From positions 30,904 to 94,903 of the forward strand of contig JAUCQB010000061.1 in NCBI GenBank assembly GCA_030372985.1: 64,000 nt of DNA, in the 5' to 3' direction. Source of the DNA: Phycisphaerae bacterium. GTDB taxonomy: Bacteria; Planctomycetota; Phycisphaerae; UBA1845; PWPN01. Position numbers and translations under genes: made by a program. Within the stretch, counting starts at the first letter, position 1. Each line of letters begins with the position of its first letter. Under the pieces are notes generated by a model. The model was given only the letters and a program-made list of their open reading frames with translations. It searched no databases and was not told the origin of the DNA. Of the stretch, positions 1 through 64,000 are shown piece after piece.

Positions 1-924
1 TCGGCTGCCGCGGCAACCGCCATGGCCACCGGCCGCAAGGTCAACAACGGCGTGATCAGCCGGGCGATCCCCGGCGATGACCGCCCGCTGGAGACGATTC
101 TGGAACGTTTCGCCTCCATGGGCCGCAGCACCGGACTGGTCACCACCACCGAGATCACCCACGCGACGCCCGCCAGCTTTGCGGCTCACACCGTAAGCCG
201 CGGCAAGAATCCCGAAATCGCTGAATGCTACCTCAATCAGACCCGCCCCAATGTGCTTTTCGGCGGCGGAGGGACGCTCAAGGGCGATGCCGCTTCGGCG
301 GCCGGGTACACTGTCGTGACTGATCGCGCGGGTCTCGATCAGTTGGACACCGAGTCGGTCACGCACGTGGCCGGCCTGTTTGGCGAAGGCCACATGCCTT
401 ACGAATACGATTATCTCGCCAAGAAAGACCTGCAGTACGACGTCCTCCCGCGCCTTTCGGAAATGTCTCGCATCGCGCTGCGGATTCTGAGCAGGAACCC
501 GCAGGGCTTCTTCCTGATGATCGAGGGCGGGAAGATCGATCACGCCGGCCACGGCAACGACCTCGCACGGAACGTGCACGAGACCATTGAGTTTGCCCGC
601 ACGGCTCAACTGGTTATGGATTGGGTCGGCGGACGCCGCGACACGCTGGTCGTTGTCACGGCCGACCACGAGACGGGCGGCCTGAAGGTCGTCTGCGGCA
701 ATGGCAAAGGCGTTCTCCCGACCGTGACATGGTTGACCAAGGGCCACACGCCGGTGCGCGTGCCCGCGTATGCCTGGGGTGTCAACGCTCACCACGTTTC
801 CGGTATCATGGACAACACGCAATGGTTCCAGATCGGCCTGGGCCTGGCACCCTTGCCGGCACCGAGCACCATGCCCGCCGTCGCCGAGAGAGAGGCCGCC
901 GCGATGTTTGCGGCAGGTCGATGA
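1..924 (+). CDS. alkaline phosphatase, 5'-truncated by window edge
   Basis: This is the C-terminal part of a PhoA-family alkaline phosphatase, a secreted or periplasmic metalloenzyme that releases phosphate from monoesters. The frame is open from base 1. The first codon is the Ser of the motif S-A-A-A-A-T-A-M-A-T-G, which corresponds to the catalytic nucleophile Ser of the family (TDSAA), so the signal peptide and N-terminal metal ligands lie outside the window. Metal-binding blocks are visible: IEGGKIDHAGHGND around residues 175-190 and TADHETGG around 220. The protein ends after a short Ala/Pro-rich tail and lacks the dockerin-like tail of the paralogue at 35020-36630, with which it shares long identical stretches. 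No terminator is seen downstream. Family assignment is secure; the exact substrate is not known. Confidence 0.93.
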   Translation, partial: SAAAATAMATGRKVNNGVISRAIPGDDRPLETILERFASMGRSTGLVTTTEITHATPASFAAHTVSRGKNPEIAECYLNQTRPNVLFGGGGTLKGDAASAAGYTVVTDRAGLDQLDTESVTHVAGLFGEGHMPYEYDYLAKKDLQYDVLPRLSEMSRIALRILSRNPQGFFLMIEGGKIDHAGHGNDLARNVHETIEFARTAQLVMDWVGGRRDTLVVVTADHETGGLKVVCGNGKGVLPTVTWLTKGHTPVRVPAYAWGVNAHHVSGIMDNTQWFQIGLGLAPLPAPSTMPAVAEREAAAMFAAGR

Positions 925-985
925 CGGCTCCAGCAGTCTGCGTGGCGTAAACTCGATATTTCGCTGATTGACGAGCAACGCGCGA

Positions 986-1074
986 GGAGTATCATCGCGC
1001 GTCGCAGAAGCAGCGTGGCGCGGCCCAACAATGTGCCCAGAACATCGGAGTATCATCGCGCGTCGGAGAAGCAG
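986..1074. repeat. two direct copies of a ~28-bp repeat, 61 bp apart
   Basis: A unit beginning GGAGTATCATCGCGCGTC and continuing GAGAAGCAG or CAGAAGCAG occurs at 986 and again at 1047, differing at one base. It lies in the non-coding stretch after the phosphatase gene and before the purine-rich tract that precedes the four-helix-bundle gene. Its function is unknown. Confidence 0.75.
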
Positions 1075-1283
1075 GCAGAGCGCATGGGACGCGAAGACCC
1101 GAAGCAGAGAGCGCTGCGAGTCTGAGCAGGAGAAGATGGCTGCAGGGACGAAGGGGGTGAGAAGGGTGAATGTCGTGTGAAGGGTGAAAAGAATGAAGAG
1201 AGTGTGAAGGGTGTGAAGGGTAAGAAGGTGGGAGTCGGGATTGATGACAGGCGTCTGACGGATGAGGACCTTCCTGCCGCCGC

Positions 1284-1370
1284 CGGATTTCGCAGAAGGT
1301 GCCGGATTTCACAGACGCCGTCGGATTTCGCAGAAGGTGCCGGTTTTCACAGACGCCGTCGGAGTTCGGA
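1284..1370. repeat. 38-bp tandem repeat built of 19-bp half units
   Basis: A 38-bp unit starts at 1284 and 1322 and begins a third, degenerate copy at 1360. Each unit is itself two related 19-mers, CGGATTTCGCAGAAGGTGC and CGGATTTCACAGACGCCGT. The array ends about 15 bases before the start codon of the four-helix-bundle gene, so it would sit in its 5' leader. Confidence 0.85.
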
Positions 1371-1384
1371 GAAAGGGGACTGTC

Positions 1385-1878
1385 ATGAGAGGCAAAGCCG
1401 CCGAGTCGTTCGAGGAGCTGCACGTATGCCAGCGGGCCAGGGAGTTGACCAACGCCGTGTATGCCCTCACACGCGGGCCGTTGTTTTCTCGTGACAGCGG
1501 CCTGGTCGACCAGATCCGGCGTGCGTCGGTGTCGATCATGTCTAACATCGCCGAGGGTTTCGAGCGAGGCACGACCACCGAGTTTGTTCAGTACCTGTAT
1601 GTTGCCAAGGGCTCGTCTGGAGAAGTCCGGGCGCAGCTCCAAATCGCGCTTGACCAGGGGTACGTGCAGGCCGTCGAGCACGAGCGATTGCACGATCTCT
1701 GCCGCGCACCAGCGGGATGATCTCCAACTTCATCGCTCATCTTCAGACCTCGGACTACTCAGGTGAGAAACACGCTTGCCCCAAGCGCCGGGCCATCGAG
1801 TCGGTACAGCAACAGCAGTTGGCCCTGAGGGCTGCGCAGCTCGCCAGCATGCGTCCTGCCGATCGCCCGCCGGGATAA
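1385..1878 (+). pseudogene. four-helix-bundle protein (S23/bAvd-like), frameshifted near its C-terminus
   Basis: The ATG at 1385 follows AAAGGGG with 8-base spacing. The reading encodes MRGKAAESFEELHV, a QIRRASVSIMSNIAEG segment and FVQYLYVAKGSSGEVRAQL, the typical pattern of the four-helix-bundle family found in 23S rRNA intervening sequences and as accessory proteins of diversity-generating retroelements. The frame stops at 1718-1720 after LCRAPAG. The family's next segment (TSGMISNFIAHLQTS) continues in another frame from 1708 to a stop at 1876-1878, so a single-base deletion lies near 1703-1708. It may be a real pseudogene or an assembly error. The added C-terminal tail (Gln/Ala-rich) is longer than usual. 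No reverse transcriptase or rRNA is nearby. Confidence 0.75.
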
Positions 1879-2509
1879 GGTGGCGGTCCTCATAGGGGTC
1901 GGGGTCTTCAGGGGGCGTCGGGTCTTGGCAGGGCATCGGGCTTCGCCGCGTGTTGGGCCTTCAAACGCTGTCGACGACTCTGTAGTGCTGTGTCGTCAAC
2001 AAAGGAAATGCTCGCGAGACTCCTTGCCTTCTCGCCGTTCTCGCCCTCGTACTCTTCTCACCTTCTTACCCGTCCCGCCCTTCTCGCTGTTCTCACTTTC
2101 TCACCCTTTCTCGCCGTATTGGCGTCGGCTCCGCGACGCAAAAAGCCATATCTATTCTCACCTTTTGGCTTCTCGGTTCTTCAGCAGAATTTCTGGGTGG
2201 ACTGGGCTGCGCCCCAGACCCCGGGGTTTTTTCGGGAGGCGTCCGACCCGGCTCATTCCACATGGTCGTCTTCGCCATTCTTCGTGTCTGTTCTGTTGAG
2301 CGCAGCGATCTGCTCTTCTTGTATCCTCCGCCTCCAAAGCCCGGCGCCTGCCGGATGCTTGCCGTGGTCCACGGCCACAGATGGACTGTTCGTTGGTGCC
2401 CGATTTGGCGAGCGCTCCCGCATTTGGACACGAAGGAAGATGCCGCTTATGCTCTCCGCGCTCTTGGATCTGGAGTACAAGCGAGGCTACACAACAGGGA
2501 GGCGTGCTC
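1879..2509. other. intergenic stretch, no gene recognised
   Basis: This 630-base stretch holds the pyrimidine-rich arm (2025-2130) and otherwise no frame with recognisable protein character. The frame of the downstream glycosidase-like gene is open upstream of 2510 to 2381, but that part reads as non-protein-like sequence before the signal peptide. Confidence 0.6.
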
Positions 2510-5500
2510 ATGGCATGCAAGTGCGAAGCGGACCTGTTCGTGCCAACGGCTGCCGGCCTTTCGTTTCTGATCATCTTTGCGACGGGTTTGTCTCGGGCAG
2601 AGTCGCCAGCGAGTCAGTGCCTGCCGGGTAACTCGTTTGATGCCGCGCCTTATGCGTTTAAGGATGTCGAGCTCGACGGCAAGTCGATGGCTCTGCGGTG
2701 GGCCGAGCCGAGGAAAGTGCGGCGAGTGGTGGTGGATTTCGATGGCCGGCCGCCGTCTTCCGAGAAGGTGAAACTCCAGTACTGGCACGGTACCTGGGAT
2801 GGCAAGCCCGATCCGATCCGTGCCGAGACCGGCGCAGGCGGCGCCGGCTGGGACCGCATGGACGACTGGACCAACGGTCAGTGGCGCGATGCCGATGCGA
2901 AACTCGATGCCAAAGACGGGGTGTGGACCTTCACGTTCAACCCCACAGGTGACAAGGAGTTCACCGGTATCGGCCAGGCCGGCGTGGGCTACCGCAAGAC
3001 GTTGAAGGTGCGCTTGCTCAGCGAAGAGCCGTTGCCGGCTTCGGCGGGGTTACAGGCGTTCACGGACGCGGTTTGTCAGCCGCTGAAGGTCCGAGTGATG
3101 TTCGGCAAGCCCGCTGAGCCGCGGATCAGCGTCGACAAGGATGATGCCGGCACGATCGAGATGTTTAACGGAGCAGCGGTTTCCACCGGCCCTCTAGGTT
3201 CGGCCAAGGTCGGAGCGGCTCATTCATGGACCCTCCCGGCCGGCGCGGAAGGCGGTCTCGAACTGGATCTCGTGATGGCCGTCGACCCCGTTGATCCGCG
3301 CTACGACCGCACAATCGTCACGCTCCGTTCGCGGCAACGGCCTTTTTCTTTCGCCGCTGACGAGGTGGCCCGAGGCGACAGAATCCTGGTTGACGATCTT
3401 GGTGTGCTCGTCGTGCGGGCCGATGATGGAATCACCCTGGAGGCCTGCCGTCAGGCCCGCAAGGAGTTGCCCGGCCGTACGGTCTATGATCGCGTTTTCG
3501 ACGAGCCTGAGCAGACCTGGCAACGTGCCTGGAACGATATGCCCCTCAAGCGTCCGTTGTACTTTGTGCACGGCCTGCCCGGCAACCGAAATGCCATGCA
3601 CCAGTTGCCCAACGGCAGTCTGCGGATCACCGGGCGTCCGGAGTGGTTCAAGGTTCCGCGAAGCCCGAAGGACACGGATCGAAAGCTGTGGGATGGAGAG
3701 ATCCTCCATGTAGATTTCGGCCTGCCGCAAGGCGGTTCTGAGGCCAGGCGGGAGCTCAAGGAAGGCTATCTGCCCTTGCTCAGAACCTGGTGGCAGGACG
3801 GCGACGTTCATTACGAGCAGTGCACGATTCTTGACAAACTCGACGGGAATCTGGAGACGGTCGCCCTCGATGATCCCACGGTGCTGCTCGTTCGTATCCG
3901 GATGGTCAACACCAGCAGGGATGCCGGCGGCAAGGCCCGTCTGCTGTTCAGCACGACCGACAAGAAGCCCGAGACGTTGGTGCTGAGAAATGACCGGCTA
4001 TTTGCCCAGGACGGCGAGAAGGAGCGGTTTCGTTTCTTGGTGACCAGCGGCGGCAAGGGCGCTGTTTCGCAGGAAGGGGCGTCCGTTCGCTGGACGATGG
4101 AACTGGGTCCCGGTCAGGCGCATGAGGTCTACTGCCTTATACCATCGGTGACGCTGACCAAAGAAGCGGAGATCGCCGCGCTGCGCGAAAGGGATTTTGA
4201 CGCCGACAGCAAACGGATCTGCGAATACTGGCGGGCGATCACGGCCCGAGGCGCCCAGATCGAGACTCCGGAGCCGGCCATCAACGACTTCTACAAGTCC
4301 CACGTCCGCCACCTGCTGGTCAACTGCTACAAGGAAGTCGGCTCCGACCGCCTGCACGCCCACGTGGGCACCTTCCATTACGGTGTCTTCCCGGATGAAT
4401 CCTGCATGATGATCAGCGACCTGGACCGCCGAGGCTATCACGACGAAGCTCGGCGATGTCTCGATTCGTTTCTGGAATACCAGGGCACGGTGCAGATGCC
4501 GGGCAACTTCAAGTCCAAGGAAGGCCTTTTTTACGGGTCCGGCGGTCACGACACCGGCGGCTACAACAAGAGCCACGGATGGGTCATGTGGAACATGGCC
4601 GAGCACTGGAAGAACACCCGCGATCGGGCCTGGATGGAAAAGGCTGCCCCCAAGCTGGTTGCCTCGTGCGACTGGGTTACTCGCGAACGCCGGGCGACGA
4701 TGAAAACAAACGCCGGCGGCTCCAGGCCCATCGAGTACGGATGGCTGCCCACCGGCTCGCTCGAGGACGTCACCGACTACTGGTACTGGATGGTCACAAA
4801 CGCCTGTACCGTGTGGGGTTTCGACGCCTTGGCGGCCGCCCTGGCCGACTTCGGTCATCCGGAGGCTGCCCGACTCCAGGCGGACGCGAAGGCCTATCAC
4901 GAAGACTTCATGCAGGCGATGGAGGAGGCCCGGATCCGCTGCCCGGTGGTGCGGTTGCGAGATGGAACATACGTCCCGAAGTATCCTTCCCGGCTGTACG
5001 AGCGCGGCCGTTGCCACGGCTGGTTGAGGGAGACGCTCGAGGGCTCCATCCACCTGATGATCACCGGATTGATACAGCCCAACTCGCCGGAGGCCGGCTG
5101 GATCATCAAAGACTTCGAGGACAATCTCTATATCTCGGACACCTACGGCTACGCCATCCCGGCCTTCAACACCTTCTGGTTCTCACGCGGCGGCTTCTCC
5201 ATGCAGGCCAATCTGCTGGGCGGCCCGCTGGCCTACCTGTGTCGGGACGAGATCAAACACTACGTACGGACGTACTTTAACAGCCTCGCCTCGGCCTACT
5301 ATCCGGAAATCCGGATGTGCAACGAGCACTCCCTGCCCGAGTTGGGCTACCCGGCCGGCGACCACTTCAAGTCCTCGGACGAGGCCCAGTCCACCTACTG
5401 GCTGCGGCTGATGTTCGTTCACGAAGCCGGCGAGGACCTGATCCTCGGCCAGGCAATCCCGCGGTGCTGGCTGGCGGACGGCAGAAGCGTCGGCATCGAA

Positions 5501-5758
5501 AGGGCGGCCTCCCACTTCGGAACGCTGTCGTTTCGGCTGACCTCCGAGATCGGGCAGGGGCGGATCAAGGCCGTGGTCGATCCCCCGATGCGGAACCCGC
5601 CGAAGAACATCTATCTGCGGTTCCGACATCCCGATGGCAAGCCGATCAAATCGGTGACCATCGCTGGGCAGGCGTACGACAAATTCGACGTCGCCAAGGA
5701 ATGGGTGATCCTCCCAGGTTCCATGCCCGGGAGTCTGGAAATCGTTGCCTCATATTGA
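2510..5758 (+). CDS. large secreted (alpha/alpha)6-glycosidase-like protein
   Basis: A 1082-residue protein. The ATG at 2510 is preceded by GGGAGG and starts a signal peptide (hydrophobic core AAGLSFLIIFATGL). Residues roughly 35-230 form a beta-rich, discoidin-like region. The middle resembles a galactose-mutarotase/beta-sandwich domain, and from about residue 580 the repeated aromatic helical pattern (HYGVFPDES, GWVMWNMAEHWKNTRD, YGWLPTG) resembles six-hairpin glycosidases. A beta-sandwich tail closes the protein. It probably acts on a polysaccharide outside the cytoplasm, but no catalytic pair could be assigned with certainty. The gene is followed after 88 bases by a lipoprotein gene in the same direction. 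The substrate and exact family are unknown. Confidence 0.7.
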   Translation: MACKCEADLFVPTAAGLSFLIIFATGLSRAESPASQCLPGNSFDAAPYAFKDVELDGKSMALRWAEPRKVRRVVVDFDGRPPSSEKVKLQYWHGTWDGKPDPIRAETGAGGAGWDRMDDWTNGQWRDADAKLDAKDGVWTFTFNPTGDKEFTGIGQAGVGYRKTLKVRLLSEEPLPASAGLQAFTDAVCQPLKVRVMFGKPAEPRISVDKDDAGTIEMFNGAAVSTGPLGSAKVGAAHSWTLPAGAEGGLELDLVMAVDPVDPRYDRTIVTLRSRQRPFSFAADEVARGDRILVDDLGVLVVRADDGITLEACRQARKELPGRTVYDRVFDEPEQTWQRAWNDMPLKRPLYFVHGLPGNRNAMHQLPNGSLRITGRPEWFKVPRSPKDTDRKLWDGEILHVDFGLPQGGSEARRELKEGYLPLLRTWWQDGDVHYEQCTILDKLDGNLETVALDDPTVLLVRIRMVNTSRDAGGKARLLFSTTDKKPETLVLRNDRLFAQDGEKERFRFLVTSGGKGAVSQEGASVRWTMELGPGQAHEVYCLIPSVTLTKEAEIAALRERDFDADSKRICEYWRAITARGAQIETPEPAINDFYKSHVRHLLVNCYKEVGSDRLHAHVGTFHYGVFPDESCMMISDLDRRGYHDEARRCLDSFLEYQGTVQMPGNFKSKEGLFYGSGGHDTGGYNKSHGWVMWNMAEHWKNTRDRAWMEKAAPKLVASCDWVTRERRATMKTNAGGSRPIEYGWLPTGSLEDVTDYWYWMVTNACTVWGFDALAAALADFGHPEAARLQADAKAYHEDFMQAMEEARIRCPVVRLRDGTYVPKYPSRLYERGRCHGWLRETLEGSIHLMITGLIQPNSPEAGWIIKDFEDNLYISDTYGYAIPAFNTFWFSRGGFSMQANLLGGPLAYLCRDEIKHYVRTYFNSLASAYYPEIRMCNEHSLPELGYPAGDHFKSSDEAQSTYWLRLMFVHEAGEDLILGQAIPRCWLADGRSVGIERAASHFGTLSFRLTSEIGQGRIKAVVDPPMRNPPKNIYLRFRHPDGKPIKSVTIAGQAYDKFDVAKEWVILPGSMPGSLEIVASY

Positions 5759-5846
5759 CGTGGACGTGGATTCCTACGCTAATAACAATTGCCAGGGGCC
5801 CGGTCCGCGGCCGGGCTTCAGGCGGGCGACCCGCACCTTCGGAGGA

Positions 5847-6425
5847 ATGCCCTTGTTGCTTCGATTGTCGATGATTGGATGGGTGGGGGGGGTAGCTGCG
5901 GGGCTGATTGGCTGTGGCCCGGCAGCACAGGTTCGACTCTTCCAGCCCCAATACGCGGGGGCCGAGCAAGACATCCGCCTCCAGACCAACCTTGTACGCT
6001 GGGCTCCTGGCGATGGGATGGCTCGCTTCCTGGCCGAGTTCCCGCTTCCCGGGGCGGTCTCCGGCCGCCCGACTTACCTTCTATATCTGCGCGTGCCGAT
6101 GGACCTTCCCCCGGAGACCCAGCCGGCCGAAGGTGCACAGGCGGTTTGCGGGTTCCTCATCCAGACCCAGGGCCGCAACGCCGGTTTGGAGACCCTGACG
6201 GCGGCTCGCGTGTCCATGAAGGGCAAAAGCCTGGCGCCCGATGCGTCCCGGGATCTTCAGGTTGAGCTTACCTTCGAGGGGAGCACCACGTTGACAGGCC
6301 GGCTGAAGGCCAGGCGGGATGATCGCTACCTGAAGAACTTCGAGAGCCGCCGCCGACCCTCGGACGTCCAAGCGCTGCTGGAAAGCATAAAACCCGCCAA
6401 TTCGCCTTTCCGAGAAGCCCCCTGA
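5847..6425 (+). CDS. predicted lipoprotein of unknown function
   Basis: A 192-residue protein. The N-terminus MPLLLRLSMIGWVGG is followed by AAGLIGC, a good lipobox with Cys as residue 1 of the mature protein, so it should be lipid-anchored outside the cytoplasmic membrane. GGAGG at 5841-5845 sits only one base before the ATG, so the start at 5871 (MIGWVGG) is an alternative that keeps the lipobox. The mature part has alternating beta-strand-like segments and a charged C-terminus (RRDDRYLKNFESRRR). No family was recognised. It follows the glycosidase-like gene by 88 bases and may be cotranscribed. Confidence 0.65.
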   Translation: MPLLLRLSMIGWVGGVAAGLIGCGPAAQVRLFQPQYAGAEQDIRLQTNLVRWAPGDGMARFLAEFPLPGAVSGRPTYLLYLRVPMDLPPETQPAEGAQAVCGFLIQTQGRNAGLETLTAARVSMKGKSLAPDASRDLQVELTFEGSTTLTGRLKARRDDRYLKNFESRRRPSDVQALLESIKPANSPFREAP

Positions 6426-6734
6426 CAGACCTCGTCCTGCCTGCGGTTCTGTTTTCGACCGGGCGTTCTCTGCAACGCCGGGTTTAATACCCAACCGCAC
6501 CGTCAACGGAGGCCGAGGGGCCTGATCCGGCTGTGTGCCGGCGGGCAAGCGGTTGCCGGCACCCCGGGGGCGGCGAGTTCAAGCGGTATCAGCCGTGCCC
6601 ATGGGTGTCGATGTCCCTTTTCCGCACCTTTCAGGCAGTCTGGTCGTGCCGTGGCGGCTTGGCCGTCAACGTTCTCGGTGACATCTCGGCACGTTTGCCA
6701 ATGGGGTAACCGCCCGGAGGTCTGGATATGTCCT

Positions 6735-6758
6735 ACGGGCAAGACCGATGTCGCCCGT
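6735..6758. other. inverted repeat just upstream of the pil-operon -35
   Basis: ACGGGC (6735-6740) and GCCCGT (6753-6758) form a 6-bp stem with a 12-base spacing, ending four bases before the TTGACA at 6763. There is no T-tract, so it is not an obvious terminator; an operator is possible. Evidence is limited to symmetry and position. Confidence 0.3.
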
Positions 6759-6762
6759 CTGC

Positions 6763-6791
6763 TTGACATGGGCCCGATAGCCTTGAATACT
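6763..6791 (+). promoter_or_regulatory. sigma70-type promoter of the pilM operon
   Basis: TTGACA (6763-6768), a 17-base spacer and AATACT (6786-6791) match the consensus well (perfect -35, 4/6 in -10). Transcription would start near 6798 and leave a leader of about 220 bases before the pilM ATG at 7017. It is the only strong promoter match seen ahead of the operon. Confidence 0.6.
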
Positions 6792-7016
6792 TTAATAGAC
6801 GTGAACCCTGGCGAGGGCCGTCTGCCTGCGACGCGCTTTCAAAACGAGGTCCTGCCAACCGAGCTGATAACCCCCTGAGGATTGCAGTCGACAGGTGGTG
6901 TGCGACGCAGTCCGCCCCGATGGCCGAGTGGATGGTTCTCGACAAGTGCTAAACAGGAACCCAGGCCAGCCGCCGCGGCCCGAAGCCGGCGACCGGCGGA
7001 CTCCAAGGAGAAGCCG

Positions 7017-9164
7017 ATGGCAGCCAACAGACCGGTGTGGGGGATTGATCTGGGCCAGTGCGCGTTGAAGGCCATCTCCCTTCGTCCCAGTGAGGACAAG
7101 GAGAAGGTCGAGGTCGTCGACCATGTGTACGTCGAGCACTCGCGCATTCTGTCTCATCCGGATGCCGACCGGCCCGCCCTCGTGGCCGAAGCGATGAAGA
7201 AGTTCGTCGACCAGCACGACCTGAGCAAGGAGACGCTGGTCGTCTCGGTTCCCGGCCAGCACACCCTGGCTCGGTTCACCAAGCTCCCGCCGCTGGAAAA
7301 CAAGCGCAAGATTCCCGAGCTGGTCCACTTCGAGGCCCAACAGCAGATCCCCTTCGACATGGACGAGGTGATCTGGGATTACCAGGTGTTCGAGGACCCC
7401 AAGGCCGGGGAAATCGAGGTGGGCATCTTCGCGATGCGCCGCGATCTGCTTCGCGAGCAACTGCAGCATCTGACCGCGCTCAATCTGGAACCGGCGGTGG
7501 TCCAGTCGTCGCCCCTCGCCTTGTACAACGCCTTGCGATACGACGGCATTTGTACCGACGAACCCGTCTGCATCCTCGATATCGGCACGCAGAACACCGA
7601 CCTCATCGTGGTCGTCGAGGGGCGGAGCCTCTGGACCCGCAATATCCCCATCGGCGGCAACGCCTTCACCGAGGTCCTGCTCAAGACCTTCAAGCTGTCG
7701 TTCGGAAAGGCCGAGCGTCTCAAGCGCGATGCCCAGAAACACAAGTATGCCCGCCAGATCTTCCAGGCCATGAGACCGGTGTTCGCGGATCTGGTCGCCG
7801 AGATTCAGCGTTCGATCGGGTTCTTCACCTCGTCCCGCCGCGGCGTCCGTTTGAACAAGATCATCGCGATGGGCAACGCCTTCAAGCTGCCCGGCATGGT
7901 CAAATTCATCCAGCAGAACCTCGGCATGGACGTCGTCAGGCCGACGTCGTTCAACAGGCTGGCGGCCGGCAGTGCCCCCAACGCCTCGGAACTGGCCGAC
8001 AACCTCCTCAGCTACGGCGTGGCCTACGGTCTGGCTCTGCAGGGGCTCGGGCTGTCGCAAATAACCAGCAACTTGCTCCCAACCGAGATTGCCAAGCAGG
8101 TTGTCTGGCGTCGCAAGACTCCGTGGTTCTACGGCGCGGCCGCGTCGCTGGTCCTGTCCGCCGCCATCGTCTGGGGCCGGAACTTCGCCGACGCCGCCGC
8201 GGTCACCGCCGGTCGAGGCACTGAGCCCGCGCCGACCTACCAGGTGCAGTACGACCCCAATGACAAGGACCGTCAGAACCCGCTGCCCGATCCCGCTGCC
8301 GAGGCGGTGGTCAAAGGCAGTTTCACCGCTCAGTCCCCCATCGGCAGGGCGAAAGAGATCGCCGCGGTCGCCGATCACTTCAATGAGGTCCTCAGCCTGA
8401 TCGGCAGCAAGAATGATGCTCGGGCGGCACAGGCGAAGGAAATGGTCAGCCTGGAGGTTAATGAAGCGGTTTGGCCAAACATCCTGTACATGATCCACAG
8501 CGCCTTGCCGCAGCCGGATCCCGAGATGAAGGCGGCTCTCGACCAGGGCCCCGAGGCGGTCAAGAAGCTGGTGCAGAGCAACCCCGCATACGAACGTGGC
8601 AAGAGGAAGGAGATCTATATCCTCAGCCTGACCTCGTCGTACTCGCCGGATGTCCTCACGGAGTTCAAGGCTCTCAGCGTGGACAAGGCGGCTGCGAAGT
8701 TGCCGGGCGCCGCCTTCACAATGGACGCCGCCGCGGCGGATGCGACGGCCGAGCCGGCCCCGCCGAACCTCGAGGGCTTCCTCATCGACTTTGTGATTCG
8801 GTCCCCCAACCAGCAACAGTTTGACTACATCAACAGAGAGTTCTTGGCGAAACTGCGGGAGGCGGTCGTTCCGGGAGTGGCCTACGTTGCGAAGGTGCGG
8901 GTGCCTCAGCGCGCCCAACTCAAGGATGGCGGTATTTCCGGATCGGCCGGCGCCGCCGGCCAGCCGCGGGCGGCCGCGACGCCCGGCGTTCAGACCGTTG
9001 AAACGCTGCTCGATCCCGTGACCGGTGAATCGATGAGGGATGACTGGGAGTACGCCGGGACCGTGGCGGTCGTCCTCGGGGAAAAACCCGCGCCGACGGC
9101 GGCACCCTCGCCGGATGCCGCCGGGGGCCAACCGGAGGCAAAGCCGGACGAGCCGGGCCTGTAG
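7017..9164 (+). CDS. pilM: PilM fused to a PilN-like membrane/periplasmic part
   Basis: A 715-residue protein. The ATG at 7017 has AAGGAG six bases upstream. Residues 1-350 are a PilM actin-like domain: WGIDLGQCALKA at the N-terminus, the phosphate-binding LDIGTQNTDL and the IPIGGNAFTE block. PilM is the cytoplasmic ring protein of type IV pilus and related secretion machines. Residues 352-355 read NLLP, the motif at the N-terminus of PilN that PilM normally binds. It is followed by basic residues, one transmembrane segment (about 370-389) and a 320-residue outer domain, so PilN appears fused to PilM. The gene heads an operon with two single-pass membrane proteins and a secretin. The tail is Pro/Ala-rich. 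Confidence 0.9.
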   Translation: MAANRPVWGIDLGQCALKAISLRPSEDKEKVEVVDHVYVEHSRILSHPDADRPALVAEAMKKFVDQHDLSKETLVVSVPGQHTLARFTKLPPLENKRKIPELVHFEAQQQIPFDMDEVIWDYQVFEDPKAGEIEVGIFAMRRDLLREQLQHLTALNLEPAVVQSSPLALYNALRYDGICTDEPVCILDIGTQNTDLIVVVEGRSLWTRNIPIGGNAFTEVLLKTFKLSFGKAERLKRDAQKHKYARQIFQAMRPVFADLVAEIQRSIGFFTSSRRGVRLNKIIAMGNAFKLPGMVKFIQQNLGMDVVRPTSFNRLAAGSAPNASELADNLLSYGVAYGLALQGLGLSQITSNLLPTEIAKQVVWRRKTPWFYGAAASLVLSAAIVWGRNFADAAAVTAGRGTEPAPTYQVQYDPNDKDRQNPLPDPAAEAVVKGSFTAQSPIGRAKEIAAVADHFNEVLSLIGSKNDARAAQAKEMVSLEVNEAVWPNILYMIHSALPQPDPEMKAALDQGPEAVKKLVQSNPAYERGKRKEIYILSLTSSYSPDVLTEFKALSVDKAAAKLPGAAFTMDAAAADATAEPAPPNLEGFLIDFVIRSPNQQQFDYINREFLAKLREAVVPGVAYVAKVRVPQRAQLKDGGISGSAGAAGQPRAAATPGVQTVETLLDPVTGESMRDDWEYAGTVAVVLGEKPAPTAAPSPDAAGGQPEAKPDEPGL

Positions 9165-9263
9165 CTGTGTTCTGAGCATCCGCAGCGGACGCCGCCGGCC
9201 TTGCCCGCGACCGGATTCGATGCGCCGGCGGATGCTCGGGCGAGAGAGGGTGGAGACACCATC

Positions 9264-10682
9264 ATGCAGTGGATCAAAGCTCATCTGATGATCGTGATCG
9301 TGGGATCGATCAGCGCGCTGTCGATCACCGGACTGGTGCTCGGTTACGTGATGAGTCCGGTCGGGGCGAATCTCGAAGCCGACAGTCGGGAATTGTCCAG
9401 GCTCCAGGGCATCAAACCGGTCAATCCCAAGATCATCGATGCCACTCGGAAACAACAGCAGGACGATGCGGCCCTGCTGCAGGAATACTTCCGCAAATAT
9501 CGGGAAGCCAAGCAATACACGCCGCTCGATGACATGGTCTTCGCTGATAACATCACCGACTCGCAGCGCCAGGCGGCGATTTTCCGTTTCCAGGACAAGT
9601 ATCTCACTCAGCCCAAAGTGCTGCTCCAACTGCTGAAAGCCAAGGATCAGCCTACCGCGGATGAGTTCACCGAATACGAGCGGGAGACCAGGGCGAAGCA
9701 GGAGAAGGTCGAGAAGGAGCTCGGCACCGGCGTGGGAGGGGTGGTTGCCCCCGCCCCCTCGCCCATGGCGCCGGCAGCTCGAGCACCGAACCTTGTCGGT
9801 CCTGCAACCGCGGAACAGGACGCGAGCCGCAGCCTGCGGACGGCCTACGCCGTGGCCCGGGCAAAAGAGATTTACTCCTACGCCAGCGAAGAGCAGAGCC
9901 TCGATTATCGCATCGCGGAGGTCAAGCCCACCGGCGGCGCCACGCCGCCCATCGAAGATCTGTGGTATGCCCAGGTGGCTCTCTGGATACAGGAGGATGT
10001 TTTCCGGGCCCTCGGCGGACTGAACGAGGCCGTGGCCGGCGAGTTGCCAGACGAAGCGAGGTGGGTCGCTCATCTTCCCGTCAAACGCCTGATCAAGTTC
10101 ACAATGGGCAATTATGTTCCGAGGGCGGCTGCCGGGGAAGGGGCAACCGGCGGTTTCGGCCCGCCAGCAGGCGGGGCGCTTGGTGGCGGGACACGGTCCT
10201 CTTTGGATCTGCTCACGGCCGGGTCGAACGCCGTCTTCACGAAGCGCCTTTCGAGCGAAACTGTGGATGTTGTGCGGTTTCGGCTTGAGCTGGTTGTTGA
10301 TGCCAGACGAGTGCTCCACGTGCTCGACGCCATCTCCAAGGCGGGCTTCTACACCCCTCTCACGGTTGATCTCAACGAGGTGGTGATGGCACAGGACGAG
10401 CATTACATCTACGGATCGGCGCCGGTGGTCCAGATGGCCACGACTTGCGAGGGAAGCTTCCTGCGAAGCTCGTATGACAAGATCATGCCGCAATCGGTCA
10501 AACAGGCCATCACCGAGGGCCGCGCCGGAGGTCTCGGAAAGGGCGCGTCCGGGATCGGCGGGATCAGGATGCCGGGCGGCTTCGTCCCGGGGATTCGCGG
10601 CGGCCCCTCTCGCGGTGGTCGAGGCGAATATCGGGAAGATTATGAGCGCGAGTCGCTGCCTCGAAGAGGTGGACGCAACTGA
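9264..10682 (+). CDS. single-pass membrane protein, PilO-position partner
   Basis: A 472-residue protein. The ATG at 9264 follows a GGTGGAG. Residues 4-28 are one transmembrane helix (HLMIVIVGSISALSITGLVLGYVM), followed by a charged, helical region with coiled-coil character (TRKQQQDDAALLQEYFRKYREAK) and a Gly/Pro-rich linker. An alpha/beta stretch with VRFRLELVVDARRVLHVLDAISKAGFYTP recalls the ferredoxin-like fold of PilN/PilO. The C-terminus is Gly/Arg-rich. Position between pilM and the secretin, 99 bases after pilM, supports a PilO-like role in the inner-membrane alignment complex. Family membership by sequence alone is not proven. Confidence 0.65.
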   Translation: MQWIKAHLMIVIVGSISALSITGLVLGYVMSPVGANLEADSRELSRLQGIKPVNPKIIDATRKQQQDDAALLQEYFRKYREAKQYTPLDDMVFADNITDSQRQAAIFRFQDKYLTQPKVLLQLLKAKDQPTADEFTEYERETRAKQEKVEKELGTGVGGVVAPAPSPMAPAARAPNLVGPATAEQDASRSLRTAYAVARAKEIYSYASEEQSLDYRIAEVKPTGGATPPIEDLWYAQVALWIQEDVFRALGGLNEAVAGELPDEARWVAHLPVKRLIKFTMGNYVPRAAAGEGATGGFGPPAGGALGGGTRSSLDLLTAGSNAVFTKRLSSETVDVVRFRLELVVDARRVLHVLDAISKAGFYTPLTVDLNEVVMAQDEHYIYGSAPVVQMATTCEGSFLRSSYDKIMPQSVKQAITEGRAGGLGKGASGIGGIRMPGGFVPGIRGGPSRGGRGEYREDYERESLPRRGGRN

Positions 10683-10745
10683 TGTCGGTTACACCGTACG
10701 GCGGTTTTCATTGGATACACCGGGCCGACTAAGGAGGTCCGACCG

Positions 10746-12764
10746 ATGGCAAAACAGAATGTCACTTACATCGAACGGCACGTCGAGAAGATCGCCGCCG
10801 GAACGGCAGGCGCGATTCTTCTGTTCGTTCTCGTTACGAACCTGCTGATGAACCACAATGCCGCTCAGATCGGCGGCGAAGCAGTCGGGCCCAACGAGTT
10901 CTACAACAAAATCATCGAGCAGGCGGATGTCGCGAGACGGCAACTCGACGGAGCCTCCGAAGTTCCGGCGGACCTCGCCGCCAAGTCCGATCAACTCCGT
11001 CAACTGTTGATCGCGACCGCTAAGCCGCCGCCCAAGGATCTGCCCGTGGCTGCGTTACCGCTCAACCCGGCGCTGCCCGACGTCGCCGGAGGCTCCATGC
11101 CGACGCCGGTCAATGTCCAGGTGCGTCTGGCCGAGATTCTTCCCCCCACCCAGCCGATCCTCTCAAACGGAAAGGCGTTTGCCAGACTGATGACTCCCCG
11201 GGTTCAGCAGCCCGGTGTCGCTCTCGATGTCTCCGCCACCGATGACCTGATGAACACTACTGATCTGCACTGGGTGACGGGTGCGGCCGTGTTTCCCCGG
11301 AAAGCCCAGCGCGACCAGTTCGCGGCGGCGAAGTACCTCTCCGATCGCCAGGAGGTCATTGTCGCCGAGGTCCGCGTGGAGCGACGCGAGCAGATGCCGA
11401 ACGGCCAGTGGGCTGATTCCCTGGTCGTCCAACCCTATGCCAGTCGACGCATCGCCGCCCGCGCCATGGTGAATACGCTCACTGAGGGGAAGGATGTGAT
11501 CCTGCCGGAGGAGGAGTCCCGGTACATCGCCGATCTTCGACAGCTCCTCTACAACAGGGAAATGCAGGCCGCGATTCTCCGCCCCGAGTTCCAGTCTTAT
11601 CTCGCGGACCCGAACCCGCCGGACGACGACACCATCGAGTGGCAGATTCCGCGGACCCTCGCCGCCCCCAGTGGCGCCCAGATCGACATGACCGCGCCCG
11701 AGTTCGCGGTCCAGTTCTTTGAGGAGGAGGACAAGACTCCCGGAGCCCGTCCGGGCGGCAGACCAGGCGCAGGTTACGCGGCGGGCGGTGAGGCCGGGGC
11801 TGACGCGACGCTTCCTCCCGCGGTCCGGGTTCAAAGGGCGGTCAAGCAGGCCGAAGAGGCCATCGCTCAGAAGAAATGGCTCGATGCCCAGAAGATCCTT
11901 GACGAGATCATCGCCAGCAGCGATCTGACCGACGCTCAAAAGAAACCGGCCGACGAACTGCGAAGACGCAACTTGAGGGCTTTTGAAGACGCGGAGAAAA
12001 GGGCCGCTCGCATCGACCTGGCGCAGGGTGAGGACCTGCTCGGCCCGGATGATGATCCTTTGTGGTTTACCGACATCAGCGTTCGACCGGGAAGGACCTA
12101 TCAGTACAGGGCCTGCCTGGTGGTGTTCAATCAGTATGTCGGTCTGAGCAGCCGCCTCGAAAACCCTGCTGACGTGGGCAAGCTCCTGATCCAGGGACAG
12201 TGGTCCGAGTGGTCGAAGGCGATTACCGTGCCGGCCGCCAAGCATCTATTCCTCACCGACGTGCCGAGGGATGGCGGACGCGTCAGCATCGAACTCTGGG
12301 AGTGGAAGTCCGGCACATGGCTGAAGGCCGGGGCCGATCTGTCTCCCGGCCAGGCCGTCAGGGCGGCGAGGAACCCCAAAGACACCATCGACTACGGTGG
12401 GGTTCTGGTCTCAGCCGATCCCTTGCGGACCTTCGTGCGCCGTACCGGCGGTTCAAAATCGGAGACATTCAAGTACGTCAGCCAGGAGACCGGAGCGGCG
12501 GTGGTCGTCAACGCGGAGGGGCAGATCGAAGAGCACTTCGTGGCCGAATCCGCCGACCGCAGGATAGAGGTGAACCGCTCCATCACTGAGGAACGCAAAC
12601 GTCGCGAGGCCCTCAAGCCGCAGACCGGCGCGGTTCCGGCCGGCGTGCGGCAGGCGCCCCCGATTCGAACTCCGCCGGGCGGGCGGAGCATGCGTGACCG
12701 GGCTCTGGACGAGGATCGGCCTCGGGAGAGTCCCAGAGGCGATCGAACCCGTGGAAGACGGTGA
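10746..12764 (+). CDS. membrane-anchored protein of unknown function in the pilus operon
   Basis: A 672-residue protein. A textbook AAGGAGGT lies 7 bases before the ATG. Residues 18-35 form one transmembrane helix (GTAGAILLFVLVTNLLM). The rest, presumably outside the cytoplasmic membrane, contains a Pro-rich segment, a TPR-like helical pair (VKQAEEAIAQKKWLDAQKILDEI), a fibronectin/carbohydrate-binding-like beta segment beginning WFTDISVRPGRTYQYRACLVV, and a very basic C-terminus rich in Arg. It takes the place of PilP between the PilO-like gene and the secretin, but shows no PilP lipoprotein signal. No family was recognised; it is probably a secretin-connecting component. Confidence 0.6.
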   Translation: MAKQNVTYIERHVEKIAAGTAGAILLFVLVTNLLMNHNAAQIGGEAVGPNEFYNKIIEQADVARRQLDGASEVPADLAAKSDQLRQLLIATAKPPPKDLPVAALPLNPALPDVAGGSMPTPVNVQVRLAEILPPTQPILSNGKAFARLMTPRVQQPGVALDVSATDDLMNTTDLHWVTGAAVFPRKAQRDQFAAAKYLSDRQEVIVAEVRVERREQMPNGQWADSLVVQPYASRRIAARAMVNTLTEGKDVILPEEESRYIADLRQLLYNREMQAAILRPEFQSYLADPNPPDDDTIEWQIPRTLAAPSGAQIDMTAPEFAVQFFEEEDKTPGARPGGRPGAGYAAGGEAGADATLPPAVRVQRAVKQAEEAIAQKKWLDAQKILDEIIASSDLTDAQKKPADELRRRNLRAFEDAEKRAARIDLAQGEDLLGPDDDPLWFTDISVRPGRTYQYRACLVVFNQYVGLSSRLENPADVGKLLIQGQWSEWSKAITVPAAKHLFLTDVPRDGGRVSIELWEWKSGTWLKAGADLSPGQAVRAARNPKDTIDYGGVLVSADPLRTFVRRTGGSKSETFKYVSQETGAAVVVNAEGQIEEHFVAESADRRIEVNRSITEERKRREALKPQTGAVPAGVRQAPPIRTPPGGRSMRDRALDEDRPRESPRGDRTRGRR

Positions 12765-13144
12765 TTGACCTAAGCTTATTATTGATCGAAGCTTACCGAT
12801 GATCGGAGGGGCGTTTCCTTCGGCTCCGGTCAACTCCCCGATGAGCGGGCTGGGGACTGGCGGACTTGAGGGAACTGCTGTAAGCTGAGCGACCTGAGCG
12901 GACTGTGCTGCAGGCGGGCCAGGAGGTCGACGGAGCGGCGAGGACTTGCCGGTTCCTCAAACCACCTGTGCCCGGTCGCTGCCGCAAGAGGCGTGTGAGG
13001 CCTTTGTGGAGCGAGGCGAGGGCCGAGGCTCAGGATTGTCGTGCGGCATTGCCACCGCCTGCGGTGGCCACTGTCCCTCCGGTGGCCGGCGATACCTGCC
13101 CGTGATGTGCGCCCTCCTGAGTGGGATGCAGAGGAGACCCAAAC
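12765..13144. other. intergenic stretch before the secretin gene
   Basis: About 380 bases without a credible gene. It contains a perfect 7-bp hairpin, GCCACCG / CGGTGGC, at 13051-13068 with a 4-base loop and no T-tract. A GAGGAG ribosome binding site lies at 13131-13136. Confidence 0.5.
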
Positions 13145-16100
13145 GTGAAAACGGCAGATAACACGATGCGGCGGATGGCGGCGTTGGTGGTCGTTCTGTG
13201 TGCGACTGTGCCTGTACTGGCCGCCACTTCCAGTGAGCTCCTCGACAAAGCTGTCGACTTGTTCCGTGAGGGCAAGTATCAGCAGGCCCAGGAGGTCTTG
13301 TTGGAGATAGACCGCGAGCAGCTTCCTGCGGAACGTCGCGATCAACGGGACGAACTCGCCGAAGAGATCACCGCCGCCGTGAATCAGTCAGGCAAGGCCG
13401 CGCAAGACCTCGATGATGCCGTCGCGGCGCAGTCGCGGAAGGACTTTGACACGGCCGAGAAGCTCTTCCAGGCGGTCGTCGACAACCGGTACGCCGCCGA
13501 CGCCCAGAAGCGCAAGGCGGCCGAAGGTCTGGCGCTGGTTAAGAAACAACGGGAATTGGCCGGCAAGATCGGGGCTGCCCCGACCACCACCCGTCCTGTG
13601 GGGACTCCCGCGTCCAGGCCTGCCGATGGACTCAGGAAGGCCCGTGAGGAACGGGCTCGTATGGAAGCGACGGCGAAGATCAAGGCCGGCGAGGATGCGA
13701 CCGCCAAGGGGCAATACGACCTGGCGGAACAGCATTTCGAAGAGGCCCTCAAGCTCGTTCCGAACCATCCGGCTGCGATCCACGGCCTGCAACTGGTCAA
13801 GCAGCACCGCAGCGTTGAAGGCCGGCCCAATCTGATCGACGAGACCGCCAATCGCAAGTTGCTTCGCTGGAAACGGACCGTCAGCCTGTACCAGCAGAGC
13901 GTCCGGGACGTTCGCGCCCTGATTAACGACCGGAAGTACGAGGAGGCGCGTCGCCGCGTCGCGGACACCGGTCAACTGCTCGACGCCGGAAGGCAGGACG
14001 CCAGCCCGCCGTCGGAGTACGAGGCCCTCAAACGCGAACTGGAAGGGCTTGTCCGGGTCATCCAGGTCGAGGAAAAGGACGCCCTCGAGGCTAAGGCCAT
14101 CGAAGGGCGGAAGGCCACCCTCGAGATCGAACGCCAGCGAGAGTGGCGAGTCCAGCAGGAGAAGATGGAGCGCATCGGCGAGCTCTTTAATCAGGCCGAT
14201 CAACTGAAGCGCCAGAAGGAATACGAAATGGCTGCGGAGTTGCTCAGAGAAGCCATCGCCATCGATCCGACCTATGAGCGCGCCAAATGGCAACTGGAAG
14301 CCATGGAGGACGCCGGACTGATCGACGACCAGCGGCAGAACCGCGAGCATTTCCTGAATCAGGCCCAGGATGCGATCCTCGAAGCCGATCGCGCCAAGAC
14401 GCCGGTTGTGACCGGTAAGAAAGACAAGATCATCGCCTTTCCCGACGAAGAGCAATGGCGATTGATCAGCAGCCGTGATCCCTACGGCGTGGACGGGGTG
14501 GGCGGCGAAACCGAGGGCGACCGGATGGCCTCCAAGGCCCTGAGTACTCCGCTACCGGCGGACGTGCAGTTCGCACAGGGCACGACCCTTCGTCAGGCCA
14601 TCGACCGGCTCAAGGAAGTCGGAAAGATCCCCATCAACGTCAACTGGAGCACGCTCGGCATGGTCGGCGTTGATCCCGATGGAACCGAAGTGGGCGATCT
14701 GAATGTCGGCGGCGTGAAGCTCGAAACCGCTCTGGAGATGGTCCTCGACTTGGCGGGCGGAACTGTCGGTGATATCGAGCTCGGCTTTGACGTCCTGGAG
14801 GGCATCATCCTGGTGTCCACCACAGAAGAACTGAACCGCAAGACCGAGGTCCGTGTTTACGACATCCGCGATCTGCTTCTGCGCATTCGCAGCCTGTCCA
14901 TCGATGAGAGCGGAATGGGAATGATGGGTGGCATGGGAATGATGGGAGGTATGGGGATGATGGGTGGCATGGGAATGATGGGCGGAATGGGTGGCATGGG
15001 CATGGGTGGCATGGGTGGAATGGGCGGCTATGGCATGGGTGGCATGGGCGGCTATGGCGGCGGCATGGGCGGCTATGGCGGTGGCATGGGCGGCTACGGT
15101 GGTGGTGGCGGGTATGGCACCGGGGGAGGGACCGAAGGCGAGGACGAAGACGAAGAGGATCGTGAGGAACAGATTGACAACTTGAAGGAGTTGGTACAGA
15201 AGCTTGTTGAGCCAGGCACGTGGGAGGAAGAAGGCGGCGGCAACATCGGCTCACTCGATGTCTGGAACGACCGCCTGGTTGTTCGGCACACCCGCAGCGC
15301 CCACCGGCAGATTCGCGATCTCTTCAGACAGTTGCGTGAGGCCAAGGATCTCCAGGTGGCCGTCGAGGCCCGGTTCATTACCCTCACCAACAACTTCCTT
15401 GAGGAGATCGGCGTCGACTTGGACATCATTCTGAACCAGGGCAACGCAGGCCTCGACCAGAGCATCATTCCCTCGACCAGCGGGACCGGCGGCTACCAGC
15501 AGGCGGTCAATCCGGTTACCGGCACGGGCCTTCTCCAGACCAGGCAGATGACGCAGTACGGTTTCCTTCCGGCATCCGTCAATGCGGGTGTCCCCCTGGC
15601 ACAACAGGGCGGGTTTGCCCAGCCATTTGGAGCCGCCGGTCTTGTGCCTCAAGGAAGCCCTCAGAACTGGTGGGACAGCCATACGACGGCCATTCCGTTG
15701 TTGAACAGCACCATGGGCCTGGCCTCGCCCAGGCCAACCGGTATCCCGGGTGGCTACGGGCCGCAGGCCTACCCTGCGTTCGCCATGTTTGGCAGCTTCA
15801 TGGACAATATTCAGGTCGACTTCCTTCTCAAGGCCACACAATTGGACTCCCGAAGTTCGCTGGTCGACGCTCCGCGGTTGACCGTCTACAGCGGTCGCAA
15901 AGCTGAGATCCAGGTGCAGACGTCTTCCTACTTTGTCTCCGCACCCGGTCAGTTGCCGGTTGGTGGAACGGGCATCAACGGCCAGGCGGCCATCGGCCGT
16001 CCTCCTCAGGTGTCCATGGCTCCCTCCGGACGAACCTTCTCGGTCACGCCCACCGTGTCCGGGGATCGCAAGTATGTGACCCTGGAGTTGATTCCGACCG

Positions 16101-16438
16101 TCTATTCCAGTGAACTCCAGGACGTCGTGGATGCGACGGGACCCATGAAACTCCCGAATATCAGCACCACCTCCATTGCCACGACGGTGACCGTTCCCGA
16201 TCGCGGCTGGCTGCTGCTGGGCGGTCTCAAACAGGCCGGTGAAACCGAGGTCGAAGCCGGTGTTCCGATCCTGAGCAAGATCCCGATCCTCAAGCGAGCC
16301 TACACCAACCGGTCGCGCGTGAAGGACGAAAGGACGCTGCTCCTGCTCGTGAAACCGACCATCATTATCCAGGGCGAGATCGAGGAAGAGGCTTTCCCGA
16401 ATCTTGTCACCGTCAACCAGGGCGGCGCCGGTGGCTGA
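13145..16438 (+). CDS. TPR-containing secretin (PilQ/GspD type)
   Basis: A 1097-residue outer-membrane secretin that would form the exit ring of the pilus or secretion machine. The GTG at 13145 has GAGGAG eight bases upstream, followed by a signal peptide (MRRMAALVVVLCATVPVLAA). Residues about 30-440 are TPR and coiled-coil helices, then an STN-like short domain (about 465-585), a Met/Gly-rich stretch (590-660) and an acidic patch EGEDEDEEDREE. The secretin core fills the last 350 residues, with VPDRGWLLLGGLKQ and VPILSKIPILKRAY near the end. It closes the operon started at pilM. An ATG at 13166 is an alternative start. The N-terminal TPR block is long for the family. Confidence 0.9.
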   Translation: MKTADNTMRRMAALVVVLCATVPVLAATSSELLDKAVDLFREGKYQQAQEVLLEIDREQLPAERRDQRDELAEEITAAVNQSGKAAQDLDDAVAAQSRKDFDTAEKLFQAVVDNRYAADAQKRKAAEGLALVKKQRELAGKIGAAPTTTRPVGTPASRPADGLRKAREERARMEATAKIKAGEDATAKGQYDLAEQHFEEALKLVPNHPAAIHGLQLVKQHRSVEGRPNLIDETANRKLLRWKRTVSLYQQSVRDVRALINDRKYEEARRRVADTGQLLDAGRQDASPPSEYEALKRELEGLVRVIQVEEKDALEAKAIEGRKATLEIERQREWRVQQEKMERIGELFNQADQLKRQKEYEMAAELLREAIAIDPTYERAKWQLEAMEDAGLIDDQRQNREHFLNQAQDAILEADRAKTPVVTGKKDKIIAFPDEEQWRLISSRDPYGVDGVGGETEGDRMASKALSTPLPADVQFAQGTTLRQAIDRLKEVGKIPINVNWSTLGMVGVDPDGTEVGDLNVGGVKLETALEMVLDLAGGTVGDIELGFDVLEGIILVSTTEELNRKTEVRVYDIRDLLLRIRSLSIDESGMGMMGGMGMMGGMGMMGGMGMMGGMGGMGMGGMGGMGGYGMGGMGGYGGGMGGYGGGMGGYGGGGGYGTGGGTEGEDEDEEDREEQIDNLKELVQKLVEPGTWEEEGGGNIGSLDVWNDRLVVRHTRSAHRQIRDLFRQLREAKDLQVAVEARFITLTNNFLEEIGVDLDIILNQGNAGLDQSIIPSTSGTGGYQQAVNPVTGTGLLQTRQMTQYGFLPASVNAGVPLAQQGGFAQPFGAAGLVPQGSPQNWWDSHTTAIPLLNSTMGLASPRPTGIPGGYGPQAYPAFAMFGSFMDNIQVDFLLKATQLDSRSSLVDAPRLTVYSGRKAEIQVQTSSYFVSAPGQLPVGGTGINGQAAIGRPPQVSMAPSGRTFSVTPTVSGDRKYVTLELIPTVYSSELQDVVDATGPMKLPNISTTSIATTVTVPDRGWLLLGGLKQAGETEVEAGVPILSKIPILKRAYTNRSRVKDERTLLLLVKPTIIIQGEIEEEAFPNLVTVNQGGAGG
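14912..15131 (+). repeat. Met-Gly-Gly coding repeat inside the secretin
   Basis: The coding sequence is a run of ATG-GGN-GGN codons giving M-G-G, G-M-M-G-G and G-G-Y-G-G-G units for about 70 residues, replacing a normal linker between the STN-like domain and the secretin core. The repeat is nearly perfect at the DNA level, so its copy number may vary and it is prone to misassembly. Confidence 0.9.
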
Positions 16439-16504
16439 TCGCAGCGAAGGCCCGGCCGGTCCTGAGCGGGGCCCTCTGCCCGGTGTATTTGCCGTCGCAA
16501 GCCG

Positions 16505-17776
16505 ATGACCAAGAGAGTCCCCATTCACCTGCCGCTCTTTCAGCGGTTTGACTGCCATCAGTGCGGCTACTGCTGCCGGGGCCTGGTCGTCAACGTCAAC
16601 GCCGAGGAGCGCCGTCGGATCATCTCCGCCGGCTGGGTGGGTAAACTTGCCGGGATACGGCTGTTCGAGAGCTATCGTCTGCTCGGCCGCCGTTATTATC
16701 GACTTGCTCATCGTCCGGAGGGGGGCTGTGTCTTTCTTGGCCAGGACGGACTCTGCCGGCTGCACGCCGAGACCGGTGTCGCAACGAAACCTCTGCCCTG
16801 CCGCCTCTATCCGTTTGTCCCAAGTCCCGGCGCGGATGTCGTGCGTGTGGATCTTCGCTTCGATTGTCCCTCGGTCGCCGCAAACAGGGGACGCCCCCTG
16901 AGCGTGCATCTCGCTGACATTTCCGCCCTGGCTGCTGAGATCGGCGCTCGTCCCATGACTCGCCCCCCCGACTGGCGAGGTCAGCGAAACATGACTCCGC
17001 GCGAGTTCACCGCCCTGGCGGCGACGTTCGAGGGCCTCTTGCGGCGGGAAGGCTTGCCCATCCGGTCGCGCTTGCTGGCCGGCTGCGGGCTCCTCGATCT
17101 GGTCTACGGGCTGCAGATTGCCAGTGTTCGCAATGACCGGTTTGCCGAGCTGATGTCGTTGCTTGCCGAGGCGACCTTCGAAGAGGCTCGAAAGGCCTCC
17201 CCCGATGCGCCTTCCGCCGCCATGCCGGCCAGGGCCGGAAAGTTATTCCGCCAATGGCTGTTTCTCCATTCGCTGGCCGACGATCCCCAGGATCTCGCCA
17301 TTGGCCTGGTGGGCAGGCGGCTCCGTTCATGGCGGCGATACAGGCAATCGCGCAGGTTCTCGGCCGGCACCGGCCCGGTTCCGGCCTGTCGACCCGACTG
17401 GCCGTCGGCGTGTTTCGAGGATCTGTTCAGGGTAGCCCCCGCCCCCGACGAGGCCCTCGAGCCGGTGTGTCGGTCGCTGCGGGTCAAGCTGGAGACTCAC
17501 GCTTTCTCGGGTCCGGCCTACTTTGGATACGAGACCCTCGCCGGCTTGACGGCCCTCTGGCTGATGCCATCGGTTGTTGGCTGGTTTGCCCGGCTCCGGG
17601 CTGTCGCCGAGGGGGCGACTGCCCTGACGACGGAGTCGGTGATCGAGGGGCTTCGCCAGGCCCACCACACCTTTGGTGTTTCCCCGGTCTTCCGCCAAAT
17701 CAGCGAGCGGTTTCGCCTCCGGGCCCTGGCCCGGCCGGGTATTCCACGAGCCATCCTGGCCCAATACGGCCCCTGA
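16505..17776 (+). CDS. YkgJ-type CxxCxxCC zinc/iron-cluster protein
   Basis: A 423-residue protein. The N-terminus carries [12 protein letters not shown], the CxxCxxCC signature of the YkgJ family, with a further [15 protein letters not shown] block and PCRLYPF around residues 78-105. These four-part Cys motifs bind metal, and family members are often annotated as Fe-S or zinc-chelating proteins of unknown role. The remaining 300 residues are helical and longer than in the minimal family. It starts 66 bases after the secretin stop, with no obvious Shine-Dalgarno. Function in the pilus locus is not evident. Confidence 0.8.
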
Positions 17777-17999
17777 CGAGGGACCGACAGCCGGATTGTC
17801 GCGACCAACGGATTGCCAACCACGTGCGACCCATGGTAACATCTGCGGCTTGAATGGGCCGGCGGCGGGGCGTTTGGACCCCCGCGACAAGAGGCAGCAG
17901 GTTCTTCTGGGCAACTTGTGCCGCTCGGTCGGAGTGCGGATTCTCAGGCGCGCTGGATCCGGCGCCGGTTGGTTTTCGTCCACGAAAGGATGGCCTCAG

Positions 18000-19037
18000 A
18001 TGGCACGACCCGTCACACTGTTCACCGGTCAATGGGCGGATTTGAAGTTCGATGTCATATGCAAGAAGGTGAAAAAGTTCGGCTATGATGGGATCGAACT
18101 GCCTTGCTGGGGAGACCATTTCGAGGTCAGCAAGGCCCTGGAAGACCGCAGCTACTGCAAGCGCAAATGGGAAGTGCTGCAGAAGCACGGCCTTGCCTGT
18201 TATGCGATCAGCAACCATCTCGTCGGCCAGGCGGTCTGTGACCTGATCGACGAGCGCCACAAGTCCATCCTTCCACCGCACGTCTGGGGCGACGGCAAGC
18301 CCGAGGGCGTTCGCACCCGCGCCGCCGCCGAGATGATGGACACCGCCCGCGCCGCCCGCAAGTTTTTCGAGGCCGCGCCGGCCACTATCAAGAAGAACCT
18401 CAAGCGTGTGGTGGTCAATGGTTTCACCGGCAGCAGCATCTGGTATTTGCTCTACTCCTTCCCGCCGGTCCTGCCCGGCCAGATCGAGGCCGGCTACAAG
18501 GATTTTGCCAAGCGTTTCATCCCCATCCTCGATGTTTTCGAGCGGGAGGATGTCTACTTCGGATTGGAAGTGCACCCCACCGAGATCGCGTTTGACATTG
18601 CCTCTGCCGCACGGGCCATCGAGGCGGTCAAAGGCCACAAGCGATTCGGCTTCAATTACGATCCCAGCCACTTCGGCTACCAGGGCGTTGACTATGTCCG
18701 CTTCCTTCGGGAATTCCGCGACCGCATCTTCCACGTCCACATGAAGGACGTCTACTGGTCCAGCACCCCGACCCGGGCGGGCGTCTTTGGCGGCCATCTG
18801 GACTTCGGCCATCCGGACCGCTCCTGGGAGTTCCGTTCCCTCGGCCACGGCTGCGTCAATTTTGAAGAGATCATTCGGACGCTCAACCAGATGGGCTACG
18901 ACGGTCCGCTCTCGGTTGAATGGGAAGACGCCGGTATGGACCGCGAGCACGGGGCCGCCGAGGCCTGCGCGTTCGTCCGCAAGGTCGACTTCCCATCGTC
19001 CCAAATCGTCTTCGACGCCCAGTTCGCCAAGAAGTAA
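18000..19037 (+). CDS. sugar phosphate isomerase/epimerase-type TIM barrel
   Basis: A 345-residue cytoplasmic protein of the xylose-isomerase-like TIM-barrel superfamily. Visible features include [15 protein letters not shown] near the N-terminus, [13 protein letters not shown], the metal-site type [12 protein letters not shown], and HVHMKDVYW followed by [11 protein letters not shown]. The ATG at 18000 follows AAAGGA by about 10 bases; the upstream frame is open but not protein-like. A strong terminator lies 30 bases after the stop, so this gene is probably transcribed alone. The substrate cannot be told from sequence; it is related only at superfamily level to the leftward gene at 22942-23778. 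Confidence 0.85.
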
Positions 19038-19066
19038 CCGGCGAGCACGGACGTAACACAACCAAG

Positions 19067-19096
19067 AGCCCATGGCACGATGTCCATGGGCTTTTT
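19067..19096 (+). terminator. rho-independent terminator after the epimerase gene
   Basis: AGCCCATGG (19067-19075) and CCATGGGCT (19084-19092) form a perfect 9-bp stem with an 8-base loop, followed by TTTTCTT. Confidence 0.85.
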
Positions 19097-19765
19097 CTTG
19101 GGGTGCTGCCGTTTAGCAGAGCCTCCAAGCGGAATAGTGTTCCGCGATCGAGGAGCCTGTCCCGGCGCAGGGCGTCATCCTTGGCCCCACGCTTGCCCTG
19201 GTCTTAGCTCCGGCACAATGATGGCCAGTCCGGCAGCCCGGACGGCATGCTTAAGGACTACAAAACGAGATCCCTCGACAGGCCCCGGGCCGATGCCGGG
19301 GCCTGCAAAACTGGCAGCGCTAACTTGGCAGGTTGGTGTTCAATCTCGCCTGTCCCACCCGAAGCCGCCTCGCCCCAAGTCCGTTTTTTTCCGTCGCTTG
19401 CGAGTATCAGGATAACCGCTCTCGTTGAGTGGCACGGGGCTTGCTTGATATTCCAGAGGCACGTTGAAACGGCCAAAGAAGTCTGGTGCGGAAGCTGGAC
19501 CTCTCGCAAGGGGGGCGAAGTGGCCGGGCCTGTGAAACTTTTTCGGCACCGGTTTTGACGCGTCGCAGACGACGATGGTCGCCGCTTTTCTCGCGGCGCC
19601 CCGGAGCTTCCAGAGGCAATCAGCGACGCAGATCGTTCCGACCTTTCTGCTTCATGCACCAGGCATGGGCCGGCCGGTTTGACCGCGCAAGCATCTGGCC
19701 TGCGGATGGCCACGCGGGCGTGCCTAAATGGTGACATGGGTCCCGAGTGACCAGGAGGTGTCGCG
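19097..19765. other. intergenic stretch upstream of the Hsp20 genes
   Basis: About 670 bases with no frame that reads like a protein. No CIRCE element was found and no convincing heat-shock promoter could be assigned. The stretch ends with the AGGAGGTG ribosome binding site of the first Hsp20 gene. Confidence 0.5.
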
Positions 19766-20206
19766 ATGTTTTCAGGAACGATGAGTCCGTTTGCGGTCAT
19801 GAACGAGTTGCGGAGGGAGATGGAGCGAATCTTCGATGGCTATGGCCTTCGTCTCAACGGCGGATGGCCGATCCAGCCGACCGCGTTTCCGGCCCTCAAC
19901 GTCTGGGAGGACGGCGATGCACTCTATGCGGAAGCCGAGGTCCCCGGGGTGAGTCAGGACGATATCGAGATCTACGCTGTCGGCAACGAGTTGACCATCA
20001 AGGGAACGCGCAAGCCCCGGGGAGACGATGATGCATCATATCACCGACGAGAGCGGGGGACCGGCGAGTTCACGCGCGTGGTCACGCTCCCCGCCGAGGT
20101 CAATGCCGACAAGGTCGACGCGTCCTTGAAGGATGGCGTGCTGACCGTCACGCTGCCGAAAGCGGACGAGGCCAGACCCAGAAAGATCAACGTCAAGACG
20201 AACTGA
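19766..20206 (+). CDS. Hsp20 small heat-shock protein, copy 1
   Basis: A 146-residue protein with an alpha-crystallin domain: LNVWEDGDALYAEAEVPGV at the start of the domain, a loop with HRRERGTGEFTR, and the conserved A-x-x-x-x-G-V-L-T-V block (ASLKDGVLTVTLPK). ATP-independent holdase chaperone of the cytoplasm. AGGAGGTG precedes the ATG. It is the first of three tandem Hsp20 genes (gaps 52 and 57 bases) that differ in sequence and are probably cotranscribed. Confidence 0.95.
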   Translation: MFSGTMSPFAVMNELRREMERIFDGYGLRLNGGWPIQPTAFPALNVWEDGDALYAEAEVPGVSQDDIEIYAVGNELTIKGTRKPRGDDDASYHRRERGTGEFTRVVTLPAEVNADKVDASLKDGVLTVTLPKADEARPRKINVKTN

Positions 20207-20258
20207 GCGTCGGTTGCGAACGAACGAGAAACAAGGTCTTTTGTAAGGAGGATGCGCC

Positions 20259-20660
20259 ATGAGCACCGCGTTGACAGTCAAGAAGGAAAAGGACGAGCTT
20301 GCCCAGGTTGAACGGGCACGCGATCGTCGCACCTATACCCCGAATGTGGACATCATCGAGACGGCGGATGAGTTCCTTGTCCTGGCGGACATGCCGGGTG
20401 TCGCGCCGGATGCGATCGACATCCAGTACGAGCAGGGCGTCCTGACCATGAACGGCAGGGTGGAGCCCCGGCAGCAAGAGGATAAGACCAGTTATCTGCT
20501 CCGTGAGTACGGCGTCGGTGACTTCTACCGGTCCTTCCGGATCGGCGAAGGCATCGATACCGACAAGATCGAAGCACGGTTGAAGGATGGAGTGATGGAG
20601 CTGCATCTGCCCAAGAGCGAAGCCAGCAAGCCAAAGAAGATCCTGGTGAAGGCTTCGTAG
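20259..20660 (+). CDS. Hsp20 small heat-shock protein, copy 2
   Basis: A 133-residue Hsp20 protein with a charged N-terminal arm (KKEKDELAQVERARDRR), then VDIIETADEFLVLADMPGV and ARLKDGVMELHLPK. AAGGAGG stands 7 bases before the ATG. It lacks an obvious I-x-I C-terminal motif and ends KKILVKAS. Divergence from its neighbours suggests a mixed oligomer or a distinct role. Confidence 0.94.
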   Translation: MSTALTVKKEKDELAQVERARDRRTYTPNVDIIETADEFLVLADMPGVAPDAIDIQYEQGVLTMNGRVEPRQQEDKTSYLLREYGVGDFYRSFRIGEGIDTDKIEARLKDGVMELHLPKSEASKPKKILVKAS

Positions 20661-20717
20661 CGGGATGTGTCGATTCGTCCACAAGGGCATGAGCGTCGTC
20701 GGAAAGGAGTCTGCCCC

Positions 20718-21209
20718 ATGAACCTTATTCCATGGCGAAACAAGCGTGCGGCCGGAAACGGCCCGAGAACCGAGGAGCGCCCGCTGGCGCGTTGGCGTGG
20801 AGAGATGGACCAGCTTTTTGAGCGGTTTTGGCGGGATCCCTGGAGCACCAGCTTCGCCGACCTGCTGCCAGCCGGTGTTGGCGTCGGGCTGCGGCTGAAT
20901 CTGGCCGAGTCTGAGAATGACGTGACTCTGACGGCCGAACTGCCGGGCGTCGATCCCAAGGACGTGGAGATCAGCGTCACCGGCAACATGCTGACGCTCA
21001 GCGGCGAGAAGAAACAGGAGAAAGAGGAGAAGAAACGCAACTATCATTACGTGGAGCGCAGCTTCGGCAGCTTCCGTCGCAGCATTCAACTGCCCAGTTC
21101 GGTCGATCCGAACACGGTTGATGCGACCTACAAGAACGGGGTTTTGACCGTGACCCTTCAAAAGCGGCCGGACGCAAAGCCCAAGCGGATCGCGGTGAAG
21201 ACCGGCTGA
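20718..21209 (+). CDS. Hsp20 small heat-shock protein, copy 3
   Basis: A 163-residue Hsp20 protein. The N-terminal arm (MNLIPWRNKRAAGNG) resembles the planctomycete and thermophile class with a WRD/FERFWRDPW segment. The crystallin domain contains ENDVTLTAELPGVDPKDVEI and TYKNGVLTVTLQKRP. AAAGGAG at 20703-20709 supports the ATG at 20718 over an upstream in-frame start at 20667. Confidence 0.94.
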   Translation: MNLIPWRNKRAAGNGPRTEERPLARWRGEMDQLFERFWRDPWSTSFADLLPAGVGVGLRLNLAESENDVTLTAELPGVDPKDVEISVTGNMLTLSGEKKQEKEEKKRNYHYVERSFGSFRRSIQLPSSVDPNTVDATYKNGVLTVTLQKRPDAKPKRIAVKTG

Positions 21210-21305
21210 TCCGCAGGTGCGGGGAACCTGCAACGGAGACCCGTGATCGAGGTGTGGGCATGGCGAGGGACTATTATCCCCAGCGTTGCATACGGCAACG
21301 CCGGG

Positions 21306-21340
21306 GAATGCAGAATGATGAATGTAGAATTGAGAATGAG
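21306..21340. repeat. heptanucleotide-period tract, five units
   Basis: Five consecutive 7-mers, GAATGCA, GAATGAT, GAATGTA, GAATTGA and GAATGAG, between the third Hsp20 gene and the J-domain gene. Two other intergenic tracts in this window share the 7-bp period. Confidence 0.8.
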
Positions 21341-21394
21341 CCATGTTCTGCCATCGCCCATGAACCTCACCAACGGTGAACTCCGGAGACAGCG

Positions 21395-21643
21395 GTGATT
21401 CGGCACAAAACGCCCGATCCACGAGGGTCTTCCTGCACACCTCCGGCGAGTCTTGTGCAACTGGGGGGTTATCTCATCCTCGGTGTTGCCGTCGACGCAA
21501 CGCCGGAGCAGATCAAGCAGGCGTATCGTCAGAAGGCATTGCAGTCTCACCCGGATCACGATGGGCCGGATGCCGAGCCGTTCCTGGAGGTGCAGGAGGC
21601 CTACGCCGTGCTGAGCGATCGCCGATTGATCATTTCTCCGTGA
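21395..21643 (+). CDS. short J-domain protein, C-terminally truncated
   Basis: An 82-residue reading from GTG at 21395. It contains [20 protein letters not shown], the HPD tripeptide needed to stimulate Hsp70 ATPase (SHPDHDG), and [13 protein letters not shown], which together give helices I-III of a J domain. The last helix (usual pattern KRAAYD) is missing, since the frame ends RRLIISP. It follows three Hsp20 genes, so a chaperone role is plausible. The stop overlaps the 3' end of the convergent gene at 21630 by 14 bases. It may be a minimal J protein or a truncated remnant. Confidence 0.7.
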
Positions 21644-22904
21644 CCGTGAACTTCGGCGGGTCGCTGTACAGCTTCCACTGCTCGGCGATGCCGGCGGCTT
21701 TGGTGTCGTCCTTGTGCAGCAGGATTCGGTAGTTGAACTCCACCGACTCGCCCTTCTTCCAGGTGTGGGAGCCGTTCTTGCCGGCGTCCTTCGTGAAGTC
21801 CTTCAGGCCAAAGGGGTTGGCGGTGTACAGCCCGTAATCGCGAATGTGCCAGTGGGTCGGGTGCCCGTAGTTCTTCGGATGGTCCATGACCGCGAGGCCC
21901 ACCACCTTGTCGCTGACCTTCCCCACGTAGTCGCACCACTCGGCCGGCTGGCCCCAGGTGTCGTCTCCGCTCTTGCCGGCGCTGTTGTACCGCTTGCCGC
22001 CGCCCTTTTCGTCGATGGTGATGGCCGTCCGCAGGGACAGGATGCCGCCCTCCTTGGTATCGCCGAAGGTGACATCCTTCTGGTCAAACTTAAAAACGCT
22101 CCTGACGTCGATGATCCGAAGATCCTCGCCGGCCAGGAACATGTACGATCGCTGTTCGGTGAAGTCCTTCTCGCCCTTCTCGTTGATCCAGTCGATATCC
22201 GCGATGACCTGACCAAAGACCGGCCCGCTGGCCTGGCCGACGATCTTGGTCAGAACCTGGTGCGGCACCTTCTCGATCGGCGCATCCTTCACTTCGTTCC
22301 AGTAGTTCGAGCCGGGCTTGCTCATGTCCCCGGTACGGATGTCGCCGTGAGCGCACCAGAGCGAGCGGTGGTGCGGATGATCCTGACGCTTGGCCTCCTT
22401 CTCTGCAGGGTTGTCCTTCATCGGGAAATCCCGAGTCATCGGTTCGCCCGTCGGGCCAATCACCGGATACAGGTAGACCTTGGGATCTGCCTTCTTGAAT
22501 ATCAGCGACGTGAAGGGCTTGCCGGAGATTTTGACGTCCACCTGTTCGTCGCCGGCTTTGCGGACACGCGTGGGCAGGCCGCCCGGTTCAGGATTGACCC
22601 CCGTGCCGGCCACCAGGAGTTCCCACGTGTACGTCTGTCCCGCCTTCAGCGGCTTGTTCTGCCACCACCATACGCGGTCTTCTTTGTCGATCTGGACGAT
22701 CAGATCGGCGTCCTTGCTGGAGAGGTAGTAGTACTGCTGCGGGTCCAGCGGCTTGGCCGGCTTGAACCACATCGGGCCGGCGGGAATGTCCTTGTCGCCG
22801 ACGGTGATCGTTACCTTGTCCGCCAGTGCCGTCGAGGCCGTCAGACCCATTCCTGCAACCAACGCCGCGATCCACGCGATTCTCATCATCTTCTTCTCCG
22901 TCAT
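21630..22904 (-). CDS. secreted PmoA/DUF6807-family protein
   Basis: A 424-residue protein with a signal peptide ([22 protein letters not shown]). The [15 protein letters not shown] block near the middle, followed by a long beta-sandwich-like region with FGLKDFTKD and a closing [10 protein letters not shown], fits the family annotated as methane oxygenase PmoA or DUF6807, common in Planctomycetota. These proteins have no demonstrated link to methane oxidation. GGAG about 12 bases upstream favours the ATG at 22904; an earlier in-frame ATG at 22937 is possible. It lies 37 bases downstream of an epimerase-type gene, probably in one operon, which points to carbohydrate metabolism. Confidence 0.8.
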
Positions 22905-22941
22905 GTGCGTCTTTGTCTCCTGTTGTCTCACGAACATAAAG

Positions 22942-23778
22942 TCATGCGGGCAGTGCCGCTTTCAGTGCCTTATACGCATTCTCGCCCACCGTCGTCGGGT
23001 CGGGTTGATAGTCAAAGGGCTCAACCGAGACCCACCGATCAAAGCCGGTTTCCGCCAGGGTTTTCAGGATCGACTTGAGGTTCAGCGGCTCGCCGTCACC
23101 CGAGGCCAAAGGCATTCCCACCCCCTTGCCCGAGGGATGGTTGGCGTGGAAATGCCTGGCCCGCTTGCCGAACCGACGGATCGTACCCTCGATGCCGTCC
23201 GGCATCGAGGACATGGCCTTGATGTCCAGCATGATGTCGATATTCGGATGGCCGATCTCATCAGCCAGGCGGGCGGCCTCCTCGGCCGTGTTGATGAAGT
23301 TCGTCTCCTTGGGGCTTAAGGCCTCAAAACAGATGGTTACTCCCCGCTTGGCACAGGTGTCGGCCACCGATGCCAACACCTCCGTGGCCCGCTTCCAGCC
23401 TTCCTCGAAGGTCGTTGGGGGGGTGATGCTGCGTTGGTTGGGTGAACCGAGGGTCATGACTTTGCCGCCTACGTCACCGCAGAAATTGACCAAGCTCCTC
23501 AGGTAATCGGCCGATTTGCGGCGGACCGCCTCGTCGGGCGTGGTGATGTGCAGGCCCTTGGGCGACACGAACAGCCAGTGCAGCCCGACCACGGATACCC
23601 CGGCATCGGCCGCCGCCCGGGCAATCGCCTTCCGCCGCTCGGCCGGGATCTGGTCCACGTGCTCGGCGATGGTAAAAGGGGCAAGCTCGACCCCTTCAAA
23701 ACCGATCCGGGCCGCGATGCTGAAGACCTCCTCGATCGGGACGTCCCGCCACGGTTCACTGCAGGTCGCTAGTCTCAT
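22942..23778 (-). CDS. sugar phosphate isomerase/epimerase-type TIM barrel
   Basis: A 278-residue TIM-barrel protein. Visible motifs are GFEGVELAPFT near the N-terminus, ICFEALSPKETNF, the metal-ligand region IMLDIKAMS and HFHANHPSGKG, and WVSVEPFDY near the end, as in the xylose-isomerase-like superfamily. GGAGG five bases before the ATG at 23778 decides this start against upstream in-frame options at 23790 and 23793. The next gene downstream is the PmoA-like protein. The substrate is unknown. Confidence 0.87.
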   Translation of the reverse strand: MRLATCSEPWRDVPIEEVFSIAARIGFEGVELAPFTIAEHVDQIPAERRKAIARAAADAGVSVVGLHWLFVSPKGLHITTPDEAVRRKSADYLRSLVNFCGDVGGKVMTLGSPNQRSITPPTTFEEGWKRATEVLASVADTCAKRGVTICFEALSPKETNFINTAEEAARLADEIGHPNIDIMLDIKAMSSMPDGIEGTIRRFGKRARHFHANHPSGKGVGMPLASGDGEPLNLKSILKTLAETGFDRWVSVEPFDYQPDPTTVGENAYKALKAALPA

Positions 23779-23976
23779 CTGAGCCTCCATCAAATCGGGC
23801 GGTACATGTTACAGGAGGATGGTCTTCGCGGGCAAACTCGGCGCGCGGATTGCGGCTGTTCCGGCACACCTCTCTACCCCTTTGATACCCCTGAGCCGTG
23901 CTTCAGACGCAGACCTCCGCACCTTTTGGGTTAAAAAGGTCCTCGACGGCCCCGGACCAGGAGGCCGATGCGCAAG

Positions 23977-24006
23977 AAAAAGCCCCGGTCGGTTACTCCG
24001 GGGCTT
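23977..24006 (-). terminator. rho-independent terminator of the leftward lipoprotein gene
   Basis: On the + strand AAAAA precedes AAGCCCCGG (23980-23988), which pairs with CCGGGGCTT (23998-24006). On the - strand this gives a 9-bp stem followed by T residues, about 70 bases after the stop of the TPR lipoprotein. Confidence 0.8.
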
Positions 24007-24073
24007 CGCGTGTGGCGACCGATGATGGCCGATCAGAGCAAAGAATCCACTCAGACTGATTGCTCCGCGGCTC

Positions 24074-24931
24074 TTACTTCTCCTCCGTGGGCTGCGTCTC
24101 GACCCTGGCGGGCGTCAACTCCCGGATCCGGTTCTTGGCCCACCGAACGTTGGACTTGTTGAACTGCTCCTTGTCGATGGCCTCCTGGTACCAGTACAGG
24201 GCCTTCTCGCGGTTGTGCAGGCGGTAGTCCCACACGGCGGCCATCTGGAACCGGGCCGGCAACTGAACGTTCGGGTCCCAGTCGATGGCTCGCTTGTACC
24301 ACAGCAGGGCGACGTCGTTGTCCTTCTCCTCGAAATACTCCTTGTGGATCTCGCCGATGTAGAACGCCGCCTGGGCAATCTTGTCGCTGGTCGGATACCT
24401 CTCGACCATTTCCTTGAACTTGGCCAGGGCCTTCTTCATGATCGACTGGTTGTAGAAGATGGGGGTGCCATGACCACCCTCTTTCAGCAGCGCCATGCCT
24501 TCTTCAAACAGCTTGTTCGCCTCGGGAATGGAGTCCCTGGGCCTCAGCGTTTCTACGGGCGTCGCCGCGTCCGCGATGTAGTCGTAGGGCTTGACTCGCT
24601 GCAGGTCGGCCAACTCGCTCCTGGCCCACATGGCCTTGTCGGCCATTCCGTGCTCGTTGTAATAGATCACCAGGGCCCGAAGCAGCCGCACGTACTGCGT
24701 CCGGTGCGTCACCAGTTCCTCAACGATATCCAGTTCGTCCCGGCCGGCGATCGAGATGTCCGGAACGTTGACCCCTGTCGGGTTCTCGATGGTCGTCATC
24801 GGTCCCGGCGGCCGTTCGATCTTTTCCGAGGACAGTGAGTCGGTCTTGCATCCGGCAAACAATGTCAACGTCAGTGTCAGACTGACGACCGCCCCGAGCC
24901 GGGGAAGAAGCATCGTGCTGTGCTGTCGCAT
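24074..24931 (-). CDS. TPR-type lipoprotein
   Basis: A 285-residue protein. AGGAGG precedes the ATG at 24931. A signal peptide ends in the lipobox LFAGC (Cys about residue 27). The mature part has helical repeats: LVTHRTQYVRLLRALVIYY, then FKEMVERYPTSDKIAQAAFYIGEI and YKRAIDWDP, characteristic of TPR domains in outer-membrane lipoproteins such as BamD or YbgF-like proteins. The fold is clear but the partner is unknown. It lies 149 bases downstream of ispD, with its own terminator. Confidence 0.75.
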   Translation of the reverse strand: MRQHSTMLLPRLGAVVSLTLTLTLFAGCKTDSLSSEKIERPPGPMTTIENPTGVNVPDISIAGRDELDIVEELVTHRTQYVRLLRALVIYYNEHGMADKAMWARSELADLQRVKPYDYIADAATPVETLRPRDSIPEANKLFEEGMALLKEGGHGTPIFYNQSIMKKALAKFKEMVERYPTSDKIAQAAFYIGEIHKEYFEEKDNDVALLWYKRAIDWDPNVQLPARFQMAAVWDYRLHNREKALYWYQEAIDKEQFNKSNVRWAKNRIRELTPARVETQPTEEK

Positions 24932-25080
24932 AACTACGCCTCCTGCGTCTGTGAGATTGTCTTCCAGATACTTTTTCGGTGCAAAGCTCCTGACCGCTAT
25001 AACAAAAGAGTACGCTCGCCCGGCCGGAACCGTCAAGCAGACGCTGCTCGTCGTGGCGCGGCCTGGCGCTTCGTATAGCG

Positions 25081-25818
25081 TTACCACTGCGCTTCTTCGA
25101 ACGCGCCCAGCGGGCCTTTGGGCTTGGGCTTCGGCCGGAACTTCACCACGCTGCTGGCCAGATTCAAGTCGCCACGGGTGGTCACCTTCAGGTTTGTGAA
25201 ATCGCACTCGACCACGGCAACCGGATGCCCCGTCATCTCAACGAGTTGAGCGTCGTCGGTCAGCTCGCCCTGGAAGTCCGCCCGCTTTTCGTAGGCCGCC
25301 AGGATGAGGTCACGCCGGAAGACCTGGGGCGTCTGTGCTTCCCACAGCCCCTGGCGGGAAACCGTCTCATCGATGACCTTGCTCTCGCTGACTCGTTTGA
25401 TGGTTCCACGGAGCGGGGTCGCGAGCAAAGCGGCACCAGACTTGCCGGCCTCGGCGAAGACCGCGTCGATCATCTCCTCGGTGGTGCAAGGCCGCGCAGC
25501 GTCGTGCACCGCGATCAACTCGGCGTCCTCGCGTACGACGGCCAGGCCGTTGGCCACCGAATCAGCCCGCGTCACTCCGCCCGTGACCATCTTCACACCC
25601 ATGAACCCGAGATTAGCGCCGTATTTGTCCCGGATCTGTCCTTCGTCCTCCGGGGCTGCTACCAGGATCGTCTGGCAGACGTCATCCCGGTTGACGAACA
25701 ACTGGATCGAGCGAAGGAACAGCGGCTGGCCGTCGACCTTCGCGAAGATCTTCTTCTCATTCCCGCCGAACCGCGTCCCCTTCCCCGCCCCGACGATGAT
25801 GACTGCGACCTTGGACAT
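25081..25818 (-). CDS. ispD: 2-C-methyl-D-erythritol 4-phosphate cytidylyltransferase
   Basis: A 245-residue cytoplasmic enzyme of the MEP isoprenoid pathway that makes CDP-ME from MEP and CTP. The nucleotide-binding loop GAGKGTRFGG with EKKIF nearby is at residues 10-25. AVHDAARPC and the GLWEAQTPQVFR segment (the family's WxxQTPQxF) are intact, and TDDAQLVEMTG follows. GGGAGG seven bases upstream supports the ATG at 25818. The tail KFRPKPKPKGPLGAF is an extra basic segment. No ispF lies beside it. Confidence 0.94.
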   Translation of the reverse strand: MSKVAVIIVGAGKGTRFGGNEKKIFAKVDGQPLFLRSIQLFVNRDDVCQTILVAAPEDEGQIRDKYGANLGFMGVKMVTGGVTRADSVANGLAVVREDAELIAVHDAARPCTTEEMIDAVFAEAGKSGAALLATPLRGTIKRVSESKVIDETVSRQGLWEAQTPQVFRRDLILAAYEKRADFQGELTDDAQLVEMTGHPVAVVECDFTNLKVTTRGDLNLASSVVKFRPKPKPKGPLGAFEEAQW

Positions 25819-26208
25819 CGAAGAGCCTCCCAACCTGCTGTGAGCCCTATGAACATTCGCCTCTGCGAAATTGAATCTATAGATCACCATCAATCTCGGC
25901 AAGCCGCCGTATGTCCCTGTCGACTTCCAGCCTTCGCAGCCGAAGTGGCTGATTCGGCGGTGTAGACGACCTGCCGGTGCCGCCCATCCGGGACCTGAAA
26001 TCTCAAATCTCCGATCTGCAATCCGCTGTGCGCTGCCGTCGGCCTTCGTCTGAAGCCAGGTCGAGGGCCTCGTCCGCCAGCGCCGGCCCCGGAATCCCAT
26101 CCAGGGGCTCTTTGCAGAGGATTCCCCTCCTCCTCATCGTCGCCTCGCGGCCGTTCAACTGCTATGATGAGCCATCACTGACCGGAATCAGCCGAACACC
26201 TGGAGTTC
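25819..26208. other. divergent intergenic region between ispD and the phosphodiester glycosidase
   Basis: 390 bases with no credible gene. They carry the heptanucleotide-period tract at 25995-26022 and should hold the two divergent promoters, none of which is a strong consensus match. Confidence 0.5.
25995..26022. repeat. heptanucleotide-period tract, four units
   Basis: Consecutive 7-mers CTGAAAT, CTCAAAT, CTCCGAT and CTGCAAT. Same period as the tracts at 21306 and 30596 but a different core sequence. Confidence 0.75.
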
Positions 26209-27696
26209 ATGATGATGAAATCACCGAAGCCGTCCCGTTGGGTCGTCTTGCTTGCCGCCGTGGCCTGTATGGGCGCCGACGCACCGTGGTCCGAAGTCGC
26301 CCCCGGCATCACCTACCGGGAATACACCCTTGACGGCCCTGTCCGCGTCTTTGTCGCCCGCGCCGACCGCTCGATGAAGAGCTGGACCGTTGACTCGATG
26401 ACCAGCCTTGGCATGATCAAAGGCGGATTCGAGACCGTGCCCGACATGGCCGTCCGCTACGACGATTCCGTCACCTTTGACGGCCGCCGCTACGACGTGA
26501 AGGTTGCCATCAACGGTGACTACCTGGACGTGAAAACCGGCACCGCACTGGGCGGGCAGATCATCTCCGGCTGGTTCGTCAAACGGTTCGGCGAGTATGT
26601 CGGCAACAGCGGATTTGTGTGGACGCTCGACGGCAAGTGTTTTCTCGGCGGCAATGTTCGCAACGGCGCTCCGCTTCAGCGAGTCATCTTCGCCGACAAA
26701 TCCGAGATGAAGATCAACAAGCTGAACGAGCCTCGCGGCGACGACGAACTCGCCCTCTACACGTCGCACTACGCCGACAACACCGGCACGAGCGACGATG
26801 GCGTCGAAGTTCTCATCAAGGTCTCCGCACCTCTTGCCATCATGCCTCCCTCACCAGGCATCAAGTGCCAGGTCGCCCAGATCCTCGAGAACGCCGGTTC
26901 GACGCCGTTGCCGTTCGACCACGTCGTTCTGTCCGCCCACGGCCAGGCCGCCAGGGAACTGCGCAAACACGCCAAGCCCGGCGATGCCCTCCACATCGAC
27001 CTTCGGCTCCAGGACTTCGGCAACGAAGGAATCGGCCAGGCACCAGGCGACTGGACCAACGCCTATGCCAGCATCGGCGGTCCCAAGACCGTGCTGGTCA
27101 ACGGCAAGGTGCCGCGCGACTGGGAGGCCAAAGCCGCCCGCTACGCCGCCGAGGGCAGAAAGCACGGCTCGGTGATCAAGGACCCGCGCACGGCCATCGC
27201 TTTTGACGACAAATACGTCTATTTTCTGGTGATCGACGGCCGCTCCAAAGAGAGCATCGGCATGACCTTCACCGACGTGGGCAACTTCTGTAAGGACGAA
27301 CTCAAGGCGACCAACGCCATTCTGCAGGATGGTGGAGGCTCCACCACGTTGTGGATCGACGGCAAGGTCAAGAACAATCCCTCCGGCAAAGCCGGCGCCG
27401 ACCCGGCCGGCCGACTCAGGCCCATCGTCAACGGCTGTTTCATTGCCCTTGTCCTGCCGCCCGAGCGGTCCGAGGCCTTCCGACCCGGCCAGCGAACAGC
27501 GTGCAAGAACGAAGGACGCCTGCGTCTCGGTCCGGGCACACTGTATGGCCAGGCCGCCGCTGTCCCCGCCGGCCAGGAGGTCAAGATCCTCCCCCACGCC
27601 CTCAACGGCATCCTGGCCAAGGGCACCCACTGGTGGTTCTGCGGCCTCAACGGCGCCAAGGGCTGGGCATCTCAGGATCAACTGAAGCGCCCATAG
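26209..27696 (+). CDS. secreted phosphodiester glycosidase-family protein
   Basis: A 495-residue protein with a signal peptide (WVVLLAAVACMGADA). The central part matches the NAGPA-like phosphodiester glycosidase family: VAINGDYLDVKTG, FDDKYVYFLVIDGRS, and the active-site-type block AILQDGGGSTTLWIDGK followed by RPIVNGCF. The last 80 residues (GRLRLGPGTLYGQAAAVPAGQEV) look like a bacterial SH3 domain, suggesting cell-wall attachment. Three ATG codons in a row begin the gene; GGAG spacing suits 26212 or 26215 better than 26209. Probable uncapping or exopolysaccharide-related activity outside the cell; the substrate is unknown. Confidence 0.85.
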   Translation: MMMKSPKPSRWVVLLAAVACMGADAPWSEVAPGITYREYTLDGPVRVFVARADRSMKSWTVDSMTSLGMIKGGFETVPDMAVRYDDSVTFDGRRYDVKVAINGDYLDVKTGTALGGQIISGWFVKRFGEYVGNSGFVWTLDGKCFLGGNVRNGAPLQRVIFADKSEMKINKLNEPRGDDELALYTSHYADNTGTSDDGVEVLIKVSAPLAIMPPSPGIKCQVAQILENAGSTPLPFDHVVLSAHGQAARELRKHAKPGDALHIDLRLQDFGNEGIGQAPGDWTNAYASIGGPKTVLVNGKVPRDWEAKAARYAAEGRKHGSVIKDPRTAIAFDDKYVYFLVIDGRSKESIGMTFTDVGNFCKDELKATNAILQDGGGSTTLWIDGKVKNNPSGKAGADPAGRLRPIVNGCFIALVLPPERSEAFRPGQRTACKNEGRLRLGPGTLYGQAAAVPAGQEVKILPHALNGILAKGTHWWFCGLNGAKGWASQDQLKRP

Positions 27697-28165
27697 CCTC
27701 CGCCGTCGTGTCCGTGACGGCTTCAGGCGGGTCTGCCCAGCCCGACCCCGGCTTCCGGGTTGTGCATACCTTGGTGGTGGTACAATGCTGTCTACGGCCA
27801 GCGCCCCATCGTTGCAGGTCGCGGAGGGAGAATGCTGAGCCTGGCGACCGCCTTGCGAGGGCCTCACATACATCCTTTCGTTCCGGAGCACCGCGCGTGT
27901 TGTGGTCGTGGAGGAGACGATGGGGGATGGTCTGCCGACGCAACGGCGGCCATCGGTTGGCCGAAAGGGGGTGTGGCTGGCGGCATGGAAAAGCCCGTTG
28001 CGCCAAACGAACCCAACGGCAAATCGCTTTAACCCATTGCTGCAAAAGGTTTTGCGCCGGAAAGGTCTTTTTTCAGGGGGGCTTGTTCGGGCCCCAATCA
28101 GGTTCGATTCGATGCCGAGATGTGCTAGAATTCCGCCCTTTGCGAGATACTGACGGGAACGCACC
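27697..28165. other. intergenic region upstream of argS
   Basis: About 470 bases with no protein-like frame. A possible -10, TAGAAT (28126-28131), lies 34 bases before the argS ATG; the -35 is weak. Confidence 0.45.
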
Positions 28166-30136
28166 ATGAAATCGATCGCCGGACAACTGACATCGCTTTT
28201 CTCCGCCGCCATTGAACAGGTCTTCGGCACCCCCGGACATGGGACCGACCCGATGATCCGTCCCTCGGCCGATGCGAGATTCGGAGACTACCAGAGCAAC
28301 GTGGCCATGGGGCTGGCTAAGCGGTTGGGGGCCAAGCCCCGCGACGTGGCCCAGAAGATCGTCGACGCCCTGGCCGCTGAACCGCACGCCGCGGTGATGT
28401 GCCAGCCCTTCGAGATCGCCGGGCCGGGCTTTATCAACATTCGCCTGCGGCCGGAATGGATGGCCGACGTCCTCAACGCCGTCCCGGCAGCCGGTGACCG
28501 CGACCGCCTCGGCATCGACCCGGCCGAGACGCCGCAGACCGTCGTCGTCGACTACTCCAGCCCCAACATCGCCAAGCAGATGCACGTCGGCCACCTTCGC
28601 AGCACCATCATCGGCGACACCATCGCACGCATCCTCGACTTCGAAGGCCATCGCGTCATCCGCCAGAACCACGTCGGCGACTGGGGGACCCAGTTCGGCA
28701 TGCTCTGCGCCTACCTCAAGGAAAAGATGCCGCAGGCTCTGACCGATTCGGCCGGGGTCCACCTGGCCGACCTGGAGGGCTTCTACAAACAGGCCAATGC
28801 TCTCGATAAGGAGGACGCCGGTTTTCACGAGAGGGCCCGGGCCGAGGTCGTCGCCTTGCACAATCACGACGAAAGTACTCTGAAGGCTTGGCGGTACATC
28901 GTGAACGAGTCGCGCAACCACTACATGCCCATCTACCGGCGGCTGGGTGTCAGCCTGCGCCAGGACGACGAACGCGGCGAAAGCTTCTACGCCGAACGCC
29001 TCTCCGGTGTAGTGGCCGAAATGGAGCGAAGCTATGGCGGCGGCACGGGCGTCCCATCCCCGTCCCTTGACGAGCCGCGTGGGTTCCTTGGGCTGAGCCT
29101 GTCGAAGCCATCCCCGCGGTCTGTTCCGCAGGGTGCCCCATCCCTTGCGCCGCAAGGGGTGGGGGATGTTCCACGCCTTCGCGTCGAAATCTCCGACGGC
29201 GCCCTCTGCGTCTTCCACGAGACCCCAAACGGCGAGCCCATGTTCAAAAACCCCGACGGCAAGCCCGTCCCCATGATCATCCGCAAATCCGACGGGGCAT
29301 ACCTCTACGCGACCACCGACCTGGCGGCCATGCAGTTCCGAATCCGCGAATTGGGTGCCGACCGCATCATCTACGTCACCGACGCCCGGCAGGCCCAGCA
29401 CTTCGAGATGGTCTTCGCCACCGCGCGGGCCGCCGGTTGGACGCTCCACGGCGGCCGGTCAACGCCCGTCCAACTCGACCACGTGACCTTCGGCTCGATC
29501 CTCGGTGACGACCGCAAGCCGCTCAAGACCCGCAGCGGCGAGAACGTCAGGCTCTCCGATCTGCTCGACGAGGCCGTCAACCGGGCCGAGAAGCTGATCC
29601 GCTCTAACGAGGCTGACCCGGCCAAGCGCCGCGGCTTCACCGAAGACGAGATTCGCGACATCGCCGAGGCCGTCGGCATCGGGGCCGTCAAGTACGCCGA
29701 CCTCTCGCAAAACCGCCAGAGCGACTACATCTTCAGTTGGGACAAGATGCTCGCCATGGAGGGCAACACCGCCCCGTACATGATGTACGCCTACGCCCGC
29801 ATCCGCTCGATCCACCGTAAGGGCGCCGAAGAAAGTCGCGATCTGGCCGCCGGCCGTGTTCACCTTGTCGAGCCGGCCGAGCGCCTCCTGGCCCGCCAGG
29901 TCCTCCGCCTGCCGGAAACGCTCGAAGGGGCCGCCGTCGGCCTGCGGCTCAACATTATCACCGAATACCTTTATAATCTGGCAGGAGCCTTCATGAGCTT
30001 CTACGAGGCCTGCCCGGTCCTCAAGGCCGAGACCGACGCCCTCCGCGCCTCGCGCCTGAGGCTCTGCGATCTGACCGCCCGAACCCTGCGCATCGGCCTG
30101 GACCTCCTCGGCATCCGCGTCGTCGAACGCATGTAG
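28166..30136 (+). CDS. argS: arginyl-tRNA synthetase with an internal insertion
   Basis: A 656-residue class I synthetase that charges tRNA-Arg in the cytoplasm. An N-terminal Add-1 domain (FGDYQSNVAM), the HIGH-type signature SSPNIAKQMHVGHLRST, WGTQFGML, the FKTR-like KMSKS equivalent RKPLKTRSGENVRL and a C-terminal anticodon domain with the final RM are all present. Residues 294-336 are foreign to the family: a Pro/Ser/Gly-rich segment of about 43 residues lies between MERSYGGG and RLRVEISDG, where the family runs on directly. At DNA level it is a palindromic repeat (see 29045-29173). The insertion keeps the frame and all catalytic motifs, so the enzyme may be functional. Confidence 0.95.
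   Translation: MKSIAGQLTSLFSAAIEQVFGTPGHGTDPMIRPSADARFGDYQSNVAMGLAKRLGAKPRDVAQKIVDALAAEPHAAVMCQPFEIAGPGFINIRLRPEWMADVLNAVPAAGDRDRLGIDPAETPQTVVVDYSSPNIAKQMHVGHLRSTIIGDTIARILDFEGHRVIRQNHVGDWGTQFGMLCAYLKEKMPQALTDSAGVHLADLEGFYKQANALDKEDAGFHERARAEVVALHNHDESTLKAWRYIVNESRNHYMPIYRRLGVSLRQDDERGESFYAERLSGVVAEMERSYGGGTGVPSPSLDEPRGFLGLSLSKPSPRSVPQGAPSLAPQGVGDVPRLRVEISDGALCVFHETPNGEPMFKNPDGKPVPMIIRKSDGAYLYATTDLAAMQFRIRELGADRIIYVTDARQAQHFEMVFATARAAGWTLHGGRSTPVQLDHVTFGSILGDDRKPLKTRSGENVRLSDLLDEAVNRAEKLIRSNEADPAKRRGFTEDEIRDIAEAVGIGAVKYADLSQNRQSDYIFSWDKMLAMEGNTAPYMMYAYARIRSIHRKGAEESRDLAAGRVHLVEPAERLLARQVLRLPETLEGAAVGLRLNIITEYLYNLAGAFMSFYEACPVLKAETDALRASRLRLCDLTARTLRIGLDLLGIRVVERM
29045..29173 (+). repeat. in-frame palindromic repeat element inside argS
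   Basis: About 129 bases that encode the extra segment of ArgRS. CATCCCC (29055-29061) near one end and GGGGATG (29161-29167) near the other are inverted. Within it, CCCCATCCCTTGCG (29136-29149) and CGCAAGGGGTGGGG (29151-29164) make a 14-bp hairpin with one G-T pair, and a GAGCCTGTCGAAG core resembles a common bacterial intergenic repeat. No second copy was recognised in the window. Confidence 0.7.
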
Positions 30137-30317
30137 GGCATGGTCGAAGGTCGCCGCAGCGACCGAGACCTGCCGCGGGTGCTGGCGGCGAGTGAAAACG
30201 CAGGCGGCAAGACAGGGCACGGTCAGAGCCGCCAAACGCGGCGCAGACCTGCCGCAAACGGTGATGGTGGGGCAGATCCTCAATGGGCCGGTGCCTGCGG
30301 AACGACAAAACTGTCGG

Positions 30318-30362
30318 GCGGTCAAAGGGGACGCGGCGGTCAAAGGGGGGCGGTCAAAGGGG
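30318..30362. repeat. three direct copies of GCGGTCAAAGGGG
   Basis: Copies start at 30318, 30336 and 30350, with spacings of 18 and 14 bases. The sequence resembles GGTCAAAGGGGAC repeats found near REP-type elements in other bacteria, but no transposase is nearby. Confidence 0.8.
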
Positions 30363-30595
30363 ACGCAGCTCTTTTCCTCGGGTGGTGGAAGCCTCCTGAG
30401 CACGGTACGCTTGCCTTCGCGATCTCTACGGCTCTGCGTGAGGATCGAGCACGGGTGGGCCGGCAGCCAGTGGCACCGGGCGAGAGGAAGGGCCGACGAG
30501 GTCGTCGGCCCCACTTGTTTTCCATCTGCGTCAATCCCATGATCTGCGGGCCGGGGCTTCGCGTTCTTCCCGTCTCGGCGTTTTCGATTAAAGCG

Positions 30596-30627
30596 GTCAG
30601 CACTCAGCATTCAGCTATCAGCAATCA
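30596..30627. repeat. heptanucleotide-period tract, four to five units
   Basis: Consecutive 7-mers GTCAGCA, CTCAGCA, TTCAGCT and ATCAGCA, then ATCA. Unit core is TCAGC. Confidence 0.8.
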
Positions 30628-30902
30628 AAGGGGTGGTTTTTTACCGCAGCGGACGCAGAGGGGCACAGAGGCGGGGACAGAAAAAGGGTTTGTGCCCGGC
30701 AAGCTGCAAGAGGCGGATGTGAATGCCCCAAGTCTCTGAGGTCTTGTTGAGATCCTTGGCCAGTTGATGTGCATCCATTCACGGCCCCGGTTTTATCGGA
30801 CGGCGCATCTCTTTCCACAGCTTCGCTTGCCTCCCGCCCGGCTGAATTCTACGTTTGTATTTGGGATTACGTACCCGCCCCAGGTGACGGGAAAGGGCTT
30901 CC

Positions 30903-32381
30903 ATGCCAGGCGGCTTCCTCAGAACGCTCTTCGACGACGCTCGTCGCGGCGACGACCGCGCCGGCCACAACCTGGGTCTATCCCTGCCGTCCGGCAAACC
31001 GCCGGTGCTGCGACGCCGAACCACCAACCTGATTGCGTTGCTGGGAATCGTGGCCATCCTCTACGGCACACTGATGCCGTTTGAGATGGACCGTTCCAAG
31101 GCGATCTCGTGGAACCTGCAGTGGGCCATGTCGATGCCTGGCGACGCGGTCGCGAACGTCCTCGTCTACATTCCGATCGGGGCATTCCTGCGGCTGATGT
31201 TTCGTCGCCGGGGCTCGCTCGCGGTGGTTGAGTGGACGGCGAGCCTGGTCATCGCCGGCGGGCTCGGCTACCTGACCGAGGTGGCCCAGACGGTGGTGGT
31301 GTCCCGCGTTCCGAGCTGGATCGATGCCCTCTGCAATTTCACTGGGGCAGCGGTCGGCATTGCGCTCGGCCCGCTCCTGCAGCGGGTGCTTCGCAACGCT
31401 CATGCATGGCTCTACCGCGAGCTGCAGATTCGCCCGATGGCCATGGCCGCGATGACGGTGATGATCTGCGTGTGTACCTACGCCTTGGCCCCGCTGGACA
31501 TCAAGCCCACGCCGGGGCACGTGGCCGCGGGGCTGGCCCACCTGCGTGCCGTGCCGCAGCGATGGCTGTGGCTGCCGGGTGACGAATCGGTCCGCCCGAT
31601 GGCGCTGATGGATAAGGTAATCTCGGCCGGTGCGTACGGCCTGCTGGCCTTTGTGCTGCTGCTCTCGGCCAGGGAGGCCGGACGTTCCATGTTCCGCTCC
31701 CTCTGGTACGCATTCACTCGTTCAGTAGCGATGGCCGTGGTGGTCGAAACCATCCAGTTGTTCACCATCTCGCACGTGGCCGATCCTCGTGACCTGCTCA
31801 CGGCGTGGCTCTGTTGCCTGCTGGGTTGTGTTGTCGGTTGGACGGTCGTGGGCACTTCTCCCGATCTGCACCGGTCGCCGATGACGCTGCTCCGCGGCGT
31901 GGTGGCGGTCATCAGCGGCGTGGTGCTGGCCTGGGCCGTCGGCTCCATCGTGCTGGGCACGCCGGCACGAACACCCACGCATACGACCTGGTGGCCTGCG
32001 ATCGGCAACTTCAACCGTTCGTGGAGCAGCCTGCTCGGCGACTACACCAGCGGCCTGCTGCAATACATTCTGGTGGGCGGGCTGATCGTGCTGTGGAGCC
32101 GGGCGACCCGGCATCGTCCCAGCATGGCCCTGGTGGTGACCGCAACCTGGATCATCGCAGTCACGTCCATCAGCGTGACGGCGTTTCGAGGCTACAACAT
32201 CGACACCGCCCAACTGATCCTGGGAGTCGTCGGCGGTGTTGTTGCGGTTCGCTTCGACCGGGCCATCTTCGGCAGGCAGCAGGTGTTCGACTCGGCCTCG
32301 CCCGGTGACATCACGGCGAGAACACCGCTCGTGCCGGGCACCGCTGCTGCCTCCACTCCTCGAAGACCGCGTCAATCCTGA
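30903..32381 (+). CDS. VanZ-family membrane protein with two VanZ-like halves
   Basis: A 492-residue polytopic inner-membrane protein. The first half contains LYGTLMPFEMD, GDAVANVLVYIPIGAFL and DALCNFTGAAVGIALG, the D-x-x-x-N-x-x-G pattern of VanZ domains. The second half repeats it less well (LMDKVISAGAYGLLAFVLLL and DLLTAWLCCLLGCVVGW), then adds four or five more helices. About eleven transmembrane segments are predicted by eye. AAAGGG lies five bases before the ATG. VanZ proteins affect teicoplanin resistance in enterococci, but most members, including this one, have no assigned role. The C-terminus is a Pro/Arg-rich tail. Confidence 0.82.
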   Translation: MPGGFLRTLFDDARRGDDRAGHNLGLSLPSGKPPVLRRRTTNLIALLGIVAILYGTLMPFEMDRSKAISWNLQWAMSMPGDAVANVLVYIPIGAFLRLMFRRRGSLAVVEWTASLVIAGGLGYLTEVAQTVVVSRVPSWIDALCNFTGAAVGIALGPLLQRVLRNAHAWLYRELQIRPMAMAAMTVMICVCTYALAPLDIKPTPGHVAAGLAHLRAVPQRWLWLPGDESVRPMALMDKVISAGAYGLLAFVLLLSAREAGRSMFRSLWYAFTRSVAMAVVVETIQLFTISHVADPRDLLTAWLCCLLGCVVGWTVVGTSPDLHRSPMTLLRGVVAVISGVVLAWAVGSIVLGTPARTPTHTTWWPAIGNFNRSWSSLLGDYTSGLLQYILVGGLIVLWSRATRHRPSMALVVTATWIIAVTSISVTAFRGYNIDTAQLILGVVGGVVAVRFDRAIFGRQQVFDSASPGDITARTPLVPGTAAASTPRRPRQS

Positions 32382-32481
32382 TCACTCCCAACCACCCGGC
32401 ACAGCCGATCGTGCCGTTGCTGCGTCAGTCGTTTGCCCCCTGTCATTCTCCTGCGGCCCCACTATGATGACCGGGCGACTT

Positions 32482-32499
32482 GTCCCTGTAGTCAGGGAC
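32482..32499 (+). promoter_or_regulatory. leader hairpin upstream of the protoporphyrinogen oxidase gene
   Basis: GTCCCTG (32482-32488) and CAGGGAC (32493-32499) form a perfect 7-bp stem with the loop TAGT, 34 bases before the ATG. No T-tract follows. It might influence translation or be incidental. Confidence 0.35.
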
Positions 32500-32533
32500 G
32501 CAAGGCGGGGGTGATTGTTCTCTGGGAGCTGTG

Positions 32534-34090
32534 ATGGCTGATACGGGCTCGGGTCGTAAACGAATCATTGTCGTTGGCGGGGGCGTGTCGGGCATGGCGG
32601 CCGCCCACCGGGTGGTTGAGTTGGCCGCCGCAAGGGGCACGCCGATCGACATCTGCGTCCTCGAAGCCCGAGATCAGCTCGGCGGCTCGCTGGTGACCAA
32701 CCGGCACGACGGCTTCCTTGTCGAGGCCGGGCCGGACTCGTTCATCACCCAGAAACCCTGGGCCCTGGCGCTGTGCAAACGGCTGGGCCTCACCGACGAG
32801 ATCATCCCCACCAATCCGGCCTTCCGACGGACCTTTGTCGTCCGCAGGGGCCGCCTGCATCCGATTCCCGAAGGCTTCTTGCTTCTGGCGCCGTCGCGGA
32901 TTATGCCCTTTGTGACCAGTCGGCTGTTCTCGTGGCCGGGCAAGCTCCGCATGGGTCTGGATCTGATCCTGCCCGCCAGAGACCACGGCCGGGACGGCGA
33001 CGAGAGCCTGGCCTCGTTCGTGCGCCGGCGTTTCGGCCGCGAGGCTCTCGAACGCGTCGCTCAACCGCTGGTCGGGGGCATCTATACCGCCGATCCCGAG
33101 AAACTCAGCCTGCGGGCCACGATGCCCCGCTTTCTGGAGATGGAAGCCGAACATCGCAGCCTCATCCTGGGTATGCGGCGCGGGGCCAAGGCCATGGCCC
33201 GGGCGGCTCAAGAACGGAAGACCGTTCAAAGCGTCGACAGCGGTGCACGATACAGCATGTTCGTCTCGCTGGCCTCGGGGATGTCGCGACTGATCGACGT
33301 ACTTCGCTCGCGTCTGCCTGCCGACGCCATCCGGACGAATGCCGCCGTGACCCGTATCGCCCCGGTCTCGGGTCGATGGCAGGTTTCGCTGGCCGACGGC
33401 GCCACCGAGATCGCCGACGGCGCGATCCTCACATGTGCGGCCTATCACTCGGCCGAGCTGGTCCGGCCTCTCGACGCGAGTCTGGCCGATGATCTTGCCT
33501 CGATCAGTTATGCCTCGTCCGCGACCATGTCGCTGGCCTTTCGGCGTGACGACGTGCCCAACCCGCTCGATGGCTTCGGCTTCGTTGTGCCGGCGGTCGA
33601 GAACAAGACCCTGATCGCGGTGACCTTCAACAGCGTGAAGTTCGCCGGCCGCGCTCCCGACGGCTGGGTGCTGATGCGGGCGTTTCTCGGCGGGGCGATG
33701 CAGCCCGACGTCTATGACATGGACGACGCGCGGCTGCGCGACGCGGTGCTGCGCGACTTGCGGGATCTTCTTGGCATCGAGGCCCCGCCGCGGTTCGTTG
33801 AGTTGTATCGCTGGCCCAGGTCGATGCCGCAGTATCCGGTGGGGCACCTTCACGCGGTGGCGGCAATTCACAACAAACTGGCCTCGTGGCCCGGCCTGGC
33901 GATTGGCGGGAGCGCTTTCGGCGGCGTGGGCATCCCCGACTGCGTTTACTCCGGTGAACAGGCCGCTGAGGCTGTCGTGGCGCACCTTGCCGACGCCCGG
34001 GTCTTGGCCTCAACAGCATCTTCAGGGGAATCGGGGGCCGCTTTTGCGGGTGGGTCCCGAGGCACAAGGATTGGGCGTTGTTCTCCGTAG
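32534..34090 (+). CDS. hemG: protoporphyrinogen oxidase, FAD-dependent
   Basis: A 518-residue protein of the HemG/HemY type that oxidises protoporphyrinogen to protoporphyrin (or coproporphyrinogen III in the coproporphyrin-dependent branch). The N-terminal FAD site IIVVGGGVSGMAAAHRV is followed by LEARDQLGGSLVTNRHDGFLVE and GPDSFITQKPWAL. The C-terminal FAD block GLAIGGSAFGGVGIPDCV with SGEQAAEAV is complete. GGAG five bases upstream supports the ATG at 32534 over a GTG at 32531. The stop overlaps the upstream open frame of the methyltransferase but not its chosen start. No other heme genes are present in the window. Confidence 0.92.
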   Translation: MADTGSGRKRIIVVGGGVSGMAAAHRVVELAAARGTPIDICVLEARDQLGGSLVTNRHDGFLVEAGPDSFITQKPWALALCKRLGLTDEIIPTNPAFRRTFVVRRGRLHPIPEGFLLLAPSRIMPFVTSRLFSWPGKLRMGLDLILPARDHGRDGDESLASFVRRRFGREALERVAQPLVGGIYTADPEKLSLRATMPRFLEMEAEHRSLILGMRRGAKAMARAAQERKTVQSVDSGARYSMFVSLASGMSRLIDVLRSRLPADAIRTNAAVTRIAPVSGRWQVSLADGATEIADGAILTCAAYHSAELVRPLDASLADDLASISYASSATMSLAFRRDDVPNPLDGFGFVVPAVENKTLIAVTFNSVKFAGRAPDGWVLMRAFLGGAMQPDVYDMDDARLRDAVLRDLRDLLGIEAPPRFVELYRWPRSMPQYPVGHLHAVAAIHNKLASWPGLAIGGSAFGGVGIPDCVYSGEQAAEAVVAHLADARVLASTASSGESGAAFAGGSRGTRIGRCSP

Positions 34091-34134
34091 GCTCCCGACG
34101 GGCGCGCCAAGAAACCTCCGAAGGGGCGTGCGTG

Positions 34135-34884
34135 ATGTGGAGAGATTTCCTCAAACGAATTCACCCCGAAGGCATCCCCTGGCCGGGCTCGGTGCTCTAC
34201 AACGCCCTGAGCCGCAGCCGCATTTTTCAGCAGCACTATCGTCTGCTGGCCGAGGATATCGCTGCCCATTGCCAGGAAGGAAGCATCCTGGACATCGGCA
34301 CCGGCCCTGCCCGCTTGCTCTTCTGTCTTCACGAAGTCTGGCCGCATGTGCGGCTTGTGGGAGTCGATGTGAGCCCTGCGATGGCGCGCAAGGCGCGCGA
34401 GAATCTGTCCCGCGCCGGCCTGTCGAAGGTCATTCATATCCAAGCCGCAGCGGCTCAGCATCTGCCGTTTGCCGACGAGTCCTTCCACACCGTCGTGAGT
34501 TCCGGAACGGTTCATCACTGGAAAGACCCCGTGGCGGGACTCAACGAGGTGTACCGGGTGTTGCGGGCAGGCGGCTGGGGACTGATGTACGATCTCGTGA
34601 AGGACACGCCGGCGGAGGTTCTGCGGCACCTTACCCAAGAGCATGGTCGGTTTCGCGTGAGGCTTCTTCGGCTTCACTCCCTTGAAGAGCCGTTCCACAC
34701 CGTCAGTGACTTCGCCTCGTTGGCTGGTGCCACCCCGTTCAGGACGGGACAGGTGCGGTTCGTCGGAGCCCTGTGCTGTCTGGCCCTCGCGAGAATGGCG
34801 CCCCCTCCTGAGGCGCACGCAGACCGGGTACAGGGTGCGGACCCATGCCGCCGACGGCAACCGGACGATGACGGCCGTTTTTGA
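34135..34884 (+). CDS. class I SAM-dependent methyltransferase
   Basis: A 249-residue cytoplasmic protein. The SAM-binding motif I is ILDIGTGPARLLF (about residues 45-57), followed by VGVDVSPAMARKARENL and the motif II/III region LPFADESFHTVVSSGTVHHWKDP, which puts it in the UbiE/methyltransferase-11 group. The ATG at 34135 lies 44 bases after the hemG stop, so cotranscription is likely. The last 30 residues (Pro/Arg/Asp-rich) look like read-through into non-family sequence. Substrate unknown. Confidence 0.85.
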   Translation: MWRDFLKRIHPEGIPWPGSVLYNALSRSRIFQQHYRLLAEDIAAHCQEGSILDIGTGPARLLFCLHEVWPHVRLVGVDVSPAMARKARENLSRAGLSKVIHIQAAAAQHLPFADESFHTVVSSGTVHHWKDPVAGLNEVYRVLRAGGWGLMYDLVKDTPAEVLRHLTQEHGRFRVRLLRLHSLEEPFHTVSDFASLAGATPFRTGQVRFVGALCCLALARMAPPPEAHADRVQGADPCRRRQPDDDGRF

Positions 34885-34937
34885 GATGAGGCTTCCGTTG
34901 AGCTTGCCAAACCGGTAGAATGGGACCCGGTATGGCA

Positions 34938-34964
34938 CAGCCGTACGGGTCGCCCGTCCGGCTG
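34938..34964. other. strong hairpin between methyltransferase and phosphatase genes
   Basis: CAGCCGTACGGG (34938-34949) and CCCGTCCGGCTG (34953-34964) pair over 12 bases with one mismatch and a 3-base loop. No T-tract follows, so a terminator role is uncertain. Confidence 0.35.
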
Positions 34965-35019
34965 TTGCGAAGCGGCCGCAATCAGACGGCCCGTTACGGC
35001 TTTGAGGCGGGGGTAACGT

Positions 35020-36630
35020 ATGTGCACATACGGTTCGAAGAAGCGTCTGATCGGATGCGTCCTTATCCTGCTCGCCGGTTCCGCCTGGGCCCAATCTCCC
35101 AAGAACGTCATCTTCATGATCGGTGACGGGATGGGCCCCGAGCACGTGGAAGCCGGCCGCATGTACCTGAATGACAACACCGCCCCCCTTTCCTTCGAGT
35201 CGCTGCCGTATCATGCCCAGGTGACGACATACTCGGCCAGCAGCTCGGTTACGGACTCTGCCGCAGCCGCCACCGCGATGGCCACGGGCCACAAGGTCAA
35301 CAACGGCGTCATCTCCGTGGCCCTTCCCGGCGACGGAAGCGAGTTGCAGACGCTTCTGGAAGTCTACAAAGCTCGCGGGGCGCGCACCGGCCTGGTCACC
35401 AGCGATGCCATGACTGGCGCCACCCCTTCCGGTTTCGGGGCCCACGAGACGAGCCGAAACAACACTTCCCAGATCGCCGCGGACTTTCTTGGTCAGACCC
35501 AACCCAACGTTCTGCTCGGCGGCGGGGGAAACGGCATGACCTCCGCGGCGGCCATTGCGGCCGGTTACACCGTGGTTACCAATCGTACCGGCATGCAGGG
35601 CGTCGACGCCAACCTCGTCAGCCTGCTGTCGGGCCAGTTCGGCAGCGGCTCCATGCCCTACGAGTATGATGGGCTTGGTCAGTTGCCGCACCTGGCGGAG
35701 ATGATTGTCACAGCCCTGGACATTGTCGACAACGACCCCGACGGTTTCTTCCTTCTGGTCGAGAGCGGTAACATCGACCACGCCGCCCACAGCAATGACC
35801 TTGCCCGTATGGTCGATGAAGTGGTCGAGTTTCACGAGACGGTCCAGGCGGCCATTACTTGGGCAGCCGGCCGGACCGACACGCTCATTGTCGTTACCGC
35901 CGACCATGAGACCGGCGGATTGAACACCATCGCCAGCAACGGCGCGGGCAACCTTCCCACGGTCTCCTGGTCCTCGACGGGCCATACCAGCACCAACGTC
36001 GACGCGTGGGCCTGGGGCGTCAACGCCGAGTACATCACCGGCACACGGAACAACACCGACTACTTCCAGATTATCGCCGACCCGCGGCCGACCATTGCCC
36101 TGGAACCCACCAGTATCACCAAGAGCGTGGTCTGGGGACACCAACTGTCGAGTGACACAGACTCCTTCACTCTTGCCAACACGGGCCTGGGAACCTTGTC
36201 CTATAGCATCCAGTCCGACCCGTCCGAACCTTGGGTCCAGGCGACTCCGAACACTGGCGATTGCACCACTGAGACCGACACGATCTGGCTGGCTTACGAT
36301 GTGAGCCAGCTCCAGCCGCGCCCCGAACCCTATGTCGCCCACCTTGAGGTATGGGGTCAGGGAGCCACCAACGAATTCCCGCGCCCAACCTTCACGGTCA
36401 GTCTTGTCGTCAAGCCTGTACCCGGTGATTTCGACTATGACCTCGACGTCGATCAGGAGGACTTCGGCCACCTGCAGGGATGCTTGTCCGCGGCCGGAAC
36501 CAACCTGCCGCCGGAATGCCAGGATGCCGATCTCGCGGTTGATAATCATGTTGATACTGCGGACATTGCCCGTTTTCGGGCCTGCCTGAGCGGGCCAGAT
36601 GTGCAGGCTGACCCCGCTTGCGCGGACTGA
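35020..36630 (+). CDS. alkaline phosphatase with dockerin-like C-terminal domain
   Basis: A 536-residue secreted protein. Signal peptide MCTYGSKKRLIGCVLILLAGSAWAQ, then NVIFMIGDGMGP with metal-binding Asp, catalytic Ser80 in TDSAAAATAMATG, IDHAAHSND and TADHETGGLN, all diagnostic of the PhoA family. After residue about 360 there is a beta-sandwich linker, then a tail with two EF-hand-like loops, DFDYDLDVDQEDF and ADLAVDNHVDTADI, resembling type I dockerin repeats of planctomycete secreted proteins. The truncated gene at position 1 is a paralogue without the tail. A related tail occurs on the 793-residue protein at 60891. Whether the tail binds a scaffold is unknown. Confidence 0.93.
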   Translation: MCTYGSKKRLIGCVLILLAGSAWAQSPKNVIFMIGDGMGPEHVEAGRMYLNDNTAPLSFESLPYHAQVTTYSASSSVTDSAAAATAMATGHKVNNGVISVALPGDGSELQTLLEVYKARGARTGLVTSDAMTGATPSGFGAHETSRNNTSQIAADFLGQTQPNVLLGGGGNGMTSAAAIAAGYTVVTNRTGMQGVDANLVSLLSGQFGSGSMPYEYDGLGQLPHLAEMIVTALDIVDNDPDGFFLLVESGNIDHAAHSNDLARMVDEVVEFHETVQAAITWAAGRTDTLIVVTADHETGGLNTIASNGAGNLPTVSWSSTGHTSTNVDAWAWGVNAEYITGTRNNTDYFQIIADPRPTIALEPTSITKSVVWGHQLSSDTDSFTLANTGLGTLSYSIQSDPSEPWVQATPNTGDCTTETDTIWLAYDVSQLQPRPEPYVAHLEVWGQGATNEFPRPTFTVSLVVKPVPGDFDYDLDVDQEDFGHLQGCLSAAGTNLPPECQDADLAVDNHVDTADIARFRACLSGPDVQADPACAD

Positions 36631-36716
36631 TCGGCCCCACCCACGCCCGCCTTGCCACCTGACGGGATCTGAATGCTCCGGATACCAGACTGCCAGGCGC
36701 CGCGCAACAACCGTGC

Positions 36717-36745
36717 TTGACCGAAACATCAGACGTTGCGATAGT
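36717..36745 (+). promoter_or_regulatory. candidate promoter of the CDF transporter gene
   Basis: TTGACC (36717-36722), a 17-base spacer and GATAGT (36740-36745). The predicted start near 36752 gives a leader of about 139 bases with a GC-rich hairpin. Confidence 0.4.
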
Positions 36746-36761
36746 AAACTATTTGGTGGCT

Positions 36762-36784
36762 GGGCCGCTCGACAGGAGCGGCCC
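36762..36784 (+). promoter_or_regulatory. GC-rich hairpin at the start of the CDF leader
   Basis: GGGCCGCTC (36762-36770) and GAGCGGCCC (36776-36784) make a perfect 9-bp stem with the loop GACAG, followed by GGATTATTGTGT. It could be a weak terminator for the upstream phosphatase gene or a leader element. Confidence 0.45.
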
Positions 36785-36890
36785 GGATTATTGTGTCTGG
36801 CTTCGACAGGGAGCCCGGATCGCGTCACCCGTCGAATGCCAGGTTACCGGTCCGATGACATGGACACCTCGAGGCTGAAGGAGCCAAGGC

Positions 36891-37859
36891 GTGGCGGTTC
36901 TGGACAACACCATCGCACGGCGAGAGAAGCGGTGGGCGGCCGGCAGCTCCGTCCTTGGGGCAGTCACACTCACGTTTCTCAAGGTCATCGTGGGCCTGAT
37001 GACCGGCAGCCTCGGCATTCTGGCCGAGGCCGCTCACTCCGCGCTGGATCTGGGTGCGGCGCTGGTCACCCTGTTCGCCGTACGGGCCTCGGACAAGCCG
37101 GCTGACGATGAGCACCTCTACGGCCACGGGAAGATCGAGAACCTTTCAGCTCTGTTCGAGACGGTTCTGTTGCTGATTACCTGTGCATGGATCGTCTACG
37201 AAGCGATGCATCGACTTGTCGCTGAGCAGATCCACGTGGACGCCTCGATCTGGGCATTCGGCGTCATGGTGGTCTCCATCCTGGTGGATGTATCGCGAAG
37301 CAGGGTCTTGTACAGGGCCGCCCGTAAATACAACAGTCAGGCACTCGAAGCCGACGCTCTCCACTTCAGCACGGACATCTGGAGTTCGTCGGTCGTCATC
37401 CTCGGCCTGGTCGGGGTGCGACTTGGAGACATGTACCCGCAACACGGCTCCTGGCTTTCAAGGGCCGACTCGGTTGCAGCCCTGGGTGTGGCATTGATTG
37501 TCATTTACGTCAGCCTTCGACTCGGGAAACGCACGTTGCAGGCGCTGCTCGATACCGCTCCGGCCGGATTGCCGGAGCAGATACGCACCGCCGTGAACGC
37601 GGTTCCCGGAGCCAGCGGTTGTCACCATGTGCGCGTCCGACCATCCGGCCCCGGCCTCTTTGTGGACATTCATGTCTACTTGGATGGCAACACGACGCTG
37701 ACCAGCGCTCACGACCTGACGGAGGCGATCGAGAAGCGAATCGGTGAACTCGCCCCTGGTGCCGATGTGACCGTTCACCCGGAGCCCAGGCCGCCCGCGA
37801 AGATCGGAGGAACGCGACCTTCGCCCGAAGCACCTTCCCCGGTGCAAGAAAGGGAGTGA
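36891..37859 (+). CDS. cation diffusion facilitator (metal efflux) transporter
   Basis: A 322-residue inner-membrane protein. Six transmembrane segments are recognisable, with the metal site HSALD in TM2 (AEAAHSALDLGAAL) and HFSTD in TM5 (ADALHFSTDIWSS), that is, the H/D ligand pairs of the CDF family. The last 90 residues carry the ferredoxin-like cytoplasmic domain (HHVRVRPSGPGLFVDIHVYLD). The start is a GTG with AAGGAG seven bases upstream. It exports divalent ions such as Zn2+, Co2+ or Fe2+; the actual ion cannot be read from the sequence. Confidence 0.92.
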   Translation: MAVLDNTIARREKRWAAGSSVLGAVTLTFLKVIVGLMTGSLGILAEAAHSALDLGAALVTLFAVRASDKPADDEHLYGHGKIENLSALFETVLLLITCAWIVYEAMHRLVAEQIHVDASIWAFGVMVVSILVDVSRSRVLYRAARKYNSQALEADALHFSTDIWSSSVVILGLVGVRLGDMYPQHGSWLSRADSVAALGVALIVIYVSLRLGKRTLQALLDTAPAGLPEQIRTAVNAVPGASGCHHVRVRPSGPGLFVDIHVYLDGNTTLTSAHDLTEAIEKRIGELAPGADVTVHPEPRPPAKIGGTRPSPEAPSPVQERE

Positions 37860-37912
37860 CAGAATGACCGCCGGGCCTTAGCATATTCTTTCCTGTTGTG
37901 GAGGATGCAGCG

Positions 37913-38347
37913 ATGCCTGATGAGAAGCTCGGCACACCGGTGCCGGTCGCGCTGGCTATGGTCGTCTGTGATGCGATTTATCAGGATCCTGCAACCAAGA
38001 AGTGCACGTTGCTCGGGACCTTCTCGACCATCACCGCCCGTCGCTTTCCTGTAGCCCACCCGCAACTGGCCGTCCATGTGGCTCTTACCGACGGTCGAGG
38101 CAACGTACGGATCAAGCTGGCCCTTGTGGGGGACAGCGAGAACCATCCACCGTTATTCTCAGGCGAAGGTGTGATTCACTTCGCTGACCCGCGTGTGGTG
38201 GCCGAGCTGAACTTCCAGCTGAGTAACGTGACTTTTCCGAAGCCAGGAGCCTATCGTTTTCAACTCTCTGCTAATAATGAACTTTTGATGGAAAGGCGGC
38301 TGCTGGTTTTGCAGGGCGGCCAACCGCCACCTGAGGCGCTTCCCTGA
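37913..38347 (+). CDS. small planctomycete-type protein (DUF6941-like)
   Basis: A 144-residue cytoplasmic protein. GGAGG at 37900-37904, eight bases upstream, favours the ATG at 37913. The pattern KLGTPVPVALAMVVCDAIYQD, KKCTLLGTFSTITA and a closing beta segment, PGAYRFQLSANNELLMERRLLV, fits small beta-sandwich proteins annotated as DUF6941. No signal peptide or membrane segment. The family has no known function, and the assignment rests on the LLGTF block and overall layout. Confidence 0.6.
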   Translation: MPDEKLGTPVPVALAMVVCDAIYQDPATKKCTLLGTFSTITARRFPVAHPQLAVHVALTDGRGNVRIKLALVGDSENHPPLFSGEGVIHFADPRVVAELNFQLSNVTFPKPGAYRFQLSANNELLMERRLLVLQGGQPPPEALP

Positions 38348-38815
38348 GCTCAATTCGCTGCTTAGCCAAAGGTATCATCCGTTTTGACAATTGCTTACGG
38401 GCTTTTCGTCTTCGGGAGACCACCGAGGCTGACAAGCCCGTACAACAAGGTAGGCTGAAGGTCGCGGTGCCCGTTCCACTCCGTCGACCCACCTCATCCC
38501 ACGTCAAGGTCCTGGATTGACAAGGCTCTCTGCCCGCCGGGTCACGCCGAATCGAAACGAACGGCAGCCTCTGCCCCTGCTGCTGGGCGCGCCCTTTGAT
38601 CTGAACCCGATCGGGAAACATTTGAGGCGCATTTTTTGCGCTTAGCGTTCGTCGTGCTCGAATTCATGGGAAAGTCAACGAGAGCAGGCCCCATCTGTGG
38701 GGCGAACAAATCCCGAAACAAAAAAAGATCAGAAATCGCGCGATTATTCCCAAAAAAGGCTTGCAAGACGGTGGGTCTGTGTGGTATGTATTCCCATCGC
38801 CAAGCGTAGAAGTGG
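38348..38815. other. intergenic region upstream of mraZ
   Basis: About 470 bases with no gene. The last 120 bases are AT-richer than the surroundings, as expected of a promoter region. TGGGT at 38773-38777 could be one MraZ-type half site, but a clear triple TGGGN array is not present. Confidence 0.45.
38761..38790 (+). promoter_or_regulatory. candidate promoter of mraZ
   Basis: TTGCAA (38761-38766), an 18-base spacer and TATGTA (38785-38790), about 26 bases before the mraZ ATG at 38816. The match is moderate. Confidence 0.35.
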
Positions 38816-39325
38816 ATGAATTTGGGTCACTGGCGCGTCACGGATTTCATGATCTTCACCGGGATATACGAACTTGCGGTTGATCCGAAAAACCGTCTGT
38901 CGATCCCTGCCAATATCCGAGCCCAGATGGATCCGGAAAGGGACGGGACAGCATTCTACCTGGTGCCCGGCAGTCGCAGAGGAACGTTGGCCTTGTACGC
39001 CGACCGCTACTTCGAGCGGTATGCCGAGGCCTACCACGCCTCGTTGACGGCCAACGATGAGAAGGAGGATTTCGAGCAGGTTTTCTATGCCATGGCCACG
39101 TTGTTGGACATCGACCGACAGGGTCGAGTTGTCCTGCCGCAACGGGCGTTGGAATTCACGGGCCTGGGAAAGAAAGTGACGGTGGCCGGGCAGCGGGATC
39201 ACCTGGTGATCTGGAATCGGGAGCAGTTTGGCCGGTTCATTGAGGACAACTGGAGCCGGTATCCCGACCTGCTGCGGCAGGCGAGACTGAAGACCGAGAT
39301 AAGCAAGCTGAACGGAGCCCACTGA
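38816..39325 (+). CDS. mraZ: MraZ, transcriptional regulator of the dcw cluster
   Basis: A 169-residue protein with two AbrB/SpoVT-like swapped-hairpin halves: GIYELAVDPKNRLSIPANIR in the first and ATLLDIDRQGRVVLPQRALE in the second. MraZ binds TGGGN repeats at its own promoter and regulates the division and cell-wall cluster. An ATG at 38849 matches the usual family start (MIFTGIYE) and is an alternative. The next gene, rsmH, is separated by an unusually long 600-base gap. Confidence 0.93.
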   Translation: MNLGHWRVTDFMIFTGIYELAVDPKNRLSIPANIRAQMDPERDGTAFYLVPGSRRGTLALYADRYFERYAEAYHASLTANDEKEDFEQVFYAMATLLDIDRQGRVVLPQRALEFTGLGKKVTVAGQRDHLVIWNREQFGRFIEDNWSRYPDLLRQARLKTEISKLNGAH

Positions 39326-39921
39326 GGGCCGCAGAGCTTGAACGGAGGCCGGTCAGACGAAGGCCGGGTCATTGGCGAGAGCGAGGGAACGGTCAGGGAA
39401 GGGGGTTCGACGGGCGCGGATCGGATCCTCTTCCCGACCAGCCCATATTCATAGCTGAGGGGAAATGGAGTCAGGACTCGGGGGTTTTTGAATGGAGCCC
39501 CTGCCGGAGTCGCAGCGAGTGGAATAGACGGGTAGGCAGCCAAGGGGGGCGCGATCGGTCACCGGGTCGTATCCGATTCGCGCCCGAGCCCGACGGATTC
39601 AGCAGCAGAAGCGAAGGGAGTCGCCGGGCTGAGAGCACTTCCTGATTGGCGGATCAGTCTTCACTGGCGGCTGCGGCCGGCGCCCGGGTGTTCGGCATTG
39701 TTTTTTGCAGGGTCACCCAGGACCGGACCCGAAGACGCGGACGGGTCGGTGGTGGCCGATAGGTGCAAGAAACCTGTGCTTTCGACCCGCCCGGAGACGC
39801 GGCCAATGCAGTCGGCAATCAGGAAACTGGGGTACAGGTCGCCAGGGACGTGTGACCTTGCCCTCTTATTTCAGAGTCGCGAGGAATCGGCCCGTATCGG
39901 GTACCGGGGCGCGGGTTGGCC
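39326..39921. other. unusually long mraZ-rsmH gap
   Basis: About 595 bases where the dcw cluster normally has none or few. No protein-like frame and no tRNA or known structured RNA was recognised. A T-run (GTTTTTTG) lies near 39700. Confidence 0.55.
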
Positions 39922-40863
39922 GTGAATCGCGATCAGATCGAGCATGAGCCGGTGTTATGCGGGCCTCTCATGACCTGGGTGGCCCCCAAGCCCGGCGAGA
40001 TCGTTGTGGATGCCACCGTGGGTCATGGTGGCCATGCTTGTCTGCTGGCGCGTGCGATTGGGCCGGCTGGCCGGCTGATCGCCCTGGATGTCGACGACTA
40101 CAACCTGAGCAGAGCCAGGGCGAGACTCGAACAGGCGGGCCTGGCCCAGGGCGGTCCCCACGTCGATCTGATTCGTGATAACTTCGCAAACCTCGCTGAA
40201 GTGCTCGATCGGCTCGGTGTCGACAAGGTGAGTGTTGTCGTCGCGGACCTGGGTGTCAGCACCGATCAACTGCTGGGCGGGGCCCGCGGCCTGACGTTCA
40301 CGGAGTCCGAGCCGTTGGACATGCGGCTGGATGACCGGCTGACGACCACCGCCGCAGACCTGATTCACTCGTTGAGCGAGCGCGAATTGGCCGATCTAAT
40401 CTACAGTCACAGTCAGGAACGCGGCAGCCGGCGAATAGCCCGGCGGATTTGTCAGGCTCGCCGCGAAGGGCGAATCCGAACCACCGCCGAGCTTGTGAAA
40501 ATCGTCTGCTCGGCGTTGGGCGCGTCGGCCCGTTGGCGTTCCGGGAGACTGCACCCGGCGACGCGAACGTTCATGGCGTTGCGCATGGCCGTCAATCGTG
40601 AGATGGAGAATCTCACAGCCCTGTTGAGGCTCGTGCCGACACGGTTGTCATCCGGCGGTCGAGTCGCAGTGATCAGTTTTCACAGCGGCGAGGATCGGTT
40701 GGTGAAAAGGGGTTTTCTTGCACAGCAACGACTCGGCGTGTATGAAATAATAACAAAGAAGCCGATTCGTCCTTCGGAGGAGGAAGTCGGCCGTAACCCC
40801 CGGGCGCGCAGCGCAAAACTACGCGTTGCCATGCGTACCGCAGATGTGCAGGAAGTGGCCTGA
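39922..40863 (+). CDS. rsmH: 16S rRNA (cytosine-1402-N4)-methyltransferase
   Basis: A 313-residue SAM-dependent enzyme (former MraW) that methylates C1402 in the ribosomal P site. HEPVLCGPLMTWVAPKPGE opens the protein. DATVGHGGHACLLA is the SAM motif I, VVADLGVSTDQL and PLDMRLDDR follow, and the C-terminal ISFHSGEDRLVKRGF plus KPIRPSEEEVGRNPRARSAKLR is the usual finish. The GTG at 39922 is the likely start, with a TTG at 39916 as alternative. It is the second dcw gene. Confidence 0.95.
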   Translation: MNRDQIEHEPVLCGPLMTWVAPKPGEIVVDATVGHGGHACLLARAIGPAGRLIALDVDDYNLSRARARLEQAGLAQGGPHVDLIRDNFANLAEVLDRLGVDKVSVVVADLGVSTDQLLGGARGLTFTESEPLDMRLDDRLTTTAADLIHSLSERELADLIYSHSQERGSRRIARRICQARREGRIRTTAELVKIVCSALGASARWRSGRLHPATRTFMALRMAVNREMENLTALLRLVPTRLSSGGRVAVISFHSGEDRLVKRGFLAQQRLGVYEIITKKPIRPSEEEVGRNPRARSAKLRVAMRTADVQEVA

Positions 40864-41048
40864 CTGGACGCCGCCGGCGCGGGCGGCCTGCAGTCGGATG
40901 GTGGGAATGACGCCTGAAATACTACCGCGGGCATCGCGGTCGGTCCGGCATGAGTTGGTCGGGCCGCAGCGGCGAATCGCGAGCGATGTCGGTCGCCGGC
41001 GAACCGTGGTTCAAGGACGAGTTCTTCACGTTTGACACGGAGGTTTCG

Positions 41049-42356
41049 ATGACTCGCGAGACGAAAATCGGTTTGCTGCTGGGCCTGGGCTTCATCGTGG
41101 TGTTTGCGGTGTTGCTGTTGCAGACTGGCGATCGTCCTCCGAGCGGCGACCTCCAGATGATGCTGTCCCGGCATGGCAACTCGGCGACCAGCCGGCCTGA
41201 GACGCTCGCGCGGCTGCCCGAACCGGCCGCTTCGCAAGGGCCTGCGACGAATCCGGCGGCGGCCACGGCCGAGCACGTCGCGGAATCGCTGACGCGGGCG
41301 GCCGAACCCTGGAACAGAGGGCTCCCCAACCCTTCGGTTTTTAATGCCAGGCCGGACTCTCGTGACTTGGGTCCCGGTGGATCGGCACTGACCGAGACGC
41401 TGACTTCCGAACCCGGCGTGAGTCCGGAGATCTCAACCATTGCCCCCGTCCGGGTTGCCCCGACCAGCGATGCGGAACCCTCGGTTCGACCGGACAAGCC
41501 ACGGCTCTCGCCGGAGCCCGGTCCGGCCGCAAGGCCTCCCGACGTGGAATCCTCTCAAACACCGCCCTCCCTGTCGGGTGACCGTGTTCCTGCTGTGGAG
41601 CAGGCGGCCGCCCCCGCCACCTACGTGGTTCAGAAGGGTGATAATCTGATGAGGATTGCCAGGAAGCACTACAACGACGAATCCACCAACGTCGTGGAGT
41701 TTCTGTTAAAGTCAAACCGCGACAAGATTCGTGACCGGCACTTCGTGCTGGCAGGGCAGACCCTGGTCATCCCTGTGCTGCCGGCCAATCTCAGGACCGG
41801 AACCGTGGAGACGGATGCCACGATCACTCGCGGGCCGGTCCTCGCGGAGGACCCGGCGCCGCCCGGCGACCCGCGCGGCAACGCAGGGCTTCGTCCGTTG
41901 AACGCGGAGCGGATGGTCCCGCCGATGAGCGCCGTGGTGGACGCCGGCCAGGCAAAGGGAGACGCAGACGTGGTGACGCCGGTGCGTTCCGCCCGGGGTT
42001 CGGATGACGCGGACAAGTCGAAAGACCTTCGCAGCGGCGAAGGCCGAGGCTCCGTGACGTCCGGCGCTCGCGACAAGGACGGGTCTGAACGGAATGGCAA
42101 ACCCAAGCCCCCCGCAGGCCAGGCAAAGACCCCTCCAGGGGGTAAATCGAGCGAGAGTGCTTATCGCTGGTACACGGTTCGGCCGAAAGATACCCTGAGC
42201 GTGATTGCCGGCAGGGAACTCGGCGGAGCGAAGAACTGGGAAGAGATCATCAAACTCAACAAGAACCTTAATCCGACGAAGCTGAAAGCCGGCGACAGGA
42301 TCCGCCTGCCGAGAAACAAGCCGACCTCGGATTCGTCGAAACGGTCGTCGACATGA
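41049..42356 (+). CDS. membrane protein with two LysM domains inside the dcw cluster
   Basis: A 435-residue protein. GGAGG five bases upstream supports the ATG at 41049. A transmembrane helix (IGLLLGLGFIVVFAVLLL) is at residues 8-25, followed by a long Pro/Ser/Gly-rich linker. LysM domains follow: TYVVQKGDNLMRIARKHY (about 195-250) and RWYTVRPKDTLSVIAGREL (about 373-425), which bind the glycan of peptidoglycan. The gene replaces no standard dcw gene; it sits between rsmH and an FtsL-like gene whose ATG overlaps its stop by 4 bases (ATGA). A role in division-site peptidoglycan recognition is an inference from position. Confidence 0.88.
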   Translation: MTRETKIGLLLGLGFIVVFAVLLLQTGDRPPSGDLQMMLSRHGNSATSRPETLARLPEPAASQGPATNPAAATAEHVAESLTRAAEPWNRGLPNPSVFNARPDSRDLGPGGSALTETLTSEPGVSPEISTIAPVRVAPTSDAEPSVRPDKPRLSPEPGPAARPPDVESSQTPPSLSGDRVPAVEQAAAPATYVVQKGDNLMRIARKHYNDESTNVVEFLLKSNRDKIRDRHFVLAGQTLVIPVLPANLRTGTVETDATITRGPVLAEDPAPPGDPRGNAGLRPLNAERMVPPMSAVVDAGQAKGDADVVTPVRSARGSDDADKSKDLRSGEGRGSVTSGARDKDGSERNGKPKPPAGQAKTPPGGKSSESAYRWYTVRPKDTLSVIAGRELGGAKNWEEIIKLNKNLNPTKLKAGDRIRLPRNKPTSDSSKRSST

Positions 42357-42640
42357 CCATTCCCCGGATGATCGGCCTTCTGATCGGCCTGACCATGATC
42401 GGTCTGGCAGTAGTGAGCGCACGGGTTGAGCGGGCCCGGCACGATCGGCGTCTTCAGGAACTGCAGATCGAGCAGGCCAGGGTCAACGAGCGCGTTTCTC
42501 AGCAGGAAATGGAGCTGGCGAGGCTGAAGTCGCCCGAGATGATCCGCCAGCGGGCGGCGGAGCTCGGCCTGCTGGAGGAGCCTCAGAAGGACGCACGGAA
42601 AAAGCCCGGCACGGCGCAGGGAACAGCGGGCCGGCGCTGA
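42353..42640 (+). CDS. FtsL-like small membrane protein
   Basis: A 95-residue bitopic protein. One transmembrane helix (MIGLLIGLTMIGLAVVSARV) is followed by a coiled coil (LQELQIEQARVNERVSQQEMELARL) and a short terminal segment, IRQRAAELGL, which matches the C-terminal pattern of FtsL. Its position before a class B PBP in the dcw cluster agrees. FtsL is part of the FtsQLB complex that activates septal synthesis. Overlaps the LysM gene by 4 bases. FtsL evolves fast, so the name is not attached with certainty. Confidence 0.7.
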   Translation: MTIPRMIGLLIGLTMIGLAVVSARVERARHDRRLQELQIEQARVNERVSQQEMELARLKSPEMIRQRAAELGLLEEPQKDARKKPGTAQGTAGRR

Positions 42641-42661
42641 CGAAACGCAGGAGGTCTCGCC

Positions 42662-44422
42662 TTGGGACCGGCAACCGCACAACGAACGCGGGTCGCACAG
42701 TGGGCCGTTTATCTGATCTGCGGGGCCTTGGCTCTTCTGGTCGGGCGTCTGGTTCACCTGCGGGCCAAGGAAGCACCGTTCTGGCAACGCTATGCCCAGG
42801 AGCGGCAGATCAGCACCATTCCCATGCCTGCCCGGCGGGGTTTCATTTTTGACCGGCGGTTCCGCGTGCTGGCCGGGAGCCAGGATCTTCCGACGGTGTT
42901 CGCCGATCCCCGCCCGATGGATGACCGGGCGGAGGTGGCCCGAGCGCTCAGTGGCATCCTGGAAATGCCGGCCCGGGAGATTCGGGCACTCCTGGACGAA
43001 CCCACGGCGCCCGGCTATGTCGTTCTCAAGCGGTCGGTGGATGCCCGGGTCGTTGAAGAGCTCAAAAAAGCCAAGATCGTCGGAGTCGGCGTGCAGAACG
43101 AACCGGTCCGCACCTACCCCATGGGAGCACTGGCCTCCCACGTCGTCGGTTTTGTCGGCAAGGACGGCAAGGGGCTGGAGGGCATCGAGAAGCATTTCGA
43201 TGCATATCTCCACGCTACACCAGGAAAGCGGGACGTCTACCGTGACGTGCGGCGGCGGGCGGTGCTTCCGGTCCCTGATTCCTCCGTCGCCCCGCGGGAT
43301 GGTGACAGCGTGGTTCTGGCCATCGATATTGCCGTTCAGGAGATGGTTGAGAAAGCGGTTGCAGAGCAGGTCACGCGCTTTCAGGCCGAGTGCGGCCTCG
43401 GGGTGGCCATGAACCCGAAGACCGGCGAGGTGCTGGCCATGACCAACTACCCGACGTACGCGCCCTCGGAAGGCTCGGACGTTCATCCGGAACGGCGGAG
43501 GAACCGCGTGCTGACTGACCCGGTGGAACCGGGCAGCGTCTTCAAACCTTTCGTGATGGTGACCGCTCTGGCCGAAGGCGTCACGACGCCCGGCGAGTCC
43601 ATTTTCTGTGAAAACGGCCTGTATGCCGTCGGGGCTCGGAGGCTGCACGACCATCATCCTTACGGTTTTCTGACGGCGGCGGAGGTTCTGGCCAAATCCA
43701 GCAACATCGGCATGGCCAAGCTGGGGGAACGCCTGGGCAACCAGCGGATGTACGAGGCACTCTACGCCCTGGGCTTCGGCCACCCGACCGGGATTGACCT
43801 GCCGGGCGAGGACAAGGGTCTGCTCATGCCCTTGCGGAAATGGGACAAGTTCACGACGACGTCGGTTCCCATGGGGCAGGAGGTTGCCGTGACGCCGATG
43901 CAGATCGCGACGGCTTTCTGCGTCCTGGTGAACGGGGGTCGGCTGGTTCAGCCGCGGGTGGTTCTGGCGGTGATTGACCGCGAGGGCAGGGCGGTGAAGG
44001 ACAACAGCCGGGTGATCGACAAGGGTCAGAAGATCAACCCGACGGCCGCCGAGACGATCCGCAAGCTGTTGGTCGGCGTTGTCACCGGGGGTACCGGCAA
44101 ACCGTGCGACATCGCCAAATGGCAGTTGTTGGGCAAGACCGGGACGGCCCAGGTGCCCAAGATCGGGACCGGCCGATACGAGCCGGACGCCTATCTCGGC
44201 TCGTTTATGGCGGCGGCTCCGGCCAGTGACCCGCAGGTGGTGGTTCTGGTCATGGTCCGCAAGCCCAAGCGGAGCATCGGCTACTATGGGGCGACGGTAG
44301 CGTTGCCGGCCGTCAAGACGATCATGGAGGGCGTTCTGCCTTATCTGAACGTGCCACCGGACAAAACGGAGCCTCAGAAACAGGCCAGTCTGGCAGGGGA
44401 ATCCCAAAGGAAATACAATTGA
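42662..44422 (+). CDS. ftsI: class B penicillin-binding protein, FtsI type
   Basis: A 586-residue bitopic transpeptidase of the division septum. One N-terminal transmembrane helix (WAVYLICGALALLVGRLV), a dimerisation domain containing RRGFIFDRRFRVLA, and the transpeptidase domain with Ser292-x-x-Lys295 (GSVFKPF), the S-S-N motif at 346-348 and Lys492-Thr-Gly-Thr. The TTG at 42662 with AGGAGG six bases upstream is the start. It lacks a PASTA tail. Position between FtsL-like and murE matches ftsI. Confidence 0.9.
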   Translation: MGPATAQRTRVAQWAVYLICGALALLVGRLVHLRAKEAPFWQRYAQERQISTIPMPARRGFIFDRRFRVLAGSQDLPTVFADPRPMDDRAEVARALSGILEMPAREIRALLDEPTAPGYVVLKRSVDARVVEELKKAKIVGVGVQNEPVRTYPMGALASHVVGFVGKDGKGLEGIEKHFDAYLHATPGKRDVYRDVRRRAVLPVPDSSVAPRDGDSVVLAIDIAVQEMVEKAVAEQVTRFQAECGLGVAMNPKTGEVLAMTNYPTYAPSEGSDVHPERRRNRVLTDPVEPGSVFKPFVMVTALAEGVTTPGESIFCENGLYAVGARRLHDHHPYGFLTAAEVLAKSSNIGMAKLGERLGNQRMYEALYALGFGHPTGIDLPGEDKGLLMPLRKWDKFTTTSVPMGQEVAVTPMQIATAFCVLVNGGRLVQPRVVLAVIDREGRAVKDNSRVIDKGQKINPTAAETIRKLLVGVVTGGTGKPCDIAKWQLLGKTGTAQVPKIGTGRYEPDAYLGSFMAAAPASDPQVVVLVMVRKPKRSIGYYGATVALPAVKTIMEGVLPYLNVPPDKTEPQKQASLAGESQRKYN

Positions 44423-44713
44423 ACCTCGACATCGGGTGATGGCCCGGCCTTGCGGAGTGTGCTGTACGGCGTAGCGGCCGCGACCGCCGCGTGAAGCGTT
44501 GCAGGGCGCTGGATGATGTGCGCGGTCCTTCAGAATGAGTCGCGCCCGTGTCGCGGTTGACTCGGACCTGATTTCGAGATGGCCAACGGTCGAGCCCGAT
44601 TCGCGTGGAAGGACCGCGCGGCTCACGTTTGGCCAGCAGGAGGCCGGCACTTTGCGCGGAGACGATGCGTCACCGGCACGGGACGCGACCGAACGAGGAA
44701 CTGACGAAAGAAC

Positions 44714-46282
44714 ATGCCCAAGCACGGATTGAGATGGAGTCAACTGGTTGGTGATGCCGGCTTGGTCGAACGATGGAGCGGCCCGCGTGACCCACTGGTC
44801 ACGTCGGTCGTGGAAGATTCCCGCCAGGTGAATCCCGGCGCCTGTTTCGTCGCGACGACGGGCCTGCACGTCGACGGCCACACGTTTGTTGAGGCGGCAG
44901 TCGCGAGGGGCGCCGTGGCAGTCATCAGCGAGCGGCCGGTCCCCCTGCCTGACGGGGTCGCGGGCCTGGTGACGAGGAATGGCCGCGGATTGGCCGGCCG
45001 CTTGGCCGCGACGCTCTACGGCCTCGACAAGGCCCAACGGGACGGTGGTTTGCGGGTTGTCGGAATGACCGGCACCAACGGCAAGAGCACCTTCTGTTTC
45101 ATGATGCGGTCTGTTCTGCAGGTGGCCCACTGCCCGACCGCGCTGCTGGGTACAATCGAGTACGATTTGCTTGCGCGGAGGGTAACGGCTTCGATGACGA
45201 CGCCGCCGGCAACCACGATCATGAGTTACCTGGCGGAGGCCCTGGAGGCCGGTGCCACTCACGCGGTCATGGAGGTGTCGAGCCACGCGTTGGACCAGGA
45301 TCGGTGCGCGGGCATTCAATTCGCGGTCGGGGCCTTCAGCAACCTGACTGGTGATCATCTGGACTACCATAAGGACATGGATTCCTATCTGCGGGCCAAG
45401 AAAAAGCTGTTTGACGGTTTGGGCCCCAGCGCGACGGCAGTGGTTAACATGGACGACCCTCGCAGCGAGGCGATCGTGGCAGACTGTCGGGGACGAGTGG
45501 TCCGCTACGGCGTGCAGCACGACGGCCAACGGGCGGACGGCCGGGTACCGGACGTGTGTGCCATTGTCCGAGAGAGCAGCGCCTCGGGAACGAGGTTCGA
45601 CCTGGTTCTTCGCGGATCGGCCACAACCTCAGGACGCGAGGAGTCCTGCCAGGTGCTCTCGCCGCTGATCGGTAACCACAACGTCCAGAACAGCCTGGCG
45701 GCAGTGGGTTCATCCATTGCCCTGGGCGTCCCGTTGGCGACCGTGGTGGCCGGGCTGGAGGCGGCCAAGTGCATCCCCGGACGATTGCAGCGCGTAGAAG
45801 TGCCTGCCGGAGGCGTCCGCAGGGACCCGGGTTTTACCGTTCTAGTCGACTACGCCCACACCGACGACGCCCTCAAGAACGTACTGTCGGCCCTCAAGCC
45901 TCTTGTGCGGCAAAGTCAGGGCCGACTCATTGTGATGTTTGGCTGCGGGGGGGATCGCGACCGCACGAAACGCCCAAGGATGGCGAAAGTGGCGGCCGAG
46001 TGGGCGGATCGCACCGTGGTGACCAGTGATAACCCGCGGACCGAGGATCCCATGGGCATCATTCAGGAGATCGTGACGGGTTTCGATCCGTCCGACATTG
46101 ACCGGGTCTGCGTGGAGCCCGACCGCCGCAAGGCCATTCAAGAGGCGATCAACCAGGCGGGCAAGGGGGATATCGTGCTGCTGGCCGGCAAGGGGCATGA
46201 GAATTACCAGGAGATCGGCCGGGAGCGGTTTCCTTTTGATGACTCGGCGATTGCCGCGGAAGTCCTGTCCGGCTTGGGGTGA
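44714..46282 (+). CDS. murE: UDP-MurNAc-tripeptide synthetase
   Basis: A 522-residue cytoplasmic Mur ligase that adds residue 3 to UDP-MurNAc-L-Ala-D-Glu. The ATP loop GTNGKST is at 120-126, MEVSSHAL and AFSNLTGDHLDYH follow, and the C-terminal domain carries SDNPRTEDP. The DNPR motif is that of enzymes using meso-diaminopimelate, so the peptidoglycan is expected to be of the meso-DAP type. About 290 bases without a gene separate it from ftsI. The family's carbamylated Lys lies in the AKKKLFDGL block. Confidence 0.95.
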   Translation: MPKHGLRWSQLVGDAGLVERWSGPRDPLVTSVVEDSRQVNPGACFVATTGLHVDGHTFVEAAVARGAVAVISERPVPLPDGVAGLVTRNGRGLAGRLAATLYGLDKAQRDGGLRVVGMTGTNGKSTFCFMMRSVLQVAHCPTALLGTIEYDLLARRVTASMTTPPATTIMSYLAEALEAGATHAVMEVSSHALDQDRCAGIQFAVGAFSNLTGDHLDYHKDMDSYLRAKKKLFDGLGPSATAVVNMDDPRSEAIVADCRGRVVRYGVQHDGQRADGRVPDVCAIVRESSASGTRFDLVLRGSATTSGREESCQVLSPLIGNHNVQNSLAAVGSSIALGVPLATVVAGLEAAKCIPGRLQRVEVPAGGVRRDPGFTVLVDYAHTDDALKNVLSALKPLVRQSQGRLIVMFGCGGDRDRTKRPRMAKVAAEWADRTVVTSDNPRTEDPMGIIQEIVTGFDPSDIDRVCVEPDRRKAIQEAINQAGKGDIVLLAGKGHENYQEIGRERFPFDDSAIAAEVLSGLG

Positions 46283-46369
46283 ACGGCCCATGAAAACCGG
46301 GAGAGCGGCGACGCTCCGGAGCCGGGCGAGGGGCGAAAGCGATCCGAACGAGGAGAAGGGCATCAGGCC

Positions 46370-47908
46370 ATGAGACCTTTGACGTTCGCAGAGGGGATTG
46401 AAGCATTGGAAGGCACCTGTGATCGGCCGATGCCCGCGGGCAGTTTCTCGCGGGTTTGCATCGACTCACGCGAGGTGCAGCCCGGGGACCTGTTCATCGC
46501 GATTCCCGGGGAGCGCTTCGACGGGCATGATTTCGTTGAGCAGGCCCTGGCCGGCGGTGCGACAGCCGCGGTTGTTCGGAAAGATTTCAAGCTGCCGTCT
46601 TCGCGGGTGGGGCCCAGCCGGGTGACCGACCCCAAGCCGGAAGCTCTTTTGATCCGCGTGGACGATACCGTACAGGCCCTCGGGAGGCTGGGGCGCTATT
46701 ATCGCCGGTCGGTGGTCGGCGGTTCCTTGACCGTCATCGCGGTGACCGGCAGCAACGGTAAAACCACGACCAAGGCGATGATCGCCCACGTGCTTTCGGG
46801 CCGCTGGCAGGGCCGGGCCTCGATCAAGAGCTTCAATAATGCCATCGGTGTGCCGCTGACGATGCTGTCGGTCGAGCCGTCCGACGTCTTTGTCGTCTGC
46901 GAGGTCGGGACCAATGCACCCGGCGAGATCGCCACGCTGGCCAAGCTGATCGAACCGGAGATCGCCGTGATCACCGGGGTCTCGGAGGCCCACCTCGAGG
47001 GCTTGGGCAGTCTCGGGCAGATTGCCGAGGAGAAGCTTTCGCTGCTCCACCACCTGCGGCCGGAAGGGCTGGCCGTGGTCAACGCTGATTGCGAGGTGCT
47101 CCGCAAGACCCTTGAGCGAGATCGGCGGCTGGCGGAGCTCAAATGCGTGACCTTCGGCGAATGGAGGAATGCCGACATCCGGATGACCGGGCTTCAGGTC
47201 AGCATGGCCAGGCAATCCGACGAGCGGCTCAGTCAGACGCTTCCGCCGGTTCATCTGGAGTTCACGGTCAATGACCGCTTCAAGTACGAGTTGCGGGTTC
47301 CCGGCCGGCACAACGTCCTGAACGCTCTGGCGGCCATCGGTGTGGCTCGACGCCTGGGTGTGGACCACGAGGAGATCGCCGCCCGTTTGGCGACGTTCTC
47401 GCTGCCTCCGATGAGGTTGGAATATCAGCGCGTGGGCGATCTGACTCTGGTCAATGACGCTTACAATGCGAACCCGGCATCGCTGGCGGCGGCCGTTGAT
47501 GTGCTGGTCAGCCTGCCGACCGACGGGAGAAAGGTCCTGATTGTCGGTGACATGCGCGAGCTGGGAGAGGCATCGGAGGAATTGCACCGTCAAGCCGCCG
47601 AGAAGATCGCCCGCAGCGGCGTGAACATGGTGATCGCCATCGGGCAGCAGGCCCGGCTGGTCAGTCGGACCGTCGAGACCGTCTCGGGCGGTGCGGTGGA
47701 AACGCATGCCTATGCCTCGGTAGATTCCGCCAGGCGGCGATTGGTGTCGTATCTGGATCGCCATGACACCATCCTGATGAAAGGATCGAGGCTGCTGGCC
47801 CTGGAGAAGCTCGTCCCGGCGATCCGGGACTGGGCCGCCCCGACCGCGAAGAGGGCGCCGGCCAGGGCGTCCGGCAGGAAGAAGCCGCGGTCATCGGCCG
47901 CGTCGTGA
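46370..47908 (+). CDS. murF: UDP-MurNAc-tripeptide-D-Ala-D-Ala ligase
   Basis: A 512-residue Mur ligase that completes the pentapeptide precursor in the cytoplasm. GSNGKTTTK at 127-135 is the ATP loop, FNNAIGVPLT and CEVGTNAPGEI follow, and VNDAYNANPASLAAAVD is the signature of MurF. AGGAG and AAGGG lie upstream of the ATG. It starts 87 bases after murE. A Lys/Arg/Ala-rich tail of about 25 residues is extra to the core family. Confidence 0.95.
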   Translation: MRPLTFAEGIEALEGTCDRPMPAGSFSRVCIDSREVQPGDLFIAIPGERFDGHDFVEQALAGGATAAVVRKDFKLPSSRVGPSRVTDPKPEALLIRVDDTVQALGRLGRYYRRSVVGGSLTVIAVTGSNGKTTTKAMIAHVLSGRWQGRASIKSFNNAIGVPLTMLSVEPSDVFVVCEVGTNAPGEIATLAKLIEPEIAVITGVSEAHLEGLGSLGQIAEEKLSLLHHLRPEGLAVVNADCEVLRKTLERDRRLAELKCVTFGEWRNADIRMTGLQVSMARQSDERLSQTLPPVHLEFTVNDRFKYELRVPGRHNVLNALAAIGVARRLGVDHEEIAARLATFSLPPMRLEYQRVGDLTLVNDAYNANPASLAAAVDVLVSLPTDGRKVLIVGDMRELGEASEELHRQAAEKIARSGVNMVIAIGQQARLVSRTVETVSGGAVETHAYASVDSARRRLVSYLDRHDTILMKGSRLLALEKLVPAIRDWAAPTAKRAPARASGRKKPRSSAAS

Positions 47909-47986
47909 GGACAACTGACGGCTTTTCCCGGTTGGCGGTCCCTGGAGGGCCTGTTCCGGCCGGGTCCACATGAAACGGGTTTTGAC

Positions 47987-49123
47987 GTGCTCTATCATCT
48001 TTTCGATGCATTGTATGATCATCCCGCCGGGCCTTATGCCTACAAGGATCCGCTCTTCCGCGGGACCTGTGCGATTCTGTTGGGCTTCTTTCTGGTATGG
48101 TTCCTGGGACCGTGGTTCATCCGGCAACTGAGACGGTACAGCATCGGCGACCAGGCGGAGTTCGATCACGCCCAGCTCAACGTCGACAACGCCGACAAGC
48201 GGAATACGCCGACCATGGGCGGCCTGTTGATCATGGCGGTGATCCTGTGCAACGTGTTGTTACTGGCCGATCTGAGCAACTACTACATCACCATGGGGCT
48301 GTTCTGTATGGTCTGGCTGACGGCCCTGGGGGCCGTCGATGACTGGCTCAAGCTGACCCTCAAACGCCGCACGGGAACCCGCGACGGGCTGAAGACGCAC
48401 GAGAAGCTGCTGTTTCAGATCGCCTTGGCCATGTTGCTGGGCTTCTACATTTACCGGCACGGCGAGTACAACGCCACGACCATCGGGGGCGACCAGATTG
48501 ATTCGTTCCGCATCCTGAATGTGCCCTTCTACAAGACCGGCTGGAGGCTCGACCAGGTGGCGTTTTTCATCATCACCATCCTGGTGGTCACGGGCACCTC
48601 CAACGCCGTGAATCTGACCGACGGCATGGACGGCCTGGCCGCCGGGTGCATGGTGCTCTGCAGTTTCGTGTTCATGATCCTGGCTTACATCGGCGGCGAC
48701 CGCGAACTCGCCAACAGCCTGCTCTTTCCGCATATCCCGCACACGGCGGAACTGGCGGTTCTGTGCGGTGCGATGATGGGCGCGTGCATGGGCTTTCTCT
48801 GGCACAATTGTTACCCCGCCAAGGTCTTCATGGGGGACACCGGCTCGCTGCCGCTCGGTGGGCTGGTCGGCTACGTGGCCATTTGCACCCGGCAGGAGCT
48901 GATGCTGTTCATCGTCGGCGGCGTCTTCGTCATCGAGGCCGTGTCGGTCATCATGCAGGTCGGCTATTTCAAGATGAGCGGTGGCAAGCGGATCTTCCGG
49001 GTTGCCCCGATCCATCATCACTTCCACCTTGGCGGCTGGACCGAGACCCAGACGGTCACGCGATTCTGGCTCCTGGCGATCGTTTTTGCCGGAATTGCCC
49101 TGGCGACGGTGAAGGTGCGTTAA
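47987..49123 (+). CDS. mraY: phospho-MurNAc-pentapeptide transferase (lipid I synthase)
   Basis: A 378-residue polytopic membrane enzyme that links UDP-MurNAc-pentapeptide to undecaprenyl phosphate. KRNTPTMGGLLI, the Asp pair in GAVDDWLKL, NAVNLTDGMDGLA, FMGDTGSLPLGG and APIHHHFHLGGW are conserved MraY blocks in the right order. The start is a GTG. It ends the recognisable dcw cluster: murD, ftsW, murG and ftsZ do not follow. Confidence 0.96.
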   Translation: MLYHLFDALYDHPAGPYAYKDPLFRGTCAILLGFFLVWFLGPWFIRQLRRYSIGDQAEFDHAQLNVDNADKRNTPTMGGLLIMAVILCNVLLLADLSNYYITMGLFCMVWLTALGAVDDWLKLTLKRRTGTRDGLKTHEKLLFQIALAMLLGFYIYRHGEYNATTIGGDQIDSFRILNVPFYKTGWRLDQVAFFIITILVVTGTSNAVNLTDGMDGLAAGCMVLCSFVFMILAYIGGDRELANSLLFPHIPHTAELAVLCGAMMGACMGFLWHNCYPAKVFMGDTGSLPLGGLVGYVAICTRQELMLFIVGGVFVIEAVSVIMQVGYFKMSGGKRIFRVAPIHHHFHLGGWTETQTVTRFWLLAIVFAGIALATVKVR

Positions 49124-49232
49124 GGGAGCACGACAGGCGGGATCACCGGCTGAGGGGTGGCAGCGCAGGCCGCAAGGGTCGTGTTTGCGTCCCCCGTTGA
49201 CCTGATCCGCTTCCCATATACCATGAGCAGCC

Positions 49233-50108
49233 ATGGTTCCCTGTGAGATGATACGGATCCGACATTCGGACCGCTACGAGGCGGCCGCGAGGCTCTGGTC
49301 TCCGCCCTCGCCGCGCGGAGCGGTCCTGTACCTGCACGGCATTCAGTCGCACGGGCTGTGGTTCCAGGCGTCCGCGGCACGGCTGGCCGAAGCAGGTTTT
49401 GCTGTTCTGCTGCCTGATCGCCGGGGCAGCGGTCGCAACGAAATCGAACGCGGGCACGCTTCGTCGGCGCGGCTGCTGCTTCGCGATGTCGCCGACGGGC
49501 TTGACGAGCTGCACGTTCGGACCGGCCTGGCGCAGTTTCACTTGCTGGGGGTGAGTTGGGGCGGCAAACTGGCCGCGGCCTTTCTGGGGCATGCTCCCGC
49601 GCGAGTCGCAAGTCTCACGCTGGTTGCTCCCGGCCTCTTCCCCCAAGTGGATATTCCGTTGACTCAGAAGATCCGGATCGGCCTGGCCGCCGTCGTCGCC
49701 CGGAGATCGCCGGTTGATATCCCGCTCGACGAGCCGGAGCTCTTCACGGCTCATCCTGCCCGGCAGGAGTTCATCCGGTCTGACAGCCTCAAGCTGCGTC
49801 GGGCGACCGTGGCATTCATGCTGGCATCGAGGGCTCTGGACGGCCGGGTGGCAGGCCTGGCCCGTCAATCGCGGGGCTGTCCGTTGAGGGTATTTCTGGC
49901 CGGCCGGGACCGCATCATTGACAACGAGAAGACGACCGCCTTTATCCGATCACTCCCCTGGCCGACGCGGGAGCTCGTTGAGTATCCCGAGGCTTCCCAT
50001 ACCATCGAGTTCGAGCCCGATCCTCGGCCGTTTTTTGACGATCTAGCAGCCTGGTTGTCCCTGCGGGCCGAGGTGGGGAGCGGGGAGGTTCTCGCGGCGA
50101 CCTCATGA
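49233..50108 (+). CDS. alpha/beta hydrolase, lysophospholipase/monoglyceride lipase-like
   Basis: A 291-residue soluble protein. The oxyanion-hole segment LYLHGIQSHG, nucleophile Ser108 in GVSWGG, acid in GRDRIIDN and His in ASHTIEF give a complete triad in normal order. The cap region has no strong signature. It starts 109 bases after mraY in the same direction and may be cotranscribed. Likely esterase or lipase; substrate unknown. Confidence 0.85.
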   Translation: MVPCEMIRIRHSDRYEAAARLWSPPSPRGAVLYLHGIQSHGLWFQASAARLAEAGFAVLLPDRRGSGRNEIERGHASSARLLLRDVADGLDELHVRTGLAQFHLLGVSWGGKLAAAFLGHAPARVASLTLVAPGLFPQVDIPLTQKIRIGLAAVVARRSPVDIPLDEPELFTAHPARQEFIRSDSLKLRRATVAFMLASRALDGRVAGLARQSRGCPLRVFLAGRDRIIDNEKTTAFIRSLPWPTRELVEYPEASHTIEFEPDPRPFFDDLAAWLSLRAEVGSGEVLAATS

Positions 50109-50132
50109 TGGAAGCGTCGCAGGAAGCGTTCT

Positions 50133-50891
50133 GTGATCACCTACTCACTGCAAAGCGGCTCCAACGGCAACGCCATTTACGTCGAAGCGGGCGATGTTCG
50201 CCTGTTGTTTGACGCCGGCATCTCGGGCAAGACGGCGGAGGGTCGCATGCGGGTCCGCGGGCACGAGATACGCGATGTCACCGCTCTGATCATCTCTCAC
50301 GACCACGCGGATCACATGCGTTGTGCGGGCATCTACCAGCGGAAGTTCGGGCTGCCGATTCACATGAGTGTCCGCACGCACCAGGCCTATCGGGAGAACC
50401 TGGGTGCCCTGAAGAATGTACGATACTTCGAGGTTGGACAGTCGTTGCGTTTCGGCAGCGTGATTGTGCACACGGTTCCGACCCCTCATGATGCGGCCGA
50501 CGGATCGGTGTTTGTGGTGGAGCACGACGGACGCCGGCTTGGAATCCTGACGGACCTGGGGCACGCGTTCGACGCTCTTGGCAGGTTGCTGCCGACGCTG
50601 GATGCCGCCTACCTTGAAAGCAACTACGATCCGAACATGCTGGCGGCGGGGCCTTATCCCCCGCATCTGCAGGCCCGAATCCGGGGCAGCGGGGGGCATC
50701 TGTCCAACCAGGAGTCTGCGGCACTCGTCCGCGAGTCGGCGAGGCGGCTTCAGTGGGTGGTTCTCTCCCATCTGAGCGAGCAGAACAACCGACCGGAGCT
50801 GGCCCTGGAGACGCATCGTCGCGAGGTCGGACCCCGGTTTCCGCTTTACGTCGCATCCCGCTACGACCTCGGCCCGCTGATGCGCTTATGA
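50133..50891 (+). CDS. metallo-beta-lactamase fold hydrolase (YycJ/WalJ-like)
   Basis: A 252-residue protein. SGSNGNAIYVE at the N-terminus and the metal site SHDHADH (residues 55-61), then PTPHDAADGSVFVVE, ILTDLGH and LESNYDPNML, are the pattern of YycJ-type MBL proteins implicated in cell-wall or DNA-related functions. The start is a GTG at 50133, 24 bases after the hydrolase gene, so cotranscription is likely. The last strand pair ends with VLSHLSEQNNRPELA. Confidence 0.9.
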   Translation: MITYSLQSGSNGNAIYVEAGDVRLLFDAGISGKTAEGRMRVRGHEIRDVTALIISHDHADHMRCAGIYQRKFGLPIHMSVRTHQAYRENLGALKNVRYFEVGQSLRFGSVIVHTVPTPHDAADGSVFVVEHDGRRLGILTDLGHAFDALGRLLPTLDAAYLESNYDPNMLAAGPYPPHLQARIRGSGGHLSNQESAALVRESARRLQWVVLSHLSEQNNRPELALETHRREVGPRFPLYVASRYDLGPLMRL

Positions 50892-51058
50892 GGGTTAAGC
50901 AGGGCTTCATCCGGCCGTGCGAATCGCGCACCTGCTGAGACGTTTTCGGCAGACCGCTCAGATGGCTCTTGAGCGGGCGTATGTTGCTGTGGCATAATAT
51001 CATCATGGACGAGCGGATGATTTGCCTGGCACAGGTCGCATCAAGAGAGGGCGTCAAC

Positions 51059-52129
51059 ATGCCACGAAATAGACGGGCGGGGCGGCGGGGCGGCATGGGA
51101 CGCACGAGCGTGTCCGCCGGCGCGTTTACACTGATCGAAGTTCTGGTGGTGGTGGCGATTATCGCGCTGCTGATCGCCATCCTGATGCCGTCGATCCGAG
51201 CGGCTCAAGAGGCGGCACGGGCGAGCGTCTGTGGCAATAACCTGAAGCAGAACCTGACCGCCCTTCAGGTCAATCTGGCGGAGAGAACAGCCCGCAGGGA
51301 GACCGAACGGGTCAGCACAAACTATGGGTGGGCTGCGATTGCGTATCGCTACTCCAATCGTCAAGAGGGCATCTTCACCTGTCCCAGCGACCCCGAACCT
51401 TGGCCGATTCCCGCGATGTACGTGAGAATCCTGGGGGCTCAGAGCGAGCTGCTCTCCGGTGATGCCCTGTACAATCGCCCCAGGTTCGTTGCCGGAACGG
51501 AGACCAGTTATGAGCTCGACGTGCAGGACTCGGTCACGGGAAGCAGTTTTGGATTCGACGCATCCAACCCGAACGACATCGATCTGCTTCTTGAGTATCA
51601 AGCCATCAAGAAATCTCACAGCGCTCCGGTCAAGGTGAAGAACAAGGAGTCGGGCCTCGGTTTTGACGTTCTGGACTACAGACAACGGGTGGTCTGGGCC
51701 AACGTTACCGGTCCGATTACCACGCCGGTGGGAATGCCCCTGCTGTGGATGAGCTACGGAGCCAACGCCTCCGCGGGCCTGAAGGGAGTGAGAGGCAATC
51801 CCGCGCTGCTGGTGGAATTGCCCAAGCCCGGCGTCTTTCCTGAGAGGTACCCCGGATCCTCCTACCCTGTGGACGACTTTAGGAAGAGCCTTCGTTTTCG
51901 TCATGGGGAAAAGGCTCCCCCATCAGCCGGTCTGGGCGGATGGAACTACAAAACCGACGTGGTGTATGGCAAGACCGGCGGCGAAGGGTATGTTCCCAGG
52001 ATCCGGATGAACGTCGGCTTCTACGACGGGCACGTGGAGCGGCTCCATTACCTGCAGATGATCAAGAGCCCTCCAGGCAATTTGTGGCTGGGCAACCGCA
52101 CCCCGGGGTACACGCCCATATTCTGGTGA
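51059..52129 (+). CDS. prepilin-type protein, H-X9-DG class
   Basis: A 356-residue protein. The ATG at 51059 has GAGAGGG upstream. A short basic leader precedes the type IV prepilin signature [24 protein letters not shown], with cleavage before Phe and Glu at +5 for methylation. The body is long for a major pilin and ends with the segment [15 protein letters not shown], the H-X9-DG motif of the large planctomycete prepilin-like family (often called DUF1559-related). It could be processed by PilD and handled by the secretin machine encoded at 7-16 kb. Its own role is unknown. Confidence 0.9.
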
Positions 52130-52316
52130 TTGAATTCGAGTTTTGCCGAAGCAGCGGTCATTGAGGGTTCCGGCCGACCAGACTCAAGCCCGCAGCTTCA
52201 GCTCATAAGTCATTTCCTGACAATAGGATAAAGCCGGCCATCCGCTGGCCGAGAGGGCGGCCTGTGGAGCCGGGACGGGGGTGAGGGCTTTCTGGAGCCG
52301 AGCGTTTTTTCATCAC

Positions 52317-52345
52317 TTGACATGGTCGCAGCAGCCGGTTATAAG
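52317..52345 (+). promoter_or_regulatory. near-consensus sigma70 promoter of a candidate non-coding RNA
   Basis: TTGACA (52317-52322), a 17-base spacer and TATAAG (52340-52345): the -35 is perfect and the -10 5/6. It is the best promoter match in the window. The start would be near 52352. Confidence 0.75.
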
Positions 52346-52351
52346 GATAGC

Positions 52352-52858
52352 TAGATGACGGGAAGGCCATTCGGGCCTTCGACAGTCCATTCTAAGGGAA
52401 CCCGAGGGACGGCGAGAGAGAGATCTTGCTGTCCCTTTGTCGTTTCCGGACGTCGGCGGAAAGGAGACTCAGCCAAGACACGGTTTCCGACAACTGAATA
52501 CAGGCCTAAACGTTTCCCGCGATTCGCCCTTCTCAGCCCCACAAACGGAACGGGAAAAGCACCAGGTTGGGGAATTGCGCTGGAGGGTAAAAGCGAAGAA
52601 GGGAAAAGCAAGAGGGGAATCCCAAGGAGCAAGACGGGAATCCCTCCTCTCAAGTTTGGAGCTGGGGAAAGCCTCCTCTCCCAAAAGAGCTAGGAAACGC
52701 CTTGTCTCACGAAGAGGAGTCGGGAAAAGCGCTTTCTCCCTGCGGGGCTAGGGAGCCGCCTTCGGACGCGAGGGTGGGCACGCCTCCCAACGCGAATGGA
52801 TGCGGGGAACTGCAATGCCGGCTTTGTTCGTCCATAGGGCAAAGCCGGCACTTTATTT
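52352..52858 (+). ncRNA. candidate ~500-nt structured RNA of unknown family
   Basis: The stretch lies between the strong promoter at 52317 and the terminator-like hairpin at 52816-52850. No frame reads like a protein. Several hairpins are visible: GAAGGCC/GGCCTTC near the 5' end, AGGGACGGC/GCTGTCCCT about 52404-52437, TTTCCG/CGGAAA about 52443-52462, TTTCCCG/CGGGAAA about 52513-52557 and CTCCCT/AGGGAG about 52736-52755. The nonamer GGGAAAAGC occurs at 52552, 52601 and 52722 with near copies at 52585 and 52664. Conserved RNase P, tmRNA and SRP RNA sequences were looked for by eye and not found. It may instead be a long leader of the parvulin gene at 53020. Confidence 0.55.
52816..52858 (+). 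terminator. terminator-like hairpin closing the candidate RNA
   Basis: TGCCGGCTTTG (52816-52826) and CAAAGCCGGCA (52840-52850) form a perfect 11-bp stem with a 13-base loop, followed by CTTTATTT. It stands 160 bases before the parvulin start, so it could also act as an attenuator. Confidence 0.75.
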
Positions 52859-53019
52859 GCGCCGGTTTGCCTGGGTTCTGCCGGTCCGGCGCGGACTCCA
52901 TGCCTGTGACGGTTTTTTGACCTTGTCGGGCAGTTCCGGTAGGTTGGCGGCCTTTGTCGGCCATCCAGTCCACTGCCAGTCGGGCGTTGGCCGCGTGGAG
53001 CCATTTTGAAAGGTGTCTC

Positions 53020-54252
53020 ATGAGGTACGTTAACAGGTTTTCAGTGATGGCAGCGATTGCCTGCGCAACAGCCGCAGCGACGTTTGGCCAGATTGTTCCC
53101 GCCGTTTCTCAGCCGGCCTCAAAGCCTGGCACGGCGCCGGCAGATGAGGTGGCGGTGGTGGTGAACGGCCAACCGATCATGGAGAGCGACATCGACCGGG
53201 TCCTTTCCCAAGGGAGAAAGCTGAGCGCGGATGAGCTCGCCCAACTGCGGCAGCGCGTCAAGCCGCAGATGCGGTCTCTGTTTGATTACATGATCGGCAA
53301 CGAACTGCTGATCCAGGCGGCTAAGGAGGAGGGGATCGTTCTGACCGAGCAGGACTGGAAGGAGGAGTTCCAGAAGACCTACGACAAATGGGTTCAGGGC
53401 AACGGCTGGTCTCAGGAGCAGGCTGCCCAGGAGATCAAGAAGCGGTTCAACATGGACGTTGCCGAACTGGAGAAGGAGATGCCCAAGTCTTCAGGTTTCC
53501 GGGCACCGATCCTCCAGGAACGGATCATCCAGAAGAAGTTCGCCGATGAACTCAAGGTCAGCGATGACGAGGTCAAGGCCAACTACGAGCAGAACAAGGC
53601 GATCCGTTACACACCAAAGGAGGAGGAGGTGCGAGCCAGCCATATCCTTTTCAGCACGAAGGACCCGCAGACACGCCAGGCCATTTCCGAGGAGGCCAAG
53701 CAGGAGCAGCGCAAGAAGGCCGAGCAGATGCTCATCGAGGTGAAGAAGCCCGGCGCCGACTTTGCCGCCCTGGCCAGGGAGCATTCGGGCTGTCCTTCCG
53801 GAAAGCGCAGCGGTGGCGACCTGGGTTACTTTGCCAAGCCGAGGATGGTGCCGGCGTTTTCCGAAGCCGCATTTGCCATGAAGGTCGGAGAAATCAGTGA
53901 TGTCGTGGAGACCGACTTTGGATACCACATCATCAAGGTCACCGGGCGTGTGGCGGCGGGGGAGGCCATGCCCTTCGATGCGGTAAAGGATCAGATCCGG
54001 ACCCAATTGGACCAGCAGAAGCTCCGCACGGTCGTAGACCGCTACAGGGGAGAGCTCAAGAGCAAGGCCAAGATCGTCTATCCGCCGGGCAAGGAACCGC
54101 CCAGCCAGCCCGCCCCGCGATCCCCGATGACGAGGCCCGCGACCAGACCGGCGACCAGGCCCGCGATGCGACCCGGTACGCCGCCGACGAGTCGGCCGGC
54201 GGGTCGAGCCCCCATTACTCTGCCCCGGCCCCAGACGGCACCGGCTCGATAG
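53020..54252 (+). CDS. secreted parvulin-type peptidyl-prolyl isomerase (SurA/PrsA-like)
   Basis: A 410-residue protein. AAAGGTG precedes the ATG at 53020 and a signal peptide follows (SVMAAIACATAAATFGQ). Residues about 45-200 are the SurA-N-like helical chaperone region (VVVNGQPIMESDIDRVL). Residues about 205-330 are the PpiC rotamase domain with RASHILF, SGCPSGKRSGGDLGYF and SEAAFAMKVGEISDVVET. The last 60 residues are Pro/Arg/Thr repeats (RPATRPATRP). It assists folding of exported proteins. A strong terminator follows. The promoter may be the one at 52317, far upstream. Confidence 0.93.
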   Translation: MRYVNRFSVMAAIACATAAATFGQIVPAVSQPASKPGTAPADEVAVVVNGQPIMESDIDRVLSQGRKLSADELAQLRQRVKPQMRSLFDYMIGNELLIQAAKEEGIVLTEQDWKEEFQKTYDKWVQGNGWSQEQAAQEIKKRFNMDVAELEKEMPKSSGFRAPILQERIIQKKFADELKVSDDEVKANYEQNKAIRYTPKEEEVRASHILFSTKDPQTRQAISEEAKQEQRKKAEQMLIEVKKPGADFAALAREHSGCPSGKRSGGDLGYFAKPRMVPAFSEAAFAMKVGEISDVVETDFGYHIIKVTGRVAAGEAMPFDAVKDQIRTQLDQQKLRTVVDRYRGELKSKAKIVYPPGKEPPSQPAPRSPMTRPATRPATRPAMRPGTPPTSRPAGRAPITLPRPQTAPAR

Positions 54253-54277
54253 GTGGACCCACGTATTGAAGATTCTC

Positions 54278-54317
54278 CGCCCGGGTCATGGAATCACCAT
54301 GATCCGGGCGTTTTTTT
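54278..54317 (+). terminator. rho-independent terminator after the parvulin gene
   Basis: CGCCCGGGTCATGG (54278-54291) pairs with CCATGATCCGGGCG (54297-54310) over 14 bases with one G-T pair and a 5-base loop, followed by seven T. It separates the convergent CvpA-like gene. Confidence 0.92.
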
Positions 54318-54333
54318 GTCCGCGGGGCTCAGT

Positions 54334-56286
54334 TCACCTCGGCGCGACGAGATTGAACTGATTGAGTGGGATGTCTGTTTTGCCCGTGTAGAACTTGATC
54401 GGCTGTGCGCCGGGCGGAAGATGGAACAAAAACACATAGGCGTACTTGCCCTTGAGATCCTCGAACCGGATGTTCTTGAGGCCGGGCATCCGGGCAAACC
54501 CGCGGGCGGTCTCGTCGAGGTAGGTCAGCTCGAAGATGGTCTCGCCGCGAATTGTCGCGATGGCATACTTGCCGACGGGCATGTACTGCTTGTTGTTGCT
54601 GTCCGTCAGGTAGATGTTTCTGATATTCTCCACCGTGCTCTGCAAGATTTTGCCGAGCGCGCTCCCAGGTTGCAGCCGCTCCACGTTGACCTGCAGGAGA
54701 CGCATATCCGCAGGCACGTCAAAGCTTTCCAACGGCTGTTGTGAGCCCTCCGCGGGTTCCCAGTCGGCGTTGAGCCTGGTGGTGAGGTTGCTTGCGCTCC
54801 GCAGTTTTCGGCCCGATCGCTCAAAATTCGTGCCTTCGCGGTAGTCCGTCAGAGGGCCGGCAAACGGGAGCCGGTCAGAGAAGAAAGGATCCTTGGAGGC
54901 CAGGTTGACGCCGTGCACCCGGTCTCGGGGGTTGGGATCCTTCCGAGGCGTCGAGGGGCTTTCGGTGCCGCTCGGGGTCGTGACCGTCTCGTCCCGCGGA
55001 GGCTTCGGGCCGCGAGACGTAGACGCCTCGTCCGAGCCTCGCGGCCTGTCTCTGTCCGAGGGTGTTTCGGCGGCGCTTGCGTTGCCGCTTTCCCCTCCTG
55101 GAGCTTTGGTTTCATCGTGCGAGGCTCGTATTTCTCCCAGGGCGTTCATCTTGTACTGGATGGCCAGCGGCCGGAAATCAGGACTGTCCGGGACCTCGAA
55201 GAGCAGTCGCATCTCGGGGCTGCCTTCCGCACGGCTGTACTGGATGTCCTGTGAAGGAAAGACCTGGAGCAGCCGGTGGGCGTTCGTCGGTTCCGACTCG
55301 TTGATGCCTGCCAGCGGATAGACCTTCATCGGCCCCTTGTCACGGTCGCGGCCGAGCAGACGGACCTGGGACGAGGTGAAATTGAATCTCGTGCGGTCCT
55401 GGCATTTGTCGACTTTCTCGTTGATCGCGACGGTCACGCACAGCCATCGCTCGCCCTCATGCGGCTTGCGATTGGCAGGGTCGTACTTCAAGATGTCGAC
55501 GCCGTTCTCGTCCTTGGCCCTGACCCGCCTGTAGATCGGCTCGTCCTTTCGGAGGTACTCGTATTTCTTGACGGTCACGGCCTGGGCCGGCACCGCGGCC
55601 AGCGATTCCCGGCCGAGCCCGTCCCGCATGTGATGGATATAGTCGAGGAAGTCAGGATTGAGTTCGGCGAAGCTGTTGCGGCCCTGAAATGCGTATTGCG
55701 AAAGATGTGAAATGAGAGCGACCGTCAGCCCATCCGGATTGAGCCACAGGGTGTGGCGGACCATCTTGACACCGGCCCAGTCCACCTCGTTTCGATAAAC
55801 CACGTTCTGGTCCTTGTCGCCCTTGCCGCCGGCCGGCGTCTGTATCTTGCTGACAACCTCTTTGTTGGATGATTCCTCCACCAGGCTGAAGCGGCTGAAG
55901 CCGAGCAGGGTCGGATCGAACGGCAGCATCTGGAAGCCGATGGACAGCATGCCGATGATGATCATCGCGGTGATGAAGCCGAAGATGCCGCCGCCCGCAC
56001 GGTCCACGTAGATGGGGAAAGACTGGTTGCCCTTGATCAACTGATCGATGATCGTCCGCAGAACAAGAAGCGAGACGAGGAAGATGGCCATCAGGGCGAT
56101 GGCCCGGCCGTGGTCGGGCTGGTAGGCCAACAACTGCCCCTGGTAAAGGTCTTCGTAGTAGGCGAATGCCAAGGCTGCGGCCAGGATCGTCAGCACGCAG
56201 TTGATCAATGCCGAGAACATCCCCTGGAGACCCTGGTAGAAGGTCACGGCGAGGATCAGAACGGTCGCAAACAGAGAGAACCACAT
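54334..56286 (-). CDS. CvpA-domain membrane protein with large C-terminal region
   Basis: A 650-residue protein. The first 125 residues have four transmembrane segments (FATVLILAVTFYQGLQGMF, LTILAAALAFAYYE, AIALMAIFLVSLLVL, GGGIFGFITAMIIIG) in the layout of the CvpA family, including the VDRAGGGIFG block. The remaining 500 residues are soluble, with a beta-rich segment and a Pro/Ser/Asp-rich linker near residues 395-460. CvpA proteins affect colicin V export and envelope stress. The gene ends an operon with pilT and the GspE-like gene; six bases separate it from the latter's stop codon. Confidence 0.82.
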   Translation of the reverse strand: MWFSLFATVLILAVTFYQGLQGMFSALINCVLTILAAALAFAYYEDLYQGQLLAYQPDHGRAIALMAIFLVSLLVLRTIIDQLIKGNQSFPIYVDRAGGGIFGFITAMIIIGMLSIGFQMLPFDPTLLGFSRFSLVEESSNKEVVSKIQTPAGGKGDKDQNVVYRNEVDWAGVKMVRHTLWLNPDGLTVALISHLSQYAFQGRNSFAELNPDFLDYIHHMRDGLGRESLAAVPAQAVTVKKYEYLRKDEPIYRRVRAKDENGVDILKYDPANRKPHEGERWLCVTVAINEKVDKCQDRTRFNFTSSQVRLLGRDRDKGPMKVYPLAGINESEPTNAHRLLQVFPSQDIQYSRAEGSPEMRLLFEVPDSPDFRPLAIQYKMNALGEIRASHDETKAPGGESGNASAAETPSDRDRPRGSDEASTSRGPKPPRDETVTTPSGTESPSTPRKDPNPRDRVHGVNLASKDPFFSDRLPFAGPLTDYREGTNFERSGRKLRSASNLTTRLNADWEPAEGSQQPLESFDVPADMRLLQVNVERLQPGSALGKILQSTVENIRNIYLTDSNNKQYMPVGKYAIATIRGETIFELTYLDETARGFARMPGLKNIRFEDLKGKYAYVFLFHLPPGAQPIKFYTGKTDIPLNQFNLVAPR

Positions 56287-56292
56287 CGCGAA

Positions 56293-58137
56293 TCACCCCC
56301 TTTCCTTTTTCGAGCCGTCGCTCTTGGGGTTCTTCGGTTTCGGGGCGGGGGCCGTCGGTGCCCGGGGCGGCCCCTGGCTGTTTGGGCCCGCCTCCTCATC
56401 GCGCATGACCCGAAGCAACTCGGTCATGCTGGTTACCCCGTTCATGACTTTCTGCAGGCCGACTTCCTGCAGGTACAGCATCCCGTTCTTGCGGGCCATG
56501 GCCCGGATGGCCGATACCGGCTGGCCCTTGGCGATCAGGTCGCGCAGTCCGTCGTCGATCTCCAGCAGTTCGAACACGCCGGTCCGGCCAAAGTACCCGC
56601 TGCCCTGGCAGTTGGTGCATAGGATGGGGTTGCCCTTCGCGTCGACCAGCCCGCCCGGCGGCGGCCGGAAGAAGTGGTCGATCTTGTCGGCGGGCAGGTT
56701 CGCCTTCTTCAGCAGGTTCGGGTCCGGCTTGTACGGCTGGCGGCAGGCGATGCAGAGCTTGCGAACCAGCCGCTGTGAAGTCAGCACCACCAGAGCCTTG
56801 GCAACCGTGTCCAGATCACCCGCCAGGCTCACCAGCTTCTTGAGCGCGTCGAAGCTGTCGCGGGCCTGGATGCCCATGTAGATCTTCTTGCCGTCGCAGG
56901 CGGCCTTGGCGGCCAGGTGAGCCGTCTCACGGTCCGGGCAATCGCTGATCATCACCACGTCCGGCTCCCGCCGCAGGACGGTCTGCAACTGGCGGGCATA
57001 GCTCGCCTCGTGTTTGGTCGAGTCGTAAATGTGCTGGGTGATGTTCTCCAGTTCCATCAACGTTTCCCGCTCGATGGTGAGCAGGTTCTGCATGAAGGCG
57101 TCGTGGTTGCGGAGGGCGGCGTACAGCGTCGAGGTTACGCCGCTGCCGTGGGGGCCGCTGATGACGACCAGCCCGGAAGGCTTCCGAATGATCTCCTCAA
57201 GGGCGGCCAACTGCTTGTCATCCATGCCCAGGTCGCCGATCCGCAGCCGGTTTTCCTCTCCCACGATGCGCAGCGAGAGTTTCTCATACTGGGTGGTGCC
57301 GCTGGTGCGGACCTCGATCTCGGTCGGCCGGGCATTCGTGCCGGTGATCACCGAGGTCAGCGAACCCTGTTGGGGACGCCGCCGTTCCTCCACATCGAGG
57401 CCGGCAACCGTCTTGATCAGGTTGATGGCGTGAACCGCGGCATCGCGCGTCAGCAGATCGGTCCGAGGTGTGCCGACGCCGTCGATGCGATAAGCCAGTC
57501 TGACGTCGTTGGCGCTGATCAACATCTCCACCTCAGTGGCCCGCCGCCAGAGGGCGTCGAACAGCAGGTTCTGGGTCGCCTCGAAAGCATCGGTTTGGGT
57601 GGGGTCAGTGGGTACGGGCACCTTTTCGCCGTTGTGACGGGTCATGCGGACCCGCTCGAAGGCCGTCGCCTTGGCCTCCGTCTTCTTGCCCAGACCGCCC
57701 AACCAGCTCTTGATGTGGCGGGCAGTGAAAACCCGGGCGTTGGCGTCCACGTGACCGTTCCGAAGGACAACATAGGCTGCACACGTGCCCACGGTGGCGA
57801 GGAACCAAAGCCCGAAGCCGGCGGCAAAGAGCCCGACGCTGTTCCACGGGAGCATGATCCACACGACGAGTCCGACGATGCCGCCGCCCAGGATGATCCC
57901 ATTCCAGGTATCGCGCCCCATCCGGCGGACGTATTGGGTGTCCTTTTCGACCCATTGGCAGAAGGCCAGCCAAGGCAACATGCACAGGAGAACCAGGCCG
58001 ATACGCAACGGGCTCATGTAGCCGCCCGGCTCAGGCACTGCGGCCAGTGTGTCCGCCGCGAGCGTAACGGAGGGAATCATGAGGCATAAGCCTGCACTGA
58101 GCAAGGCGGCTGAGGTTCGGCGTTGACTGGCGCGCAT
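56293..58137 (-). CDS. membrane-anchored GspE/PilB-like protein with degenerate ATPase motifs
   Basis: A 614-residue protein. GGAG six bases upstream and a signal-peptide-like N-terminus (MRASQRRTSAALLSAGLCLMIPSVTLAAD) support the ATG at 58137; an earlier in-frame start at 58218 exists. Three transmembrane segments (about 50-130) precede a GspE/PilB-type domain. The Walker A site reads GPHGSGVTS, with Val334 in place of the essential Lys. The Walker B/Asp box reads VVMISDCPD (usual pattern VxLVGEIRD), and the His-box region is altered (DGKKIYMGIQARDS). The four-Cys zinc motif CIACRQ and CTNCQG is intact. Loss of ATPase function is inferred. It probably binds a motor or regulates one. PilT upstream has all motifs. 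Confidence 0.85.
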   Translation of the reverse strand: MRASQRRTSAALLSAGLCLMIPSVTLAADTLAAVPEPGGYMSPLRIGLVLLCMLPWLAFCQWVEKDTQYVRRMGRDTWNGIILGGGIVGLVVWIMLPWNSVGLFAAGFGLWFLATVGTCAAYVVLRNGHVDANARVFTARHIKSWLGGLGKKTEAKATAFERVRMTRHNGEKVPVPTDPTQTDAFEATQNLLFDALWRRATEVEMLISANDVRLAYRIDGVGTPRTDLLTRDAAVHAINLIKTVAGLDVEERRRPQQGSLTSVITGTNARPTEIEVRTSGTTQYEKLSLRIVGEENRLRIGDLGMDDKQLAALEEIIRKPSGLVVISGPHGSGVTSTLYAALRNHDAFMQNLLTIERETLMELENITQHIYDSTKHEASYARQLQTVLRREPDVVMISDCPDRETAHLAAKAACDGKKIYMGIQARDSFDALKKLVSLAGDLDTVAKALVVLTSQRLVRKLCIACRQPYKPDPNLLKKANLPADKIDHFFRPPPGGLVDAKGNPILCTNCQGSGYFGRTGVFELLEIDDGLRDLIAKGQPVSAIRAMARKNGMLYLQEVGLQKVMNGVTSMTELLRVMRDEEAGPNSQGPPRAPTAPAPKPKNPKSDGSKKERG

Positions 58138-58266
58138 GGCGGCTCCGGAGGTATAAACGACATCTCGATGCCGGGGTTGCCCACCTCCCCGGCTGGTTGT
58201 GGGGACCGCTGTCATCATTGACCATTTTAACTCGCCGGTCCCCGGCCGTCACGTATCCGGGGTGCA

Positions 58267-59532
58267 TTACCCCAGGATCGAGCCGGCACCCGCGCTGATG
58301 CCCTTGAGACGCATCTTCAACTCCTGCGGGTTGGGCGAGGCGGCGTAGGCCACCGCGGTCTCAATGTACTCCTGCTCAACCAGCCCCTTAAGGCATTCGT
58401 TCATGTCCAACATCCCCTCGCTCTGGCTGGCCCGGATGACCTTGCTCAGCTCGTCGTCCCGCTTCTCGTCGATCAGCTTCCTGACGGTCGGGGAGGCGAA
58501 CATGATTTCGACCGCCGGAACACGGGCCAAGCCCGGCTTGATGCTCGGCAGCAGCTTCTGGCAGATGATCGCCTGGAGGTTGAACACCAGCGTCTGGCGG
58601 ACCAGGTCGCGGGAGCCCTCCGGAATCAGGTCCAGGATGCGGTTGATGGTCTGGGAGCTGCTGGAGGCGTGGACGGTTCCAAAGACGAGGTGCCCGGTCT
58701 CCGCGGCGTTCAATGCGGCAGTGAAGGTTTCCTCGTCCCGCATCTCACCGATGAGCACCACGTCCGGGTCCTCGCGCATGAGGTATTTCAGGGCGTCGGC
58801 GAAGCTGGCTACGTCGACATAGACCTCCCGCTGGTTGACCAGGGCCTTCCTGTCCGAGAAGAGATACTCGATGGGGTCTTCGACGGTGACGATGTGGCAC
58901 GCCCGGTGGGCGTTGATGTAGTCCAGGGCGGCCGCGATCGTCGTCGACTTGCCGGAACCGGTGATACCGGCCAGGAGCACGAGGCCCTGGTGGAACTCGG
59001 TCACCTTGTAGATCGACTTGGGCAGGTAGAGCTGGTCGAAGTTCAGGATGTTCTTGTTGACCCGGCGGGCGGCGACGCTCAACTGTCCCCGCTGTCGGAA
59101 GATATTCACACGAAATCGGTCGGAATCACCCAACTGATAGGCGAAGTCCGACGCCCCCTTTTCGGCGAGTTGCTTTCGCTGGTGCTCGTTCATGATTTCG
59201 AACCAGAGGTTCTCGACTTCCTGAGGGCTCAGGGGGTCGCCCTTGATCGGCTTGAGGTCTCCTTTCACCCGGATGTGGACGCGGGCATTGCTCTTGAAGT
59301 GGATGTCCGAGGCCTGGATGTCGACCACGTACTTGAGGTACTTGTGGATCTTCGGTTCGCGCTTGGCGGAGGCAGGAGCGGTTCTGTTCCTCTCGGGCAC
59401 GACGGATTTGGACGGTGCGATCGTCGGGGGCTCGGCGGGTTCGATCTCCTCCAGTGCCGGAGCCGCCTCGACCGGTTCGTCGCCGACATGCGTCCGTTCG
59501 TTGATCCTTCGGTAAATATCCTCCTCAGCCAT
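58267..59532 (-). CDS. pilT: PilT-type retraction ATPase
   Basis: A 421-residue cytoplasmic hexameric ATPase that drives pilus retraction. An acidic N-terminal extension of about 60 residues precedes the PilT core. Walker A GITGSGKST is at 189-197, the Asp box VEDPIEYLF, Walker B VVLIGEMRDEET and the His box GHLVFGTVHASS are intact, and the C-terminal AIICQKLLP block is typical. It begins 35 bases after the hisF stop and 129 bases before the GspE-like gene. PilT, not PilB, is favoured by the compact N-terminus and the lack of the zinc Cys motif. Confidence 0.93.
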   Translation of the reverse strand: MAEEDIYRRINERTHVGDEPVEAAPALEEIEPAEPPTIAPSKSVVPERNRTAPASAKREPKIHKYLKYVVDIQASDIHFKSNARVHIRVKGDLKPIKGDPLSPQEVENLWFEIMNEHQRKQLAEKGASDFAYQLGDSDRFRVNIFRQRGQLSVAARRVNKNILNFDQLYLPKSIYKVTEFHQGLVLLAGITGSGKSTTIAAALDYINAHRACHIVTVEDPIEYLFSDRKALVNQREVYVDVASFADALKYLMREDPDVVLIGEMRDEETFTAALNAAETGHLVFGTVHASSSSQTINRILDLIPEGSRDLVRQTLVFNLQAIICQKLLPSIKPGLARVPAVEIMFASPTVRKLIDEKRDDELSKVIRASQSEGMLDMNECLKGLVEQEYIETAVAYAASPNPQELKMRLKGISAGAGSILG

Positions 59533-59567
59533 GTGCGCACGCTCCGTGGGTTTGATTTTCTGCTTGT

Positions 59568-60335
59568 CTAGAGCCGCACCGGGATGCCCCGGTCGGCCAT
59601 GTACTGCTTCGTCTCTCGTATCGAGTATGTTCCAAAGTGGAAGATGCTCGCCGCCAGGACAGCATCCGCTTTCCCGATCGACACCGCGTCGGCCAGGTGT
59701 TTGGGCTCGCCGGCCCCGCCGGAGGCCACCACCGGTATGCTCACCGCCTCGGCGACCGTCCGCGTGATCTCGAGGTCGTACCCATCCTGGGTGCCGTCGG
59801 CGTCCATGCAGGTCAGGACGATCTCACCGGCCCCGAGTTCCTCAACCTGCCTGGCCCAGGTCACGGCCTCAAGGCCGGTGGGGGTACGGCCGCCGTGGAT
59901 GTGGACGTCCCAAACCTCACGGCCGGCCTTCCACACCCGCTTGGGGTCAATGTTGACCACCGTGCAGCATCTCCCGAAACGCCGAGCCGTCTCGCTGATG
60001 ATGTTCGGGTTCAATACCGCCGCCGTGTTGATCGAGACCTTTTCCGCCCCCGCCTGGACCAGTCTGGTTACATCTTCGATGGTCCGGATCCCGCCCCCCA
60101 CGGTGAACGGCATGAAGCACTCCTCGGCCACGCGCCGGACCACGTCCAGCATGATGTCGCGACCCTCGTGGCTGGCGGTGATGTCCAGGAAGACCAGTTC
60201 GTCCGCTCCCGCCTCCTCGTAGCCCCGGGCGATTTCGACCGGGTCGCCCGCATCGCGCAGATTGATGAAATTCACGCCTTTGACAACCCGTCCGGCATGC
60301 ACGTCAAGACACGGGATAATCCGTTTGGCCAGCAT
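59568..60335 (-). CDS. hisF: imidazole glycerol phosphate synthase subunit HisF
   Basis: A 255-residue (beta/alpha)8 barrel that makes IGP and AICAR in histidine synthesis. [20 protein letters not shown] at the N-terminus, [38 protein letters not shown] and the final [12 protein letters not shown] are canonical. The ATG at 60335 matches the family start ([12 protein letters not shown]). No other his gene is near. It appears to lead an operon with pilT. Confidence 0.96.
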
Positions 60336-60890
60336 CCGGCAATCGTTCCCAGCTACGGATCCGGGCAATACAGTGAGGCCACCTGCGGGGACGGCCAAAC
60401 TCCTGCTTCGGGGGGGCATTCCGGCCGTCGGGGACATTCTATCCGACTCCGAAGTGGCGTTTCAAGGTCTTGAATCCAGTGAGGTTGTGCCAGTCTCGGG
60501 ATATGTTGCGCTCGGTTATCGGACGGTCAACTCAATGAGGCGCAGCACCTGCTTGGTTAGGCGGCCCAAACAACACTTGGCCCCGTCGTGGGTGACTCCG
60601 CAGAGGTTCCACGCCTTCAGCCTCGGCAGGGCCCACCGTCTTGGAGACCTCCAGGTGCTTGGCGGACACCGACCGAAACGCCGCTCGTTTCGGCGGAGCA
60701 TGTGAAATCGTAAACTGTTTATCTGAAAGACCTTATAAGTCGTTCTCTGCCATCGGAGTCACGAAGGACCCTGGGATTGACCCACAGACCATTGGCAAAA
60801 CATGCACGCCTGGCCCAGAGCCCGGACGCACTGCGCTCGACCGCGCGGATCCGCCTTGGGGAGCTGTCCATGAATGCCCGAGCCCTGCGT
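60336..60890. other. intergenic region upstream of hisF
   Basis: About 555 bases without a gene between the divergently ordered hisF and the 3' end of the duplicated secreted protein. A hairpin, CCGAAACG (60673-60680) / CGTTTCGG (60686-60693), has an 8-bp stem but no T-tract on either side. Confidence 0.5.
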
Positions 60891-63272
60891 TCAATCGTCG
60901 CAGGCCGGATTGGCCGGGACGCCTGGGCCGCTGGCGCAGTCCTCGAACTTGAACAGGTCGGCTTGGTCGATATCGCCATCGGGCTCGATCGATTCGGGGC
61001 GGTCGAAGCAGGCACACTCGGCCGGGAGGGTGAAGGGGCCTGCGCCCCCGGTGTAGCAGACCTGCAGGGCCGCGAAGTCAGCCTGATCCACGTCGCCGTC
61101 CTGATCGGCGTCGGCGAACGGGTCCCAGTTCAGGCATTCCAGGGGAACAAACGTTGACCGCCGCCACGAGTCGAATTCACACTCGTCCTGGAAGACCGTT
61201 TCCTGGTCACAGATCCCGGCCTGGCCGCCGTTCTCGAAGTCGCCGTTACTGATCAGGTTCGATCCGCCGTTTTGCGTGACGACCACGTTGTCCCATAGAG
61301 ACTCCATGGCCCCACCCGCGTGGGTTCCGGCTTTGAGGATGACGGTCACAACCGTACCGGTGGGTGTAAGGGTCTGCCGCCGCAGGCCCGCCGGACCGGT
61401 GTCGGCCGGGGTCAGATGCGTAACCTGTTCCCATGCAAACGCGCCGGTCCCCAGTTCGCGTTTGCGGATCATGTACCGATTATTGGCCGAGGTGTTTTCC
61501 TGGAACTGGTCCGCATACTGCATGCTGAACGGCCCGTCGAGGAGTATGAGCTCGAACCAGCTGCTGGGGTTGCCGGCCGACGCGCCCTTCCAGTAATAGG
61601 AATACTCCAGTGGCACGCCGGGTTGCACGGTGATCTGCTGGAAAACGCCGCCGCTGCCTGTCCCGCTCCCGTTATAACCGGTCTGGACATCGAGGAACCA
61701 GTGAAGAGCCAGCGAGCTGTTGTCCGGCGTATCCAAGGTGGTGCCGAGATTGGGGTGCTGGCTGAACGTGTAGTCCCAGTTGGTGGCGTCGAACGCCTCC
61801 GCCTCTCCGGGGTCGAGGTCAGGCGTGAGATTGGGCTTGGTCCAGTCGGCCGCCCAGGGCTGCCAGAGGCAACCGCCCGGCGGCAGATTCTTGCTGACCC
61901 GCAGGGCCTGGCTCACGGTTGTGTCGCGACAGGCATCGGAGCGGTTGAGCACAAGGTCATACGACCCGGCCGGGGCACAGGTCAGGTCGAAGCCGGCAAT
62001 CAGATCGTCGCCGGCCATGGAAACCGAAGGATCGTTGTAGACCGGGACCGGGGAAGACTTCACGCGGTAGATCAGCGATGCGTCCGCTGCCTGGTCCAGG
62101 TTCGTACCGCTGACGGTGAGCGACTCGCCGAAGCCAGGGTCCTCCAGTTCGGCAGGTGAAACATTGGTCACGGTGATCGCGGTGGGACAAGTGATCTCAA
62201 AGGCTGCGGGAAGAGTCTGGATCAGGCAGGGGGGTGCCGGCGACTGGGTGGTGACAACGCTGTAGAAACCGTCAAGCGCGCCGGTTGTCCGGAAATCGGC
62301 GGTCAGGGTTGTCTTCGTCTCATTCACGACAGGATTCTCGCCGACAAGATCGGTCCCTCCGCTGACAGGAACCAGGCGCACCTGGGTGACGAGATCCAAA
62401 TCGGTGCCCGTAATGGTTACGGTCGCGTCACTGTCGTTGGGGTGACTTGTCGGGTCCACCGGCGCGGCCGTGGTGTGCTGCGGTCCAGGGCACTGGCTGA
62501 GTGGGTACCAATAGTTGTCATAGGTCGGGTCCTGGAACATCAACTGCTCGTCGCAGATCGACTGGGCGGCGGTGTCCTCAAAGTCCCCGTTAACCACGAG
62601 GTTGTTGCGGTCGTCATCACCTTGCCAGACCCTCACGTCGTCAAAGAAAACCTCCATCGCGCCTTCCGGCGCTCTTCCGGCCTTGAGAACCACGGTGACG
62701 GTAGTACCGGTTGGCGTCATCGTCGACCGTACCGGGCCGGGGTATGAGGTGCTGGTATCGGTGAGCTTTTCCCAAACGAAGGTCGCGTTCTCTCGCTTTC
62801 GCATAATATGCGGGTTCGTATTGCTCGGGTCCCATTTATCGGCGTCGAGGAGGGTGAAGGGGCCGTCAATCAGCATGAACTCAAACCACGTGGTATTTAT
62901 GCCGCTGGCTCCTCTCCACCAGAACGAGTACTTCAGTGGCACGTCCGGCGTGACGGTGATTTCCTGATAGACGCCTCCACTGCCTGAGCCATCACTTGGC
63001 TGGCTTGGGAGCTGGGAATCCAGGAACCAATGGAAGGCCATGGGGCTCCCGTCGGGCGTGGTCTTTGGAGTGTTGAGACGGGTCGTCTGGCTGAATGAAT
63101 AGTCCCAATTGGTCGGGTCAAATATTCCGTTGTCTGGATAGAGATCGGGTCCCTCATTGATGTTGCTCCAAGCGGCCGCCCACGGTCTCCAGACGCAATC
63201 CTGAGCCAGAGCGGGCGATGCAGCGATTGCCATAGCGGCAAAGGTCACTGTGACAGAGGTTGTCCGTTTCAT
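60891..63272 (-). CDS. large secreted protein with duplicated domain and dockerin-like tail
   Basis: A 793-residue protein with signal peptide MKRTTSVTVTFAAMAIAASPALAQ. A domain of about 230 residues occurs twice: first copy beginning CVWRPWAAAW, with NWDYSFSQT and FHWFLDSQ; second beginning CLWQPWAADW, with NWDYTFSQH and LHWFLDVQ. Both end near a VVNGDFED or ISNGDFEN block. Between them lie two IPT/TIG-like segments (VTITGTDLDLVTQV, LTVSGTNLDQAADA). The C-terminus has dockerin-like EF-hand loops, DADQDGDVDQADF and EPDGDIDQADLFKFE. No enzyme motif was found; a binding or structural role is likely. GGAG lies 10 bases upstream of the ATG. Confidence 0.8.
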   Translation of the reverse strand: MKRTTSVTVTFAAMAIAASPALAQDCVWRPWAAAWSNINEGPDLYPDNGIFDPTNWDYSFSQTTRLNTPKTTPDGSPMAFHWFLDSQLPSQPSDGSGSGGVYQEITVTPDVPLKYSFWWRGASGINTTWFEFMLIDGPFTLLDADKWDPSNTNPHIMRKRENATFVWEKLTDTSTSYPGPVRSTMTPTGTTVTVVLKAGRAPEGAMEVFFDDVRVWQGDDDRNNLVVNGDFEDTAAQSICDEQLMFQDPTYDNYWYPLSQCPGPQHTTAAPVDPTSHPNDSDATVTITGTDLDLVTQVRLVPVSGGTDLVGENPVVNETKTTLTADFRTTGALDGFYSVVTTQSPAPPCLIQTLPAAFEITCPTAITVTNVSPAELEDPGFGESLTVSGTNLDQAADASLIYRVKSSPVPVYNDPSVSMAGDDLIAGFDLTCAPAGSYDLVLNRSDACRDTTVSQALRVSKNLPPGGCLWQPWAADWTKPNLTPDLDPGEAEAFDATNWDYTFSQHPNLGTTLDTPDNSSLALHWFLDVQTGYNGSGTGSGGVFQQITVQPGVPLEYSYYWKGASAGNPSSWFELILLDGPFSMQYADQFQENTSANNRYMIRKRELGTGAFAWEQVTHLTPADTGPAGLRRQTLTPTGTVVTVILKAGTHAGGAMESLWDNVVVTQNGGSNLISNGDFENGGQAGICDQETVFQDECEFDSWRRSTFVPLECLNWDPFADADQDGDVDQADFAALQVCYTGGAGPFTLPAECACFDRPESIEPDGDIDQADLFKFEDCASGPGVPANPACDD

Positions 63273-63589
63273 TGTCTGATACTCCGGTGCCTGGGATTCT
63301 CAAACTTGCATGGGGACGCGAGGGGGGTGGCTTTCCGCGATCTTTTGAGCGCCTCTTTCCCCAATGGGCTTAGCCCGTCGAGAGGTGCAATACCAACTCC
63401 TCGATTCCCTTCCTCTCCGCAGCTCTCCGCGACCTACCAGGATTGTAGCAGAACCATGTGCCTGATGCCAACTGCTTTCTGGACGGTTTCTCGGCCTTCT
63501 CTGCAGCCGCGCTTGCCCGGCGAGGTTTTGGGGCGTACCCTGAATAGGACATAGGTCTTCGTCCCAGTCCGAATTCTGGAGCTGCGTGC
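63273..63589. other. divergent intergenic region upstream of zwf
   Basis: About 315 bases between the secreted-protein gene and zwf, with no recognisable gene. Promoters for both directions should lie here but no strong consensus match was seen. Confidence 0.5.
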
Positions 63590-63974
63590 GTGGTGGTGGG
63601 CGAACCCCTCAGCCCGGGCAATCCGTTGCGGCGGGATCTTCCTCCTGCCCTTGTTCCGCGCGCTTGTACGCTCGTCCTGTTCGGGGCCACCGGGGACCTG
63701 ACCCGGCGCAAGCTCCTGCCCGCTCTGTACAACCTGGCCTGTGACGGCTTCCTTCCGCCGCGTTTCCTGGTCGTCGGAGTGGCTCGCAGGCCGCTGTCGG
63801 ATGAGCAGTTCCGCCTCGATATGCTGGCCGCGGTTAACGAGCACTCGCGACGCAAGCCGGTGTTGCCGGAGGTCTGGCGCGATTTCGCCGAGGGGCTGTT
63901 CTACCAGCAGGTGCGGTTCGACGAACCGACCGATTATGGGGCACTGGGCCAGAGGCTGGCTCAACTGGAGGGGC
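63590..63974 (+). CDS. zwf: glucose-6-phosphate 1-dehydrogenase, 3'-truncated by adapter
   Basis: The first 128 codons of a G6PDH, the NADP-dependent entry enzyme of the oxidative pentose phosphate pathway. The Rossmann segment LVLFGATGDLTRRKLLPALYN is diagnostic, followed by FLVVGVARRPLSDEQFR. GTG codons at 63590, 63593 and 63596 are the possible starts; no ATG exists in this region. The genuine sequence ends at 63974, where library adapter begins, so the last bases of the window are not part of the gene. Confidence 0.9.
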
Positions 63975-64000
63975 CTGTCTCTTATACACATCTGACGCTG
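63975..64000 (+). other. Nextera transposase adapter sequence (contamination)
   Basis: The last 26 bases begin CTGTCTCTTATACACATCT and go on with GACGCTG. This is the Nextera mosaic-end/read adapter in reverse-complement orientation, left untrimmed at the contig end. It is not genomic. Confidence 0.97.

Follow-up and report, generated by a model that had tools for sequence, protein, structure and literature searches.

What occupies the 890 bases that lie between the end of a pilin-like gene (52129) and the ATG of a parvulin gene (53020) in this Phycisphaerae genome? A sequence-only reading of the window, i.e., the whole stretch of 64,000 nucleotides that was analysed, had proposed that about 500 of these bases are a candidate new structured RNA, with a cis-acting leader or attenuator of the parvulin gene as the main alternative. 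The features needed to set out the problem are as follows:

50969–52129, + strand: pilin-like gene with a prepilin N-methylation motif, an open reading frame with an uncertain start codon; conserved upstream partner of the RNA
52317–52345, + strand: promoter-like TTGACA-N17-TATAAG, identified from sequence
52352–52858, + strand: predicted RNA of ~507 nt, its start inferred from the promoter and its end from the terminator
52816–52858, + strand: predicted intrinsic terminator, 14 pairs (8 G-C), tail CTTTATTTGC, pair probability ~1
53020–54252, + strand: SurA/parvulin-type gene (PF13616), the ATG at 53020 lying inside a longer open reading frame from 52954; not linked to the RNA in the second genome described below

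To count promoter-like sites, 12 positions were scored over the whole window with spacers of 16–18 allowed. The site at 52317 is the sole one with at least 11 of 12 matches, against a mean of 0.05 in 20 dinucleotide shuffles; a separate promoter scan omits it because that scan demands T as the last base of the –10 element. At the other end, the terminator stem (52816–52850) has 11 perfect pairs, or 14 when G-U pairs are counted, and is followed by a T-rich tail. The longest open reading frame in 52130–53021 is 112 amino acids, a length equalled in 333 of 500 shuffles, and two + strand frames of the stretch had no match in Pfam. When the frames of the stretch were compared with those of its counterpart in another genus, the best E-value was 0.012 over 16 residues in a tiny set, which is no convincing conserved frame. 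A protein-coding gene was rejected on these three grounds. The sequence-only reading, which had named this the best promoter in the window, had described an 11-bp terminator-type hairpin with a T-rich tail and had seen no protein-like frame, thus holds on all three points. A further strong terminator-like hairpin, of 14 pairs followed by seven T's, is found at 54278–54310, between the parvulin gene and a PF02674 gene on the opposite strand.

The assignment of the downstream gene to PF13616 agrees with the earlier claim that a secreted-protein folding factor is encoded there. The stretch is upstream of this gene on the same strand and its terminator stem ends ~170 bases short of the parvulin ATG (53020), as a cis-acting leader or attenuator could do. 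What speaks against this arrangement comes from other genomes. Two copies of the recurring nonamer GGGAAAAGC, 12 to 42 bases apart, were searched for in 114 genomes of the order, and the pair was found in three: the assembly holding the window (G000), G101, and G007, which is another genus of the same family. Since a reversed control pattern was likewise found in three of the 114, the pair by itself proves nothing, and it is position that does. The G101 pair was rejected as a counterpart, as it sits in a GC-rich tandem repeat region; this locus (L060, ~1250–1650, contig C76 of G101) is an array of CGCTTCCTTACGGGCGCGGCT-type units.

The G007 pair lies directly downstream of an orthologue of the pilin-like gene (47% identity over query residues 21–356; the window's pilin-like gene itself matches PF07963 at E 0.00036 and 20.4 bits, just below the cut-off of 21.2). 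Here a promoter-like TTGACA-N16-TAGACT (10 of 12 matches, 0.1 expected) is situated 60 bases past the pilin-like stop codon, and a 12-pair hairpin followed by T's, which the terminator scan lists in an offset 6-pair form, closes the region ~40 bases before the end of the contig. The arrangement common to the window and G007 is a promoter, two hairpins, a nonamer array and a terminator. Of the genes in the first 12 kb of this contig (23 kb in total), none but the pilin-like gene matches the window. Allowing at most one mismatch, GGGAAAAGC occurs four times in the G007 region, a count reached by none of 1000 shuffles, and zero or one time in each of 13 other pilin-downstream regions.

The parvulin orthologue of G007 is on another contig, where it was recognised by the same two downstream genes, a synteny conserved only in G007 among the loci compared. 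The region upstream of it contains no nonamer pair and no model match. A single-sequence covariance model (R1) likewise matched nothing immediately before the parvulin homologues of L035–L042, so that a search for homologues before parvulin genes, as had been suggested, found no conserved position there. The pilin-like gene, and not the parvulin gene, is therefore the conserved neighbour of the RNA: in G007 the RNA follows the pilin-like orthologue, and the parvulin gene, on its separate contig, lacks it. That the RNA serves the parvulin gene as a leader or attenuator, the main alternative at the outset, has become highly improbable.

Is the similarity to G007 real? The structural comparison is centred on two hairpins near the predicted start of the RNA:

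52362–52380, + strand: hairpin 1, 7 pairs, pair probability ~0.95
52404–52446, + strand: hairpin 2, 13–14 pairs with loop GAGAGA and a T-rich tail, pair probability 0.94–1; terminator-like

Folding of 52348–52858 gave a z-score of –3.07, and the two flanking genes, folded for comparison, gave +1.3 and –0.3. The 5′ domain (52352–52446) alone reached –4.8, and the 5′ domain of G007 reached –4.3. For the 3′ domain, the window sequence without its terminator does not exceed shuffles in stability (z –0.6), and that of G007 does (z –3.0). GC-rich stem-loops had been claimed for the interior of the stretch, but the unusually stable part is the 5′ pair and not the interior.

The R1 model, built on the window's 109-base 5′ domain, was run against 27 sources (204 kb); it returned its own match and then the G007 region, at 18.9 bits and E 0.0097, with the next match at 15.3 bits. 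In the G007 alignment on this model, 39 of 40 pair cells are standard, and six of 20 pairs are changed on both sides, a count made from two sequences only with an alignment fitted to the structure. As many double changes were seen in four of 500 shuffles, and slid controls gave 0 to 1. In hairpin 1, three of the seven pairs are changed on both sides, three are unchanged and one is broken; in hairpin 2, three of 13 are changed on both sides, four on one side and six are unchanged, with none broken. Relative to shuffled sequences, local alignment of the sense strands scored 240 (shuffles 140 ± 21; none of 300 as high) and semiglobal alignment 404 (shuffles 317; one of 300 as high); the antisense local alignment scored 137. 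As a control, 13 of the 17 other pilin matches had their downstream regions aligned in the same way, with z-scores of –2.3 to 1.2, while the remaining four were covered by the motif scan and R1 only. A regular-expression scan of pilin loci produced one stray match, in L072, where the match and the gene are on opposite strands.

Several results would fit a different reading, namely that the features arose by chance in the 3′ UTR of the pilin-like gene or in decaying sequence belonging to it. In the best local alignment the two copies of hairpin 2 do not coincide, and the 5′ registers differ from those of the covariance model, so that the firmest agreement is over the entire region and in the array. 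Sizeable portions align poorly, and MAFFT left much of the 3′ domain unaligned between the window and G007. In a genome-wide R1 search of the 114 order genomes, the G007 locus is absent from the list and another place in G007 is given, while 18 of the 113 other genomes have matches at E ≤ 1, the best at 27.1 and 25.5 bits; sequence alone would therefore not have found the G007 copy. This search yielded 20 matches beyond its own at E ≤ 1, and 19 of them were inspected and rejected, none having two nonamers. A two-sequence model of the window and G007 (R2) found no third genome at E ≤ 0.5 among 40 relatives. Its four extra weak matches among 397 genomes of the class (per-genome E 0.0016–0.022) were judged to be chance; three of them lie inside long open frames, and each has 0 to 2 near-nonamers within ~3 kb. 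With nhmmer the window and the G007 region match at E ~0.4, blastn of the region against 61 genomes had no match except the window itself, and a distant blastn and a search of plasmid and phage records had none. The RNA was found in only two genomes. Against this reading, promoter-like and terminator-like sequences are present in both genomes, paired positions carry compensatory changes, and the alignment score lies above all 300 shuffles. We consider a 3′ UTR or decaying sequence quite unlikely. The comparison, as far as it can be drawn from sequence, supports a previously undescribed structured RNA at the level of two genera: the candidate that had been put forward now has a syntenic counterpart with compensatory changes, in a set of two sequences, and a check of relatives for conservation and covariation, which had been called for, finds both hairpins in G007 through the double changes.

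The second hairpin itself resembles a terminator, a point that corrects the earlier reading. It is terminator-like in both genomes, the G007 form having 17 pairs and the tail TTCTGTTTTT, and its loop is predicted to be exposed in both (GAGAGA in the window, GAGGA in G007). Terminator-like sites number four in the window stretch, where 1.4 are expected, and two in G007, where 0.5 are expected. An early hairpin of this kind suggests a second, short product. In the strongest rival explanation, the locus would encode a two-product or conditionally terminated RNA, of which the ~95-nt 5′ RNA would be the functional part, a trans-acting base-pairing sRNA, and the 3′ array would be read-through or an antiterminator pairing with the 3′ arm of hairpin 2. 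Consistent with this, the 5′ part has unusual stability in the two genomes as well as the compensatory changes, and in the window 52424–52438 is 80% complementary to 52599–52613, a segment that holds a nonamer copy. However, no counterpart of this complementarity was noticed by eye in G007, and the T tract after the window's hairpin 2 is interrupted (TGTCGTTT). In addition, the two genomes have more in common than the 5′ part: the 3′ array, the end segment GGGAACWGCAAT and the terminal hairpin are found in both. We regard two products as possible but doubtful. The whole RNA was predicted to pair with seven start regions no better than with shuffled versions of them (z –0.95 to 1.8).

The remainder of the stretch is dominated by the nonamer and by a predicted stem that would enclose it:

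52512–52527, + strand: 5′ arm of a long-range stem of 14 pairs, predicted to close the 3′ domain with 52792–52810 as partner
52552–52730, + strand: array of GGGAAAAGC and near copies, with starts at 52552, 52570, 52585, 52601, 52615, 52636, 52665, 52692 and 52722
52792–52816, + strand: 3′ arm of the same predicted stem, as far as 52810, together with the segment 52805–52816, adjoining the terminator

The recurrence of the nonamer had been pointed out before, and it stands: GGGAAAAGC is exact at 52552, 52601 and 52722, with near copies at 52585 and 52664/52665, and looser copies are counted at 52570, 52585, 52615, 52636, 52665 and 52692. From 52636 on, the copies follow one another in steps of 29, 27 and 30 bases. 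Three exact copies compare with 0.03 expected, and none of 1000 shuffles reached three. Because the motif was picked from the sequence itself, the fairer figure is that any 9-mer is present three times in seven of 1000 shuffles. At up to one mismatch there are six copies in the 511-base stretch and 0.45 expected. The closing stem has a probability of 0.26–0.27 in the full window transcript, where its 5′ arm favours a competing pairing with the copy at 52601 (up to 0.72), which is thereby predicted to be paired; the counterpart stem in G007 has a probability of ~0.6. The segment at 52805–52816, before the terminator, reads GGGAACTGCAAT in the window and GGGAACAGCAAT in G007.

The A-parts of the copies are predicted to be at least 0.8 unpaired in five of the eight copies scored in the window and in five of seven in G007. 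Exposure of the A-runs was nevertheless dropped as support for a binding platform, since shuffled A-runs are about equally open: those after GG have a mean unpaired value of 0.71 in the window and 0.81 in G007, compared with 0.70 and 0.73 in shuffles, and A-runs in general have 0.77 and 0.79. It is the repetition of the motif that suggests that a protein may bind the array, and exposure lends this no support. The obvious candidate for the partner is CsrA, as it is encoded in 13 of 13 genomes of the family and binds GGA, according to PMC7652899. As a CsrB/RsmZ-like sponge, the RNA would sequester CsrA through the GGA repeated at its GGGAAAAGC sites and so free pilin or secretion mRNAs. The protein is available for this in both genomes, the matches in all 13 family genomes being above the Pfam cut-off (two places in G007; three matches at two places in G000), and GGA occurs 17 times in 52540–52815, where 11.2 are expected, a count reached by three of 1000 shuffles. 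But the GGA triplets are not predicted to be particularly exposed, with five of 23 accessible in G000 and six of 16 in G007, numbers that 28 and 11 of 60 shuffles also reached. ANGGA sites at the GGGAAAAGC copies amount to one of eight in G000 and none of four in G007, the Rfam matches include no Csr/Rsm RNA, and CsrA is present in all 13 family genomes while this RNA was found in two. A CsrB-type sponge is not supported by the predicted structures, and we consider it unlikely. A single 120-aa open frame at 61233–61514 of contig C76 in G000 contains two adjacent CsrA matches, and doubled matches likewise occur in G012 (C475) and G011 (C34); such tandem-CsrA proteins could deserve attention.

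The promoter-like and terminator-like sequences, the conserved helices and the position point to an autonomous RNA. In RNAs to which a protein binds in several copies, a short motif is usually repeated along the molecule. The reading that we prefer, tentatively and at somewhat less than even confidence, takes the stretch as a stand-alone non-coding RNA gene, to which one other genus has a counterpart following the same pilin-like gene; its product is predicted to act in trans and to offer an RNA-binding protein a platform with multiple sites. RNA polymerase would begin near 52352; part of the transcripts would end at hairpin 2, at ~95 nt, and those extended to 52858 would include the array. 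A protein would occupy the GGGAAAAGC sites and so be titrated or recruited to the RNA, and pilus or secretion functions would be the likeliest beneficiary. A bolder form of this proposal, which seems to us rather unlikely, is a new modular RNA family, in which the terminator-headed 5′ domain would gate synthesis of a 3′ GGGAAAAGC array binding an RNA-binding protein, coupled to a pilin-like gene that travels with the RNA gene as a pair. If the stretch is transcribed, a multi-site RNA not described before would be associated with a pilin-like gene, and the protein partner could be sought with the repeated motif as a ready bait. A repeated motif together with synteny can also reveal an RNA counterpart that blastn missed and nhmmer barely saw.

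How does the predicted RNA compare with known systems? An Rfam search, which had been recommended, gave no family match at the gathering score in the window; for 52130–53020, at up to E 10, there were five weak matches (E 1.1 to 7.8), none of them Csr/Rsm. That the usual housekeeping RNAs are not recognisable here was confirmed for RNase P RNA, 6S RNA and tmRNA. RNase P RNA (type A), including a divergent form, was rejected as RF00010 does not match the stretch; for 6S RNA, the only RF00013 match of G000 lies elsewhere, on C76; and ARAGORN finds no tmRNA in the window. That 6S match is a probable 6S RNA (L043 1501–1683, i.e., G000 C76 75776–75958) at 42.7 bits and E 6.8e-7, just under the Rfam cut-off of 46.4. 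The G000 assembly, which is 99% complete, has no RF00010 match at E ≤ 0.001, while 56 of the 61 genomes searched have one, at 216–320 bits; a gap in the assembly is the likeliest explanation. G006 has two full-length RNase P RNA matches, at C1 1119264–1119652 and 2096372–2096760 (313.8 and 304.5 bits).

The CCUCCUCCC-motif ("cuckoo") RNAs are alphaproteobacterial. CCTCCTCTC occurs twice in the window's array, which recalls them, but the CCTCCTCTC segments are predicted to be mostly paired here and there is no Rfam match. OLE, GOLLD and ROOL are large structured bacterial RNAs, and the stretch is like them in length and orphan character; it differs in having no Rfam match and, in the window, a 3′ domain that is not unusually stable. 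The CsrB/CsrC and RsmX/Y/Z sponge RNAs also bear comparison: like them, this would be a stand-alone RNA with many short GGA-containing motifs and a terminator, and the genome encodes CsrA, their partner protein. Unlike them, GGA is not enriched here at accessible positions, no Rfam match is found, a second domain with a terminator-like hairpin is present, and the motif is GGGAAAAGC rather than the consensus RUACARGGAUGU given in PMC7652899. Among publications on RNAs of Planctomycetes, noncoding RNA of Phycisphaerae and small RNAs of pilin genes, titles and the beginnings of abstracts mention no such RNA. The Rhodopirellula-1 motif, which PMC2864571 gives as a candidate for Proteobacteria and Planctomycetes with no Rfam number in its table, resembles the predicted RNA, by description only, in that it too is a candidate structured RNA from Planctomycetes.
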